A stretch of 64,000 bases of DNA from an uncultured Schlesneria sp. (GTDB lineage Bacteria; Planctomycetota; Planctomycetia; Planctomycetales; Planctomycetaceae): positions 1-64,000 of the forward strand of contig CAIOKO010000242.1 in NCBI GenBank assembly GCA_903858935.1, written 5' to 3'. The translations under genes were made by a program, and so were the position numbers. The notes beneath the pieces were generated by a model, which worked only from the letters and a program-made list of their open reading frames with translations, made no database searches and was not told where the DNA came from. The stretch's first letter is position 1. Every line of letters begins with the position of its first letter. Shown piece by piece: positions 1-64,000 of this stretch.

Positions 1-75
1 CAGCTGCTGGTTCAGCACCATACCCACTGCTTCTCGCTTGAATTCCGATGTGTGCTTGCGACGTTCTTTCGACAT
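1..75 (-). mobile_element. 5' end of an IS3-family-type transposase OrfA, truncated by the window edge
   Basis: Reverse complement of 1-75 reads MSKERRKHTSEFKREAVGMVLNQQL, typical of an IS3 OrfA N-terminus. A possible IS end (TGGACTTGCCCATG on minus) lies near 141. Confidence 0.75.
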
Positions 76-308
76 GCTCTGGACTCCTCGGGGTTAAGTT
101 TACTCGCTTTTCCCCGCGCCCACATTTCATGGGCAAGTCCAGTCCCTGAAATTTGAGGCAACTCGGTTTTTGTTGTGATTGTCGAGCGAATGCTAATTCT
201 CAACGCAACTTAAACAGGTCGATTGCGCTCCGTCACTTCCGGCGGAACGTCAACGCTCTGTTTCACTGACTGCTTTTAAACGTGTACGAAATCACAAAGG
301 AGACGCAA

Positions 309-1031
309 TTGAACATTCTAAAATCTGTATTTGTAGGCTTGGGGTTGGCCCTGGTACACCTGTCAGCGGTGCAGTCGGCATCGGCGGGGTTAATTGTCGA
401 CGGGACGATTTCAAGTGGCGAATGGACCGGAGCAACCACCGCCGCCATCCAAGGTGGTGGCACGGCGTATTTTAAAGCCGACACGAACTACGTCTATGCG
501 GCATTCGACGTTACCGGCTGGACATCGGCGATGGGGGCTGCTTCGCAAGGCAATCTCTTGGGATTTGGTGTGTGGGGAGCGAATAATGGCTACGGATCGT
601 CCAATGGCGTCGAGTTCCAACAGTCGACAACTCAGCAGGCTTGGGGAGGTAGCGCTCCTTCTGGAACGATGAATGGCTTGCTGTCGCGTTACGCGATCAA
701 CACCGTTGGTCAGGGCTCAATTCCCGCGGACCTTCTGGCGGCGGATTCGTTCGCCACGGGTCACCGCGTCTGGGAGGTACAGGCACCGATCAGTAGCATG
801 AATGTACACGCCGGGGATTCGATCTGGGCGATTGGTGGCATCAATTACAACGGTGTTGTACATTGGTATCCAGCTACCAAAACGTCAGGTTTTCCTTCTA
901 CCTACGTAGAAATTCCGGTTCAGGCAGCAGCAGCAGCACCAGTACCGGAGCCGGGCACGTTCGCCCTTGCCGCTCTTGGCGTGGCCGGAATAGTAATGGT
1001 TGCCCGGCGAAGGAAGGTTCGTCGCGCCTGA
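309..1031 (+). CDS. PEP-CTERM sorting domain protein (secreted)
   Basis: C-terminal VPEPGTFALAALGVAGIVMVARRRK, N-terminal signal-like segment, TTG start after GGAG (GTG at 282 is the alternative). Confidence 0.85.
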   Translation: MNILKSVFVGLGLALVHLSAVQSASAGLIVDGTISSGEWTGATTAAIQGGGTAYFKADTNYVYAAFDVTGWTSAMGAASQGNLLGFGVWGANNGYGSSNGVEFQQSTTQQAWGGSAPSGTMNGLLSRYAINTVGQGSIPADLLAADSFATGHRVWEVQAPISSMNVHAGDSIWAIGGINYNGVVHWYPATKTSGFPSTYVEIPVQAAAAAPVPEPGTFALAALGVAGIVMVARRRKVRRA

Positions 1032-1058
1032 CCCTCTGCCATTCTTGAGAAACAATTC

Positions 1059-1097
1059 AAAAGCCCCGTCCGGCCCTCTGGTCTGGTGGGGCTTTTT
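1059..1097 (+). terminator. Intrinsic terminator
   Basis: AAAAGCCCC...GGGGCTTTTT stem after the PEP-CTERM stop codon. Confidence 0.8.
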
Positions 1098-1111
1098 CGT
1101 TTCGTGATCGA

Positions 1112-1483
1112 CTATTCAGACACTTCCTGTCCTTCGTCGAATGGCTGTGCCGTTTTGCTCTTCGACAAAAGGAGCGTCACCAGTAGCGACGAGTCTTCAA
1201 TGCCCGTCAAGGAATGTGGAACACCTGCGGCAAGGTAAAGTAACTGCCAAGCAGTAAGTTCGTGCGTCGTACCTTCTGCGGTGAAGGCAACTCGACCTTC
1301 CATGCATTGCACCGTAATCTCGTTCGACGCCTTGTGGAGTGGAATTTCCTTGCCAGCGTGGATGACGAACCTTATTAACTCCAGATTGGCTGTTTTAACG
1401 ACAGTTGCCGTCTTGGAACCAGATAGAGCAACTCCAAGTGGCAATTTGATGATTTCATTGGGAGCCGCATGATGAATCGACAT
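1112..1483 (-). CDS. Small cupin-domain protein
   Basis: ORF from internal Met (MSIHHAAPNEIIKL...), cupin-like HKASNEITVQCMEGRVAF...YLAAGVPHSL; start overlaps the norB stop (TGATG). Confidence 0.75.
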   Translation of the reverse strand: MSIHHAAPNEIIKLPLGVALSGSKTATVVKTANLELIRFVIHAGKEIPLHKASNEITVQCMEGRVAFTAEGTTHELTAWQLLYLAAGVPHSLTGIEDSSLLVTLLLSKSKTAQPFDEGQEVSE

Positions 1484-3705
1484 CAAATTTTCCTTTTGAA
1501 CGAGTGTCCGGTTTTGAGTCCAGCCACGAAGATGACCAAGGCCACGGCACCCAGAAAAAAGATCGTGTCGCCGGGTACTCGCATCCATCGCAGTTGCTGC
1601 ATGATCGGTGTCTGCAAGAACTCGCTGCTTCGTGCGTACCAATAACCATGCTCGACTGACGCCCACGTCTGCATTAACCCGACTGGCAGCAGGCTAAGGA
1701 GACACATCATCATCAGGCCTCCGTTCAACGACCAGAATGAGAATCTCAACAAGCCGTCTTTCCATTCGACGCCGGGAATGAGGACTCGCAGGCATATCAG
1801 CATCAAACCGATCCCCAGCATTCCATAGACACCGAATAATGCAGCGTGACCGTGCAGTGGTGTCGTGTTGAGACCCTGCATGTAATACAGTGCAATCGGC
1901 GGGTTGATCATGAAGCCGAACAGTCCCGCTCCAATCATGTTCCAGAAGGCTACGGCCACAAAAAAGTAGATCGGCCACTTGTAACGTTGAACCCACGGTG
2001 ACGATCTGGAGTGTCGCAAATCCTCAATCGCATCGAAGCCGATGAGAACCAGTGGCACGACTTCCAACGCACTGAAAACTGAACCCCATGCCAACGCAAC
2101 GGGTGGGCTACCGGAAAAATAAAGGTGGTGACACGTCCCGATGATGCCACCTGACAGGTAGATTGTGGCTGACAAGAGTGCCGAAGCCGCAGCGATTCCC
2201 GGTCGAATCAGATTTAATCGCATGAAGATGAATGCGATGACTGTTGTGGCAAAGACTTCAAAAAATCCCTCCACCCAAAGATGGATCACTCACCACCGCC
2301 AATATTCGACTTTCGACAAGTGCGTGTGTTGGCCCCATGTGAGTCCCGCACCGTAAAAGAGGGCAATCGCTCCAGTGGAGACGGCCAATAAGGCCACAAG
2401 CTGCTTCTGCTCGCCCTCCTTTCGCAAAGCCGGTCTCAATGCACGAATCATCAAGAACAGCCAGAGCAGCAGCCCGGCAAATAAGGCAATCTGCCAGACA
2501 CGTCCCAAATCAACATATTCGTAGCCTTGATGTCCAAAATAGAATGACACGGTATCCGACATCTTGTTGTGAATACTCAACCACTCTCCGGTCAATGACC
2601 CACCGACAACAAGCAGCAATGCGAGAAACAGCACATTGACGCCGAAACGTTGCCCCTTCGGCTCCTGCTCGCTCACGAGTGGTCCGATGAACAGACCGGC
2701 TGCCAACCAGGCCGTAGCGATCCAGAATAGCCCCAATTGAACATGCCACGTTCGAGCCACGCTATATGGCAACCACTTCGAAAGCGGAATTCCATAAAAA
2801 CCATCGCCTTCGACACCGTAATGAGCGGTGATCACTCCCAAAAGCATTTGCAGAAGTATCAAAAGCGAAACGACCCAAAAGTATTTGACCGTTGCTTTCT
2901 GTGAAGGCGTGGCTTGCCAACTGTTGAGTGGATCTTCCCGTGGCGGGGCATGTTTTTCTTCCGCCTCTCGACGAGACGCGTACCACCATCCCATTGCCGA
3001 GATCCCTGCCAGCAACATGATGATGCTCACTCCCGTCCAAACGACGGCGTCTCCAGTGGGACGATTACTGACCAATGGCTCATAGGGCCAGTTGTTGGTG
3101 AAACTGATTGTTTCGTTGGGCCGATTCGTGGATGCAGCCCATGCGGTCCAAAAGAAGAACGCTGAAAGCTGACGCAAACGGATTGGATCAGTCACGGCTC
3201 CACGAGGAATCGCATAGTCGGTTTTTCCGTTGGAAAAAACGTCTGTGTAATGTGCCAAATTGGCTTCAAACGCCTCAGCACGTACCGGATCAATCGTGAG
3301 CGTCTGGTTTGATGGATCGTACGTGTTGGTTCGCATGATCGTCGTCAAACGACCAATCAGTTGCGACTGCTTCTCGTTGTCAATTTTCTGGAACTCATTA
3401 CCAAACTCATTCGTAGACCAGCGTTCCAGAATGAACGTGCATTCTCGATGCAGCCAGTCAGCAGTCCAGTCAGGAGCGACGTAACTTCCATGCCCCCAGA
3501 TCGAACCGACCTCCATACCTCCAAGTGTCTGCCAGACGTTCTGACCCGCTTGAATATCATTCGATTCAATGAGGACCTTGTTCTCGGTTGTCACCACGGT
3601 GTTAGCGATTGGCGGTGCTTCCTCGTAGATTCGAGTACCAATCCAGCCAAGAATCGTGAAGGACACCGTTAATACGAGTGCAAATGCGATCCACAGTCTT
3701 CTCAT
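1483..3705 (-). pseudogene. norB: Quinol-type nitric oxide reductase (NorB/qNOR) interrupted by one in-frame TGA at 2290-2292; segments 2290..3705 and 1483..2289 are in the same frame
   Basis: Two abutting ORFs in one frame read ...VEYWRW-TGA-VIHLWVEGFFEVFATTVIAF..., matching qNOR on both sides. May be a mutated gene, a recoded gene or a split protein. Confidence 0.85.
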
Positions 3706-3774
3706 GCGAGCGATCCTTTTTGAGGCAGTTGGGAGTTATGAGAAGGGGTTGTGAAACGACAGGCAACATGCGCC

Positions 3775-4359
3775 TTAAGCTGGAACGGAGTCCAGATAGT
3801 GGCGATTGATCAGGTCATTTTGCAGCCAAAGGAGTTTGCCAAAAGCACGCAACGTTGCCACTTCGACGGCTCGTTCGAGATTGAGTCCCAAGATCGAGTT
3901 TGTCAGAGCGTCAGCAACGAATCCCAGAAGGGCATTCATTTGAATAAGAGGGACATTGAGTTCCTTGGAACCGGCTTTCGGTGTGTGCATCTTTCCCACC
4001 ATATCCAGAAATTCGACCATCTTGCCGTCATAGGGCTTGGTGACGAGAGCGGCCAAGTACCGTGCAAGGTGTTCTTTTCGATATCGAATCATCTCATGGT
4101 CCAGCGTCAATTCGTCGTAATTCTTCGGGATGGCCCCTTCGTAGCCAGACTGCCGTGGTAGAAAGTGTCTCCACGTCGCATCGTAGGTGTGAAGTTTGTC
4201 GTAAACGGCGTCCACCAAACTCGGAACGAGTGGAGCAAGAACAGGAGCCGCTCCGTGAATCGCGGCGATGTCTTTCTCGCCGAATCCCATGAATTCGGCG
4301 AGGTACTGGAAGCGGTATCTAACGTCGGTGTCGAGTTGTTTTTCGTTAACGAGGATCAT
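3775..4359 (-). CDS. Protoglobin/globin-like heme protein
   Basis: MILVNEKQLDTDVRYRFQYLAEFMGFGEKDIAAIHGAAPVLAPLVPSLVDAVYDKLH...; conserved protoglobin-like helical pattern; RBS GGGA before ATG. Confidence 0.75.
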   Translation of the reverse strand: MILVNEKQLDTDVRYRFQYLAEFMGFGEKDIAAIHGAAPVLAPLVPSLVDAVYDKLHTYDATWRHFLPRQSGYEGAIPKNYDELTLDHEMIRYRKEHLARYLAALVTKPYDGKMVEFLDMVGKMHTPKAGSKELNVPLIQMNALLGFVADALTNSILGLNLERAVEVATLRAFGKLLWLQNDLINRHYLDSVPA

Positions 4360-4397
4360 TACATTCCCTCTGGGGAGATTTGCAGATGGCAGTAGGC

Positions 4398-4429
4398 CGA
4401 CGAATTGGATATATCTATCCAATTCGTCG
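4398..4429. promoter_or_regulatory. Perfect 14-bp dyad (4-nt spacer), candidate operator
   Basis: CGACGAATTGGATA-TATC-TATCCAATTCGTCG between divergent protoglobin and Rrf2 genes. Confidence 0.7.
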
Positions 4430-4443
4430 ACAGAGTAATATCG

Positions 4444-4473
4444 AAGCAATTGGATGTCAATGTCCAATTGCTT
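4444..4473. promoter_or_regulatory. Second dyad with the same AATTGGA/TCCAATT half-sites, candidate operator
   Basis: AAGCAATTGGA-N8-TCCAATTGCTT, immediately upstream of the Rrf2 start. Confidence 0.65.
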
Positions 4474-4487
4474 TAAGGGAAAACCTG

Positions 4488-4958
4488 ATGTTTACGCAAA
4501 CAGTCGAGTATGCATTGCGGATCGTCGTCCATTTGGCGGATAAATCGCCTGAATCCAGGACAACTGTTGAGATTGCTGAGGCCACTCGCATCCCCAAGGC
4601 ATATCTGTCAAAAGTGATTCAAGGTTTGGTGCGGGCTTCGATCATTCAGTCTAATCGTGGATACGGAGGAGGAGTCAAATTGCTTAAGGCTCCCAAGGAT
4701 CTTACGATTCTGGATGTTGTGAACGCTGTTGAACCAATTAAAAGGATTCAATTTTGTCCCCTCGGATTGAAATCACACGGAATCGATCTATGCCCTTTGC
4801 ATAAAAGAATGGATAACGCTTTGGCATCAGTTGAAGATGCATTGAGACACACAACGCTTGCGGAAGTTTTGTCTGAGCCGACGAACAGTCATCCATTGTG
4901 TGAGACAGCCGATTGCATCCCCAAGTCACTCAGGCCAGGTCGTCACAGTAAACCCTAG
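4488..4958 (+). CDS. Rrf2-family (NsrR/IscR-like) transcriptional regulator
   Basis: MFTQTVEYALRIVVHLADKSPESRTTVEIAEATRIPKAYLSKVIQGLVRASIIQSNRGYGGGVKLL; Cys cluster QFCPLGLKSHGIDLCPLHKRMD. Confidence 0.9.
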   Translation: MFTQTVEYALRIVVHLADKSPESRTTVEIAEATRIPKAYLSKVIQGLVRASIIQSNRGYGGGVKLLKAPKDLTILDVVNAVEPIKRIQFCPLGLKSHGIDLCPLHKRMDNALASVEDALRHTTLAEVLSEPTNSHPLCETADCIPKSLRPGRHSKP

Positions 4959-5334
4959 TCTCAGATTGATTTGCCACATTCCGACAACACTCATTTCGGA
5001 AACACCGTGGGGACACTGTGCGGCAGCACAAGCCGGAGGATTGTAGCGAATGCAAGTTTCGTACAAGGTAAGATTTAGCCAATCGCGTTGGCCCCGCGTG
5101 ATGCGTTGCCAAGGCCTAATCCACGTTGCGCCGAAGAGGCAAACCTGACCGTCAGAAATGCGATGACGGTACCGTCATCATCGAAGATCGTCGCGGTATT
5201 TCGTTCCAAACCTTAGTCCCCGTTTGACGCCGATCTCTCGGTTTCGCAGTATGTTGGGCCATTTCCCAACTACGCCGCCGGCGGGCCGTGCCTGTATGAG
5301 CAAGCTCGACTTCGAGCGCCGTCCGGAGTCACAA

Positions 5335-6252
5335 TCAAAATAACGGATTTGCCTTGTCCGGCTGCTTCCGACAACGCCAGCGATACCCGATCAGGCCCGC
5401 CGCTCCCAAGCCGATGAGCATCATACTGGACGGCTCGGGGACTGCGGACGGCTCGATGGCAAGGAAAATCGGCCCGTGAAAGCCTGTGTAGTTGCTGACG
5501 AGTTGTCCGGAGGAATTGAACTCACTCACCTCATCCGCACGGAAGAGGGCGACGAAGAGGTTGCCGCTCGAATCGAAAGCGAGGCCATAGGGGGCAGAAG
5601 TCACCGAAGCGAACGGAGTCACTGTTCCGTCGGCCGTCACCTTGTACACTTCGTCATTGGATCCGCTTGAGACGTAGAGGTTGCCGCTTTGATCAAAAGC
5701 GATCCCGGTGGGGCTGGAAATGGATGCGAAGAGGCTGGAAACGCCGGTGTTCGGATCCACCTTGCTTAAGGTATTTGCGCCGTAGTCAGTGACGTAGAGG
5801 CTACCATTGTTGAAGGCGAGGCCATACGGAGTTTGAAACCCGCTGGTGAAGTTGAGGGTGACGGAGCCGGAGGGCGTCACCTTGCTCACCTGGTGGTTAC
5901 CGTAGTAGTTGGCAACATACAGGTTGCCGCTCGAATCGAAAGTGATGCCCGAGGCATTATTAAACCCAGTCGCAAAGACGCTGACTGTCCCGCTGGGCGT
6001 CACTTTACTGACCGAGCCTGACGTCACGCTGTTGACAACGAACAGGTTGCCTGAGGGGTCGAAGGCGAGGCCATAGGGCGTATCGGTCGATGCGAACGGG
6101 GTGATTGTACCACTCGGGGGTGTGAGCTTGACCACTGTATTATCCCCGCTGTTACTGACGTACAAAGTGTTTGCACGCGCCGTAGAAGTCAGAATCGCCG
6201 CTAACACCAAGCATTGGATAACAATTCGCTGAGTACCTTGAGTCATCTTCAT
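5335..6252 (-). CDS. PEP-CTERM protein with NHL/SMP-30-like beta-propeller repeats
   Basis: Repeated units (PYGLAFDPSGNLFV, GITFDSSGNLYVA, GIAFDQSGNLYVS) and C-terminal VPEPSSMMLIGLGAAGLIGYRWRCRK. Confidence 0.85.
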   Translation of the reverse strand: MKMTQGTQRIVIQCLVLAAILTSTARANTLYVSNSGDNTVVKLTPPSGTITPFASTDTPYGLAFDPSGNLFVVNSVTSGSVSKVTPSGTVSVFATGFNNASGITFDSSGNLYVANYYGNHQVSKVTPSGSVTLNFTSGFQTPYGLAFNNGSLYVTDYGANTLSKVDPNTGVSSLFASISSPTGIAFDQSGNLYVSSGSNDEVYKVTADGTVTPFASVTSAPYGLAFDSSGNLFVALFRADEVSEFNSSGQLVSNYTGFHGPIFLAIEPSAVPEPSSMMLIGLGAAGLIGYRWRCRKQPDKANPLF

Positions 6253-6593
6253 TTCCTTCTTGTTCATCCACATCAATTGCATCCAATGTCCGATCGACAC
6301 CGTACTGGGATTGCAATGTCGCATCAAGCAACTGCCGACTGGTTCTCGACGGTAACAAGGTAACGAAATATGAAAGGCGTGAGGAACCACGGAACCCCGG
6401 GGACAATGCAATCCCATCAAAACGCGACTATTTGTCGCACGCGAATTTCGAACGCAGGTTGCGGAAAAGGGCATAATTCCAATTAACGGCCAAAAAAACG
6501 TTGAACGAACGGTTTCGTTTCCAAAACCCGAACCAAGGCAATGAAATCGCCGAACAATTCGGTCAACGCGAGGCGAAGACGCCCGCGTTACCT

Positions 6594-7397
6594 TTAGCGT
6601 TCGAGTTTCGCCAGCAGCGGTAGTTCTGCTCTTGAAGAAACGACCACGCCGCCCGGTTTCTCGATCGTTACGGCAAACATGTAGGCGTTTTCAACGTGCA
6701 ACTTCGCGTGTATTGGAACAATCACGATCCCAGTCGAACTGACATCAAACACACCTCCATCGATAGGCGTTTCGGCGCTCTGGTTATGATCGAAGATCCA
6801 AAGTTGATACTGCTTGAGCGTCGGGTTATTGACGGTGAGTCCTCGGAATCGCATGAATCCTCGTTGCTGTGAAGGACTCCAGACAACATCGCCTTCGACA
6901 TTCGGTATCGGTGTTGGTCCATCGGTCCATGGGGCCTGCACAAGGTCATTCGCTGATGAGATGAATTTGTCGCGTTGTTGCGTGACGTCGAGCGAGGCGA
7001 CTTTCAACGGTTCTCTCTGGCCGGACGTGAAAAGAGTCAGAACAGTAATTGCCATGCAGGCTGCCGCGACCGCCCAGGGAATCTTGCTGGATCGAACCAA
7101 AGCAGGCTTTATCACAGTGGGTTTGTGATCGGGCGGCAAGGCCTGAATTGTCAGCTCTTCGAACGCTCGCGAGCGAATGACCTGTCGCAGATGATCTGGG
7201 AGTGGCATTGAGGTTGGATCCGACCACGCAATATCAAGTGATGCGACCACAGATGCAAGGAGCTCGGACTGTTCGACTGGCATCGTCTGCGCCAATTTGT
7301 CGAACTCGGTTTCTTCTTCGGAAGAAAGCCCGAACAGCAATCGCGTAATTTGCAGATCTTCCCAGCGATCCGCGTCTGATTGTCCCGAACTGTTCAC
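6594..7397 (-). CDS. Anti-sigma-K factor RskA-like protein
   Basis: N-terminal LLFGLSSEEETEFDKLAQ, one TM segment, RskA-like C-terminal domain (QLWIFDHNQSAETPIDGGVFDV); overlaps the ECF sigma gene by 4 nt. Confidence 0.8.
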   Translation of the reverse strand: MNSSGQSDADRWEDLQITRLLFGLSSEEETEFDKLAQTMPVEQSELLASVVASLDIAWSDPTSMPLPDHLRQVIRSRAFEELTIQALPPDHKPTVIKPALVRSSKIPWAVAAACMAITVLTLFTSGQREPLKVASLDVTQQRDKFISSANDLVQAPWTDGPTPIPNVEGDVVWSPSQQRGFMRFRGLTVNNPTLKQYQLWIFDHNQSAETPIDGGVFDVSSTGIVIVPIHAKLHVENAYMFAVTIEKPGGVVVSSRAELPLLAKLER

Positions 7398-8044
7398 AGT
7401 TGAACGGCCCCCTCCGCATGAAGTCGGCTCCCAACCTGCATACAGTTGCGTAGCTGCGTAAGAGCCCGTCGGATCAGTGATTTCACCGTCCCCAAAGGAG
7501 AACCAGTTTGTTCGGCAATTCGTGCATGTGTTAAGCCATGGTAGATCGAGAGTTCCAGCATGTTTCGCTCATTCTGCCGCAGTTTTTCCAGGCACTCAGT
7601 CGCTCGAATCCCCTCCTCAGCTAACTCAAGTTGTGGATAAGACTGAGGCGCCGCATACTCAACGTTCATTTCATCGATTGATTGATGTTCGGGGTTGCGA
7701 CGCAATTTTCGCCGCCGGTCGATCAAACGTCGACGGGCCAGCGTGGCGATGAACGTTGTCTCCGATCCAAGTTCTTCACGAAATCGGCCCGCACTTCGCC
7801 ACAGGTCTACGAAAATCTCTTGAACGGCGTCCTCCGCGTCTGACTTCGTGGGAGAAAGCCGACACGCGAGCGACCAGACAAGTCCACCATACCTGTCGAG
7901 GCATTCATCAATTGCAATTGTCTCGCCTTGGGCAACGCGGGGAAGTATCGGAACCTGCAATTTCATCTCCCCAATTTTCACGTAACGAAGAGAGGCCGGC
8001 ATCGCTGCCGACCTCACTGTTTCGATATCGGTCTGCAGAAGCAC
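7394..8044 (-). CDS. ECF RNA polymerase sigma factor
   Basis: Sigma70 regions 2 and 4 (DAEDAVQEIFVDLWRSAGRF; LSIYHGLTHARIAEQTGSPLGTVKSLIRRAL). Confidence 0.92.
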   Translation of the reverse strand: MLLQTDIETVRSAAMPASLRYVKIGEMKLQVPILPRVAQGETIAIDECLDRYGGLVWSLACRLSPTKSDAEDAVQEIFVDLWRSAGRFREELGSETTFIATLARRRLIDRRRKLRRNPEHQSIDEMNVEYAAPQSYPQLELAEEGIRATECLEKLRQNERNMLELSIYHGLTHARIAEQTGSPLGTVKSLIRRALTQLRNCMQVGSRLHAEGAVQL

Positions 8045-8047
8045 AGA

Positions 8048-8536
8048 CTATTTGGGAATAATCACGGTGTCGATCACGTGGATGACCCCGTTGGTGCATT
8101 CAATGTCGGCTTTCGCGACGGTTGCTCCGTCGACCATAACCTTACCATCTTTCACAGCGATTTTCACTGATGAGCCTTGCACCGTCTTTGCTTCGGACAA
8201 CTTGACGACGTCTTTCGCCATGACTTTTCCGGAGACGACGTGGTAGGTCAGAATGGCAGCGAGCTTCTTCTTGTTCTCTGGTTTCAACAGCGATTCCAGG
8301 GTTTCTTTTGGAAGCTTAGCAAATGCTTCGTCCGTTGGAGCGAAAACCGTAAACGGACCCTTGCCCTTCAGCGTTTCGACAAGGTCAGCAGCTTTCACTG
8401 CAGCAACCAGCGTCTTAAAGCTACCTGCCGCAACGGCGGTGTCGACAATGTCTTGAGGCTTGTCTTCGGCATGGACGACGACGGAAACACTCAACGCCAA
8501 CACAAGGGTGAGCGTGCGAACTGAAAATGTCTTCAT
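8048..8536 (-). CDS. Secreted fasciclin (FAS1) domain protein
   Basis: Signal peptide followed by [37 protein letters not shown]...[10 protein letters not shown]...[14 protein letters not shown]. Confidence 0.95.
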
Positions 8537-8998
8537 TGAGGGACTTTCTTCGAGGTTTTGAGAAAATTTCGGAGTTCAATTTCGGCATCGCGACACACCT
8601 TTAAGGGCTAGCTCAACATACCCTTCGCAGGGATTGACGCACTGGATTCAAAAAAAGTCCCGATTTACAAGAATTAATCTTTTTTGAGAAACAAAAAGAA
8701 AATCACGTTTGTTCGTTTCGATTCCAACGACAGTAAAACTGTACTGAAAGCAAAACCCGACCAGTTGTCGCAGGCCAATACCGATCCTAAGCTATTTAAT
8801 AATTCAGAATTGCGGCGATGTTCAATGAAGTTACGATGAGTTCGCCGACTCGTTCAAACTTTCGAGTACTCGGAAAGCGCTTCATCCCTTTTGCCCAATT
8901 TACGCCCGTGTGATGGCAGCGGTTGCCATCAGTCGATCAGCTAAACTTTGTGCCTCGTGTTCGAAAGGCCTTTTCCCTGGCAAGTTTCAGTCCGTCGG

Positions 8999-9991
8999 TT
9001 ACTGCTCAAACGTAACAACTTGGCCATCGCTTCGATCGCTGAGCGATCGCCAGGTCGCCAGGTTGATTGAGTTACTGATCGCGCGCACCGAGCCGTCCAT
9101 CAGAAGTATGTGAACTACTTGTGTGTGGTAACTCCTTGCTGTGACGGCGGCATATGTTGGATCGGTCTTTGAATCGGCTTCTTCGTACGACGTGAAATCA
9201 ATATCGTACGACTTGCCTCCATCGGTATGCGGAATCACAGTGTTGGGAGTAAACGCGCTTGTGAACCCGTCTTGATGGACGCGGCCTTCAACCCATTCTG
9301 TATGACCATTGTGATCTTCAAATTCGCCTCCAGAGATCATGCCGATTTGCGACGGCGACGTGGGTGGCGTCGCGGTTTGGCCGCCTGTGTTTGCGAGCAT
9401 GGGCTGAAAAGCCTTCGCCTCGCTAAATCCGATGGTGTTACTCATTCCATCCAGGATATCTCGTTCGGACAAACGGCTGTTCGGATAGAAGATTCCCTGG
9501 CCTCCTTGTCCATTCAAAGGATTGTAAACGAACCAGGTCCCGTAGTTGCCGACATAATTCAAGGGATACTGCCCGCTGCCATCATCAGGGTTTTCGACAT
9601 TGAGACGATCTTTTGTTTCACTGGGACACATATAGACTGCAATTCGTTGCATTCCGACAGCCTTTTGCTGCCCTCTGATCGTTTGGGAAAAATCGATCTG
9701 GTACATCAGGTTGGCTTGATCAACATACGGAAGGAGTCGCGCTTGCGGACCCCATTCACCGAACCTGCTACCGTCCAGCGTTAAACAAATTCCGGGAGGG
9801 TAAACGGAATGGGTTGCCGCATAGTTGTGAAGCGCTAAGCCAATTTGCTTGAGATTGTTTCGGCATTGCGTACGTCGTGCTGCTTCGCGTGCCTGTTGCA
9901 CGGCAGGCAACAGCAAGGCAATCAATACCGCTATGATGGCGATGGTGACCAGAAGTTCAACAAGAGTGAAGCCACGCTTTGACTTGATCAC
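8999..9991 (-). CDS. DUF1559 domain protein with type IV pilin-like methylation motif
   Basis: [56 protein letters not shown]-terminal [12 protein letters not shown] start after GAAAGGGG. Confidence 0.92.
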
Positions 9992-10039
9992 AAATAAAAC
10001 CCCTTTCGGGCAGATTTCATTAATTGGTTGACGCCCATT

Positions 10040-10106
10040 TTCCAGTTCTTCCTTCCCATCGAGGCTCTTTGAACTGCGGGCCTCGGTTGGGAAGGAAGAA
10101 CTGGAA
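10040..10106. repeat. Long stem-loop, about 25 bp per arm
   Basis: TTCCAGTTCTTCCTTCCCATCGAGG ... CCTCGGTTGGGAAGGAAGAACTGGAA; 19 bp perfect outer stem. Confidence 0.8.
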
Positions 10107-10216
10107 TTGGACATCTCGCCCGGTCCGTTCCAATCACAAAAAAGAGATACGCGCCCATCGGAAAATCCTGCTCGAATCGATGCTCATTTCTCCGATGAGC
10201 GTGTGAATCACCAGCA

Positions 10217-11329
10217 TTAGTTCTTTTTCGGCAGTTCAAACTTGCCGTATTTGACGAGTTTCAGATCGCCGTCTTGAACACAGCCGACACCGGGTGCATA
10301 AACTTTGTATTCCTTGACGTTCGGCTCCAACGGGGTTGTTTCTTCCATTTTCACACAATTCTTGAATGACCCGGCAGGTGTTTTGATCGACACGCCGAGG
10401 GCGATGATTGCCGCTCGATCTTCTGCGACGTTTGGGGCCACTTCCTGGTAAAAGCGTCCATGGATTAATGGTACGCCTGGCATCATCAAACCGAATTGGG
10501 CTCCGTCCTTTCCGGCCAACCACGAACCGTGATGGCCGACGACTTTATCGTTCTTGTAGTCATCTACATCTTCACCGAAATAGTAGACGCTACCTGTCCG
10601 TTTGCTGATGGCAAAATAATTGCGGGAGAATTCCACCAGTTTGCCGTTCTTGGTTTCTCGCTCTTCGACCACACGGCACTCGATGCCATCAACCATCTTT
10701 GTTTCGTCAGTGACGGTCTTCACGACTTTTTCGTCGTCGTCCTCGAAGACCATCTGGTAACCCGGTTCGAGAATGAAAAAGGGGTTCTTACCGCTCGAGA
10801 CAAGGCTATCCTTGTCTGCCGAAAAGTCGCTCGTCCAATCCTCTGAAATGGCGCCAATGATCTTGCCATCCGCCTTAACCAGGGCCTCAATCTCGTCACC
10901 GTTGCTTGCCTTGAGCTTGACCTCGTAGAACTTCAGTTCTTCCGTTCCATCCTCGACTTCGTAAAGGGCTTCCACCGATTCGACAGTTGCTTTGGCATAT
11001 CGTTTCTCGAGAGCATCCACCACCGCTGTTGGCAAATCCTTGAGGTCGAGTTCCTTTTCCAGGCCTTCGATGTCACCGTCGGAATCGAGGGTGATGTCGA
11101 TCAACTTGCCGTTGTCCTTCACGGTGACTTCATATTCGATCTCGTCATCCTCTTCATCCTGGGTCGCTTTGACGAGTTCTGCCTTGGGATATTTTTTTGC
11201 GACCGCATCCGCCACAACTTTTGGCAACTTTTCGACTTCGACTTCGACTTCGTCGGCATCAGCCAGTCCTAAGCCGGCTATCACTGTCATCGCGAGGCAT
11301 GCGCCGAATCCGAGAAATACTTTCCACAT
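10217..11329 (-). CDS. Secreted protein with two PepSY-like (beta-lactamase-inhibitor-like) domains
   Basis: Signal peptide; repeats LPKVVADAVAKKYPKAELVKATQ...EYEVTVKDNGKLIDITLDSDGDI and LPTAVVDALEKRYAKATVESVEAL. Confidence 0.65.
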   Translation of the reverse strand: MWKVFLGFGACLAMTVIAGLGLADADEVEVEVEKLPKVVADAVAKKYPKAELVKATQDEEDDEIEYEVTVKDNGKLIDITLDSDGDIEGLEKELDLKDLPTAVVDALEKRYAKATVESVEALYEVEDGTEELKFYEVKLKASNGDEIEALVKADGKIIGAISEDWTSDFSADKDSLVSSGKNPFFILEPGYQMVFEDDDEKVVKTVTDETKMVDGIECRVVEERETKNGKLVEFSRNYFAISKRTGSVYYFGEDVDDYKNDKVVGHHGSWLAGKDGAQFGLMMPGVPLIHGRFYQEVAPNVAEDRAAIIALGVSIKTPAGSFKNCVKMEETTPLEPNVKEYKVYAPGVGCVQDGDLKLVKYGKFELPKKN

Positions 11330-11495
11330 ACGATCTCTTCCATAGTCTATGTATATCGAAAGCCAGGCATCATCCGTTATGAACGCCAGTCCGCTTCCAG
11401 TACGTAAGAATACCGACTTCGACTGAGCTCACCATGATGTGAAGATAAATTCGCACTTATTTAATAACTCGGTGGCTCGTGCAGTTTCGGAGTCG

Positions 11496-12410
11496 TCAGA
11501 ACCGATAACCAACGCCGGCAACGGGACCATGAAAATTGGCAGTACCGAGTTGAAAGTAATCGTACCCGGCAAACAGTTCCGCTGGGCCGAGCATCACTCC
11601 GACAGAACTTCGGTTGTGAAACAATGTGCTGCCGCCAAGTGTTCCACAATCAATCACTGATGAAATGGTCCAGGGGCGAACCGGAAACCAGTCGAACCCA
11701 TAAGTGAAATTGACGCCAAACTCTGGTTGGATTTGATCTGCCAGCCAGTTGAAGCCGATTCCCGCTCGCCACTGCATGTGCTCGCTTTCGGCGAATCGGT
11801 ACACAACATTGAAGTCGCCGTTCCAGGCGTGATCGGGGCCGCCGTGACGGTGAGTCTGTAACCAATAATCCGTCTCGGTATCAATGCCGATGCGGTCCGA
11901 GTTCTCTAATAACAGTCGGCCTCCGAAGCGGTCGAGGTCACTCGAACCAGGGATCGCGAATGTTTGCAGGTTACCGGTTAATGTTTGCTTCTTCCCCTTG
12001 AATTCGCCGTTAATCAGCAGCGATCCCGGCAAACCATCAGCATAGGGGTAATCTGGAAAGTGTGTCACATGGTCGTAGTCGTCGCCGATCAATGCCGCCG
12101 GAACCGTAAAAGGAGATGTGATCACAGTAAGGGCCAATTGGCCGGTGAAACTACCCTGGTCTGAACAGGTACACGGCGAGTTATTACAGGTACCACAACG
12201 TGAACCAGAATTTTTACGTTCTTTCCGTTTTTTATCATCGTCGTCGCGTCGCGGTGCGTGAGCGGCCGATTCGAGTTCAGTCAATCCGTCGCTTGCAGCC
12301 CGAAAGACCGGCTTCGAAGCGGTCGATGTACTACGCGCCATCGAAACCTGGGTGGCACAGCCGACCAGGTTGATCAAATACAGGATTGCAATCAGCGGAG
12401 CGGCACGCAA
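11496..12410 (-). CDS. Putative lipoprotein/outer-membrane beta-strand-rich protein (DUF1207-like)
   Basis: Lipobox-like LINLVGCATQ, Cys-rich SRCGTCNNSPCTCSD linker, alternating hydrophobic C-terminal half ending in aromatic F. Confidence 0.55.
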   Translation of the reverse strand: MRAAPLIAILYLINLVGCATQVSMARSTSTASKPVFRAASDGLTELESAAHAPRRDDDDKKRKERKNSGSRCGTCNNSPCTCSDQGSFTGQLALTVITSPFTVPAALIGDDYDHVTHFPDYPYADGLPGSLLINGEFKGKKQTLTGNLQTFAIPGSSDLDRFGGRLLLENSDRIGIDTETDYWLQTHRHGGPDHAWNGDFNVVYRFAESEHMQWRAGIGFNWLADQIQPEFGVNFTYGFDWFPVRPWTISSVIDCGTLGGSTLFHNRSSVGVMLGPAELFAGYDYFQLGTANFHGPVAGVGYRF

Positions 12411-12619
12411 GCGATGCCTCCGATAACGGGACTTTCGACCGACCGAACGAAATGAAGCGGTCTGTTAGCAGAAAATGGTAAATGCGACCATACGAAAATC
12501 GGCTCGCCACAAAGCGAACGGAACGGCTTGTGCCCGGGCAAGGAGGTCCGATGAAAAGTCTAAGCTAGCATAAGGTAATGCTGTTTCGCGTGATGAACGG
12601 AATCGCGGCTTAAACTCGA

Positions 12620-12719
12620 GGTGCCACGGTTTTGGAATCTTCGACAAGGCCGTGTCTTCATGGTTCGACAATGTGTACGAAGAGCTCGGCTTAACCGAAG
12701 ACGGTAAAACCGTGGCACC
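12620..12719. repeat. Double-hairpin intergenic element, copy A (14-bp perfect terminal inverted repeat)
   Basis: GGTGCCACGGTTTT ... AAAACCGTGGCACC; internal GAAGAGCTCGGCTTAACCGAAGACGGTAAAACCGTGGCAC. Confidence 0.8.
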
Positions 12720-12866
12720 CTTTTCGCGGATTTCTTTTCCAGAACCACTTCGTCCCCAGTAACCGGAATATCCCATCGTCAGGTCGTTTTGTCGGGCACC
12801 GGCAGGGTGGAGCTTGGATTTGTTAGATTATCCCATTCGAAATTGAATCAGCGTAAATCCTGCGCC

Positions 12867-13346
12867 TTAGTTTGCATCAGCCGCCCGCTCTATTTCGGCG
12901 ATATCGATTTTTGTCATTTTCAGCATCGCCTCGGTAGCACGTCGCGCGCGATCCGGGTTTGGGTCAAAAAAGAGCTGAGTCAAACGAGTTGGCACCACCT
13001 GCCAGGACAATCCCCAGCGGTCCTTGAGCCAACCACAGTGCCCCTCTGACCCTCCTTCAGACAACGCTGACCAGAGCCGGTCCACCTCCTCCTGATCCGC
13101 GCACGCGATCTGGAGCGACAAGGCTTCCGTGAAGTAGAACATCGGCCCCCCATTCAGGGCAACATACCGTGTGCCTGCCAGTGTGAATTCCACGGTGAGG
13201 ACCATCCCCGCAGATCCGCTCGGCGTTTCTGCTGGCGAGCGGTTGATCCGGTCGATCCGCGAGTCCGGGAACAAAGTCACATAAAACTGAGCTGCCTGTT
13301 CAGCCTGCCCATCGAACCACAGGAATGGAGTAATTTTCTGCGTCAT
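12867..13346 (-). CDS. VOC/PhnB-like family protein
   Basis: MTQKITPFLWFDGQAEQAAQFYVTLFPDSRI...GHCGWLKDRWGLSWQVVPTRL. Confidence 0.92.
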   Translation of the reverse strand: MTQKITPFLWFDGQAEQAAQFYVTLFPDSRIDRINRSPAETPSGSAGMVLTVEFTLAGTRYVALNGGPMFYFTEALSLQIACADQEEVDRLWSALSEGGSEGHCGWLKDRWGLSWQVVPTRLTQLFFDPNPDRARRATEAMLKMTKIDIAEIERAADAN

Positions 13347-13403
13347 TTAACGTTGCCTCTATCACCGAATTTGAAAATTGAGTCTAAAGAAGGAACTTCG
13401 AAA

Positions 13404-14282
13404 TCATGACTCCAGAGGAATCCAGATTTCCATTCCCCCCATCCCCGTACCGGGATTGAATTCGGATGTATAACGCTCAAAGCAGGGGGTGCTGGCGATC
13501 TTTAGACCGCAGTCAGGCGCCCATCTGGTCCAGATCGTGTCGATCGTCTTCGGGATCGCTGAGACGTGACCGTTATGTGCAAAGACGGCGTATCGGCGGC
13601 TGTTGAGTTTCAGCGACTGAAAATCGGCGGGTAGGTTTTCAGAACTTGATATTTCAACTCCCGTCAGATAGTCGAAGCTGCAATCAGTTTTTGTGTTCCA
13701 GCAGACACCGAAGCAAACAGGGCTTTTCATTCCCGGAATGCTGCCTGCTCGAGGGACAAAACGTGCCCATTGCTGCGGGATGCCGATGCGCGTCTCCGTG
13801 GTGTAGCTTTGATTGAGTCCCGCAATCTCGAGGTCCGGACAGACTTGAAATGTCGGCGAGTTGAGACCCAATCCGGTCGCACGAAGAGCCGCTTCCTGCT
13901 CTTGAAGTTCCGGTGTAAATGCTTCGCCAAAGTCCTCCACTTCCATGTACGGTCGAATCTCGATGTCGGAGTCTTCCAACATCGGATTCGGACATTTCTT
14001 AACCCAGTCAATCGCCTCTTGAAGCGATTTGACTTTCCAGACCCAGAATCCGGCGATCAGCTCTTTTGTCTCGGAAAAGGGGCCATCAATGACGGTTCGG
14101 TTCATGCCAGAGAATCTGACGCGGGCGCCACGGGAACTCGGCGTCAGTCCGGCGCCGTCGATCATGATTCCCGCACTCACCAGTTGCTGGTTGTATTCGC
14201 CCATCGCAGTCAGCAATTCCGTGCTAGGCATTTCACCCGCTTCCGAGCCTTTCGTGGCTTTAACGATTACAAAAACTTTCAT
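13404..14282 (-). CDS. Fusion protein: YCII/DGPF domain plus GyrI-like (AraC effector-binding-like) domain
   Basis: N-terminal VIDGPFSETKELIAGFWVWKVKSLQEAIDWVKKCPNP; C-terminal YAVFAHNGHVSAIPKTIDTIWTRWAPDCG...FERYTSEFNPGTGMGGMEIWIPL. Confidence 0.85.
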   Translation of the reverse strand: MKVFVIVKATKGSEAGEMPSTELLTAMGEYNQQLVSAGIMIDGAGLTPSSRGARVRFSGMNRTVIDGPFSETKELIAGFWVWKVKSLQEAIDWVKKCPNPMLEDSDIEIRPYMEVEDFGEAFTPELQEQEAALRATGLGLNSPTFQVCPDLEIAGLNQSYTTETRIGIPQQWARFVPRAGSIPGMKSPVCFGVCWNTKTDCSFDYLTGVEISSSENLPADFQSLKLNSRRYAVFAHNGHVSAIPKTIDTIWTRWAPDCGLKIASTPCFERYTSEFNPGTGMGGMEIWIPLES

Positions 14283-14323
14283 TTGGATTTTCCCCTTCGA
14301 TTAATATTCTCTTTGATCAACGA

Positions 14324-14752
14324 TCAGTTTTGTTCGCCCGGTACCATGATCATCCATTCGACGTTGAACTTGTCTTTGACCATGCCGAAGCAGGGGGACC
14401 AGAAGGTTTTGGATAGAGGCATTTGAACGGAACCTTCGTTGGCTAATGCGTTAAATGCATGATGCGCTTTCTCTTCGGTCGGCACGGCCAAGGCAAGTTT
14501 AAAGCCATCGAAATGGGACCTGTCGTCGCAGCCGTCGGATGCCATCACCGGCGCGCCGCCCACATGAAATGACGCATGCATGATTTTTGTCTCGAAACCT
14601 TCCTGTAGCATGCCGGGTGGAGCCGGTTCGGGGCTTTCATTGTACCGCATGATCATGTCGACGTTTGCTCCAAGCGCCTCGCCATAGAACTTGAGAGCCT
14701 CTTCGCAGCGGCCAGAGAAAAAGAGATACGGAGTGATGGCTGTCGCGGTCAT
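14324..14752 (-). CDS. VOC/PhnB-like family protein
   Basis: MTATAITPYLFFSGRCEEALKFYGEALGANVDMIMRYNESPEPAPPG. Confidence 0.92.
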   Translation of the reverse strand: MTATAITPYLFFSGRCEEALKFYGEALGANVDMIMRYNESPEPAPPGMLQEGFETKIMHASFHVGGAPVMASDGCDDRSHFDGFKLALAVPTEEKAHHAFNALANEGSVQMPLSKTFWSPCFGMVKDKFNVEWMIMVPGEQN

Positions 14753-14860
14753 GATTGATCCTTTGATAAAGAATTTGCGAAACAGAACCCAGAGAATGAG
14801 CGGCAACTTTGTTCTGCAGGGCCTCGAGACCCTCGCGCAGTTGAACATGTAATTGAAAAC

Positions 14861-15622
14861 TCATTCGTTTTGTTGAAGCGACGTCAGATCAAATATCTGA
14901 CGCACCTCCACGGCACCGGCGCGTGCTCCTGAATGTTCAGCCGCGATCTCGACGGCGTCCGACTGGTCTTTGGCGAGGATCAAGTAGTAGCCTCCCATCA
15001 CTTCAGAGGTTTCAGCGAAAGGGCCGTCAGTCACTATTCGCTGGCCGTTCCGTACGCGGATACTGGTTGCGGTGGCGACCGGGTGCAGTGGTGAAGCGCT
15101 GATATACTGACTGACGGCATCGAGTCGCCTGGTCAATGCGACAGCTTCATGCATTGCAGCATGATGCGCCTGCTCCCCCGCATTGCGCCATGCCTCTTCA
15201 TCGTCGTAACAAAGGAACATAAATTTCTTGAGCGATGTCTCAGTGTTCGATGACTCGGCCGTGTGCTTTTCGGCTGGCAAGCCATCGAGTTTGAACAGCG
15301 GCCGAATCTCCACAGTCCCTTTTAGGGCCGGTGGTAACCGACTCGAAATCGAGATCGCTTCGTCGAGATTCTCGACATCGATCAGATAGTATCCTCCGAG
15401 TTGTTCCGTGGTCTCGGCAAATGGGCCAGCAGTGATGAACCGCTTTCCTTCACGAACCCTGACAGTCGATGCCGTGGCAACCGGGTGCAATGGCGCCGCA
15501 GAAATCAACTGGCCTTTAGCAGCCATTTCCTCACAAATTTGCATCGAAACTTCGACGCACTGTTTCCATTCTTCAGGAATCCAGGCATTCTCAGGGCTGT
15601 AGATAAGCAACATGTACTTCAT
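14861..15622 (-). CDS. Tandem YCII/DGPF-domain protein
   Basis: Two copies: RFITAGPFAETTEQLGGYYLIDVENLDEAI and RIVTDGPFAETSEVMGGYYLILAKDQSDAVEIA. Confidence 0.92.
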   Translation of the reverse strand: MKYMLLIYSPENAWIPEEWKQCVEVSMQICEEMAAKGQLISAAPLHPVATASTVRVREGKRFITAGPFAETTEQLGGYYLIDVENLDEAISISSRLPPALKGTVEIRPLFKLDGLPAEKHTAESSNTETSLKKFMFLCYDDEEAWRNAGEQAHHAAMHEAVALTRRLDAVSQYISASPLHPVATATSIRVRNGQRIVTDGPFAETSEVMGGYYLILAKDQSDAVEIAAEHSGARAGAVEVRQIFDLTSLQQNE

Positions 15623-16026
15623 GTCGTGATCCCTTCCGAGTCCTGTTTTCTGGTTGATTTACCGAACGCCAATGAAAAGATTTCCGGATATCGCAGCCCC
15701 AGCGCGATCCACATCACCACGCCGATAATGATCGGAAAGAACCACGCTTCACCGACACGTAAGTGAGTCATAACGGCACCACCGAGATACGCCGTGATGA
15801 GAATCGCACCGGGGAATGACGTTCGTGGAATCAGGAACACAATCGTAATAAGGATTTCGATAATACCGATGACCGGTACGAGATCGGGCTTAATACCCAT
15901 ATGATCCATCATTTCTGCCTTGCCGGGCCAGTCAACAAACTTGCCTGCGGCACTCGGGCCGATCAGAAACAGTCCGAGCAAACATGTCAGAATCCAACCT
16001 GCAATACGTTGTGCTTTCGAGGGCAT
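15619..16026 (-). CDS. DoxX-family membrane protein
   Basis: Four TM segments; SAAGKFVDWPGKAEMMDHMGIKPDLVPVIGIIEILITIVFLIPRTSFPGAILITAYLGGAVMTHLRVGE. Confidence 0.85.
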   Translation of the reverse strand: MPSKAQRIAGWILTCLLGLFLIGPSAAGKFVDWPGKAEMMDHMGIKPDLVPVIGIIEILITIVFLIPRTSFPGAILITAYLGGAVMTHLRVGEAWFFPIIIGVVMWIALGLRYPEIFSLAFGKSTRKQDSEGITT

Positions 16027-16163
16027 AAAATCGTTCCATCTGAAGTAATTTGTCAACTTTCACGCAATTGTCGAATACCGATGCCGTCAATCGACAATGT
16101 TCCCGAAAATTTCCTGAGAATTCGGTTTCCCAGTCCTTTTTCGAGTGAATTGTCGTCAGAAAT

Positions 16164-17411
16164 TCATAATTCGGACAGACGTCGAGTCAGAAAACGTCGT
16201 TCGGGTTCCTGTCGGGCCAGCGAGATTGCCTGGTTGAATGCTTCACGTGCATCAGCAACTCGTCCCAAGCGGCGACATAATTCTCCTCGCGCTGCGTGAG
16301 ACAGGTGATAGTCCAACAGGTCACCACGTGCAAGAATCGAGTCAATCATCACCAGCCCGGCTTCGGGGCCGTCACGCATCGCCATCGCCACAGCACGATT
16401 GAGCTCGACAACAGGGGAGGGGTTAAGCGACAGCAGGGCGTCATAAAGAGCCACAATCTGCGGCCAATCGGTTCTTTCCGCCGTTGGAGCCGTTGCGTGT
16501 ACGGCTGCAATTGCCGCTTGAACGGAATAGACTCCAAACCGCCGCGTTGACAGTGACCGCTCGACAAGCGAAAGACCTTCTTTGATCAACGACGCGTTCC
16601 ACAAGCTTCGGTCCTGATCCTCAAGCAAAATGATGTCGCCATCGTCTGTTGCCCGTGCGTTGCGGCGTGACTCCTGCAGCAGCATCAGCGCCAGCAATCC
16701 GATCACTTCGGGGTCGTGCAGCAATTCCAACAGCAGTCGCCCCAGCCGTATCGCTTCCCCGGACAGATCGGCCCGTGTCACAACGTCGCCGGAAGACGCT
16801 GAGTAACCTTCATTGAAAACCAGGTAGATCACTGCCAGAACCGATTCAAGTCGTTGCGGGAAATCGGAAGTAGTGGGAATCACAAACGGAATCCCGGCAT
16901 CACGTATTTTCGCTTTACCACGTACGATCCGCTGAGCCATCGTCACTGGTGCCGTCAGGAACGCACGAGCGACTTCATCGGTCGACAATCCACAGACCTC
17001 GCGTAATGTGAGCGGCACCTGGACCATGGGATCGATTGCCGGATGGCAGCAGGTGAAAATCAGCCGCAGTTGATCGTCTTCGATGTCGTGACTGGCACGT
17101 TCGTCATTGGACGCCGCGACGGCTTCAATCCGACGGACAACGTCCGGTGCCAGCCCATCAAGCCGACCACGTCGACGCAAGACATCAATTGCCTTGAACC
17201 GACCGGTTGAAATCAACCAGGCGCGAGGATTCTCCGGAACACCCGTCTCGGCCCACTGAGTCACCGCCAGGGTGAAGGCCTCATGCATCGCTTCTTCAGC
17301 CAGGTCAAAATCTCGCAGTAACCGCACGAGTGTGGCAAACACGCGACGCGATTCCGAGCGGTAAACCTCGTCGACGTTCTGCCGGATTATCTGGTCATTC
17401 GGAACGGACAT
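16164..17411 (-). CDS. RNA polymerase sigma factor with long C-terminal extension (ECF42-like, DUF6596)
   Basis: VYRSESRRVFATLVRLLRDFDLAEEAMHEAFTLAVTQWAETGVPENPRAWLISTGRFKAIDVLRRR; C-terminal FNEGYSASSGD, LLALMLLQESRRNAR, SLNPSPVVELNRAVAMAM. Confidence 0.95.
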   Translation of the reverse strand: MSVPNDQIIRQNVDEVYRSESRRVFATLVRLLRDFDLAEEAMHEAFTLAVTQWAETGVPENPRAWLISTGRFKAIDVLRRRGRLDGLAPDVVRRIEAVAASNDERASHDIEDDQLRLIFTCCHPAIDPMVQVPLTLREVCGLSTDEVARAFLTAPVTMAQRIVRGKAKIRDAGIPFVIPTTSDFPQRLESVLAVIYLVFNEGYSASSGDVVTRADLSGEAIRLGRLLLELLHDPEVIGLLALMLLQESRRNARATDDGDIILLEDQDRSLWNASLIKEGLSLVERSLSTRRFGVYSVQAAIAAVHATAPTAERTDWPQIVALYDALLSLNPSPVVELNRAVAMAMRDGPEAGLVMIDSILARGDLLDYHLSHAARGELCRRLGRVADAREAFNQAISLARQEPERRFLTRRLSEL

Positions 17412-17530
17412 GGGTCGGTGAACCGGTGACACGGGACATCTGCACTATTTTATGAAAACTCGAAGAAATTAACGGGAGACCTTCGGTCGTTTTCGTGAGC
17501 GGAGTCAAGAGATCCGTGCACAACGCGTTA

Positions 17531-18241
17531 TTACTTTGACGTGCGTCTTACTGCAACGACTTTGCCGACGATTCTGAAATCATCTTCGGGGCCAACGGGG
17601 ATGGGCTTAAAGCGAACATTTTCAGGCAGAAGCGAGATTTCTCCGTTGCGATGATGCAACCGTTTCACCGTTGCTTCGTCGTTTAACAGAGCCACGACAA
17701 TATCACGATGATCAGCGAGTGGCTGCTGCCGGACAACAAGTACATCGCCTGAATGGATTCCTGCGTCAATCATGCTTTGGCCAGAGACCGTTAACGCAAA
17801 GTGGCGGCCGGTTCGAACCGTTGCGGCATCGACCAGCAGTTCACCCAATTGGTTTTCGGGTGCGAACATCGGCACGCCGGCGGCCACGGTTCCCAACAAC
17901 GGAATCGCCACTAAACCCGCCAGTTGTGGTTCGTCTACCGAGCGCAAAACGACAAGGCTACGCGATTTTCCAGAACTTCGGCTGACAAAACCGTTCCGCT
18001 CCATTCGCTGAATCAGTTTATAGATACTGGCGACACCTTGATCCAGATGATCGGCCAGTTCGCGCAGCGTCGGAGACATTCCATCGCGGTTGATATGGTC
18101 CTGGATGGCAACGAGCAGTCGCTCTTGCGACGGCGTCAGCGACTCGATAATCGGCCGGCCTCGTCCTCGTTTAGGAGTGGACTTTGCTGAGTCCCCTTTG
18201 AGAGGCTTGGGCTTGATGGGTTTCACAGCGGATTTGGACAA
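17531..18241 (-). CDS. lexA: LexA-like repressor (S24 peptidase)
   Basis: N-terminal wHTH (LTPSQERLLVAIQDHINRDGMSPTLRELADHLD), Ala-Gly cleavage site GTVAAGVP, S24 SGQSMIDAGIHSGDVLVV and K (NDEATVKRLH). Confidence 0.88.
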   Translation of the reverse strand: MSKSAVKPIKPKPLKGDSAKSTPKRGRGRPIIESLTPSQERLLVAIQDHINRDGMSPTLRELADHLDQGVASIYKLIQRMERNGFVSRSSGKSRSLVVLRSVDEPQLAGLVAIPLLGTVAAGVPMFAPENQLGELLVDAATVRTGRHFALTVSGQSMIDAGIHSGDVLVVRQQPLADHRDIVVALLNDEATVKRLHHRNGEISLLPENVRFKPIPVGPEDDFRIVGKVVAVRRTSK

Positions 18242-18290
18242 TCAACAATCCTTTTTGATTCTGAACAGATCATTTGCCAATCGCCAGAAA

Positions 18291-19376
18291 TCACACGCGA
18301 CCGGCAGGTCCAGGCGGATTCAACAGCCGGCCAAAGATCATACGACCGGCGCTGTTTTGAAGCATGCTCGTCACCACCACATCGATCTCTTTCCCAAGCA
18401 ACGTCGAAGCCTGTTCGCAAACGACCATCGTCCCGTCGTCCAGGTATCCAACTCCCTGGCCAAACGATTCCCCTTCACGCATCACTTTAATATGGAGTTG
18501 TTCGCCAGGCAAATACCGAGGCTTCAACGCGTTTGCCACGTCGTTGAGGTTGATGACATCGACGCCTTGAACACTGGCGACCTTGTTCAAGTTGAAATCG
18601 TTTGTCACGACTCGGCCACTCATCCGTTTTGCCAGAGCGACAATACGCTGATCGACAGTATGGTCGAGATCGTCCTTTTCCCGGACTTCGAGCATCCGCA
18701 CTTCGACTTTGGGTTTCTGTTGAAGTTTTGTAAGGACATCCAGACCTCGTCGGCCGCGAGTTCTGCGATTTTTGTCCTGACTATCGGCAATGTTTTGCAA
18801 TTCTTCGAGAACGAAACTGGGAACGATCAATTCTGTATCGAAAATACTTGTGTCCATCACATCCGCAATTCTTCCGTCGATCAGGGCGCTGGTATCGATG
18901 ATCAGTGGTCGCCCCCCTTTAATCTCTTTGGCAAACTCGACATACGGAATCACGAAGCGAAAATCATCCTTGGTTTGCAATAGAAACGAGATGCACATAT
19001 ACGGCAACATGATCCCGGCAATACCCCCGATGACGCGCGCGTACGGATTCTCGCCCTGCAGATTGTTCCCATCAGCATCCTTTTGAATGCCGACGCCAAT
19101 CGAGGTCATAAACGCTTGAGCCGCATATTGCAGTTGAAATGCCAGAAGCCAGCCGACCAAAAGCCCGAAATAAATGGCAGAGATGACATCCAATCGTTTT
19201 CTGGGGAACAAAATGTCGATGAACGTGACAATTTGAGTCAGCAGCATGATCAAGATAAATGACAACGCCGCGTACTTCTTGATGAATTCCGGAGCCATTG
19301 GATTTTGCACCAGGGCAACCGCAGCTCCCGCACAGATCAAGACATACGTAACGCGTAGGAAGATTAACATATCCAA
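18291..19376 (-). CDS. Membrane-anchored PIN/TRAM domain protein (YacL-like)
   Basis: N-terminal TM segments, then PLIIDTSALIDGRIADVMDTSIFDTELIVPSFVLEELQNIADSQDKNRRTRGRRGLDVL...VVTNDFNLNKVA; C-terminal TRAM-like region. Confidence 0.92.
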   Translation of the reverse strand: MDMLIFLRVTYVLICAGAAVALVQNPMAPEFIKKYAALSFILIMLLTQIVTFIDILFPRKRLDVISAIYFGLLVGWLLAFQLQYAAQAFMTSIGVGIQKDADGNNLQGENPYARVIGGIAGIMLPYMCISFLLQTKDDFRFVIPYVEFAKEIKGGRPLIIDTSALIDGRIADVMDTSIFDTELIVPSFVLEELQNIADSQDKNRRTRGRRGLDVLTKLQQKPKVEVRMLEVREKDDLDHTVDQRIVALAKRMSGRVVTNDFNLNKVASVQGVDVINLNDVANALKPRYLPGEQLHIKVMREGESFGQGVGYLDDGTMVVCEQASTLLGKEIDVVVTSMLQNSAGRMIFGRLLNPPGPAGRV

Positions 19377-19511
19377 ATCCAGCCCTGAGGTGTTTAATTT
19401 TTATGCTTCGCAAGAATGAAACGCCCAGTATAGACAGCACGTCGGGGTCTCACCAGTACAGAAACATCCCAACGTCATTCGAGTAGATTGTCAACGATTA
19501 AGGCTTGGGTC

Positions 19512-19610
19512 TTGTTCCGCTGCATCGGAGTCCTCCGACGAGCGGTCTCGTTTCCCATATTTCGGTCGAAGAGCACTGTTTGACCGAGGACGGTCAAACA
19601 GTGGCACAGC
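19512..19610. repeat. Double-hairpin intergenic element, copy B
   Basis: Right hairpin CACTGTTTGACCG-AGGA-CGGTCAAACAGTG perfect at 19574-19603; left half alignable to copy C. Confidence 0.75.
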
Positions 19611-19682
19611 TCTTACGAAGATTGGCAACTCACTCCCTGCGAGCGTTTTGAAAAACCATGCTTGCCAAGGTAGTCTTTATTC

Positions 19683-21758
19683 ATGATTGATTCGTTACCC
19701 ACTACTGGATTGGATTCCACGGTTGTTCCTCCCGCCTCGAATACGGGTGAATCGACAAGCCTTTCGTCATTTGGTTCCCTTGGACGGCAATTTGCAGACG
19801 CGCTGGATCGACTTGAGAAGCAATCCAAACCGCTTCAACTGGAACCGCTGGCCGGTCGCGACTGGTTTGACTTACTCGTTCGTAAACTCCTGCCACAACT
19901 TGAGGATAATCCGCATCTGATCGTGGCGGTTGTGGGGGGGACGAATATTGGCAAGAGTGTCATTTTCAACCATATCGCCGGTTTTCGAGCAAGCTCGAGC
20001 AGTCCGCTCGCCTCGGGAACGAAGCATCCTGTCTGCCTGATCCCCGATGGATTTGCGGCGCGGCACGATTTGCAATCGCTGTTCCCGGCCTTTGAATTGA
20101 GGCCCTGGACTGACAGTGACGAAGCCCTCGCCAGTTACACTGAGCACTGTCTGTTCTGGCGTACGAGTCGTGATGTTCCGCCAAACCTTGTTATCCTGGA
20201 CACACCCGATGTGGACAGCGACGCTCCCATCAATTGGCAACGAGCAGACGCGGTTCGCCAGGCGGCAGATGTGCTTGTGGCGGTTTTAACGCAGCAAAAA
20301 TACAACGACGCGGCGGTCAAACAGTTCTTTCGCAAAGCTGCGGAAGAGGATAAGGCGGCGCTCATCGTCTTTAATCAGGTAGAACTCCCCGAAGACGAGC
20401 CGTATTGGCCGCTTTGGTTAAACACGTTTTGTGGGGAAACCGGTCTTCAACCGGAATTTGTGTATCTCGCCCCCAACGATCGCAAGGCGGCAGAAGCCAT
20501 TCGGTTGAGATTCGAAGAGCGAACCTGGCCGGTCCAACAGCCTGTTTCCGGTTCAGACAGCAAAGGTCAGCCCGTTGCGCCAGCCGCTGAGTCCACTTCA
20601 GCCCCGATTCCAAACCACGCAACGGCACCTGAACCAGTGCAGCTGAGAAGCGTACTTTCCCAGCTTCGTTTCGACGAGATTAAACTGCGGACGCTGCGTG
20701 GTTCATTAAGACGGCTCGTCGCGAACGAGAACGGAGCACCTCACTATTTGCGAGACATTCAACAGCGCTCGCAGCAATTTCGAGGCGCAGCGGAAGTGTT
20801 TGCTTCCCGCAGTCTGATTCGTCATTCTGACTGGCCCGCACCCCCGAATTCGCTGATCGTCGAAGAGATGTGGCACTGGTGGGACAGCCACCGCGAGATC
20901 TGGACTTCCAGCGTTCACGGGTTCTACGCTCATGTTGGTCGATGGATGAGTGGCGGTGTTCGAGTCGTTCGCGAACGCATCTGGGGGCAGCCGGTCCAGC
21001 CTCTTGATGAATATCGTCGGGCCGAATGGGATGCCATCGTTCGCGTGCTTCAGCAGGTTTATGACCAATTGCGAGTCGTCACAACGTTGGGAAACGAGCT
21101 TTTGACCAGTCGACTCGATCGACTTCTCAGCGGAACCACCTGCGAATCTGTCATCGAAAAGCTGAGAAAAGAGCATGACGAATTTGATTTCGAAAAATTG
21201 ATCAATTCGCTGGTTGATACCGAGATGACCGCGATGCGAACTGACCGTGAGAGGTTGTTTAATATCATTCGAAACGCAGACCGAGCCGCTGCTGTGGCTC
21301 GACCCGTGCTGACTCTGTTATTGGCATTTGGTGGCGCGTTCGGTGCGGAACACATGTTAGTCCACGCCGCTTCGCAATCGCTCACCCATGTCGCGGTTGA
21401 TGCGACGGTCGCTGCCGGAACGACTGTTGCCGGAAATGCGGCTGTCGACACGGCGACCAGCGTGCTCAGCCAGGTGAAGGCCTGGCTGTTGCAATTGCAC
21501 CTGAAATTCAAAGCCAGACGCGAAGAATGGTTGACGGCAAAACTTCGAGAACACCTGCTGGGCGACATGGTCGACGAGCTTCACGCGGGAGCGGTCATTC
21601 CGGAATCCGAAGTGTTCCACGAGGTCGAGGGACTGATCAAACAGTTCGAAGACCGTTTGGTTGGTATGATCGGAACAGAGATCTCAACTGACGTTAAGTC
21701 GCGACTCATCAGCCCGACGGCGCCTGAGCTGATTGACGAAAGTACGGTGCGCAAGTGA
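19683..21758 (+). CDS. Dynamin/EngA-like membrane-associated GTPase, uncharacterised
   Basis: P-loop GGTNIGKSVIFN, G3-like LDTPDVDS, atypical G4 FNQVE, long helical C-terminus with hydrophobic VLTLLLAFGGAFGAEHML. Confidence 0.7.
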   Translation: MIDSLPTTGLDSTVVPPASNTGESTSLSSFGSLGRQFADALDRLEKQSKPLQLEPLAGRDWFDLLVRKLLPQLEDNPHLIVAVVGGTNIGKSVIFNHIAGFRASSSSPLASGTKHPVCLIPDGFAARHDLQSLFPAFELRPWTDSDEALASYTEHCLFWRTSRDVPPNLVILDTPDVDSDAPINWQRADAVRQAADVLVAVLTQQKYNDAAVKQFFRKAAEEDKAALIVFNQVELPEDEPYWPLWLNTFCGETGLQPEFVYLAPNDRKAAEAIRLRFEERTWPVQQPVSGSDSKGQPVAPAAESTSAPIPNHATAPEPVQLRSVLSQLRFDEIKLRTLRGSLRRLVANENGAPHYLRDIQQRSQQFRGAAEVFASRSLIRHSDWPAPPNSLIVEEMWHWWDSHREIWTSSVHGFYAHVGRWMSGGVRVVRERIWGQPVQPLDEYRRAEWDAIVRVLQQVYDQLRVVTTLGNELLTSRLDRLLSGTTCESVIEKLRKEHDEFDFEKLINSLVDTEMTAMRTDRERLFNIIRNADRAAAVARPVLTLLLAFGGAFGAEHMLVHAASQSLTHVAVDATVAAGTTVAGNAAVDTATSVLSQVKAWLLQLHLKFKARREEWLTAKLREHLLGDMVDELHAGAVIPESEVFHEVEGLIKQFEDRLVGMIGTEISTDVKSRLISPTAPELIDESTVRK

Positions 21759-21810
21759 GAATTGGGAAATCAGGTTGACCGAAAACGGCTGAAACAGTCG
21801 CTTCCATGAA

Positions 21811-23286
21811 ATGCAGGCCATGATTGATCCGACTCAACATCCCGGTCCAAATACCCGTCTGTTTACGGCAGCTTTCTGTCCAAGTTGCCAGTTTTCCTAT
21901 GTCCCCGAAAACCGATTGCAAGAATGTCCAAGTTGCGGTCAGTTACTGAAATCAGAAGTCGATAGTTTTGGGAATACGATTCTTCATGAAGGAAAAGAAT
22001 CGCACGAAGGAGCAAAGGGTTCCGGCCCCAAAGCATCACAAGCGACAGAAGTCGACCAGCTGATCGGTCAACAACTTGGCGTTTATGATATCGAGGCACT
22101 GCTTGGGGCAGGGGCGATGGGTCGAGTTTACCTGGCACGTCATCGTGATCTGCGGCGAAAATGTGCTCTTAAAATTCTTCCGCCTGCGTTGGCAGAAAGT
22201 GATCCCGCATACGTCACCCGGTTCATGAACGAGGGTCAGGCGGCAGCTGCTTTAAACCACCCCAATATCGTGACTGTCCACGCCATTGGCGAAGAACGAG
22301 GCTACCACTTCATTGAAATGGAATTTGTCGCGGGGCGTTCGCTCAGGGAATTGGTCGAAGAAGATGGTGCACAGACCCCTGTGCGAGCGACCGCCTTGGC
22401 GCTGCGAATCGCTGAAGGGTTGGCGGCTGCGCACATCGCCGGAATTCTCCACCGTGACCTGAAGCCAGATAACGTCATCCTGACTCATCAGGGAGTTCCC
22501 AAGATCACGGACTTCGGCCTGGCGAAAAGTGTTGTCATCAACGCGAAGTCGGATCAGCCAGCAGAATTTGTCGGCACTCCCAGCTTTATGGCTCCTGAAC
22601 TGTTCGAGCACCACCCGGCGACCCAGGCCAGCGATGTGTATGCCTTAGGCGTCTGTTATTTTTTCCTGCTGACCGGCGAACTACCGTTTCACGAAGATAC
22701 GCTAAGCGAATTGATTGAGAGTATCATTCATAAGCCGCTTCCCAGCTTTCGGTCGTTCCAACGGCCAATTCCGATGGAAATGGCCGAATGCGCAGCGATG
22801 CTCTTATCGAAGGCACCACAGAATCGCCCCCGGTCGGGGATTGAAGCCGTACAACTGCTGCAAGCGGTTCTGGGGCAGGCGGAAGATATCGAGAGTCTTT
22901 TGCAGAAGGCTTTTGAGAATCATCCGGAAATTCGTTGGAGTCGGCAGGGTCAGCGTTATCTGATCGACCTGAATTTTTCTAACGGTCGACACCAGGCCGC
23001 TTTTGTCGAACAAAGTGATCATGCGGCCGCAGACAGGCTTTTGAAGATCTCAAGCGTGTGTTGTCCGGCACTTTCGGTTTATTTTGAACCGGCCTTGAGG
23101 CTGAACGCCGAAATTCTGCATGGAGCGCTCGCGATTGCCGAAATCGATAATGAATCCGTTTTTGTAATGGTCGACAACTATCCGCTCGCGACGGTGGACC
23201 CCGAAGAGATCCGACGAAGCGTGCTTGAGGTCGCTCATCGCGCGGATGCGATCGAAAAACTGTTGACAGGACTTGATCTAAATTAA
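21811..23286 (+). CDS. Serine/threonine protein kinase with N-terminal zinc-ribbon-like motif
   Basis: CPSC...CPSC; kinase motifs GAGAMGRVYLARH, HRDLKPDNVIL, DFGLAK, GTPSFMAPE; about 110 aa C-terminal domain. Confidence 0.92.
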   Translation: MQAMIDPTQHPGPNTRLFTAAFCPSCQFSYVPENRLQECPSCGQLLKSEVDSFGNTILHEGKESHEGAKGSGPKASQATEVDQLIGQQLGVYDIEALLGAGAMGRVYLARHRDLRRKCALKILPPALAESDPAYVTRFMNEGQAAAALNHPNIVTVHAIGEERGYHFIEMEFVAGRSLRELVEEDGAQTPVRATALALRIAEGLAAAHIAGILHRDLKPDNVILTHQGVPKITDFGLAKSVVINAKSDQPAEFVGTPSFMAPELFEHHPATQASDVYALGVCYFFLLTGELPFHEDTLSELIESIIHKPLPSFRSFQRPIPMEMAECAAMLLSKAPQNRPRSGIEAVQLLQAVLGQAEDIESLLQKAFENHPEIRWSRQGQRYLIDLNFSNGRHQAAFVEQSDHAAADRLLKISSVCCPALSVYFEPALRLNAEILHGALAIAEIDNESVFVMVDNYPLATVDPEEIRRSVLEVAHRADAIEKLLTGLDLN

Positions 23287-23404
23287 TTGAGAAACGTCTT
23301 GACCGCAGGCTTTTCGCGATCCTATTGTTAAATGTGGGCGAAAATTGATTTCGGTGATCAGCCTTTATTCAAGGCTACGTTCCTTTGCGCAGGACAGTAA
23401 CAGC

Positions 23405-24160
23405 ATGAAGACGTTGATAACCCGATTCGCATGTTCACTAGGACTTGCAGGAGCCGTTACCGTTTTTGCCTCGTCCGAAGCCGTGGCCCAGTCTTTGCGC
23501 GGCGGCGAAATTCGATTTCCGGCCATAGCGTCCGGCGATGAAATGACATCTCAGAATGACCTTTGGGTCATGGACGTTTACTTCAAACCCATGCGATTGA
23601 TTCCCGTCGAGCTGACCGATCCCAAGACCGGTCAGAAAAAGCTCGAATACGTCTGGTACATTGTTTACAGAGGCTTCAATCACAAGCTGGATCAGAAGGG
23701 GAATATCAACGCGCCCGTTAACGATTTAGACTCTCCTGTTGCACCTCAACAGTTCATCCCTGAATTCACACTTGTCGCGACAGACAACGGCCGAAACGAA
23801 ATCTTTCCTGATCAGGTCATCCCCGAAGCACTCGCCGCGATCAATAAACGAGAAAAAGCGAATTATAAAAGTGCCGTCAGCGTTGTCGGGCCGATCCCCG
23901 ACGCGACCGTGCCAGGCAGTCCAGATGAAGTGCCGATCGAAGGTGTCGCCATGTGGCGAGGAATCAACCCTGAAGCCGATCGTTACACCGTCTTCATGAC
24001 GGGCTTTTCCAACAGTATCCGTAAGGTCGAAGGACCTGATGGTTCACCGATTATCCAGACCAAGACGATCATGCAGAAGTACATTCGACGCGGCGATCGA
24101 TTCGATCAACGCGAGCGAGAAATCCTGCTCGACGGCGACACCCAGTGGATTTACCGCTAA
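23405..24160 (+). CDS. Secreted hypothetical protein
   Basis: Signal peptide MKTLITRFACSLGLAGAVTVFASSEAVAQ; no family recognised. Confidence 0.65.
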   Translation: MKTLITRFACSLGLAGAVTVFASSEAVAQSLRGGEIRFPAIASGDEMTSQNDLWVMDVYFKPMRLIPVELTDPKTGQKKLEYVWYIVYRGFNHKLDQKGNINAPVNDLDSPVAPQQFIPEFTLVATDNGRNEIFPDQVIPEALAAINKREKANYKSAVSVVGPIPDATVPGSPDEVPIEGVAMWRGINPEADRYTVFMTGFSNSIRKVEGPDGSPIIQTKTIMQKYIRRGDRFDQREREILLDGDTQWIYR

Positions 24161-24307
24161 CCCCGGCGCAGCCTGTTGATGCGCGTCGGACATGGGTTCA
24201 GAACAGGGGTATCGTTCGCGCGTTGCACGGCATAGCCGGTTTTTGTGCGCGATGGACGGTGGGTGCGGAACAGCGATATCGAACGTGCGTTGATCGGGTT
24301 CAAAAAA

Positions 24308-24406
24308 GGGGGGCGAGTGTTCAAATTTCAAAATTGGCCGGTCAGGCGAATTTGATTGATCATTTGACCCGCTCGGCCAATTTTGAAGCTTAAACACCCG
24401 ACCCCA
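24308..24406. repeat. About 99-bp inverted-repeat element with ~34-nt imperfect arms
   Basis: GGGGGCGAGTGTTCAAATTTCAAAATTGGCCG ... CGGCCAATTTTGAAGCTTAAACACCCGACCCC. Confidence 0.75.
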
Positions 24407-24492
24407 GAACATGACGCCATTCATACTTCAGTTGCACGCAATCTCGCGATCAGCGGTAACTCTGCGGCAGTCGTCGAATTGTTATTCGCTAA

Positions 24493-25740
24493 TCACTTTT
24501 TGACGCTGGCCGGTGGAGTAACATCGTCGCGGCGTTCGAAGACAAGTGGATGGTCAGACTGTGGGTCGGCCACTCGCAAGGCGATCTTCCCGGCAAGGAC
24601 ATCCGTCAGCAAGTCACCGCACACTTCCGCTCGCCAGCCCTGGGTCAATCGGGGGGGCTCACCATCTTTTTCGCTGTAGACATGCCAGCGTACCAGGTGC
24701 CGCAAATCGGCCGTCTTTCCGACCAGTCCCATGGCGACATTCAGCTCGGCACAACGATTTGCGAGAGCCAGTCCAAGCAATTGCCCAACGACCTGTTCGT
24801 CGTGTGCTTTATCTTCGTCCAGCGATTTGGGTAACTGAGGAAGGTCCTCTTTCGGTAAGGCCATTCCCGCAGCCACGCAATCCAACAATGTCGCAGCGGC
24901 GCGCTTGTATTCCGGTCGGTTCATATCTCGGACTGCGAGTAAATCCGATTCGCTGGTTGGACGGCGCTTCGCCAATTCAATCACCAGATCGTCGCGCAAC
25001 ATTTTCCGCATCGGTCGATCTTTGGCCGCCGCTTCGTTTTCGCGCCAGCGATAAACTTCGCGTGCAACCGCTAGTTCACGAGGAGTCAGCCGATGCAGGC
25101 CAGGTAATCGTTGCCAGCTGTCTGGAGATCGCTCAGCGGCGATCTCGTCGATCATCCGCTGAATCTCTGATTCGGCCCAGGAAAGTCGCTTCATTTTTTG
25201 TAACGAAGCCCGCTGCCGTTCGTAGATTTCGAGAACGTGCTGCACATCATCGAGTGCATATTCGAGCTGTGTGGCGGACAACGGACGGCGACGCCAGTCA
25301 GTCCGCGTTTCGCGTCCCTGAGCCGTACGTCCCAGAATTCGTTTGACGAGTGCTTCATAACCCAGGGGAAAGCTTCGCGAACGAAGTCCTTCGGCAATCT
25401 GTACGTCCCACAAGCGTTTGGGGGGCAATTCAACGTGGGTGAAACAGAATCGAACTTCTTCTCGACCACCATGAATAATGACGGTGGTTTTTTCGTCAGC
25501 CATTAACTCCCACCACCGATGATGATCGACTTCGTACGGATCGACCGCAACGCATCGTTCTTTCGTGGCAAATTGAAGGAGGCACAATTCAGGACGATAC
25601 GTGTGCTCCGAGACGAACTCGGTGTCGAATGCAACCAATCCAGACTTTTGGATGTGATCGCACAGATCATCGAAAGCGGATTGTTTGGTAATGAGGGACG
25701 ACGTCATCGACGAAGTAGCCGTGGCTGGAGGGTTTGGCAT
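24493..25740 (-). CDS. rnd: Ribonuclease D-like 3'-5' exonuclease with HRDC domain
   Basis: VAFDTEFVSEHTYRPELCLLQFAT, YALDDVQHVLEIYERQ, HRLTPRELAVAREVYRWRENEAAAKDRPMRKML. Confidence 0.92.
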   Translation of the reverse strand: MPNPPATATSSMTSSLITKQSAFDDLCDHIQKSGLVAFDTEFVSEHTYRPELCLLQFATKERCVAVDPYEVDHHRWWELMADEKTTVIIHGGREEVRFCFTHVELPPKRLWDVQIAEGLRSRSFPLGYEALVKRILGRTAQGRETRTDWRRRPLSATQLEYALDDVQHVLEIYERQRASLQKMKRLSWAESEIQRMIDEIAAERSPDSWQRLPGLHRLTPRELAVAREVYRWRENEAAAKDRPMRKMLRDDLVIELAKRRPTSESDLLAVRDMNRPEYKRAAATLLDCVAAGMALPKEDLPQLPKSLDEDKAHDEQVVGQLLGLALANRCAELNVAMGLVGKTADLRHLVRWHVYSEKDGEPPRLTQGWRAEVCGDLLTDVLAGKIALRVADPQSDHPLVFERRDDVTPPASVKK

Positions 25741-26081
25741 GATTCATTTTCTTGCTTGGCAACACATTGTCTATGGTGGCAAGCTTTTGTGCCACTGGCA
25801 AGCTAGCGCAAAACCCGTACAAATCAGGCTGTTTTGAGATTTCGGAGAACCGAAACCGCTCCGGCGATGACTGCGCTTCCTTTTCTGGCGTCACAACGTC
25901 ACGATTCAGCGAACCCGGTTTTTGTTTTCCATTTGCAAAAACGATTGATCGTGGCGACGCTTCACAACAGGCGGCACCCGTTGCATCGTCGGTCGTGAAA
26001 GGTAAAAAATCCTGGGTTGGGGCAGGGCGAATAGCCAGGAAGATCATTACTACGACGTGACGTTTTTTTGGATAACCAAAC

Positions 26082-27623
26082 ATGCTTCAGGAACGAGCCA
26101 GTGGCGTCCTCCTGCACCCCACTTCGATTCCTACACGATATGGAATCGGTGATCTTGGCCCTCGCGCCCTGGAGTTTATCGACTGGCTTTCCGGCGCAGA
26201 ACAAAGTTACTGGCAGGTGCTGCCATTGTGCCCTACCGATCAGGGTGACTCGCCCTATCAATCCCCTTCCTCCTTTGCAGGCAATCCGCTGTTAATCAGC
26301 CCTGATCTGCTTGCTGCTGATGGCCTTTTGTCTGACGAAGACTTGTCGGCTGCCGCGTTACCCGAGATGGAATACTCGTCGCGAGTCGATTTCCATCAGG
26401 CAGCCGAGCGAAAGTATCAGCTGCTGGAAATCGCAATCAGCAATTTGAGAAAACGACCCAGTGGCGATCCGCTGCAACAGGAATTTACAGCCTTTTGTGA
26501 TCAGCACAGGGACTGGGTCGAAAACCATGCGAAATTCATGGCGCAACGCGGCGCGAATCAAAATCGACAATGGCAGAAATGGACCGAATCCGTTTCCGCT
26601 CCTGAAAGCCCAGTCAATTCTGAACTTGGCGAACGATATGTCGCAGCCCTGATTTTACAGTTCTTTTTCGTCCGCCAATGGCAGCAACTCCGAAAATTTG
26701 CGAGTGACCGCGGGATTCGGATTATCGGCGATATTCCGATTTATGTTTCGCTCGACAGCGTCGATGTCTGGGGGAATCGCTCGCTGTTTCAGCTAAATGA
26801 GCAGGGGGACCCGACTCGAGTGGCCGGGGTTCCACCCGACTACTTCGCCGCGACCGGACAGTTGTGGAACAACCCGCTTTACGACTGGGATGCGATGGAA
26901 CGCGATGGCTTTCGCTGGTGGATCCACCGATTGGAAGCGGTTCTACAGTTTGTCGACCTGGTTCGACTCGACCACTTTCGTGGATTTGAGTCGTATTGGT
27001 CAGTTCCCGCTGGCGAAAAGACCGCGATGAACGGCGAATGGGTTCCTGGCCCTCGGGGTAAGCTGTTGCAGGCGTTATGCAATGCAAAAAGCTCTGAATC
27101 TACAACGTCGGTGACGGTTCCGATCATTGCCGAAGATCTCGGGATGATTACGGAAGAAGTCCATGCGCTGCGCAAAGAGTTCCATTTGCCAGGAATGAAG
27201 GTTTTGCAGTTTCTGTTGCCCGGGGAAGCATGGGACAATACTCGTCCCGAAGATTTCGAACCTAATTCTGTGACATATACCGGCACTCACGACAACGATA
27301 CGACGCTCGGTTGGTTCCGCGAGAAAATTCTGCATAACCACGAACAGCTTGAACGACTGAAACGATATACCCGCTGCGAAGAACACAACATCGCCTGGGA
27401 ATTCATCGAACTCGCCCTGAGATCGGGATCGAAACTGGCCATCGTCCCTCTGCAAGATGCATTATCACTTGGGGCTGACGCCCGCATGAATACCCCGGGA
27501 ACAAGTGGCCCCGACGTCGATAACTGGCGTTGGAAATACGTTCCCGGCATGCTGACCACCGACATTCAGAAGCGTCTGGCTGATCTGACCAGACAATCAG
27601 GGCGATCTCAGCAGAAACACTAA
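26082..27623 (+). CDS. malQ: 4-alpha-glucanotransferase (amylomaltase)
   Basis: RASGVLLHPTSIPTRYGIGDLGPRALEFIDWL, VRLDHFRGFESYWSVPAG, IIAEDLGMIT, YTGTHDNDTTLGWF, MNTPGTSG. Confidence 0.96.
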   Translation: MLQERASGVLLHPTSIPTRYGIGDLGPRALEFIDWLSGAEQSYWQVLPLCPTDQGDSPYQSPSSFAGNPLLISPDLLAADGLLSDEDLSAAALPEMEYSSRVDFHQAAERKYQLLEIAISNLRKRPSGDPLQQEFTAFCDQHRDWVENHAKFMAQRGANQNRQWQKWTESVSAPESPVNSELGERYVAALILQFFFVRQWQQLRKFASDRGIRIIGDIPIYVSLDSVDVWGNRSLFQLNEQGDPTRVAGVPPDYFAATGQLWNNPLYDWDAMERDGFRWWIHRLEAVLQFVDLVRLDHFRGFESYWSVPAGEKTAMNGEWVPGPRGKLLQALCNAKSSESTTSVTVPIIAEDLGMITEEVHALRKEFHLPGMKVLQFLLPGEAWDNTRPEDFEPNSVTYTGTHDNDTTLGWFREKILHNHEQLERLKRYTRCEEHNIAWEFIELALRSGSKLAIVPLQDALSLGADARMNTPGTSGPDVDNWRWKYVPGMLTTDIQKRLADLTRQSGRSQQKH

Positions 27624-27982
27624 AAATATTCGTATAAGTTGCAAGGATCGGGGCCTCAATTCGAGATTCTTCCACGAGACAGGCTCGGATGGCAATAAAA
27701 TCCTGCTATCGGGAGGTTGTCCTCCGGCGGACAATTGTCTTAAATGACTCGTAATTCTGGTTTTGGTGCGGTTTCGAACCATAACGCGGCTTCCCCAAGT
27801 TGCCCGTCGTAGTTAGAATCCCGCGCGACCTTTGTCATGCACAATTCAAGGGCGAATCGTGCAGCCGGGTCATTTTGGTGGATCGTTTTGGAAGAGTTAG
27901 ACTCATCGGCTGCTCTTCGTAGATTCGCGCAATGCTCCAATCGATCGGGGACATTGCCGAACGACTGATAAAGGAGTCAACA

Positions 27983-29707
27983 GTGTTCGTTCGAAAGCTC
28001 GCTCTCTTTTTCATCGCATTGACAGGATTGGCGGTCCAAACCGCAGTCGCTCAATCGGAAGCTCGCATACGGGTTGTCATTCCTAGTGCGACTGCCGTTG
28101 AAGACGATTTGAAATGGTTGATCGAACTGAGTCCGACAGCCGACCTGAAGAAACAATGGAAAAATGTCAAAGAAGGCCTGATTGACGCGTTCACCCAGGG
28201 TGTTGACGAGAAAAAGCCTCTTTCAATTGACCTGGTCTTCCGAAAGGATGAGCTGTCCTACGAATCTCGAATCCCGATTTCGAACCTGCTCGACAAAAAC
28301 AAAGGATTCCTCCCAAGCCTTCGCGGTATGGGATACCTCAATAAACCGGTTGGGCAGGACTTCTACGAGGTTTTTGAGAAGGGAAAGAAGCCTTTCTTCC
28401 TGCGATATGAAAAGGACTACGCCTGGATTGCATCGTTGAAAGAAGCGGTTCCCGCAAACCGTCCAATCCCGATGGCTGACTTGCAGCCGTTGCTTGCTCT
28501 GAACAAAGACGTTGTCGCTGAACTGAAAAATGACTCTGCAGGCCTGGCCAAACGCCGCCAGAACTTTCAAGCACTACGCACACAATTCGAAGCACTGGTC
28601 CGCATCAAGCGGAATGAAGATCCGAATGTCTTTAACCTGCGAAAGCTCTCCACCACTCAACAATTAAACGAAGCGGAACGATTTCTTGTCGAAACCGAAT
28701 CTCTGCAGGCGAGCTGGACCACGAATGCGGTTTCTCCTGCCGGATTCGGAAGAGGCGAATTTTCGCTAACCGCTCTGCCTGAGACCGATCTTCTGAAGAG
28801 CATTGAGCAATTCGCGGTCAAGCCGAGCTATTTTGCGAATGTCAAATTGCACGATAGCCCGATTGCCGTCGGAAGACTGAATTTCCCGCTCGATTCGGTT
28901 CGAGTGGCACACCTGAAAGACTTTTACAAGGCCGTTCGTCCGGTGGTCGAGTCTGAAATCAAGGCAAGACCAGCAGCCACTTACAGCGACGACCAGAAAG
29001 CCGCCACACAGCAAGCCACGACCTCGTTCCTCGATCTTTTGGACGCAGGTTTGGGTCTTGGTGTCGTGGATGCTTTTGCTGACGCTTACGCTTTCGCCCC
29101 GGGGAAAAATGTGCTGGTCTGCGGAATTCGAACGGCTAACGGCAAACAGGCAGACGAGATTGTCAAAATCCTGCCAAAATTGAAATCGGAATGGGAAGTA
29201 AAACTCGATGTTCACGAACATGGCGGAGTCAAGATTCATGAATTGACCGTTCCAAAATCGCGTCTTGAATCGTTTCAGAAGGTCTTCGCAGACAATTCCG
29301 TCATTTACGTCGGGACCAGCCAGGACGCCGTTTGGGGTGCAGTGGGCGCTGATGGTCTGGCGCAATTGAAAACCGCAATCGATCAGGCTGCGCTTCCAGC
29401 TCCCGAGAAGGTTGATCCCGTTGTGGTCAGCTATCAGGTGCAGGTCGCGAAACTCGTGAAACTGGTGGAAGTAATCCAAAAGGAACTTCCCGCAGTGGCT
29501 GGTCTGACGAAAGATCAGCAGCAGCAGAGAAAAGACCTGGAAAAATATCGCAAGCTGGCTCAGGATGCGATGGCAGGATGCGAATCGCTGATGAAGGGCG
29601 AACTACGACGTACCGATAACAAAATCGAAGGCTTCATCGATATGAACGAATGTGTGCTCAAGTACATTGGTTCGATGGTTGCCGACGGGGCGAAGCAGAT
29701 TCAGTAA
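27983..29707 (+). CDS. Secreted hypothetical protein (planctomycete-type)
   Basis: GTG start after GGAG, signal peptide [20 protein letters not shown]; similar layout to the 62267..63838 product. Confidence 0.65.
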
Positions 29708-29747
29708 GCACCGGTTGCAGCAGCACGATCTCGACGAGGAAATTCTT

Positions 29748-30491
29748 GTGGCGACTTCTGGCGGATTTTTTAGCGACCTCAAAATCCTGTGGCACATGGC
29801 GGTGACAGGAGGCCGAGGCCGGACGCACGAAGAACGACTCGAGAATTTCTATTCCGGTCAAGCGGCTGGCTACGATGCCTTTCGCAAACGGCTGTTGCAC
29901 GGGCGCGAAGAAATGTTCGCGTCGTTGCCATCTGCTCCGGGAGGAATCTGGGTCGATCTGGGTGCTGGTACAGGTGAAAACGCCGAGAATTGGGGGCCTC
30001 GTTTAAACGATTTTTCGAAAGTCTATCTTGTCGATTTATCGACCTCGCTGCTCAAGATTGCTGATCAGAGAATTCAGGCTCGTCAATGGAACAACGTCCA
30101 GACAGTCCATGCGGATGCGACAAAGTTCGTTCCTCCGGAAGGTTCTGCAGACGTCGTCACCTGCTCTTATTCGCTGACGATGATTCCCGACTGGTTTCTG
30201 ACGATCGATCAAGCATTCAAAATGCTGAAGCCAGGCGGAACTTTCGGCGTCGTCGACTTTTTCGTCGCGAGGAAATGGCCAGCCGAGGGTCTAAGGAAGC
30301 ATGCGTGGTCGACAAGAACGTTGTGGCAGGCCTGGTTTGCCAACGATAATGTTTTTCTCAGCCCCGACCACATTCCCTATCTGCAAAGTCGGTTTGAAAC
30401 AGTTTCACTAGATCAAGACCGAGGCACGGTTCCCTACCTGCCGCTCGTTCGAGCACCTTATTACCGATTCGTCGGTCGCAAACCGCTTTAA
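29748..30491 (+). CDS. Class I SAM-dependent methyltransferase
   Basis: [15 protein letters not shown] motif [45 protein letters not shown]. Confidence 0.85.
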
Positions 30492-30683
30492 ACACCAATC
30501 CATGGGGGTGTGGCGGACGGCCTGTGCACATGGGTGAGCTACGAATTCAACATAAATTACCAGGGTAAAGGCCCGTTAATCGACATTGCAGGGGCGGTGG
30601 GGTTTCGCAATTTCGGGGTTGGTCGTAGGAACTTGGACACCCGCCCGCGCTTTCTTCCTTACGCTTCGAGCGTCGTAATGCAC

Positions 30684-31736
30684 TTATTCTATTGTCTTCT
30701 TCACAACCGGCATCGACACTGTAACCAGCTTGTCTTCACGGCGGACGACGATTTTCAACTGGTCGCCGCTTTCCAGTCGGCCCAGTTCTTCCTTCAGGGT
30801 CTGACACGACTGGACCAGATCGTTACCGACAAACAGGATCAAATCATTCGGTAACAGTCCGGCTGTCTCGGCGGGCGATCCAGGGAGAATCCTGTCGATG
30901 TAAGCAGGTGTCCGAGCGACAACGTCGGGGATCGTAATAATCCCAAAATCCGTTGCGTCGTACCGACGAGGCTTTTTCCTGGATAACCCGCCACCCTCCT
31001 CGTCATCCATTTTCTTCGTCTGAAATCGGCCGGTGATGATCTGTTCAACAGTTTCGCTCAATTCGCTGATCGGCATTACGTAGTTCAGCCAGGTGTTTGT
31101 CTGCGTGTTTCGTAGTTCCTTGCCGATCATTCCGAGCAGCCGACCATCCCATGTGGTCAACGCGCCACCTGCTGCTCCGGCATTATTGGTGACCGCATCT
31201 ACGACATAGACCGACCCGTTGTAGGGTGACTCGAAAGCACCTCGTCGAGCGGCCAATGTCGTTTTCGCGGCAATCACACCGTGAATGACAGAAACCGGTT
31301 CGTCGCCCGTCGCGACTTTGAAGGCATTGCTGAAACCGAGCACACGTGCACCTGGGCCGGCACTGGTTGCCAAACCCAAATCAAAGAACGGCAAGCCGTC
31401 CGCCTCGATTTTCAACACCGCCAGATCGAGTGGCGGTTCGAATCCGACAACTTTCCCCTCATACCTCCGACCGTCATTCAACACGATAGCGACCGTGTCA
31501 CTATCAAGAATGTGGCTCCAGACTGTGACAATGTGGCCCTGGGGTGAGACCAGGAAACCGGTTCCATATGCATAGAGATTTTTGCCCCCGCCAGCACCGA
31601 AGATTTTGACGACTTTCGGCGAGATCGCAGCAATTGTCTGAGTCGTTGATTGAGCTGAACTAACGTTATTCACGAGCAACAGACTGCAGATCACCCACAA
31701 CAAAACAGTGGAGAGGTTTCTTGTGTTATTCATCAA
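30684..31736 (-). CDS. HtrA-like trypsin/PDZ protein, predicted catalytically inactive
   Basis: GTGFLVSPQGHIVTVWSHIL, DLAVLKIEA, active-site region NNAGAAGGALTTWDGRLLGMIG (Ser to Ala), C-terminal PDZ ILPGSPAETAGLLPNDLILFVG. Confidence 0.85.
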   Translation of the reverse strand: MMNNTRNLSTVLLWVICSLLLVNNVSSAQSTTQTIAAISPKVVKIFGAGGGKNLYAYGTGFLVSPQGHIVTVWSHILDSDTVAIVLNDGRRYEGKVVGFEPPLDLAVLKIEADGLPFFDLGLATSAGPGARVLGFSNAFKVATGDEPVSVIHGVIAAKTTLAARRGAFESPYNGSVYVVDAVTNNAGAAGGALTTWDGRLLGMIGKELRNTQTNTWLNYVMPISELSETVEQIITGRFQTKKMDDEEGGGLSRKKPRRYDATDFGIITIPDVVARTPAYIDRILPGSPAETAGLLPNDLILFVGNDLVQSCQTLKEELGRLESGDQLKIVVRREDKLVTVSMPVVKKTIE

Positions 31737-31776
31737 TGCTCAATCTATGATTTATCAACGTTTTAATTTCGGGTTC

Positions 31777-31869
31777 TGTGCCACTGCTACGGAGTCTTTC
31801 GGAGGAGCAGTGTTTTCTTCTTTGCGTCAAAGAGCATTGCTTTACCGAAGACGGTCAAGCAATGGCACA
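31777..31869. repeat. Double-hairpin intergenic element, copy C
   Basis: TGTGCCACTGCT ... AGCAATGGCACA terminal inverted repeat; internal hairpins CACTGCT...AGCAGTG and CATTGCTTTACCG-AAGA-CGGTCAAGCAATG. Confidence 0.8.
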
Positions 31870-31893
31870 AGACTTTTTATTCGCGACAAAACT

Positions 31894-33645
31894 CTAATTT
31901 CGTGTTTCATTGGCTTCTGTCACGTCAATCGTTTGAACTTCAAAAATTCCATAAGCAGTGTCACCGTAACGGACCGAGAACCGGCTCGGGAAACGTCGAC
32001 TGTTGAAATCGCCGTACTGCTGAAATCGAACTTCACACCCATCGACATCGTCACCAAGTGCCGAATCAAAACCGACTAGTGCGCCATCACTGACCGAAAA
32101 ATACCAGCGACATTCGACTGATGACTTTTTGGTTTCAAGCACATCCACCATCGTTCCACGTCCGTCGAGTGGTTGGCTGCCATAGTAAGAAAACTGATTA
32201 AATGCCGACTTTCCTTCGCTGAGCAGCAATTTGAACTGATAGAGCGCCGCCAGCAGTCCCCCGGAACCAGGTGGTTCATCGATGAAGTCAGCTCCTTCCA
32301 GATTTTGAAGGCCGGGCGGTCGCTTCGTAAACTGAACCGTCAGCGCTTGAGGCAATAGTTTGATCTGAAAACTGTCCTCGTCGGCGGTCTTGCCATTCAA
32401 GACCCATTTCGACTGTGGGCTACCGTGCCAACTGACGAACGGTTCCAGGCCCTGCAAAACCCGTTGCTGTTCCTGCTGATTGAAGTAGTAGTTGGCATAC
32501 CCCGTTTTTTTAACGAACAGCTTTTTATACTCCTCAGGAAATTCTTCTTTTGGTAATTCGGCTTCAACCAGCTTGGGATCGTCCGTTTTTTTCGGATCGT
32601 TTTTTTTTGGTCCAGGTGGCTTGGGAGCCTTCGGCCCTTCAGACTGGGATAATTCCGACTTCCGGTGCAGGGGGGGTAATTCAACAAAAATCTCTTGCTT
32701 CTTACCTTCTCGCCGATAGACGAGCTCCAGTGACCAGCCTTTGGGATAGATTCCCAGAATATTCTTGAACTGATTCACACTGCCAATTGGTCGGCCGGCA
32801 AACGAGATGATCTCGTCGTCTTCACGCAGACCGCGTCGGTAGGCGTCTGATGATTCCAGAATCGAGTCAACCAGCACCGTTCGATCGGAACCGGTCCGAA
32901 CCGTCGCCCCCAAAGTCGCGTGATCGACGATATGACCACCACGAAGTTGATCCATGAAGTGCTTGATCTGATTGATCGAAATGGCATATCCCGCGCCGAC
33001 GTTGACCCGACCTCTTTTTTCAACCGCGATCCGACCATTAATGCCGATCAGCTCGCCCGACGCATTAAACAGTGGACCACCGGAGTTTCCCGGGTTGATC
33101 GACGTATCAACTTGAATACAGTCTGTATATTCCAGAAATGTCCCGGCAGGGTACTGATAGCGATGAACGCCGCTCACCATTCCGAATGTCACGGTCGGCT
33201 GGAAATCGGTCGCGAGCAGAAACGGATTTCCCATCGCATAGGTCCAGTCTCCCGCTGACACGGCATCGCTGTCTCCCAGCGGAGCAAAGGGAAAATCGTT
33301 TCGTCCCAGCAATTTAATCAGTGCCACATCGCCGGTCGGGTCATAGCCGACGATGACCGCATCATACAAGACGCCGTCGTTCAGCCCGCACTTCATGAAA
33401 TTGCCACAGGCGCTGGTTACGTGAAAATTCGAAAGAGCGTAACCATCAGCACTGATCAGAACTCCAGAACCACCACCGTTTCCGTCCGGCGAAAAGATCG
33501 CGACCACTGTCGGAGCCGCTCGTTTGACGACGTCGATCCGATTCTGCTGGACCTGAAGTACATCCGCTTCAGCGGCGGACAATCCGCCTTCCGACATTGC
33601 GATGACTCCGACAAGGAGACTCAGCAACGCAACTGGACTTTTCAT
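31894..33645 (-). CDS. HtrA/Deg-like trypsin-PDZ serine protease with C-terminal extension
   Basis: GSGVLISADGYALSNFHVTSAC, GDVALIKLLG, DTSINPGNSGGPLFNASGELIGING, PDZ ILESSDAYRRGLREDDEIISFAG. Confidence 0.92.
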   Translation of the reverse strand: MKSPVALLSLLVGVIAMSEGGLSAAEADVLQVQQNRIDVVKRAAPTVVAIFSPDGNGGGSGVLISADGYALSNFHVTSACGNFMKCGLNDGVLYDAVIVGYDPTGDVALIKLLGRNDFPFAPLGDSDAVSAGDWTYAMGNPFLLATDFQPTVTFGMVSGVHRYQYPAGTFLEYTDCIQVDTSINPGNSGGPLFNASGELIGINGRIAVEKRGRVNVGAGYAISINQIKHFMDQLRGGHIVDHATLGATVRTGSDRTVLVDSILESSDAYRRGLREDDEIISFAGRPIGSVNQFKNILGIYPKGWSLELVYRREGKKQEIFVELPPLHRKSELSQSEGPKAPKPPGPKKNDPKKTDDPKLVEAELPKEEFPEEYKKLFVKKTGYANYYFNQQEQQRVLQGLEPFVSWHGSPQSKWVLNGKTADEDSFQIKLLPQALTVQFTKRPPGLQNLEGADFIDEPPGSGGLLAALYQFKLLLSEGKSAFNQFSYYGSQPLDGRGTMVDVLETKKSSVECRWYFSVSDGALVGFDSALGDDVDGCEVRFQQYGDFNSRRFPSRFSVRYGDTAYGIFEVQTIDVTEANETRN

Positions 33646-34035
33646 GAAACTCTTTCTGCTCGATTGACCTACCGTTCCCATTCTAACGAAGACAACGGCA
33701 TCCGCTATCAGATTCGCTGATCTGCGCGTCCTGGGGAAGAGCGCAACTCGAAATTTCAGGTCGATTTGCGGTTACGGAAGCATGTTGAGGCTTTCTGGCA
33801 ACAATTGTTGACGAAAAATGTTGACGACTCGCCACAGTGACCTATGTTTGCGTCATGTCCAACAGGAATTGTTTGCCAGCGTGCCGCAGAAGGCAAGAGC
33901 GTCACAATCGGCAATGACTGAATGATCGGATCATCAGCAGTTTCGAAACGCGGGTCTCGCCCTCCCGTGGACAACTTTCGCGTCTTGCCAAAAGACCACA
34001 ACATCAAAGACCTCCTTTTGAAAAGTACTCAAGTG

Positions 34036-35427
34036 ATGAATCATGGTTCCCTTTTGCTTGTTGATGATGATCCGCTGGTGTTGGAATCGATGGCCGACTT
34101 CCTTCGCAGCCTTGGTCACCGGACTGAAACCGCGCAAAATTGCCTGGATGCGATTGAGCGGATCAAAGAATGTCCCTTCGACGCCGTCGTCTGTGACGTG
34201 AACCTGCCCGATCAGGATGGATTCCGACTGCTCGAATGGACGACGCAGTCTGCTCCTGAAACACAGGTCATTCTGCTCACCGGATTTGGCACGATCGAAA
34301 GCGCCGTGGACGCAATTCGTCTGGGAGCCTTTGATTACCTCACCAAACCGGTTGTTGACGATGAACTGACTTTCTCGATCAACAGGGCACTCGGTCAAAA
34401 ACAAATTGTCAACGAAAGCCGTCAGCTGAAGCAAGCTTTTGATCAGCGGTTCGGTATGGGAAATATCGTCGGGCACGACTATCGCATGCAGAAAATGTTC
34501 GACGTAATTGAAAGCGTGTCGGACATGCGGACCACGGTTCTGGTCCTTGGTGAATCCGGTACCGGCAAAACGATGACCGCCCGCGCCATCCATCAGATGA
34601 GTAACCGCCGGGACAAACCGTTCGTTGAAGTTGCTTGCGGTGCATTGCCTGATTCGTTGCTGGAAAGTGAGCTTTTCGGTCATGTCGCAGGAGCTTTCAC
34701 CGGAGCCAATCACGACAAGGTGGGGAAATTTCTGCAAGCCAATGGGGGAACGATTTTCCTCGACGAAATCGGAACCGCTTCGCCCAGCCTGCAGGTCAAG
34801 CTTCTTCGAGTTCTTCAGGACCGTGAATTCGAACCGGTCGGCTCGACGAAGACGCAAAAAGTCGATGTCCGCATGATTCTCGCCACGAACCTCGATTTGG
34901 AAGAGTCGGTTCGCAAAGGGGAGTTTCGTCAAGACCTTTACTACCGCATCAACGTCGTCTCGCTGACACAGCCACCCCTGCGTGAACGGACCAGTGATAT
35001 TCCGTTGCTTGCCGAACATTACCTGCAAGAGTTCATCAAGCAGACGGGCAAGGGAGTGACCGGTTTCAGCCACGAAGCGGTTGAACTGCTTCAAAGATAC
35101 CGTTGGCCTGGGAACGTTCGCGAACTGGTCAACGTGATCGAACGGGCGGTCGTTCTGACAAAGAACGCGATCATTCAACCAAGTGACTTTCCCGATGCGC
35201 TTCGACGCGACGATTCATTTGCGGAACTGGGCGGTCGTTTCGCTCAGGCCGGAAACCAGCTGAAATCAGCCTTGGCCACTCCTGAAAAGCAATTGATTAT
35301 CGAAGCCCTGGAAACCCACGGCTGGAACCGTCAGGAAACCGCCGATGCGCTCGGGATCAACCGAACAACGCTCTACAAAAAGATGAAAAAGTACGGCATC
35401 AGTTTCGAGCGACAATTGATGACGTGA
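34036..35427 (+). CDS. NtrC-family sigma54-dependent response regulator
   Basis: [17 protein letters not shown]...[10 protein letters not shown]...LTG...LTKPV; AAA+ [21 protein letters not shown], Fis-type [35 protein letters not shown]. Confidence 0.95.
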
Positions 35428-35534
35428 AATCCGCGGATTTTTCGGATCTGCACTCGTCATTCAACGCACGTTATCCGGCAGGGAAAACGGCTGTTACGCA
35501 ACCACCAAAGCGAAAGGAAACGCGAAGATTTTTT

Positions 35535-35600
35535 GGAACACTAATCTTCACTAATAAAAGAGAAACCTGAATTGTCTTAATTCGTGAAGATTAGTGTTCC
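35535..35600. repeat. 66-bp element with 17-bp perfect terminal inverted repeats
   Basis: GGAACACTAATCTTCAC ... GTGAAGATTAGTGTTCC. Confidence 0.8.
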
Positions 35601-35754
35601 CTGAATCTTGATTTGAAAACTCGCAAGTGTTTTGCATGTAATGACTTGCGTTTTGTGTTGTTCGGGGTTCGTTGCCTGTTGCAAATTGTGCCGACCTGAC
35701 AACGCGCGATTGATTATCCTCTTCTGAACCCTTCATGCGACGCGCATGGACCGA

Positions 35755-37041
35755 CTATGCCTGGGGGGAAGTGTAATCGGTTAGTGATTCGGGTTTCATG
35801 GTGATGCTGTAGCCGGGTGCCGTTGGCGGGACGTAGTGTCCGTTTCGCATGACGACTGGATTGATGAAATGCTCATGCAGATGTCCGGCGTATTCGCAGA
35901 GCCGGTTCTCCAGTGAACCACTGACGCAGATGTAATCGATCATCGCCAGGTGCTGCACATATTCGCAAAGTCCGACGCCTCCTGCGTGAGGACAGACTGG
36001 AATGTTGAACTTGGCCGCCAGCAGCAGGATCGAAAGAACTTCATTTACGCCGCCGACTCGGCAGCTATCGATCTGACAGACTCCGATCGCTCCCGATTGA
36101 AGAAACTGTTTGAACATAATCCGGTTTGCGCAATGTTCGCCGGTGGCAACCTGGATCGGAGCGACCGCTTTGGCGATCGCAAGATGGCCCAGCACGTCGT
36201 CAGGGCTGGTAGGTTCTTCAATGAACCAGGGCTTGAACTGAGCCAATGACTTCATCCATTCGATCGCCTGATTGACTTCCCAGACTTGATTGGCGTCGAC
36301 CATCAGTCGTCGTTCCCAGCCGATCTCTTCGCGAATGATGCGGCAGCGTCGGATATCATCGTTGAGGTCACGCCCGACTTTGATTTTGAAGACGTTCCAG
36401 CCCTGAGCCAGGCAATCACGACAGAGTCGTCTCAGCTTGTCATCGTCATAACCGAGCCAACCGGCGGAGGTCGTGTAGGCGGGATATCCATCATTTTTAA
36501 GGTGAGCGATCCGATCAGCTTTCGTCGATTCAATTCTCTTCAGGATTTGAACCGCTTCAGCGGGAGTCAGCACATCCGTCAGATACCGGAAATCTACACA
36601 ACCAACAAATTGTTCCGGCGTCAGATCGGCCACAAGCCGCCACAACGGTTTCCCTTCGATCTTCGCCCAGAGATCCCACACGGCATTTACGACGGCTGCT
36701 GTCGCCAGATGAATCACACCTTTTTCCGGCCCAACCCAGCGAAGCTGGCTGTCGCCAGTGATATGCCGCCAGAATCCCGCCATGTCTGAAGTAAATGATT
36801 CCAGCGTCCGTCCGACAACGAGGGGAGCGAGCGCCTCAATCGCCGCAACACACAGTTCGTTCCCACGTCCAATCGTAAACGTCATCCCATGCCCTGCCGC
36901 CTGATCAGGTCGATCGGTCTCAAGTATGACATAGGCTGCAGAATAATCGGGGTCTGGATTCATGGCATCAGAGCCGTCCAGCATCTTCGAAGTTGGAAAT
37001 CGAATGTCATGAGCAGTCAATCGAGTAATGATAGTGGGCAT
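35755..37041 (-). CDS. Enolase superfamily L-fuconate dehydratase
   Basis: ITRLTAHDIRFPTSKMLDGSDAMNPDPDYSAAYVILETD, KIKVGRDLNDDIRR, MVDANQVWEV, WFIEEPTSPDDVLGH, CPHAGGVGLCEYVQH. Confidence 0.92.
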   Translation of the reverse strand: MPTIITRLTAHDIRFPTSKMLDGSDAMNPDPDYSAAYVILETDRPDQAAGHGMTFTIGRGNELCVAAIEALAPLVVGRTLESFTSDMAGFWRHITGDSQLRWVGPEKGVIHLATAAVVNAVWDLWAKIEGKPLWRLVADLTPEQFVGCVDFRYLTDVLTPAEAVQILKRIESTKADRIAHLKNDGYPAYTTSAGWLGYDDDKLRRLCRDCLAQGWNVFKIKVGRDLNDDIRRCRIIREEIGWERRLMVDANQVWEVNQAIEWMKSLAQFKPWFIEEPTSPDDVLGHLAIAKAVAPIQVATGEHCANRIMFKQFLQSGAIGVCQIDSCRVGGVNEVLSILLLAAKFNIPVCPHAGGVGLCEYVQHLAMIDYICVSGSLENRLCEYAGHLHEHFINPVVMRNGHYVPPTAPGYSITMKPESLTDYTSPQA

Positions 37042-37209
37042 TAGATTTTGTGGTTCTATTTGGGTGTCGGAAAAATTTGTGCGTGGCTGTTTTTGTACCC
37101 GGTCGGAACTCGGATAGTAATCGGCAATGTGTTCCGATTCCAAGGTCCGCGCCCGGACCAGCCGATTCTTGCGCGCATTGACCACGCGAGCCGGGGAAAT
37201 TCCGGGTTA

Positions 37210-37238
37210 TTGACCGATTGGGGATTGGGTAGTATCAT
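37210..37238 (+). promoter_or_regulatory. Candidate sigma70-type promoter of the leu leader
   Basis: TTGACC - 17 nt - TATCAT. Confidence 0.5.
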
Positions 37239-37308
37239 CTTGAAACCGTGAGAAAACTATTTTTTACGGGTCGAACCTTTTTCGGCGAAGATTGTCCAAG
37301 CTGTTACT

Positions 37309-37353
37309 ATGACATTTGACTCGTTCCTCCTACTGGGCCTGCTTACTCGCTGA
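37309..37353 (+). CDS. Leucine-rich leader peptide (attenuation), MTFDSFLLLGLLTR
   Basis: ATG ACA TTT GAC TCG TTC CTC CTA CTG GGC CTG CTT ACT CGC TGA; 5 Leu of 14, followed by antiterminator/terminator pair and leuA. Confidence 0.8.
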   Translation: MTFDSFLLLGLLTR

Positions 37354-37356
37354 GAT

Positions 37357-37430
37357 GCGAGGTTCAGGGAACGTCTAGTCGCACTGATGCACAAGTTCAC
37401 CCTGAGACCTCGCGGTCTCGGGGTTTTTTT
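37357..37430 (+). promoter_or_regulatory. leuA transcription attenuator (antiterminator plus intrinsic terminator)
   Basis: GCGAGGTTCAGGG (37357-37369) complements CCCTGAGACCTCGC (37400-37413) with one bulge; competing terminator CCCTGAGACC-TCGC-GGTCTCGGGG-TTTTTTT (37400-37430). Confidence 0.82.
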
Positions 37431-37472
37431 GTTTGTATTTCACTCCCTTTCACCTTTGAGTGTGAACCCATT

Positions 37473-39062
37473 ATGGCTGACAACGTCATTATCTTCGACA
37501 CCACGCTTCGCGATGGCGAACAATCTCCCGGTTGCAGCATGACGACTCCTGAAAAACTGAAGGTCGCTGAAGCTCTTGTGGAACTGGGGGTCGATGTCAT
37601 CGAGGCGGGTTTTCCAATCACTTCGCCTGGTGATTTCGAAGCCGTTCGGGCGGTCGCCCAGAAGTTTGGCGACCGAGCGACGATTTGCGGGTTGGCTCGC
37701 TGTCGGAAGAATGACATTGAGCGAGCTGGTGAGGCCTTACGCGGTATCGCTCGGCCCCGAATTCATGTTTTTCTTGCTACGAGTCCAATTCATCGTGAAT
37801 TTAAACTCAAGATGGCCGAACGGGAAATCGTCAAAGCGGCTGTCGAGCACGTTCAGTTTGCGAAGACGTTCTGCGATGACATTGAATTCTCACCCGAAGA
37901 TGCCGCTCGGACGGAACTCGACTTTCTCACTGAAGTTGTTGAGAAGGCGATTGAGGCCGGGGCGACGACGGTCAATATTCCCGACACGGTCGGGTATGCC
38001 ACGCCAAATCATTACTTCAAAGTGATCTCGCACCTCAAGCAGCATGTTTCGAACATCCATAAAGCGGTCATCAGCACGCACTGTCATAACGACCTTGGTC
38101 TGGCGGTCGCGAACAGTCTCGCTGCGGTGGAAGCAGGGGCACGACAGGTCGAATGCACGATTAATGGCTTGGGCGAACGAGCGGGGAACGCGGCACTCGA
38201 AGAAATCGTGATGGCGCTCAAGACTCGCAAGGACTATTACGGGGTTGAGACACGGATCAATACGCCGAAGCTTTGCAGTGCCAGCCGGCTGGTCTCGAGC
38301 ATTACTGGGATGCTTGTTCAACGGAACAAAGCGATTGTCGGACAGAATGCGTTCGCACACGAAGCGGGGATTCATCAGGATGGAATTCTTAAGGAACGAA
38401 CCACGTATGAGATCATGCGAGCGGAAGACGTCGGGTATGTGGGCGTGAATCTCGTTCTGGGTAAGCATAGCGGTCGGGCTGCAATTCGGTCTCACGTGCT
38501 TCAATTGGGATATCAGCTCGATGAAGCTCAGCTTGAGACGGTTTATAAAGACTTTATTGCGCTCGCCGATAAGAAGAAGAACATCTACGACGCGGACATT
38601 GTGGCGTTGATCGAGAATCGGATGAATGTCTCGATGGATCGCTGGAAGTTGGTTCGCTTTCATATTGCGGCGGGGACGGGAACGATTCCAACTGCGACGG
38701 TTGAATTGCAGGATGAATTGTCAAAGGGACAGCCCACGGCCGATTTGAATGGCGGAGCGGATGAGGCAGTGAGAACATTCAAAGACGCCGCGATTGGAGA
38801 CGGACCGGTCGACGCTGTCTGCAAGGCGATGGAACGGATTGTCGGCGTTACTGCGGAGCTGAAGGACTATCAGGTTCGTGCCGTATCGGGTGGTGAAGAT
38901 GCTCAGGGGGAGGCGTCGGTAGCCATTAATTACCAGGGTCGCCGGTATCATGGGAAAGCGGTCAGCACCGACGTGATTGAAGCGAGTGCTCTGGCCTACC
39001 TTAAAGCATTAAACAAGGCAGTCAGCGATCAAGTTGTCGAGAAAGCTCCTCCTGGGGTTTGA
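37473..39062 (+). CDS. leuA: 2-isopropylmalate synthase
   Basis: VIIFDTTLRDGEQSPGCSMTTPEKLKVAEALVELGVDVIEAGFP, STHCHNDLGLAVANSLAAVEAGARQVECTINGLGERAGN, C-terminal regulatory domain. Confidence 0.98.
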   Translation: MADNVIIFDTTLRDGEQSPGCSMTTPEKLKVAEALVELGVDVIEAGFPITSPGDFEAVRAVAQKFGDRATICGLARCRKNDIERAGEALRGIARPRIHVFLATSPIHREFKLKMAEREIVKAAVEHVQFAKTFCDDIEFSPEDAARTELDFLTEVVEKAIEAGATTVNIPDTVGYATPNHYFKVISHLKQHVSNIHKAVISTHCHNDLGLAVANSLAAVEAGARQVECTINGLGERAGNAALEEIVMALKTRKDYYGVETRINTPKLCSASRLVSSITGMLVQRNKAIVGQNAFAHEAGIHQDGILKERTTYEIMRAEDVGYVGVNLVLGKHSGRAAIRSHVLQLGYQLDEAQLETVYKDFIALADKKKNIYDADIVALIENRMNVSMDRWKLVRFHIAAGTGTIPTATVELQDELSKGQPTADLNGGADEAVRTFKDAAIGDGPVDAVCKAMERIVGVTAELKDYQVRAVSGGEDAQGEASVAINYQGRRYHGKAVSTDVIEASALAYLKALNKAVSDQVVEKAPPGV

Positions 39063-39310
39063 TGACGTCGCTTCTCGTTCTGGTTATCCGAATCAGTAAT
39101 CGGGGCATTTCTTTTTGGGAGGAATGCCCCGTAACTTTTTTCGGGGGATGAGAACGGTATTGGCGCGTCGTGAGAAAAAGGCAAAAAACAAGGTGGTTGG
39201 GAATACTAATCTGCGCTTATCTTCGCCAATCAGAAAATTCAATTGGCGAACCATCCCGACGTTGAATGTCACTGACGGGTTGAAGCATAAATGATTTGCG
39301 AAGTGTTGTT

Positions 39311-40849
39311 TCAAGCATCTGGCGTCGTTGAGGGCGCTTGATGTCTAAGGACACTGTGCTTCTGACCGTAGGCAAAGTAAATGACCAGACCAATGCCCAT
39401 CCAGGCTAACAGTCGCCACCAGTTTGCTGCGGGTAACGAGAGCATCAGCATCAGGCACGAAAGGATGCCGAGGATGGGAACAATGGGGACCAGAGGGCAG
39501 CGGAAGGGGCGGACCGCTTCAGGGTTAGTGTATCGCATAATGAGTACTGCGGCACAGACAATCACAAAGGCGAACAACGTGCCGATGTTGGTCAGATGCA
39601 GCAGTGCGTCGAGCGGCAAGAAGCCTGCCAGGAAGCCAACAAAAAGCCCGATCCCGATCGTGCTTTTCCACGGCGTTTGAAAGACAGGATGCACGTCTGC
39701 GAAGAACGCCTTGGGGACAAGGCCGTCCCGGGCCATCGCCAGAAAGACGCGAGGGGCACTGAGCATCATCACGAGCAGAACGGACGTCATTCCCGCGACG
39801 GCTGCACTGGCGATAATCATCTCAGCCCAAGGGAGTCCCGCCTGATGGAATGCTGACGAGATCCCGGCATCGACGTTGATCTCGTCGTACTTGACCATCC
39901 CCGTGAGGACGGCAACGACCGCGATGTACAAAACTGTGCAAATCAATAATGAGGCAATAATTGCAAACGGGACATCACGTTGCGGATTCCTGGCTTCTTC
40001 AGCGTGTGTCGAAATGGAATCAAATCCGATATAGGCGAAGAAAATGATCGCAGCACCTGCCAGCATCCCGACAGGCTCGCCTGTTTTGCTGTTGACTTCG
40101 CCAAGAACGGGAATGCCGAAGAAGCTGATACCACTCCAGCCATACGGAGCGAATGGGGTCCAGTTTTCAGGATGGATGTAGAACGCACCAACGAGGATCA
40201 CGAAGACGACAGCCCCAACCTTAGTGAAGACCATCAGGGCATTGAAACCAGCGCTTTCTGCGATCCCTTTGACGAGGATCGCCGTCATGATGGCCACGAT
40301 CAGTACGGCGGGAAGATTGCAAATCGAACCGGTCAAGACGTAGTGCGCATCAACGAATTTGCCGTCAACCATTCCTGCGTCTTTATAGATCATCGTGGCC
40401 TGTTTGAATAAATCCGGGACGTGCATCCCCAGCTTTGACAATAATTTCTGAAAGTAACCAGACCAACCATTCGCCACCGTGGCGGCTCCGACGGCGTATT
40501 CCAGAATCAGGTCCCATCCGATGATCCAGGCGAACAGTTCACCCATCGTGATATAGGCGTAGGTGTAGGCACTACCGGCGACAGGAGCCATTGAAGCGAA
40601 TTCGGCATAGCACAGAGCGGCGAAAATACAGGTCACTCCGGCAACGATATAGGAGACCATCAGAGCCGGCCCGGCACACTGGCTTGCGGCCTTGCCCGTG
40701 GCGACAAAGATTCCGGCACCGATGACGGCACCGACGCCGAGAGAAGTCAAGTTGATCGGCCCCAGGACTCGCTTGAGACGTTCGTCACCTTTCATTTCGA
40801 GTAACAGATGGTCCAGATTCTTGCGGGCGAATAGCTGATTCCAATTCAT
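39311..40849 (-). CDS. APC-superfamily amino acid permease (CAT-like)
   Basis: RVLGPINLTSLGVGAVIGAGIFVATGKAASQCAGPALMVSYIVAGVTCIFAALCYAEFASMAPVAGSAYTY; about 12 TM segments. Confidence 0.94.
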   Translation of the reverse strand: MNWNQLFARKNLDHLLLEMKGDERLKRVLGPINLTSLGVGAVIGAGIFVATGKAASQCAGPALMVSYIVAGVTCIFAALCYAEFASMAPVAGSAYTYAYITMGELFAWIIGWDLILEYAVGAATVANGWSGYFQKLLSKLGMHVPDLFKQATMIYKDAGMVDGKFVDAHYVLTGSICNLPAVLIVAIMTAILVKGIAESAGFNALMVFTKVGAVVFVILVGAFYIHPENWTPFAPYGWSGISFFGIPVLGEVNSKTGEPVGMLAGAAIIFFAYIGFDSISTHAEEARNPQRDVPFAIIASLLICTVLYIAVVAVLTGMVKYDEINVDAGISSAFHQAGLPWAEMIIASAAVAGMTSVLLVMMLSAPRVFLAMARDGLVPKAFFADVHPVFQTPWKSTIGIGLFVGFLAGFLPLDALLHLTNIGTLFAFVIVCAAVLIMRYTNPEAVRPFRCPLVPIVPILGILSCLMLMLSLPAANWWRLLAWMGIGLVIYFAYGQKHSVLRHQAPSTTPDA

Positions 40850-41025
40850 CGCGATTCCTTCGGATGGTCGATTGACGGGTGGGTTAGCCCGCGAGAATTC
40901 GGGTTAACCTGATCGGAAGGCGAGATTAGCGACTCGACCGGCCTGTTTTAAAGTGACAACGACAAATTGAACTTACATTTGTCTGGAATTGGATTTCGAT
41001 TGGCGAAGTTTTTTAAAGTTATCTG

Positions 41026-41100
41026 GAGGGCGCAAGGCTTCTGCCGAGCCGGGAAGTAGGTACATGATCGACTCAGCGGCTCGGTGGGAGCCTCGCCCTC
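41026..41100. repeat. 75-bp imperfect inverted repeat
   Basis: GAGGGCGCAAGGCTTCTGCCGAGCCG ... CGGCTCGGTGGGAGCCTCGCCCTC. Confidence 0.7.
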
Positions 41101-41209
41101 ACGTTAGGTTGTGGACAATGTTCTCGCGGGGAATTCTTCGTGGTTTTTGGCAGATTGAATCAATAGACTTTTTGTCTGACATCTCTTCATCAGAATCGGC
41201 TGGTACTCC

Positions 41210-42247
41210 ATGAATAACACCGCGAGAGTGGTTGACCAAACAGGCAACGACGTCTCTCGACGTACTTGGCGAGGTTGGTGGCGAGACTTGCCTGCCTGGT
41301 TTCGTATCGGGTTTTGGGCTGTTTTCGCCACGTTTGTCGTCCAAGTCGCATTCGCTATTCGAATCATGGTCGGTTTGATTGATCCGCGTGAGGTCACGTT
41401 ATTGCGGCAGAAGGGAGCTAACGTCCTTTATACATCCGATGCGATGTGGGATCCGATTCCCGGCGCTCTTCTAATCCGTGCCGGACTTTGGGGAAGATCC
41501 CGCAACGACGTATACTTCATCCGGTTAGACGAACACGGAACCGATGAGGATCTGAAGCTGATTGGAGCCAAGTTTCCGAACCTCAAAACTATTTCACTGA
41601 GGTCCGCAACGATTACTGCAGAAGGTCTGAACGCTCTCGCTGCCTGTCGGAAGCTTGATCTCTTGATTCTCGAATTGACAGACGCTGATGATGCGGTTGT
41701 CGAAAGTCTCACGAAATTCGAAACGATTTCTGATCTTTCATTGGAAGGAGCTCTGGTTCGCGATGCCTCGATTCCGATGCTGAAGAAGTTGCCGCGACTG
41801 GTTCGTATAAACGTTTCTCTAACTGACATCAGTCTCGCGGCGATTCAGGAATGGCGAACGAGCCAGCCTAAACTTGTGATCCAAACCGAAAGAGACCGAA
41901 TTCCCGACGCGTTAGTGGCTTCAATTCGGTGGACTGACGGCAAACTTTCGCGACGCTTTCAAGGAAATTACAAGTCTGGTGTACCAGCGATTGGCAAAAC
42001 ACACGCATGGTTGACGGGCTCGAACTTGAACGCCAGCCATCACGCTGGGCTATGGTGGGATCCGGCGCAGTTAGATGATCGTCGCGACGGGGATTATGTT
42101 TTCACGCTTCGTTTGGGTGATTACGAAGCCGAACCAGTGACAATCCCAATGAAAGACGGAAAGTTTGCGGTCGATTCCTTTGAGTTTCGAATGCCGGTTA
42201 CAGAGGCCGAGGCATTGCAAACAAAGGCAACGAGTACAGCCAATTGA
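41210..42247 (+). CDS. Membrane-anchored leucine-rich-repeat-like protein
   Basis: N-terminal TM FRIGFWAVFATFVVQVAFAI; LRR-like FPNLKTISLRSATITAEGLNALAACRKLDLLILELTDADDAVVESL. Confidence 0.65.
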   Translation: MNNTARVVDQTGNDVSRRTWRGWWRDLPAWFRIGFWAVFATFVVQVAFAIRIMVGLIDPREVTLLRQKGANVLYTSDAMWDPIPGALLIRAGLWGRSRNDVYFIRLDEHGTDEDLKLIGAKFPNLKTISLRSATITAEGLNALAACRKLDLLILELTDADDAVVESLTKFETISDLSLEGALVRDASIPMLKKLPRLVRINVSLTDISLAAIQEWRTSQPKLVIQTERDRIPDALVASIRWTDGKLSRRFQGNYKSGVPAIGKTHAWLTGSNLNASHHAGLWWDPAQLDDRRDGDYVFTLRLGDYEAEPVTIPMKDGKFAVDSFEFRMPVTEAEALQTKATSTAN

Positions 42248-42292
42248 CGCAGGTCGACATGGGAGCCGACATGGTGTTGTCGTTTGACAATC

Positions 42293-42326
42293 GCTACTTG
42301 ACCGAAGATGGTCAAGCAGTAGCACA
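42293..42326. repeat. Partial or degenerate copy D of the double-hairpin element family
   Basis: GCTACTTGACCGAAGATGGTCAAGCAGTAGCACA matches the right hairpin of copies B and C. Confidence 0.65.
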
Positions 42327-42462
42327 GGAATTTTTACTGCGACGTGGTAACACAGAATTTCGGATACCCGTCAATTCCCAAATAACCGCTTCCGAATTCA
42401 TCAAAAGGCGTTTATGATCAGAACGCATCGGCCGATGTTAATTGGTAGAATATCACTCATTG

Positions 42463-43893
42463 ATGAATCGGGGATTTCGCGTGACGATTCAAACGACGCA
42501 AACGGAGATGCCAACTGCTAGCGAAAGTTCAACTTCTAATAGCTTCCCGTTCCAGCCTGCATCACGGGATTTGATTCGAGTGGGCGGGTCGCGTCGATGG
42601 TTTCTGCAGACGGGATTGGCTGGTATCGGCGGCTCGTCTCTCCCTTCGATTCTGCAACTTCAAAGTCAATCAGCGTCTGCTGGTGAGACTCCTTTGCCGC
42701 GCGCTAAAAAATCGGTGATTCTTTTCTGGCTGTCGGGTGGCCCCAGCCACATTGATATGTGGGATCCCAAGCCGAATGCGCCTTCCGAAATTCGAGGGCC
42801 GTACTCGACAATTTCATCGAAAGTCCCAGGTGTTTTGCTGAGTGAACATCTTCCTCTTCAAGCAGGTATCGCCGACAAACTTTCGTTTCTAAGAGCAGTC
42901 GATTGCAAAGCCAGCAATCATACGCCGATTACGATGCAAGCTGGAAATCCACTCGCTCGACGGACGGACGACAATAAGGATGGGGGCGGCTATCCGTCGA
43001 TGGGTTCTGTGGTCGCTCGATTTCGTGGCGCGAATCATCCTGATCTGCCTCCGTTTGTCGGGCTGGCTCCTTCATGGAACGCCGACGTCTGGGAGTCAGG
43101 TCATCTGGGTTCAGCTTACAAGCCGGTGAAGGGGCTGGAACTCGTGGGTAAGTTTGGTCTGCCACAAGGGGTCCAGATCGATCGTCTGCAAGATCGAGAT
43201 CGATTGCGACGATCGTTTGATCGGCTGCGGCGTGATCTTGACAGTCATCACATGTTGGAAAGTCTCGACCGGTACAATGCTCAGGCGTTCGAAATGGTCG
43301 CCGGGGGCAACGTGCAGAAGGCGTTTGATATGACGTCAGAAACGGACGCGACCCGAGATTTGTATGGTCGAAACAGCATCGGCGAAAAGGCAATTCTGGC
43401 GAGGCGACTGGTTGAATCGGGCGTCACGTTCACTCTGATCAGCGGGGCGTGGGGTTACTTTGATCATCATGGAGACTCCGTTCAATGGGGCGGAATCGTG
43501 AAGGGGCTGACTCCGCTTTTGCCCCAGGTCGATAGAGCCTTGTTCGCACTGGTCACGGATCTTGAGCAACGAGGTTTACTGGATTCCACGCTGGTCTTGA
43601 TGATGGGTGAATTCGGTCGTTCACCGGTCATCAATAAAGACGCGGGCCGTGATCATTGGACCAACGTGATGTCGATGGTTGTCGCAGGTGGTGGCTTGCG
43701 GCACGGTCAGGCGGTCGGCAGTACGGACGACAAAGGCTACGACGTGAAGGACGGCTTAGTCAGACCACAGGATCTGGCGGCGACGGTGTTCCGTCATTTT
43801 GACATTGATCTCAATTCACACTGGATCAGTCCGCAAGGGCGTCCAACTCCGATTGTCGTCGAAGGGGGACGTCCGATCCCTGAGTTGCTGTAG
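42463..43893 (+). CDS. DUF1501 domain protein with Tat-like signal
   Basis: SRRWFLQTGLAGIGGSSLPS; ILFWLSGGPSHIDMWDPKPNAPSEIRGPYSTI; LMMGEFGRSPVINKDAGRDHW. Confidence 0.94.
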   Translation: MNRGFRVTIQTTQTEMPTASESSTSNSFPFQPASRDLIRVGGSRRWFLQTGLAGIGGSSLPSILQLQSQSASAGETPLPRAKKSVILFWLSGGPSHIDMWDPKPNAPSEIRGPYSTISSKVPGVLLSEHLPLQAGIADKLSFLRAVDCKASNHTPITMQAGNPLARRTDDNKDGGGYPSMGSVVARFRGANHPDLPPFVGLAPSWNADVWESGHLGSAYKPVKGLELVGKFGLPQGVQIDRLQDRDRLRRSFDRLRRDLDSHHMLESLDRYNAQAFEMVAGGNVQKAFDMTSETDATRDLYGRNSIGEKAILARRLVESGVTFTLISGAWGYFDHHGDSVQWGGIVKGLTPLLPQVDRALFALVTDLEQRGLLDSTLVLMMGEFGRSPVINKDAGRDHWTNVMSMVVAGGGLRHGQAVGSTDDKGYDVKDGLVRPQDLAATVFRHFDIDLNSHWISPQGRPTPIVVEGGRPIPELL

Positions 43894-43897
43894 TCTC

Positions 43898-45142
43898 CTA
43901 GTGCGGCAACTCGACACAGACAAGATTTCCGGCAGCGTTCCTGCCGTAGACTCGCTTGTTGAAAAGCACTGGAACAGTCCAGCAGCGGCCGGTCAAGAAC
44001 GGGGACCTTGCCAATTCTTCGTAGCCGATTGCGGTCGCTTTGGCCAGAATCAGGATACCGTCTTCGCTGAGGATCAGCAGTTTGCCGTCGGCGATCATCA
44101 GCGATCCACAGCCCAGGCCACGTTGCTTCCATTTGACCTCGCCGGTATCAAACTTCATGCACGTCAGTTGAACGACACGGCCCTGATTCGAATTGCCGTC
44201 GAAACCGTAAAGGTATCCATCCATGAGAATGCTGTTGTTAAAGTGATTTCGCAGTTCCTTATTTCGATAAACCTCTTTCAGACGTTGACCGTCGAATTCA
44301 AATAACCCGCAGCCGACGTTGTACGCCGTAGAAATCGAGATGCGGTTTCCATCGACGATGGGCGTGGTGGCGTTGGTCTTGAACGGCGATGACCAGGGTA
44401 AAAATGCAACAGGTTCACCGTTGTCGAGTTTCGAGATTCGTAACGCTTCGCAATCCAATGTGGCGACGAATTTTGCGTCTGATGTCGGAAGTGAAAAGAC
44501 TGCAGCTGAACCGTAACCTGCTTCATGCTTGGTGGACTGCCAATTTTTTTTGCCGGTTTGCTTTTCGTACGAGACGACTCGTCCCCCTTCCAGGATCAGA
44601 TGATTTCCGGAGATGACCGCTGAACTGGAAAAACCCCAGTCAGGATTTCTGACATCGAGATCCTTCTGCAGCATTACTTCCCAGATGACTTTTCCCGTCG
44701 CCACTTCGAGACAAAAAAGCTGACCTTCTTTTCCCAGCGTATAGACATGATCACCATCGACCGTCGGAGTTGCACCAGGGCCGCCCTCGTGCAGGTTATC
44801 GTTCAATCGACAGGGATATCGATGGGTCCAGATTTCTTCGCCGCTGTCGGCATTGAGGCACCAGACAATTTCCTTGCCATCGACATGGCCCATTGTGAAC
44901 AATCGCCCGTCGACAATTGACATTGAACTGAATCCGACGCCGATCTGTCGTGACCAAGCGACATGTAACCCATCCTTCGGCCAAGTCGACACCCAACCCG
45001 TTTCGTGACTGACGCCGTCTCGATTGGGACCCATCCAGTTCGGCCAGGACTTCGGCGCCGCAGTGTCGGCACCGTCCACGTTTGCCGTTACCGCTCCGAT
45101 GACCACAACAAGAATCGATGCGATGCGACATCCAGTCAACAT
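43898..45142 (-). CDS. PQQ-like beta-propeller repeat protein (secreted)
   Basis: WPNWMGPNRDGVSHETGW, MGHVDGKEIVWCLNADSGEEIWTHRYPC, YTLGKEGQLFCLEVATGKVIWEV. Confidence 0.9.
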   Translation of the reverse strand: MLTGCRIASILVVVIGAVTANVDGADTAAPKSWPNWMGPNRDGVSHETGWVSTWPKDGLHVAWSRQIGVGFSSMSIVDGRLFTMGHVDGKEIVWCLNADSGEEIWTHRYPCRLNDNLHEGGPGATPTVDGDHVYTLGKEGQLFCLEVATGKVIWEVMLQKDLDVRNPDWGFSSSAVISGNHLILEGGRVVSYEKQTGKKNWQSTKHEAGYGSAAVFSLPTSDAKFVATLDCEALRISKLDNGEPVAFLPWSSPFKTNATTPIVDGNRISISTAYNVGCGLFEFDGQRLKEVYRNKELRNHFNNSILMDGYLYGFDGNSNQGRVVQLTCMKFDTGEVKWKQRGLGCGSLMIADGKLLILSEDGILILAKATAIGYEELARSPFLTGRCWTVPVLFNKRVYGRNAAGNLVCVELPH

Positions 45143-45265
45143 ACGGTACTCCCTCAAGACACATCAAGATTGACAAATGGGAATGGCCCAGCCAAAGTAA
45201 CTTCGTAACGTACCTCAGTTCAAGGGTCGAGTGACCGATCAAATAAAGTCTTCGAGGAAGTTGAG

Positions 45266-46687
45266 ATGAGTCATTCACGAGGGGACCTAAGTCGGCAGTG
45301 GCAGTCGATCTCTCGCCGGCAACTTCTTCATGCCGCTGGCGTCGGTGCCATGGCCTTGGGGTCACCGGGAATGGTCGTTGCAGGAGTCGATCCCAACCAA
45401 AATCTGGGGCGTGGAGCGGCGCCGAAGTCTTGTATCTTAGTTTTGTTGTGCGGCGGCCCCAGTCATCTCGATACGTGGGACTTAAAACCAGAAGCACCGG
45501 CAGAAATTCGCGGGCCTTACCAGCCGATTTCGACTACGGTCCCCGGAATGAAGATCTCGTCGCTGCATCAGCGCATGGCGACGCTAACGGATCATTTCAG
45601 TTTGATCCGGTCAATGACGCATATTGGTAACATCAGCAATCATTTTGACGCGATGCATCATTGCCTGAGCGGTCAAGCCGACGCACCGCTGGACTCACCG
45701 TATATCGGCTCAGTCATGGCGAAGGTTCGACCGAACGAGCGTGGCGTCGCTCCGTATGTCTGGTTGATCAAATGTGTTGGCGACCCGGTTTTCTGTGCGC
45801 CGAATATTGGGACGGGAGGTCATCTGGGGGCTGGGCATAGTCCCATGTTTGTCGGGTCAGCAGCGAATCATCCCGCCATGCCCGGCTTTAAAGCGCCTGA
45901 GGAATTGCTTCCTCCGGTATCGTCTGATCGAATGCTTGACCGTCGCCGGTTACTGAATGGCCTGAATCCACCGGCTGGAGTGGAGAATCATGTCACAAAG
46001 GATTGGCAGGATTTGTATGGCCGCGCCTTTGAGTTGACGAATGGGGCAGGTGGGCGCGAGGCCTTCGAGCTGGAGCGTGAGTCGACCAAGAATCGCGAAC
46101 GTTATGGAATGCACCCGCTCGGTCAAAATCTGCTGCTTGCCAGACGGCTGGTCGAATCAGGTGTCGGATTTGTCACGGTAAATGGATGGACTGGTGCGGC
46201 ACCGGGTGAAGCGGGCGGTGGTCCTCCGAGTTCAAGCTGGGACATGCATGGCGGGGAAATGGGGATGGGAAATGCTTTCGGCACGGGTTCATACGGGATG
46301 GGCTGGTGTCTCCCTCGGCTTGATGAGGCCCTTTCCGCCTTACTAATCGACCTGAAGGATCGAGGTATGCTTGAGAGCACACTGGTGGTAGTGGCCGGAG
46401 AATTCGGACGGACGCCGCATATTAATGCGATGGCGACGAATCCGGGACGCCAGCACTGGCCATCGTGTTACTCAGCGATCCTTGCCGGAGGTGGCATACG
46501 CGGCGGTGCTGTTTACGGCGAGTCCGATAGGATCGGGGCATACGTCAAAGACAAACCGGTTCGCCCACAGGATCTTGGTGCCACGATTTATCACGCACTA
46601 GATATTCCACTGGAAACTCGACTCGGCAAGGATGGCTTTACCCGGCCTGTCAGTTCTGGTCAGCCGTTGCTGGGCCTGTTTGGCTGA
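45266..46687 (+). CDS. DUF1501 domain protein
   Basis: SRRQLLHAAGVGAMALG; ILVLLCGGPSHLDTWDLKPEAPAEIRGPYQPI; VVAGEFGRTPHINAMATNPGRQHWP. Confidence 0.94.
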   Translation: MSHSRGDLSRQWQSISRRQLLHAAGVGAMALGSPGMVVAGVDPNQNLGRGAAPKSCILVLLCGGPSHLDTWDLKPEAPAEIRGPYQPISTTVPGMKISSLHQRMATLTDHFSLIRSMTHIGNISNHFDAMHHCLSGQADAPLDSPYIGSVMAKVRPNERGVAPYVWLIKCVGDPVFCAPNIGTGGHLGAGHSPMFVGSAANHPAMPGFKAPEELLPPVSSDRMLDRRRLLNGLNPPAGVENHVTKDWQDLYGRAFELTNGAGGREAFELERESTKNRERYGMHPLGQNLLLARRLVESGVGFVTVNGWTGAAPGEAGGGPPSSSWDMHGGEMGMGNAFGTGSYGMGWCLPRLDEALSALLIDLKDRGMLESTLVVVAGEFGRTPHINAMATNPGRQHWPSCYSAILAGGGIRGGAVYGESDRIGAYVKDKPVRPQDLGATIYHALDIPLETRLGKDGFTRPVSSGQPLLGLFG

Positions 46688-46825
46688 CTATTTCGCAGGA
46701 AACGAATTGCGGTCCATTTGTTGATTTGATTTGCGCGTGGGCTTAAGTCCCATTCGTGTGGCCTGCTTCAGGGCTCGGCGGGATTATTGCCTTTCCGAAG
46801 CCGTATCCTTTACCGCAGTGGGTTG

Positions 46826-47200
46826 CTACGCAACCTCAGTCTGATTGACTTCTGGATGGATCGAAACAGGGCCCGAACCTTTGTGCCCATTCGTATCGAA
46901 GACCGCGCCGCCGTAAAAGTACCACGGCAAAATTGCGAGAAGTTCTGCGGCGTATTCTGGTATCACAGTTCTTGATTGCTTCATCGAAATCGGACCGCGA
47001 TACCATCGGTTGGGGCGAGAAAACACTTCTTCGTTGATAGAGCAATACAGCCAGCGGCTACCACAAAATCGACAGTCGAAGAGACTGACGTTACTGAAAC
47101 TCCCAGCCATCGAATCAGCACCGATGTCAGTTTCGTGAAACACTTCGACACCGCATTTGGGGTCTAAACACTGACATTCCAATTCGGTAGTATCGCACAT
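46826..47200 (-). CDS. Small hypothetical Cys-rich protein
   Basis: CQCLDPKCGVEVFHE...DCRFCGSRWLYC pattern; coding status uncertain. Confidence 0.4.
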   Translation of the reverse strand: MCDTTELECQCLDPKCGVEVFHETDIGADSMAGSFSNVSLFDCRFCGSRWLYCSINEEVFSRPNRWYRGPISMKQSRTVIPEYAAELLAILPWYFYGGAVFDTNGHKGSGPVSIHPEVNQTEVA

Positions 47201-47460
47201 ATCAAAGCCTCACGGTTCTCAGGGCTGACCGTCGATGAACGAATGATTTCATTCAATTTCGAAATCATTCAATTAATCAGACGACTGAACGTTACAAGTC
47301 GCAGCCGAATTCGCAAAGGCCTTTTCTGCTCCGTTCATCTCGATTTCAGTTTTCTGCCTTAAACCCATTAAGAGTATCTGAAATATTGGATCAGCCACGT
47401 CGCTTAGATGAGTGATTTTACCTGTCGTTAGAGAATCACTTGACGACAGCGATGGTTTCG

Positions 47461-48195
47461 TCAGGCGTTCTGATAGTCATTACGAAATTGTGACGTCATT
47501 TTGGAAAGAGATGACTTTTGTTGTCCGTCATTGTCAAAGTTTTCTCTCGCCAACCAATTTTGGAACACGACGTTTAAAGCAGGCCATTCGCTATCGATGA
47601 TCGAATACCAGGCCGTGTCACGACTTCTTCCTTTATAGACTGCCGCCTGGCGGAAGATCCCTTCAAGCTGAAATCCAAGTCGTGTTGCGGCTCGCCTGGA
47701 AGGGAGGTTCAACGTATGACATTTCCATTCGTACCTGCGGTAACCCAGATCGAAAGCTCGTTCCATCATGAGATACATAGCTTCGGTTGCTGCAGGCTTT
47801 GCCTGTAGTAAAGGCGAGAAATTGAGGTGTCCGACTTCAATCGAACCGTGTCTGGGATCGATTCGCAGATAGCTGCAAACACCGACCGCTTTGTTTGTTT
47901 TTAAATCGATAATGGCAAAAAAGAGAGGATCGCTTGCCGTTGCTGATTGATCTAGCCAGGTATGGTAGTCGTCGAAGTTCGCAAATGGGCCGTACGGCAG
48001 ATAGGTCCAGTTCCGTCCCTCTTGATCTGCCAAGTTCGCACGATAGAGGTCAACTGCATGCCGCGCGGGCTCTAGTGGTTCAATACGACAAAAGCGACCT
48101 TGCATCGGTGCACGCGCCGGCAGGGCAGGCGGCAACCAGTTTGGAACCAACTGTCCAACAGGCTGCCCGAGCGGATTCATCTCATGTTGCATCAT
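47461..48195 (-). CDS. GNAT N-acetyltransferase (RimJ/RimL-like)
   Basis: GRFCRIEPLEPARHAVDLYRANLADQEGRNWTYLPYGPF; AVGVCSYLRIDPRHGSIEVGHLNFSPLLQAKPAATEAMYLMM; HTLNLPSRRAATRLGFQLEGIFRQA. Confidence 0.93.
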   Translation of the reverse strand: MMQHEMNPLGQPVGQLVPNWLPPALPARAPMQGRFCRIEPLEPARHAVDLYRANLADQEGRNWTYLPYGPFANFDDYHTWLDQSATASDPLFFAIIDLKTNKAVGVCSYLRIDPRHGSIEVGHLNFSPLLQAKPAATEAMYLMMERAFDLGYRRYEWKCHTLNLPSRRAATRLGFQLEGIFRQAAVYKGRSRDTAWYSIIDSEWPALNVVFQNWLARENFDNDGQQKSSLSKMTSQFRNDYQNA

Positions 48196-48336
48196 CGTCC
48201 TCAGTAAAAAATGCTCTAATTGAACCGTCCGAGTCGTTGAAGTATAGACGATGCCCGGAGATTTCGGGTGATCCTGCGTTCCATTAGATCGAACCACTGA
48301 ATTCATTCCGACAGAAAAAAGGAGTAGACTTACGGC

Positions 48337-51300
48337 ATGAGTTTACACACGCGAGATCTCTGTGTGCTGGTTTTGGCCTGTACCTTGTCGACCGACTCGG
48401 TGCGATCGCTTGAGCTATCGGCAGCTGAATATGATGTTCCATTGTGGTCGTTTCAAGCCGTACAGGCTGTGAACCCTCCTGAGACGCGTGAGAAAGACTG
48501 GGGGCAGTCTCCCGTCGATCAGTTTATTCTTGCTGGACTTGAAGGGCACGGACTAAATCCGGCACCTCGCGCCGACCCAAGGACGCTACTTCGGCGGGCG
48601 ACGTTTGATCTGACGGGACTTCCTCCGACACTGGCAGAGATTAACGACTTTCTCGCCGATGTGTCGCCGGCAGCCTTCGCTGATGTGGTTGATCGACTTT
48701 TGGAATCACCGGGTTATGGAGAGCGTTGGGGGCGGCATTGGCTGGATGTTGTTCGTTATGCCGATGCGAGGGATCTGATTCAGTTACCTGCAGAAAGTGA
48801 TTTCCGCGAAGCATGGCGTTATCGCGACTGGGTTGTCACGGCGTTCAATTGTGATTTTCCATACAATCAATTCATCAAACAACAGATTGCAGGGGACTTG
48901 CTGCAACCCACGGACGCGAGTCAGATCGATGCAGATGCGATTATCGCAACGGGAATGCTGGCGATCGCAGACTTTGTTCCCGGCGATGTCGACAAGCAAC
49001 AGATGATCGCTGACTATGTGAACGATCAAATCGACGTCGTAGGACGTTCGATTCTCGGACTGACATTGGCTTGTGCTCGCTGCCACGACCACAAATTTGA
49101 TCCCATTTCCACCGAGGACTATTACTCACTCGCCGGAATCTTCTTCAGTTCTCGGCTAGTTCCAGGGCCAATCAAGGGAAATACGCCTCTTGTTCGCGTG
49201 CCACTGCTGCCAGCGACAGTAATCGCTGCCATCGAAGCCAGTCAGGCTCGTGATAAATCACGAGTGGTTGCGTTGTCCAGCCAAGTGAGCCATATCATTG
49301 AGCGTGAATATCGTTCATACCTTGAAAGACAAGTGGAAACTGAAACACAGAGATACCTGCTCGCGACCTGGCATGTCACTCATTCGCAATCAGGGCAAGT
49401 TCGGCCGGACATACACGAAGTCGCAAACCAGAATGGGCTGGACGCAGCAGTACTAAGTCGCTGGATTACCTGCTTTGACGAGAAACGGCCACATCCCGCA
49501 CTGGTCGAGATTCTTCATTCCGCAGAAAAATCAGTGGCAGAAGCGCTGGTCAGCAAGTTGGCTGCAAAGTTGTTACAGGTCGCGGACCGTCGTCGGGAAC
49601 GCCTGAGACATAACATTGTGAATAAGGCGGGTGATCAGATTGCGATCCTGAAATTTCAAGCCGACGACCGACGCATTGTTACTGACAATCATCAGTATGT
49701 AACGACATGGCCAAATCGAGGCAGTCGCCTCGAAATTGCGTCGACTTTGCCTGAGACGACGGGCCCACTTTTGACAACAACGGACATCGACGGACAAAGC
49801 CGGTCCGTGCTGCGTTTTGCTGGAAAGGAATTGTTGAAAACCCCGGGTTCAGTGCCGTTAACGGGCAGCTTGTTCGTCGTGTTTCGTTCGGATCCAGCAG
49901 GATCAGCTGGACAGCGGTTGGTTGGTTGGGAAGACGCTGCATTTGGTCAGCATGGATTGGGAATTATGACCGATGGGGCGGGAGCGATTCACGCGATTTT
50001 GCGGCGAAACGGTGCGAGTGGAGATGTTGTTGTTCCGGTGCCAATCAAGGTTGCGCCGATGTCCGGATTTCAAGTTGTGAGTATTACTTGGGGGCCAAAT
50101 GGCGTGGCTGTGTATCGTGACGGCCAGCGAGTCGGAAGTAACAAGGGAATTGATTCCGTCTCATCTGACCCTGTGATTACTTCATTAATGATCGGTTCAG
50201 CCGGTTCAGGTCCAAGTCCTAAGTTTCAAGGGGACCTGGCTGAACTGCAAGTTTTCGATTCTCCTCTTGATGACGAGGCTCGGCAGCGAATCGAAACGGA
50301 GCTGAAGAATCATTGGGTTTTAAATTCCGGAACAGAAAATACAATCGACCTCATCGAGGATCTGTACCAGGAATTAATTTCGTCAGTCAGCCCGTTTCAT
50401 TTGCTCGATTCAGAACGTGAAAAGAAGTTGCCAGGCGAAATTGGCCAGCAGTTGGCGGATCTTCGATATGAGCTGGAGACGATTCAGAAGAAGCCGCCAC
50501 GTGAGATTCCTCGAGCCGTCGCAGTATTGGAAGGAGGCCCGCCAGGGACACCTCACGAAGGGTTTCACGATGCCCAGGTTTATTTGAGAGGTAACCATGC
50601 GAATCCGGGAAAAACTGTGCCACGCGGCTTCCCGAAATCCATTGCTGGCTCTAACCCATCCGCGATCAAAGGAGGGAGTGGTCGCCGGGAGCTGGCGGAA
50701 TGGGTGATCAGTCCCCAAAACCCGCTTACTGCCCGGGTCATGGTCAACAGAATCTGGCAGCATCATTTTGGTGTCGGACTTGTTCAGACTTCGGCGAATT
50801 TCGGTTCGATGGGTGATCGCCCCAGTCATCCAGAGTTACTCGATTTTCTTGCTACTCGGTTCATTGAATCAGGTTGGTCGGTCAAAGCGATTCATCGGAT
50901 GATTATGTTATCCAGTGTTTATCAGCAGACCTCGGCATCGAATCCCGACGGCTTGGCTAAGGATCCTGAAAATCGATTGTTATGGAGGTCGCACCGCCGC
51001 CGGTTAGAAGCCGAGGTTTTTCGCGATAACCTTTTTGCGGTGGCAGGGAGGCTGGACAGGACGCTTGGTGGCCTTGGATTTCAGGACATTTCGACCCCTC
51101 GTCGAGGCCTGTACATGATGTCGGTTCGGACAGGGACCAAAAATGCCGAGTTCGGGCCGTTGTTTGATGCGCCGGATTGTAGTGGTATCGTCGAACGCCG
51201 AAACGAATCGATTGTCGCACCTCAGGCGTTTTTTTTGTTGAACGATCCGCTCGTCACGTCTTTAGCCTGCTCACTCGCTGATCGGGTCGTTCGTCAAGCG

Positions 51301-51480
51301 GACGCGGGAACGGATCTAGAACGGATTTGTCGACTCTACGAGATGACGCTCGGCCGTTCGCCGTCAGAAGAAGAAATCGATGTTGGTACGTCGCTTCTTT
51401 CCGATACGACTCAGCCCGACAACTGGTGCGGTTATTGCCGATTGATTCTGTCAACGAACGAGTTCATGTTTGTTGATTAA
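48337..51480 (+). CDS. DUF1549/DUF1553 (PSCyt2-PSD1) protein with central LamG-like domain
   Basis: SPVDQFILAGLEGHGLNPAPRADPRTLLRRATFDLTGLPPTLAEI; ACARCHDHKFDPI; RELAEWVISPQNPLTARVMVNRIWQHHFGVGLV; central LamG-like region. Confidence 0.93.
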   Translation: MSLHTRDLCVLVLACTLSTDSVRSLELSAAEYDVPLWSFQAVQAVNPPETREKDWGQSPVDQFILAGLEGHGLNPAPRADPRTLLRRATFDLTGLPPTLAEINDFLADVSPAAFADVVDRLLESPGYGERWGRHWLDVVRYADARDLIQLPAESDFREAWRYRDWVVTAFNCDFPYNQFIKQQIAGDLLQPTDASQIDADAIIATGMLAIADFVPGDVDKQQMIADYVNDQIDVVGRSILGLTLACARCHDHKFDPISTEDYYSLAGIFFSSRLVPGPIKGNTPLVRVPLLPATVIAAIEASQARDKSRVVALSSQVSHIIEREYRSYLERQVETETQRYLLATWHVTHSQSGQVRPDIHEVANQNGLDAAVLSRWITCFDEKRPHPALVEILHSAEKSVAEALVSKLAAKLLQVADRRRERLRHNIVNKAGDQIAILKFQADDRRIVTDNHQYVTTWPNRGSRLEIASTLPETTGPLLTTTDIDGQSRSVLRFAGKELLKTPGSVPLTGSLFVVFRSDPAGSAGQRLVGWEDAAFGQHGLGIMTDGAGAIHAILRRNGASGDVVVPVPIKVAPMSGFQVVSITWGPNGVAVYRDGQRVGSNKGIDSVSSDPVITSLMIGSAGSGPSPKFQGDLAELQVFDSPLDDEARQRIETELKNHWVLNSGTENTIDLIEDLYQELISSVSPFHLLDSEREKKLPGEIGQQLADLRYELETIQKKPPREIPRAVAVLEGGPPGTPHEGFHDAQVYLRGNHANPGKTVPRGFPKSIAGSNPSAIKGGSGRRELAEWVISPQNPLTARVMVNRIWQHHFGVGLVQTSANFGSMGDRPSHPELLDFLATRFIESGWSVKAIHRMIMLSSVYQQTSASNPDGLAKDPENRLLWRSHRRRLEAEVFRDNLFAVAGRLDRTLGGLGFQDISTPRRGLYMMSVRTGTKNAEFGPLFDAPDCSGIVERRNESIVAPQAFFLLNDPLVTSLACSLADRVVRQADAGTDLERICRLYEMTLGRSPSEEEIDVGTSLLSDTTQPDNWCGYCRLILSTNEFMFVD

Positions 51481-51496
51481 TTTGAGCAGGTCTCAC

Positions 51497-52936
51497 ATGG
51501 ATTCACATTCTTACCATTCGATGTCGAGCGAGCAATTCGATTTGCCATTGAATCGTCGCGAATTGTTGAGGCGTTCCGGAGGTGGATTCGGCGCGCTGGC
51601 ACTTTCTGCATTGATGGCGGATGAGACTGTCTCTGGGGCGGAATTGAAAGCCGAGGAACCTGGCGCTTCGTTGATCGTCAAGCGACCGCACTTTACAGCC
51701 AGGGCAAAGCGGGTGATTTTTCTTTTTATGCCCGGCGGTCCATCGCAGGTCGATACATTTGATCCCAAGCCGCAATTGACCAAAGACGACGGTAAACCAT
51801 CGCCAAAGTTGTATATCGGGCAACAACGCAATCTGATGGCTTCTCCTTGGAAATTCCGACAATATGGCCAGTCAGGACTCGAAGTCAGCGAGCTTTTTCC
51901 TCAAACCGCTAAACGAGTTGACGATCTCTGCGTGATTCGCTCGATGGTGACGGACGATCCAAATCATCCCGGTGGGTGTTTATTAATGCACACGGGAGAG
52001 CGCGTCTCGTCCCGACCGAGTTTGGGTGCCTGGGTTACCTACGGTCTCGGGGCCGAAAATCGCAACCTTCCGGGGTTCGTAGCTGTCGGGCCGGGACCGA
52101 TCATCGAAGGAGCTCGTCAGTACGGATCGAGTTTCCTGCCAGCGGTGTATCAGGGAACATTTGTGTCAAACCCTGATCAACCGCTGAAGAACCTGTCGGC
52201 ATCCGTTTCTGATGATCGGCAGCGCCGTGAGTTGAATGCTTTAAATAGGCTTAATGAATTGCATCGGAATGGCCGTGCTGATGACAGTCGGTTGAGTGCC
52301 CGGATTGATTCATTCGAGTTGGCCTATCGGATGCAAACCGCTGCACCGGAGGCGTTCAGCCTTGCGGGAGAAACGGAAGAGACCGGGAAGCTTTATGGGA
52401 TCGATCAGCCCGCGACCCAAACGTTTGGAAAGCAATGTCTTTTGGCACGACGACTGGTGGAACGTGGCGTGCGATTCGTACAGCTGTATCATACGACGGG
52501 TGGCTTTCAACCGTGGGACCAGCATAGTGATCTTAAAGCCGGTCACGAAAGGAATGCTTTCGCGACCGATCTTCCGATCGCCGCGCTGCTTCACGACTTG
52601 AAGCAGCGCGGGTTGCTGGAGGACACGCTCGTCATCTGGGGCGGCGAGTTCGGAAGAACTCCTGCACGAGAAGGAACAGCCAATGGCCGCGACCACCATC
52701 CGTTTGGATTTACAATTTGGTTAGCCGGAGGTGGAGTAAAGTGTGGAATTAAGTATGGCGCGACCGACGAATATGGCTGGGACGCGATCGAAAATCCTGT
52801 CCATATTCACGATCTGCACGCGACCATCCTGCATTTGCTTGGGCTTGATCATGAATTGCTCACCTATCGGTTTGCCGGTCGCGACTTCCGCCTGACCGAT
52901 GTCTATGGAAATGTAGTGAAAGAAATTCTGGCGTAG
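51497..52936 (+). CDS. DUF1501 domain protein
   Basis: NRRELLRRSGGGFGALALSALMADE; VIFLFMPGGPSQVDTFDPKPQLTKDDGKP; IWGGEFGRTPAREGTANGRDHHPFGF. Confidence 0.95.
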   Translation: MDSHSYHSMSSEQFDLPLNRRELLRRSGGGFGALALSALMADETVSGAELKAEEPGASLIVKRPHFTARAKRVIFLFMPGGPSQVDTFDPKPQLTKDDGKPSPKLYIGQQRNLMASPWKFRQYGQSGLEVSELFPQTAKRVDDLCVIRSMVTDDPNHPGGCLLMHTGERVSSRPSLGAWVTYGLGAENRNLPGFVAVGPGPIIEGARQYGSSFLPAVYQGTFVSNPDQPLKNLSASVSDDRQRRELNALNRLNELHRNGRADDSRLSARIDSFELAYRMQTAAPEAFSLAGETEETGKLYGIDQPATQTFGKQCLLARRLVERGVRFVQLYHTTGGFQPWDQHSDLKAGHERNAFATDLPIAALLHDLKQRGLLEDTLVIWGGEFGRTPAREGTANGRDHHPFGFTIWLAGGGVKCGIKYGATDEYGWDAIENPVHIHDLHATILHLLGLDHELLTYRFAGRDFRLTDVYGNVVKEILA

Positions 52937-52973
52937 TGTGGAACAAGCTCGAAGTGAGCTTGTCCCACACTAC
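52933..52973 (+). terminator. 18-bp hairpin overlapping the DUF1501 stop codon
   Basis: GTAGTGTGGAACAAGCTC-GAAGT-GAGCTTGTCCCACACTAC (one mismatch); no strong U tract. Confidence 0.5.
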
Positions 52974-53070
52974 AGTTTATGTCCTCATCGCGCTGGAGTG
53001 ACGGATCTCGGCGCGGTAATCTGCTCGCAACATGTTTACGTTCAATTGACCTCGTTTCTGGAGAACTCTC

Positions 53071-54534
53071 ATGGCATCCACAAAAGTTGCCGCACCAACG
53101 ATTCGACAAACAAACATGCTGATCGGTGGCAAGTGGCAAGAGTCGCTAGGAGGGAAGCGCTTTCCGACGGTTAATCCCGTGAATGAAAAGGTCATTGCTG
53201 ATGTTCCCGATGGAAACGAAGCTGATGTTGACGCTGCGGTCAAAGCAGCACGAACAGCCTTTGAGTCCGGTCCTTGGAATAAAATGGACGCTCGCGACCG
53301 AGGTCGTTTAATGAACAAGCTGGCGGACTTGATGGAGACAAACCTTGACGAGCTGGCGGCATTAGAAACGCTTGACAACGGAAAACCAATCCGCGATTCG
53401 AAGACTGCGGATCTGCCGCTCGCCATTGATTGCTTGCGTTACTATGCCGGCTGGGCCGATAAGCTGTCGGGAGATACGATTCCGATACGTGGAAATTACT
53501 TCTGTTATACGCGACGCGAACCCGTCGGGGTCGCCGGACAGATCATCCCGTGGAATTTTCCGATCCTGATGGCGGCCTGGAAATGGGGCCCTGCTTTGGC
53601 GGCTGGTTGTACCATCGTGATGAAGCCTGCCGAACAAACTCCGTTAACTTGCCTGCGTATGGCGGAACTGGCTCAGGAAGCGGGAATTCCAGATGGAGTG
53701 ATCAACGTCGTGACAGGCTATGGTCAGACAGGTGCGGCCATCGTTAAACATCCCGGGGTCGATAAAATTGCGTTCACAGGTCACTACGAGACCGCACAGA
53801 AAATTATGGTTGATGCAGCCGGGACTCTTAAGCGACTGACGTTCGAGTTGGGAGGCAAAAGTCCGAATGTCGTGTTCGCCGATGCGGACCTTGATGCCGC
53901 AGTGGCGGGAGCCGAGTTCGGTCTGTTTTTCAATCAAGGCCAGTGCTGCTGTGCGGGTTCGCGATTGTTTGTCGAACAACCGATCTATGATAAATTCGTG
54001 GACAAGTTGGTGGCTCGGGCGAAGACTCGAAAGTTAGGTGACCCATTTGATCCGAAGACGACTCAGGGGCCACAGGTGGATTCAGACCAGTTCCAGAAGA
54101 TTATGAGTTACATCGACAAGGGAAAGACTGAAGGAGCTCATTGTCTGACGGGAGGTACTCGGTTCGGAGACGAGGGATTCTTCATTGAACCGACAGTCTT
54201 TGCCAACGTCACCGACAACATGTCGATCGCCCGGGACGAGATATTTGGTCCGGTTCTCAGTGTATTGCCGTTCAAGAACGCTGACGAGATCATCGAGCGC
54301 GCAAACAGCACTTACTACGGTCTCGCTGCAGCCGTATGGACTCGCGACGTCGCCAAGGCTCACAAGTTTGCCGCCAGTGTTCGAGCCGGAACAGTCTGGG
54401 TCAATTGTTACGACGTCTTTGATGCTGCTGCTCCATTCGGCGGTTTCAAAATGAGTGGTATGGGTCGCGAATGTGGTGAGATTGGGCTTTCGAACTATAC
54501 TGAATTGAAAACCGTGACGATGAGTTTGACGTAG
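53071..54534 (+). CDS. Aldehyde dehydrogenase family protein
   Basis: [85 protein letters not shown]. Confidence 0.96.
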
Positions 54535-54589
54535 TCCTACAATTCTTCCGTGTGACAAAAGCATCGAAACGCCCGAACGGAAGATAATC

Positions 54590-56074
54590 ATGGCAGGTTT
54601 GATATTACTGACCGGTGCGACGGGATACGTCGGAGGTCGCCTGCTTTCGCTTTTGGAGCAGAGAGGCAATCGAGTTCGGTGTTTGACACGTCGTCCTGAT
54701 GCCTTGTCTGGCCACATCTCAGATCACACGGAGGTTGTCGCAGGAGATCTTCTTGACCGAAACTCCCTTTGCAATTCCTTCGTGGACGTCGAAACGGCAT
54801 TTTATTTCGTCCATTCCATGGGTAACGATCGTGATTTTGAAGAACAGGATCGACTAGCAGCGAAAAACTTTGCTGAAGCGGCAACAGCAGCTGGAGTCCA
54901 TCGAATCATCTATCTCGGTGGTCTTGGAAATCCTGATCACGCACTTTCCAAACACCTTCGAAGCCGTCAGGAGACTGGAGATGTTCTCCGCGCCCATCAT
55001 CGGCAGGTGATTGAGTTCCGTGCCTCGATCGTGATTGGTTCGGGCAGTTTGTCATTTGAAATGATTCGAGCGTTGGTCGAGCGACTACCGGTGATGATCT
55101 GTCCGCTCTGGGTCAGTGTTAAGGCGCAGCCGATCGCCATTGAAGATCTGCTGGCCTACTTGCTGGCGGCGATTGATATTCCCGTTGAGGCATCGCAGGT
55201 CTATGAGATTGGCGGTCCCGACCAAGTATCTTATGGCGAAATCATGCAGGAGTACGCCAGGCAACGAGGTTTACGGCGAGTTATGATACCAGTGCCATTA
55301 TTGACTCCGTACTTGTCTAGTCTTTGGCTGGGACTCGTCACTCCACTGTATGCCCGCGTAGGTCGCAAACTCGTTGAAAGTCTGCGGAACCCGACGCTGA
55401 TTTCCAATAATCTGGCGGAAACAACGTTGCCAGTGCACCCACGTTCCTATCGGGATGCAATCGCTCGTGCTCTGGTGAACGAAGACCAGGAAGTTGCGGA
55501 AACACGCTGGTCCGATGCGATTTCTTCGGCGGGGCAGCCAAGGGGATGGGGCGGAACCCGGTTTGGCTCTCGATTGGTCGATTCGCGCACTGTCAACGTC
55601 GACGTCTCCGTTGAACGAGCATTTGCGCCTATTCGTCGAATCGGTGGCAAAACAGGCTGGTATTATGGAAATTGGCTGTGGACGTTACGTGGCTTCCTTG
55701 ACCTGCTTGTCGGAGGAGTCGGTGTTCGTCGCGGCCGTCGTGATCCCGAACACTTGCGTACAGGAGATACGCTTGATTTCTGGCGCGTGGAACTCTACGA
55801 ACCGCCGCAGCGAATGCGGCTCTGTGCTGAGATGAAACTTCCGGGGCGTGCCTGGCTCGAATTTGAAGTGACCCCGTGCGAAGGAGGCAGCCAAATTCGT
55901 CAAACGGCTGTCTTTGATCCTCTTGGTCTATTCGGCCTGATCTACTGGTACGGGATATCTCCGTTACACTTTTTCGTCTTTGCGGGGATGTTGCGAAACA
56001 TTGCGCGAGCAGCGAAAAATACGAATGAAGAAAATCTGTCAGCCCCTCGGATCAATCCAGTCATTTTGCCGTAG
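54590..56074 (+). CDS. SDR-family NAD(P)-binding protein with C-terminal DUF2867-like domain
   Basis: ILLTGATGYVGGRLLSLLEQRGNRVRCLTRRP; C-terminal DTLDFWRVELYEPPQRMRLCAEMKLPGRAWLEFEV...DPLGLFGLIYWYGISPLHFFVFAGM. Confidence 0.9.
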   Translation: MAGLILLTGATGYVGGRLLSLLEQRGNRVRCLTRRPDALSGHISDHTEVVAGDLLDRNSLCNSFVDVETAFYFVHSMGNDRDFEEQDRLAAKNFAEAATAAGVHRIIYLGGLGNPDHALSKHLRSRQETGDVLRAHHRQVIEFRASIVIGSGSLSFEMIRALVERLPVMICPLWVSVKAQPIAIEDLLAYLLAAIDIPVEASQVYEIGGPDQVSYGEIMQEYARQRGLRRVMIPVPLLTPYLSSLWLGLVTPLYARVGRKLVESLRNPTLISNNLAETTLPVHPRSYRDAIARALVNEDQEVAETRWSDAISSAGQPRGWGGTRFGSRLVDSRTVNVDVSVERAFAPIRRIGGKTGWYYGNWLWTLRGFLDLLVGGVGVRRGRRDPEHLRTGDTLDFWRVELYEPPQRMRLCAEMKLPGRAWLEFEVTPCEGGSQIRQTAVFDPLGLFGLIYWYGISPLHFFVFAGMLRNIARAAKNTNEENLSAPRINPVILP

Positions 56075-56103
56075 CGGTCCGAACTTTCGTCGGGAGCCAT
56101 TTT

Positions 56104-57369
56104 GTGAGTGTGAAGCCGGTTGTAATCATTGGCGCAGGACTGGCAGGACTTTCCTGCGCACGGCATCTTGTGCGACAGGGTATCGAAGTTTTGCTACTAG
56201 AGGCACAAGATGATGTCGGCGGCCGTGTACGGACCGATCTGGTTGATGGATTTCGTTTGGATCGTGGTTTTCAAGTACTGCAAACCGCTTACCCCGAAGC
56301 ACGTCGACAGCTCGACTATGCCGCATTAAAACTTCGAAATTTCGAACCGGGTGCGATGATTCGTACGCGAGGAAAAGTTGTTAAAATGGCTGATCCCTGG
56401 CGACGGCCGCAAGCGATTCTTTCGACAGCCTTTAACGAAGTCGGGGAGTTTGCGGATCGCTGGAGACTCGCCAGGCTACGCTGGCATGTCACTCAATCGA
56501 CATTAGAAAACTTATGGGCCGAACCCGATTCAACAACAATTGATTATCTGCGTACGACCTGCGGGTTTTCGACGGACATGATCGAACGCTTTCTACTCCC
56601 CTGGTTCGCCGGGGTTTTCTTTGAACGAGAATTGTCCACTTCCAGCCGATTCTTCCGCTTCATCTTTCGGATGTTTGCCGTCGGCGCCGCTGCATTACCA
56701 GAAGAGGGGATGGGCGCGATGTCGAAACAACTCGCGAATGAGATCCCGGGCGGAATGTACCGATTTTTGTCGCGGGTTGAGTCGCTTGACGGTCAACGTG
56801 TCCGTATTGAAGGAGGCCAGTTGGTCGACGCTGCAGCAATCGTGGTCGCTGTTGAAGGTCCTGAAGCATCCCGACTCACTGGTGGAAAGATTCAATCACC
56901 AGACTCACGATCGACAACCTGCTTCTATTACGCCGCGTCCCAGGCTCCGATTAAAGAACCACTGCTTGTTCTGAATGGGGATCAAACTGGGCCAATCAAT
57001 AATTTGTGTGTTCCCAGCAACGTCGCACCTTCTTACGCTCCGAAGGGACAGGCTCTCATCAGCGTTTCTGTTGTTGGAGCAAAAGTAAATGAATCGACGG
57101 ATTTAGAAATTGAAGTTCGTCGCCAGTTAAGAGTCTGGTTCGGGTCCGAAGTCGATCACTGGTCAACTTTAAAACGATACCACATCCGCCATGCTCTTCC
57201 CTCTCAATCAGCCCATTTTCGGGATGGTGGCACACCCAATCCGAAATTAGTTGGGGGGGTGTATCACTGCGGTGATTATTGTGAAACCGCATCAATTCAC
57301 GGGGCCCTATTAAGCGGTCGACACACCGCCGAGGCGCTCCTCACGGATCTCGGCACGGGCAGAACCTGA
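56104..57369 (+). CDS. FAD-dependent amine oxidase/protoporphyrinogen oxidase-like protein
   Basis: VVIIGAGLAGLSCARHLVRQGIEVLLLEAQDDVGGRVRTDLVDGFRLDRGFQVLQTAYPEARRQLD; C-terminal VYHCGDYCETASIHGALLSGRHTAEALL. Confidence 0.93.
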   Translation: MSVKPVVIIGAGLAGLSCARHLVRQGIEVLLLEAQDDVGGRVRTDLVDGFRLDRGFQVLQTAYPEARRQLDYAALKLRNFEPGAMIRTRGKVVKMADPWRRPQAILSTAFNEVGEFADRWRLARLRWHVTQSTLENLWAEPDSTTIDYLRTTCGFSTDMIERFLLPWFAGVFFERELSTSSRFFRFIFRMFAVGAAALPEEGMGAMSKQLANEIPGGMYRFLSRVESLDGQRVRIEGGQLVDAAAIVVAVEGPEASRLTGGKIQSPDSRSTTCFYYAASQAPIKEPLLVLNGDQTGPINNLCVPSNVAPSYAPKGQALISVSVVGAKVNESTDLEIEVRRQLRVWFGSEVDHWSTLKRYHIRHALPSQSAHFRDGGTPNPKLVGGVYHCGDYCETASIHGALLSGRHTAEALLTDLGTGRT

Positions 57370-57500
57370 ATCTTCCTTCGCGTGGTCAATGTGGGTCCCC
57401 CTTTACGTGTTTTCCGCCAGAGCCTAGAGTTTAGTGGGCCGACTGGTTTTCTTTTGTTAATTCATCGCAAACGATGCTGCTTTCATACGGATGTGATTTC

Positions 57501-59066
57501 ATGCCACTTCGAGTTTACAACACACTTTCACGACAAAAAGAAGACTTTCAGACCGTCGAATCGGGCAAGGTGAGCATGTATCTGTGCGGTCCGACGGTTT
57601 ATAAGCCGGCCCATATCGGCCACATGGTCGGGCCAGTGATTTTTGATACGATCAAACGCTATTTGACGTACAGTGGCTACAACGTTACGTGGGTCGTCAA
57701 TATCACCGATGTCGACGACAAGCTTATCAATCGCGCCAATGAGAAAGGGATCACGGTTGAGGCTTTGGCCAAGGAGATGACTCAAGACTATTTTGACAAC
57801 CTCAAGACAATGGCCGTCGATGGAATCGATCATTTTCCGTATGCGACACAGCACATCAAAGAAATGCAGGAAATAATTGCCACGTTAATCGAGAAGGGCT
57901 TTGCGTACCCGCTCGACGGCGACGTTTACTTCAACTGCACTCGCGACGAAGACTACGGCAAACTCAGTGGTCGCAGCCTGGAACAGATGCTGGCAGGGAC
58001 CCGGGCCGAGACTCATGGTGGCAAAAGGCATCCTGCCGATTTTGCACTTTGGAAAGGATCGAAGCCGGGCGAACCCGCATGGGAAAGCCCCTGGGGACCG
58101 GGACGACCGGGCTGGCATATTGAGTGTTCGGCGATGGCCAAGAAAATTCTCGGCGATTCGATCGATATTCATGGGGGCGGGCTGGACCTGATGTTCCCGC
58201 ATCATGAAAACGAACTTGCGCAATCAGAAAGCTGCACCGGAAAGCCATTCGCCCGGTATTGGATGCATAACGGCCTGATGCAGGCGAGCGGTACGCCCGG
58301 TAAGGTGGGTGGTGGTCACGACAAGCAAGGTGATAGACCAGCAGATCTTGCTGCGGCGAAAGAAGCACAGGAAGCCAATAAACTGGCGGGGTCGAAAGGG
58401 GCCGCGTCGGTTAAAGAGCTGTTTTCAAGGCACGATCCCGAAACGATTCGTTTCTTCCTGCTAGCGACACACTACCGAAGCCCGATCGACTTTAGCGACG
58501 AGCGGATTTCAGAAACGGGCAAGGCGCTGGAAGGCTTTTATCGTCTCTTTGAAACGTATGAGCGAGTCGCAGGGAATTCGTTCTATTCGCTGAAGGTGGC
58601 TACGAAGCGTTCGGAAAGTGCAGTACTTCACGGCGAGCCAGCCGCATATTTCCATGAATTGAACGAGTTGCGTCGTCGGTATCTCGAATCGATGGACGAC
58701 GACTTTAATACCGGCGGCGCGGTCGGTGTTCTGTTTGATTTGAGAAAGACGCTCAATGCGTTCATTTCGGATCACAAGCTGGATAGCGCCAGTGCAGAAA
58801 AGGGCCAGGTTCCGTCACTGACGGCAGGTATGACGCTTCTTAAGGAACTTGCATTGATGCTTGGAGTCTTTCGCGAAGCCAAGCAAAAGGCCGCTTCGAC
58901 CGATGACGGTACTCTCGACGGATTAATGCAACTTGTGATTCAAATCCGAGCTGACGCCCGAAAAAACAAGAATTTTGCGGTTGCAGATCTTATCCGAAAC
59001 AAGCTGAATGAGCTGAAGATCACTTTGGAAGACCGGACAGACCAGACGCTTTGGCGTAAAGGTTGA
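57501..59066 (+). CDS. cysS: Cysteinyl-tRNA synthetase (atypical KMSKS loop)
   Basis: YLCGPTVYKPAHIGHMVGPVIFD, NITDVDDKLI, GRPGWHIECSAMAKKILGDSIDIHGGGLDLMFPHHENELAQSES. Confidence 0.95.
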   Translation: MPLRVYNTLSRQKEDFQTVESGKVSMYLCGPTVYKPAHIGHMVGPVIFDTIKRYLTYSGYNVTWVVNITDVDDKLINRANEKGITVEALAKEMTQDYFDNLKTMAVDGIDHFPYATQHIKEMQEIIATLIEKGFAYPLDGDVYFNCTRDEDYGKLSGRSLEQMLAGTRAETHGGKRHPADFALWKGSKPGEPAWESPWGPGRPGWHIECSAMAKKILGDSIDIHGGGLDLMFPHHENELAQSESCTGKPFARYWMHNGLMQASGTPGKVGGGHDKQGDRPADLAAAKEAQEANKLAGSKGAASVKELFSRHDPETIRFFLLATHYRSPIDFSDERISETGKALEGFYRLFETYERVAGNSFYSLKVATKRSESAVLHGEPAAYFHELNELRRRYLESMDDDFNTGGAVGVLFDLRKTLNAFISDHKLDSASAEKGQVPSLTAGMTLLKELALMLGVFREAKQKAASTDDGTLDGLMQLVIQIRADARKNKNFAVADLIRNKLNELKITLEDRTDQTLWRKG

Positions 59067-59197
59067 TTGCGACGAGCTTTTCACGGAAATATCTGAACGC
59101 TCCTGATGTATTCGCTACGCTTTGCCATCATGACGGTTTGGTTTGAATTCAGATGCAGACCAGATCAACGCCTTGATTAGTGTTCTGAGAATTGTCG

Positions 59198-59241
59198 ACA
59201 ACTCATAACAGCTTATTGCGAAATCTGTTATGAGTTGTTTT
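59198..59241 (+). terminator. Intrinsic terminator-like hairpin after cysS
   Basis: ACAACTCATAACAG-N13-CTGTTATGAGTTGT followed by TTT. Confidence 0.6.
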
Positions 59242-59407
59242 GGTTATTTGCCTACCGTTAATACGATATTCACAATTGCAGGTATGATGATTGCTGCGTG
59301 ATGCTGACGCAGAGTGTTTCTGCACTTGATCTTGCGGCTTGAATCATCGGGCGGCTCTCGTGAATAAATCGACAGACCCCACAATCATCGAAGTTCGCGT
59401 TTCAAAT

Positions 59408-60613
59408 ATGCTCCGTACATCTTTTCCAATGGTTCTAATTCTAATACTGGCAATCGCTTCGCGATGCACTGCGAACGATGTGGAGCCCCGCCGAGAATCG
59501 GCAATTCGGTTCGCGACGTTCAATATTCAGGAACTATCACTTTCAAAGCTTCAACAAGTCGACTCGGACGGTAATGGAGCAAATCCACAGGTCAGGAACT
59601 GTGCCGAGATCCTGCAACGAGTTCGACCGGATATTGTTCTGATCAATGAAATTGATGCACCGTCGACGAGTGAAGACGGCGACACAGTTAATCCCCCTGG
59701 AAGTGCCGTACAACTGTTTCGAGACAAATATCTCACGGTTTCACAACGAACACTTTGGCCTCTGGAATTTCCCTACTTTTACATAGCGCCTTCCAATACG
59801 GGTGTTCCCACCGGATGCGATCTCGACAACGATGGAAAAAACGACGGGCCGGCAGATAGCTTCGGGTTTGGCAGATATCCGGGTGAATACGGAATGGCTC
59901 TTCTCAGTCGATTTCCAATTCAAATGGATGGGGTCCGGACGTTCCGAAAATTTCTATGGAAAAACATGCCGGGTAATTTGATGCCGGATGGATTGCAGGG
60001 AAAACCAGCGTTTTATGATGTGGAAGAATGCAATCTGTTCCGGCTTTCCAGTAAAAGCCATTGGGATGTCCCTTTGATAATCAATGGGGAGGTCGTGCAT
60101 GCACTTTGTTCCCATCCGACGCCGCCAGTTTTTGACGGGCCTGAAGACAGCAACGGGAGGCGGAATTTTGACGAGGTCCGATTCTGGTCGGATTATATTG
60201 CGGGGCTCGGCTCTGCTCAGTGGATTTGCGATGATGCAGGGAAATCGGGCGGGTTGAAACCAAATAGCCATTTCGTCATTCTAGGCGATCTGAATGCAGA
60301 ACCGGTCCGTGGAGACGCTGTTTACGGTAAACGGGCCATCGATTTGTTGATCCATCATCCTCACGTTTTTGATCCGGTGCCGAAAAGCCTGGGGGCTGAA
60401 GATCAGCCGAACAAACTTGGTTTGAATGGGTATCTCCCCTTCAAAACGTCTGATTTTGGTCGTCTTGATTATGTCCTTCCTTCAAAATCCTTGCGTACCG
60501 TTGGTTGCGGTGTATTCTGGCCCTCGTCAAAAAGTCCGTTGTATTTCTTAGTGGACACGCCACAATCCTCTAGCAATCATAGACTTGTCTGGCTGGATGT
60601 GGAGATTCCATGA
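59408..60613 (+). CDS. Secreted endonuclease/exonuclease/phosphatase family protein
   Basis: Signal peptide; IRFATFNIQELS, RPDIVLINEID, EYGMALLSRFPI, FVILGDLNAEP, SSNHRLVWLDVEIP. Confidence 0.9.
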   Translation: MLRTSFPMVLILILAIASRCTANDVEPRRESAIRFATFNIQELSLSKLQQVDSDGNGANPQVRNCAEILQRVRPDIVLINEIDAPSTSEDGDTVNPPGSAVQLFRDKYLTVSQRTLWPLEFPYFYIAPSNTGVPTGCDLDNDGKNDGPADSFGFGRYPGEYGMALLSRFPIQMDGVRTFRKFLWKNMPGNLMPDGLQGKPAFYDVEECNLFRLSSKSHWDVPLIINGEVVHALCSHPTPPVFDGPEDSNGRRNFDEVRFWSDYIAGLGSAQWICDDAGKSGGLKPNSHFVILGDLNAEPVRGDAVYGKRAIDLLIHHPHVFDPVPKSLGAEDQPNKLGLNGYLPFKTSDFGRLDYVLPSKSLRTVGCGVFWPSSKSPLYFLVDTPQSSSNHRLVWLDVEIP

Positions 60614-62169
60614 AAGTCAGAGCGAGAGCAGAATCTGATTCGGGTCTAGGGAAAGTGCTGAGAATGGACAATTGGTACTACAAATTATTCGGCGATGAAT
60701 TCGGGCCGGTAACATTCGACGAACTTGTCGAATTGGCGAAAGATCACGTTTTGTCGAGCGACGACGAAGTTCGTCTCGGCGAAAATGGAGCGTGGCGCCG
60801 AGCCGGATCGATGGGGCAATTGATGGCGCACATGCCGTCTGGTGCGCACCTGCCGTCAGGAGCCGGTTCGGGTCACAGCGTCACGATTCCGACGGAAGTG
60901 AAATCCGTTTCCACATCTACTTCGGGCTCAAGTCAGTCGAAAACGGACGAAACCGCTGGTTGGTACTACCAAGTATTTGGTGAGCTGTTCGGACCGATTT
61001 CGTTTGACGACCTGGTTGAATTGGCTAAGAACCACACGCTTTCGACAGATGACGATGTCCGTTTTGGCGAAAACGGAGCGTGGCGACGTGCTGGTTCCAT
61101 CGGCCAATTGATGGCACACTTGCCATTTCAGGCCGCGAAAAATGCATTCACCGTTGAGGTCGCGAAACCTGCTGTCGTTGAAACACCCGAGGATGAATTT
61201 GACCTCGGCGAAAATGTAGCGATAAATCCGTCAGCTCCGGCACCTACTGCCCGGCGTGAACGGGCCATCGCACCCGTGAAAGTCGAAGTACCTGTTCCGG
61301 CTGAAGTTGAAGTTGATCCCGCGAAACAGGTTATCTGGTGGTGCAAGATCCAGGATAAAGAATATGGACCGGTTGAGCTTTCAAAGCTGGTTGACTGGGC
61401 AACAGCCGGACGCTTGCTTCGTACCGACTATGTTCGCTGTGGGTTAGAGCCCTATATTCTGGCGGACAAGTTACCGAATTTGTTCCCAGAGCTTCCCAAA
61501 GCTGCTAGTACCGAAACGAAACCCGAATTCAATACGACGTCAAGAACCCAGGCGATGGCTGCCACAGGTCCCGTCGTACCAGCGGCAACGCCTGTAGCAT
61601 CTCAGGAACCAATACCGACACCACGAACTGACTGGTCTGCTGCTGCGGCACAGAAACCGGCAACCAATTGGCAAATGAATACTGCCGGGGCAGGGGCGGG
61701 CTTTAATCGTCCGGGTATGCCGATGGGGAAACCTGCTTCAAAATCGAGTTCGAGTTCGATTGATTTTGAAAAAATCAAGGTACCCCTCTTGGGGGGCATC
61801 GGGGCAATTTCGCTCATCGCACTCCTTTATTTTGCGATACCGTATTTGCCTTTGGGAGATTCGAGCGAAGTTAAAATGTTCAAGAAATTGAATGCGGTGG
61901 CGGTAGAATTACAAACGACACGATCAAGTGAAGTCCCGCCGAAAAAGGAAGATTTTGAAAAGCTTGCCAAGAAAATGGCCGATTCGCTTAAGCCACTTGA
62001 CAAAGACCTTAAAGCAATGAAATCCGGCTCGGCAGTGACGAAGCTTAAAGGTCTTTCAAAAGCATTACAGGACGTAGCCAAAGAGGGGCTAACGGCAAAA
62101 CCATCGGATGCCGAAAAAGCCCTCGGAAAGAAAGTTGCTGATCTCGCCAAACTGCTAAAAGTGAAGTAG
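60610..62169 (+). CDS. GYF_2-domain protein with three tandem GYF-like repeats and C-terminal TM/helical region
   Basis: WYYKLFGDEFGPVTFDELVELA, WYYQVFGELFGPISFDDLVELA, WWCKIQDKEYGPVELSKLVDWA; TM VPLLGGIGAISLIALLYFAIPYL. Start may be ATG at 60664. Confidence 0.85.
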   Translation: MKVRARAESDSGLGKVLRMDNWYYKLFGDEFGPVTFDELVELAKDHVLSSDDEVRLGENGAWRRAGSMGQLMAHMPSGAHLPSGAGSGHSVTIPTEVKSVSTSTSGSSQSKTDETAGWYYQVFGELFGPISFDDLVELAKNHTLSTDDDVRFGENGAWRRAGSIGQLMAHLPFQAAKNAFTVEVAKPAVVETPEDEFDLGENVAINPSAPAPTARRERAIAPVKVEVPVPAEVEVDPAKQVIWWCKIQDKEYGPVELSKLVDWATAGRLLRTDYVRCGLEPYILADKLPNLFPELPKAASTETKPEFNTTSRTQAMAATGPVVPAATPVASQEPIPTPRTDWSAAAAQKPATNWQMNTAGAGAGFNRPGMPMGKPASKSSSSSIDFEKIKVPLLGGIGAISLIALLYFAIPYLPLGDSSEVKMFKKLNAVAVELQTTRSSEVPPKKEDFEKLAKKMADSLKPLDKDLKAMKSGSAVTKLKGLSKALQDVAKEGLTAKPSDAEKALGKKVADLAKLLKVK

Positions 62170-62266
62170 TGCATTGTTTGGTTTTTCGGGAAAACGTGAG
62201 GCTGTCGCGAGCGCGGGGCGGCGCTTCTGGATGAGTCGAGGTGGCACGCTTTTGGGGCGGAGGCTG

Positions 62267-63838
62267 TCATCGTGCCTTAGAGGATTCGATTTGATTGACC
62301 CAGCTTCGTCCGATCAATCGGATAAAACCCTCTTCGAAAACAAGCCGTATTTTTAACCCATTGGGCACAGGCTCGACTGTCAAGCTGAAACCGTCATCTC
62401 CACTTGAGAAGACCTCTTTTGCTGTGTCTGTATCGGATAAAAGCAGATCCTTTGATACCAGCTCAGGGAATGTTCTGGCCTGTATCCGCGCACGCACTAA
62501 TGATTCAGGGGCCTTGTTTGAGGGAGACTCTTCGAACCGATCGATGGCTTCAACAAGCCGGTCAAGAAGCGGGGCTGGCTGACCGATCCCAATCCAGATC
62601 GTCTTTTGTCCCTGGCCGACAATGATCTCGACATTTGAGCCCGTCCACTGTGTTAACGCCGTTGGAAATTCGCGTGGAGTTAAACTGTGAAAGGAGACTC
62701 CGTGATGGGTATCAAAGTTTTCATTGACTTTGACGAAATGACCAGATTTCTCGAGTTTCAGGATCAAATGTGGTATCGCATCATTCAGACGTGTTGTGTC
62801 TGGTCCATGGAGCGCCGCGATTAGCGAAAGTTCGCCGATGCTTGTCCCGGCGAGTTGCAGGCCCGCCTCCAGCCCCGAGCTTTTGTTTGCAGCTCCTTCA
62901 TTTGATCCCACGATCTTCTCGACAAGGCCTCCGATTGGAAGATTCAGGGCTAGTCCCGCAGGAATGTCTGACTGAATCATTGACGAGAAATCGCTTCGAT
63001 GCGTCGTCAAGCGATTTAAACTATTTGCCATCTGACTTTTCGAGAGACTTTCAATAACGACTTCAAGGTTCAGGTGATGTGTTTTTGGATCGATCCGCCC
63101 GCCGAATGTCAGCATACTGGTGTCGAGGACTGCGCGTTCAATGAGGTCGAGCATGAGCTGGCCAAGTACCTTGCGAAAATTCGCTGACTCTTCCGCCTCA
63201 TTATCTTGAGGCTGCAACCATGGTTCGACCTCGCGACGAATCCCTGCGATAAAGTTCGTCTTCGTCGGTTGAGGAACCTGCCGCAGGTCGTAATTGACCA
63301 CAAGATCGTACCGATCTCGAAGGCCTTGAGTAAGCGAATTTGGTGTGACCCGTAATCCTCGAATCGACGAGACCTGGTCTGCAAAGTATGCGTATTCCTT
63401 TTTGATGATAACGTGGTAAGGCGAGCCGGGGCGTTCGATTTCGTAGTGATCATCTCCTGCAGAATGAAAACCAAGAATGCCGAACGTCGCTGTTTTCAAA
63501 AGCTCGTTAATTCCGTCTACTGGAACAAAAACGATTTCTGCAGGGGACACGTCGTCCCACGTGGTCATCACACCAAGAGGTTTGGTTCGTTCGATTCCCG
63601 CTAAGTCGCGGTAGCTCTTCAGGGTCTCGTTCAGTGAGCTGGATAAATCCGGGCGTCCTGCTTCATCGAATACGGTTTCGTAGGCGCTTCGCAATCGATC
63701 AATGCTGGCGGCGAATATCGTCAGATACGGTTTTTCGGCCACTGGTTTTGGCCCGGCCTCGTCGGCACAGGCACTTGATATGGTTGCAAGAAAGGCACAG
63801 AGTGCCAATGACGTTTGATTTCCAATGCGGCGTATCAT
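62267..63838 (-). CDS. Secreted hypothetical protein (planctomycete-type)
   Basis: Signal peptide LALCAFLATISSACADE; layout resembles the product at 27983..29707. Confidence 0.65.
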   Translation of the reverse strand: MIRRIGNQTSLALCAFLATISSACADEAGPKPVAEKPYLTIFAASIDRLRSAYETVFDEAGRPDLSSSLNETLKSYRDLAGIERTKPLGVMTTWDDVSPAEIVFVPVDGINELLKTATFGILGFHSAGDDHYEIERPGSPYHVIIKKEYAYFADQVSSIRGLRVTPNSLTQGLRDRYDLVVNYDLRQVPQPTKTNFIAGIRREVEPWLQPQDNEAEESANFRKVLGQLMLDLIERAVLDTSMLTFGGRIDPKTHHLNLEVVIESLSKSQMANSLNRLTTHRSDFSSMIQSDIPAGLALNLPIGGLVEKIVGSNEGAANKSSGLEAGLQLAGTSIGELSLIAALHGPDTTRLNDAIPHLILKLEKSGHFVKVNENFDTHHGVSFHSLTPREFPTALTQWTGSNVEIIVGQGQKTIWIGIGQPAPLLDRLVEAIDRFEESPSNKAPESLVRARIQARTFPELVSKDLLLSDTDTAKEVFSSGDDGFSLTVEPVPNGLKIRLVFEEGFIRLIGRSWVNQIESSKAR

Positions 63839-64000
63839 CGCGATTCCACCGTTTAGCAGACGTCCTGGAGCAGGGCAAACATGGTGTTACAAACCATTTC
63901 GTGGTGTCTGGACCACTCTCGCATGGTCTCACAATCCCACAGAGTTGCCAAGTCGAAAACAAATTAGTGCGATCAGGCAGGCTCGGACGTCACTTTTGAC

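Follow-up and report, generated by a model that had tools for sequence, protein, structure and literature searches.

A putative leucine attenuator upstream of leuA

In the window, by which we mean the whole 64-kb stretch of planctomycete DNA analysed here, the 2-isopropylmalate synthase gene leuA is very probably controlled by a ribosome-mediated transcription attenuator that would sense charged leucyl-tRNA. An earlier note on this DNA had proposed a leucine leader-peptide attenuator at this locus, and on the sequences compared here this is by far the best reading: the leucine codons of the leader are conserved with synonymous changes, the two arms of the antiterminator (the 2:3 pairing) co-evolve, the terminator shows covariation, and a corresponding isoleucine leader precedes the citramalate synthase gene cimA. 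That isoleucine counterpart, together with the recurrence of the leuA element over much of the phylum, had been missed by the note.

Reading the region base by base placed every element of the earlier description where it had been reported, all of them on the plus strand. A sigma-70-type promoter (37210-37238) consists of TTGACC (37210-37215) and TATCAT (37233-37238) with 17 nucleotides between them. It is followed by a short leader ORF at 37309-37353 with 14 codons (M T F D S F L L L G L L T R stop), five of which are leucine codons: CTC CTA CTG at 37327-37335 and, after a GGC, CTG CTT at 37339-37344. Segment 2, the 5' arm of the antiterminator (GCGAGGTTCAGGG, 37357-37369), is complementary to segment 3 (CCCTGAGACCTCGC, 37400-37413), and the sequence, its folding and its covariation all identify segment 3 as common to the antiterminator and the terminator. 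The latter, ACCCTGAGACC-TCGC-GGTCTCGGGGT plus a U run (37399-37430, -20.0 kcal/mol), is an intrinsic terminator located between the leader ORF and leuA, with GGTCTCGGGG at 37414-37423 and then seven T at 37424-37430. The regulated gene itself occupies 37473-39062 (ATG at 37473, 529 aa), and its identity as leuA is given by TIGR00973 with 700.6 bits against a cut-off of 598.7. From the leader stop codon to leuA there are 119 nt, with this strong terminator in between.

The ORF on the 5' side of the leuA locus lies on the opposite strand (35755-37185, minus), so the terminator at 37399-37430 closes no plus-strand gene. With five leucines in 12 codons, the ORF ending before this terminator-like site is the most leucine-dense of any such ORF in the 64-kb window, the other sites having zero to four. 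As the earlier note had remarked, the leader has no strong Shine-Dalgarno sequence; no clear one precedes its ORF. A GATTGTCC-like motif at 37290-37297, about 12-19 bases 5' of the leader ATG, recurs in many members of the genus and is not a Shine-Dalgarno sequence.

From this arrangement we infer leader translation, ribosome stalling, termination, read-through, a response to leucine and the use of the ribosome footprint as a ruler, in the following way. RNA polymerase would start downstream of 37238 and transcribe the leader, and a ribosome would translate MTFDSFLLLGLLTR. When leucyl-tRNA is short, the ribosome would stall on the CUN codons (37327-37344) and stay upstream of segment 2 (37357-37369), leaving segment 2 free to pair with segment 3, and the polymerase would read on into leuA. 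When leucine is plentiful, the ribosome would reach the stop codon (37351) and its footprint would cover the start of segment 2, so that the 3:4 pairing would form and transcription would end at about 37430.

Folding and co-evolution of the alternative structures

The alternation between antiterminator and terminator described in the earlier note was reproduced when subsegments of the leader were folded. Taken alone, 37357-37414 adopts the antiterminator fold (-26.8 kcal/mol, z -4.7), while 37364-37430, from which the start of segment 2 has been removed as it would be by a ribosome at the stop codon, adopts the terminator fold. Without a ribosome, the terminator is preferred over 37340-37432 (-37.5 kcal/mol). 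The complementarity between segments 2 and 3 in the window exceeds that of 199 of 200 spacer shuffles.

Among 13 members of the genus, the terminator has 11 pairs with 143 of 143 cells paired, three of these pairs show compensatory changes, and the covariation score was reached by none of 500 shuffles. Column-wise covariation for the 2:3 pairing is weak, with one pair in the genus showing changes on both sides, partly because the bulge moves between lineages. Because of these moving bulges, the column-wise analysis was replaced by a swap test, in which the stability of each native 2:3 duplex was compared with that of duplexes whose segments had been exchanged among species, over 5000 permutations. 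For 40 members of the family, native duplexes averaged -19.7 kcal/mol versus -17.0 kcal/mol for swapped ones, and none of the 5000 permutations did as well; for 14 sequences from other families, the values were -17.9 and -14.6 kcal/mol, respectively, and two of 5000 permutations equalled this. When confined to the genus, the test is suggestive only (356/5000), because the arms hardly vary there. The comparison at the level of sequence thus has segments 2 and 3, and likewise 3 and 4, co-evolving, and the fold of 37357-37414 taken with the co-evolution of the arms in the family points to an antiterminator that is mutually exclusive with the terminator.

The status of a protector hairpin is different. 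The hairpin CTCGC-TGAGAT-GCGAG around the stop codon (37346-37361, arms 37346-37350 and 37357-37361), pointed out in the earlier note and a candidate 1:2 protector, is present in the sequence, but its role is putative and support from co-evolution did not materialize. The minimum-energy fold contains an alternative 1:2 stem between the leader start (37318-37327) and 37368-37380, which failed on covariation and was rejected. Both candidate protector or pause hairpins are able to form and neither carries a co-evolution signal, leaving a classical segment 1 in the leuA leader possible but unproven.

Leader codons and their distance from the antiterminator

In the genus alignment, the leader ORF is kept in all 13 aligned members, with a conserved start and with TGA as the stop in each. 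Two leucine columns read CTN in 13 of 13 members, with between two and four kinds of third base. Variability in the genus leaders is highest at third codon positions, and the residues of the leader peptide other than leucine show no conservation. The choice among leucine codons is also distinctive. CTA makes up 23 of the 64 leucine codons of the genus leaders (36%), compared with 3.5% across 36 long ORFs from the window and 0.2% across the leuA genes of the genus, and TTA and TTG together account for none of the 64 versus 31% in window genes, although the leader sequences are related and nominal p-values for this codon bias therefore overstate the case. The CTA excess recurs in leaders from the rest of the family (22%) and from other families (19%). 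This preference matches the use of rare CUA in the leu attenuator of Salmonella, where sensitivity falls once CUA is replaced by CUG (work of Carter et al., cited in PMC1183508).

The spacing of these codons was also compared. Counted from the first base of the respective codon, segment 2 of the genus members starts 13-18 nt past the last leucine codon and 4-8 nt past the stop. Elsewhere in the family, the leader stop mostly falls within segment 2, typically as GGGAGGTCTTAGG with TAG as the stop, and the median distance from the last leucine codon to segment 2 is 12 nt, compared with 15 nt in the genus. The footprint of a ribosome extends about 12 nt beyond the A-site base. With the stop codon inside segment 2 or a few bases ahead of it, as in nearly all family members, a ribosome at the stop would therefore mask at least the beginning of this segment, and one stalled at the leucine codons would leave it largely free. 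Spacing alone can thus, in principle, run the switch without a protector hairpin.

Distribution among planctomycetes

The leuA upstream regions compared here represent the genus and its family, further families within the class, and other parts of the phylum. Under a strict criterion (at least five leucines within 12 codons, with the ORF ending no more than 75 nt before a strong terminator), 40 of 80 planctomycete leuA upstream regions were positive versus 2 of 400 dinucleotide shuffles, with the caveat that the sequences in these comparative counts are related and the counts hence not independent. Shuffles in which the terminator was kept gave 5 of 265, and replacing leucine in the criterion with isoleucine, valine, alanine, serine or arginine gave zero or one of 80. 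In each of the 13 genus members examined, and in the majority of family members, a promoter of the form TTGACC/TTGTCC-N17/18-TAnnnT precedes the leader ATG by 33-71 bases.

Searching with an RNA model of the element gave exactly one match, at leuA, in the genome to which the window belongs; of the 81 family genomes, 37 contained matches. These matches supplied 28 further family regions, 27 of which have a leucine-rich ORF before a terminator; in most of the 28, the retrieved stretch also took in the start of leuA. The earlier note had staked its reading beforehand on conservation in close relatives, and the leucine run and the 2:3 and 3:4 stems all proved to be conserved.

Beyond the family the picture is more varied. 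A named Gemmataceae genome (L170) has a leucine leader, MGMRATELLLRELLLLLSRQARDRHA, with a terminator or terminator-like hairpin. The same combination is seen, less clearly, in Limnoglobus (L163) and in family f3 (L032 and L037), and also in Pirellulaceae (L167) and an unclassified planctomycete (L164). The leuA loci L170, L163, L032 and L037 belong to Gemmataceae or probable Gemmataceae. One genus member with a smaller genome (G009, locus L014) lacks both leader and terminator at leuA, which is a natural loss of the element, and two paralogues first grouped with leuA (L043 and L044) have no leader. No element was detectable at leuA in the Brocadiales examined (Candidatus Brocadia and Loosdrechtia; L171 and L176). 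As some distant lineages, the Brocadiales being one example, are without a detectable element, we do not claim the leuA attenuator for the whole phylum.

An isoleucine leader at cimA

A paralogue of leuA (G000:C260:26535-28085, minus strand) is the citramalate synthase gene cimA, with 678.6 bits to TIGR00977 against a cut-off of 450. Upstream of cimA (L111 and L041) there is an isoleucine-rich leader, MSFPYSGRSLHVSTAIIAARIIVISIIGDV (ending in ..AIIAARIIVISIIGDV and a stop codon), together with an intrinsic terminator, and this combination is conserved in the genus and recurs in other families. In the strict test applied to cimA, isoleucine scored in 10 of 30 regions versus none of 150 shuffles, and leucine in 1 of 30. 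With leucine codons at leuA and isoleucine codons at cimA, the codons in front of each synthase gene specify the end product of that gene. Other operons (ilvB, hisG and trpE) were inspected one by one, and no leader with a terminator was seen at any of them, ilvB giving 0 of 17 in the strict test. The planctomycete ilvB regions (L116-L136) have neither leader peptide nor terminator, even though ilvB serves all branched-chain amino acids.

Alternative explanations

One alternative is that an RNA-binding protein or a small ligand switches between the RNA structures, in the manner of a riboswitch or T-box, with the leucine ORF being incidental or secondary, a view that has been argued for the actinobacterial LEU element. 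The genus spacer between segments 2 and 3 (GGGAACGTC..GTCGCA..TGCACAAGTTCA) is conserved beyond what a plain spacer would need, and in Actinobacteria changed leucine codons in the leuA leader did not act as classical attenuation predicts (PMC1262725). Outside the genus, however, the spacer is not conserved whereas the leucine run is, no Rfam family (T-box included) matches, and such a switch offers no explanation for leucine at leuA and isoleucine at cimA; we regard it as improbable. The spacer (37367-37399, GGGAACGTCTAGTCGCA..GATGCACAAGTTCA) is in its own right strongly conserved in the genus and not outside it, and may possibly be a pause site or a protein site.

Still less probable is that the leucine ORF acts through translation coupling, reinitiation or nascent-peptide arrest, with a constitutive or incidental terminator. 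Short leader ORFs do peak close before genes in bacteria including Planctomycetes, which has been read as reinitiation (PMC4833913), but here the 119 nt between the leader stop and leuA, with a strong terminator intervening, speak against this reading, and under it an antiterminator that co-evolves with a terminator arm would be without a role. Unlike arrest peptides, moreover, the leader is not conserved in its non-leucine sequence. As for a chance leucine-rich ORF near the ordinary terminator of a small RNA or an upstream unit, leucine is more common than any other residue and short ORFs abound; yet the excess over shuffles (40/80 against 2/400), the conservation over genera and families and the lack of a plus-strand gene upstream to terminate leave this scarcely credible, and we consider it refuted by the comparative data on shuffles and conservation.

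Transcription-translation coupling

Ribosome-mediated attenuation works only with a ribosome close behind RNA polymerase on the nascent RNA. For some planctomycetes (Gemmata), a spatial separation of transcription and translation has been claimed, and this claim is disputed. We lean towards the view that attenuation by leucine at leuA and by isoleucine at cimA is an old, vertically kept control of Planctomycetota, Gemmataceae included; since such control can operate only if the leader is translated by a ribosome just behind the polymerase that is making it, it would imply transcription-translation coupling. A conserved attenuator in Gemmataceae, if true, would argue for coupling at these genes at least, and the Gemmataceae leucine leaders with terminators make the debate over separation directly testable.

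Comparison with known systems

An Rfam search at gathering score returned no relevant family, nor did a permissive search of 37140-37500 (E up to 5); the Leu_leader model RF00512 and the T-box model were without a match at either threshold. Full-text searches, in which most subscription papers fell outside coverage, turned up no account of amino acid attenuation in Planctomycetes and none of a citramalate synthase attenuator. PMC4833913, on reinitiation, counts leader ORFs in Planctomycetes, and its available part does not describe an attenuator. Priority for planctomycete attenuation cannot be asserted on this basis. To our knowledge, an isoleucine attenuator on the citramalate route has not been reported before.

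The closest likeness is to the leu (leuL) attenuator of Salmonella and E. coli, which shares leader leucine codons including rare CUA, an antiterminator and terminator that exclude each other, and leuA as the first gene. It differs in that most planctomycete versions place the leader stop inside segment 2, that a separate protector stem is unsupported in them, and that they belong to another phylum. The actinobacterial LEU element and leuS leader (PMC1262725) likewise have leader leucine codons before leuA (LEU) or leuS (a classical candidate). The LEU element, compared here by description, is a pseudoknot whose mutations argue against classical attenuation (PMC1262725), whereas the planctomycete element appears to be a plain 2:3/3:4 switch with an intrinsic terminator. 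Leaders for isoleucine, valine and leucine before ilvB and ilvGMEDA resemble it in combining branched-chain codons with an intrinsic terminator, but ilvB in the planctomycetes compared here goes without any and the isoleucine leader stands before cimA instead. T-box leaders are also sensors of tRNA charging that act before amino acid genes by terminator/antiterminator switching; in contrast to them, the planctomycete element matches no T-box model and its sensing would need a translated ORF. With the leucine leader-peptide attenuator proposed here, the range of classical ribosome-mediated attenuation would come to include Planctomycetota, and the pairing of two sensors, leucine at leuA and isoleucine at cimA, makes the codon logic self-evident. 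The mechanism is classical in kind, and what is added to it is the phylum, the cimA target and the layout with the stop codon in segment 2.
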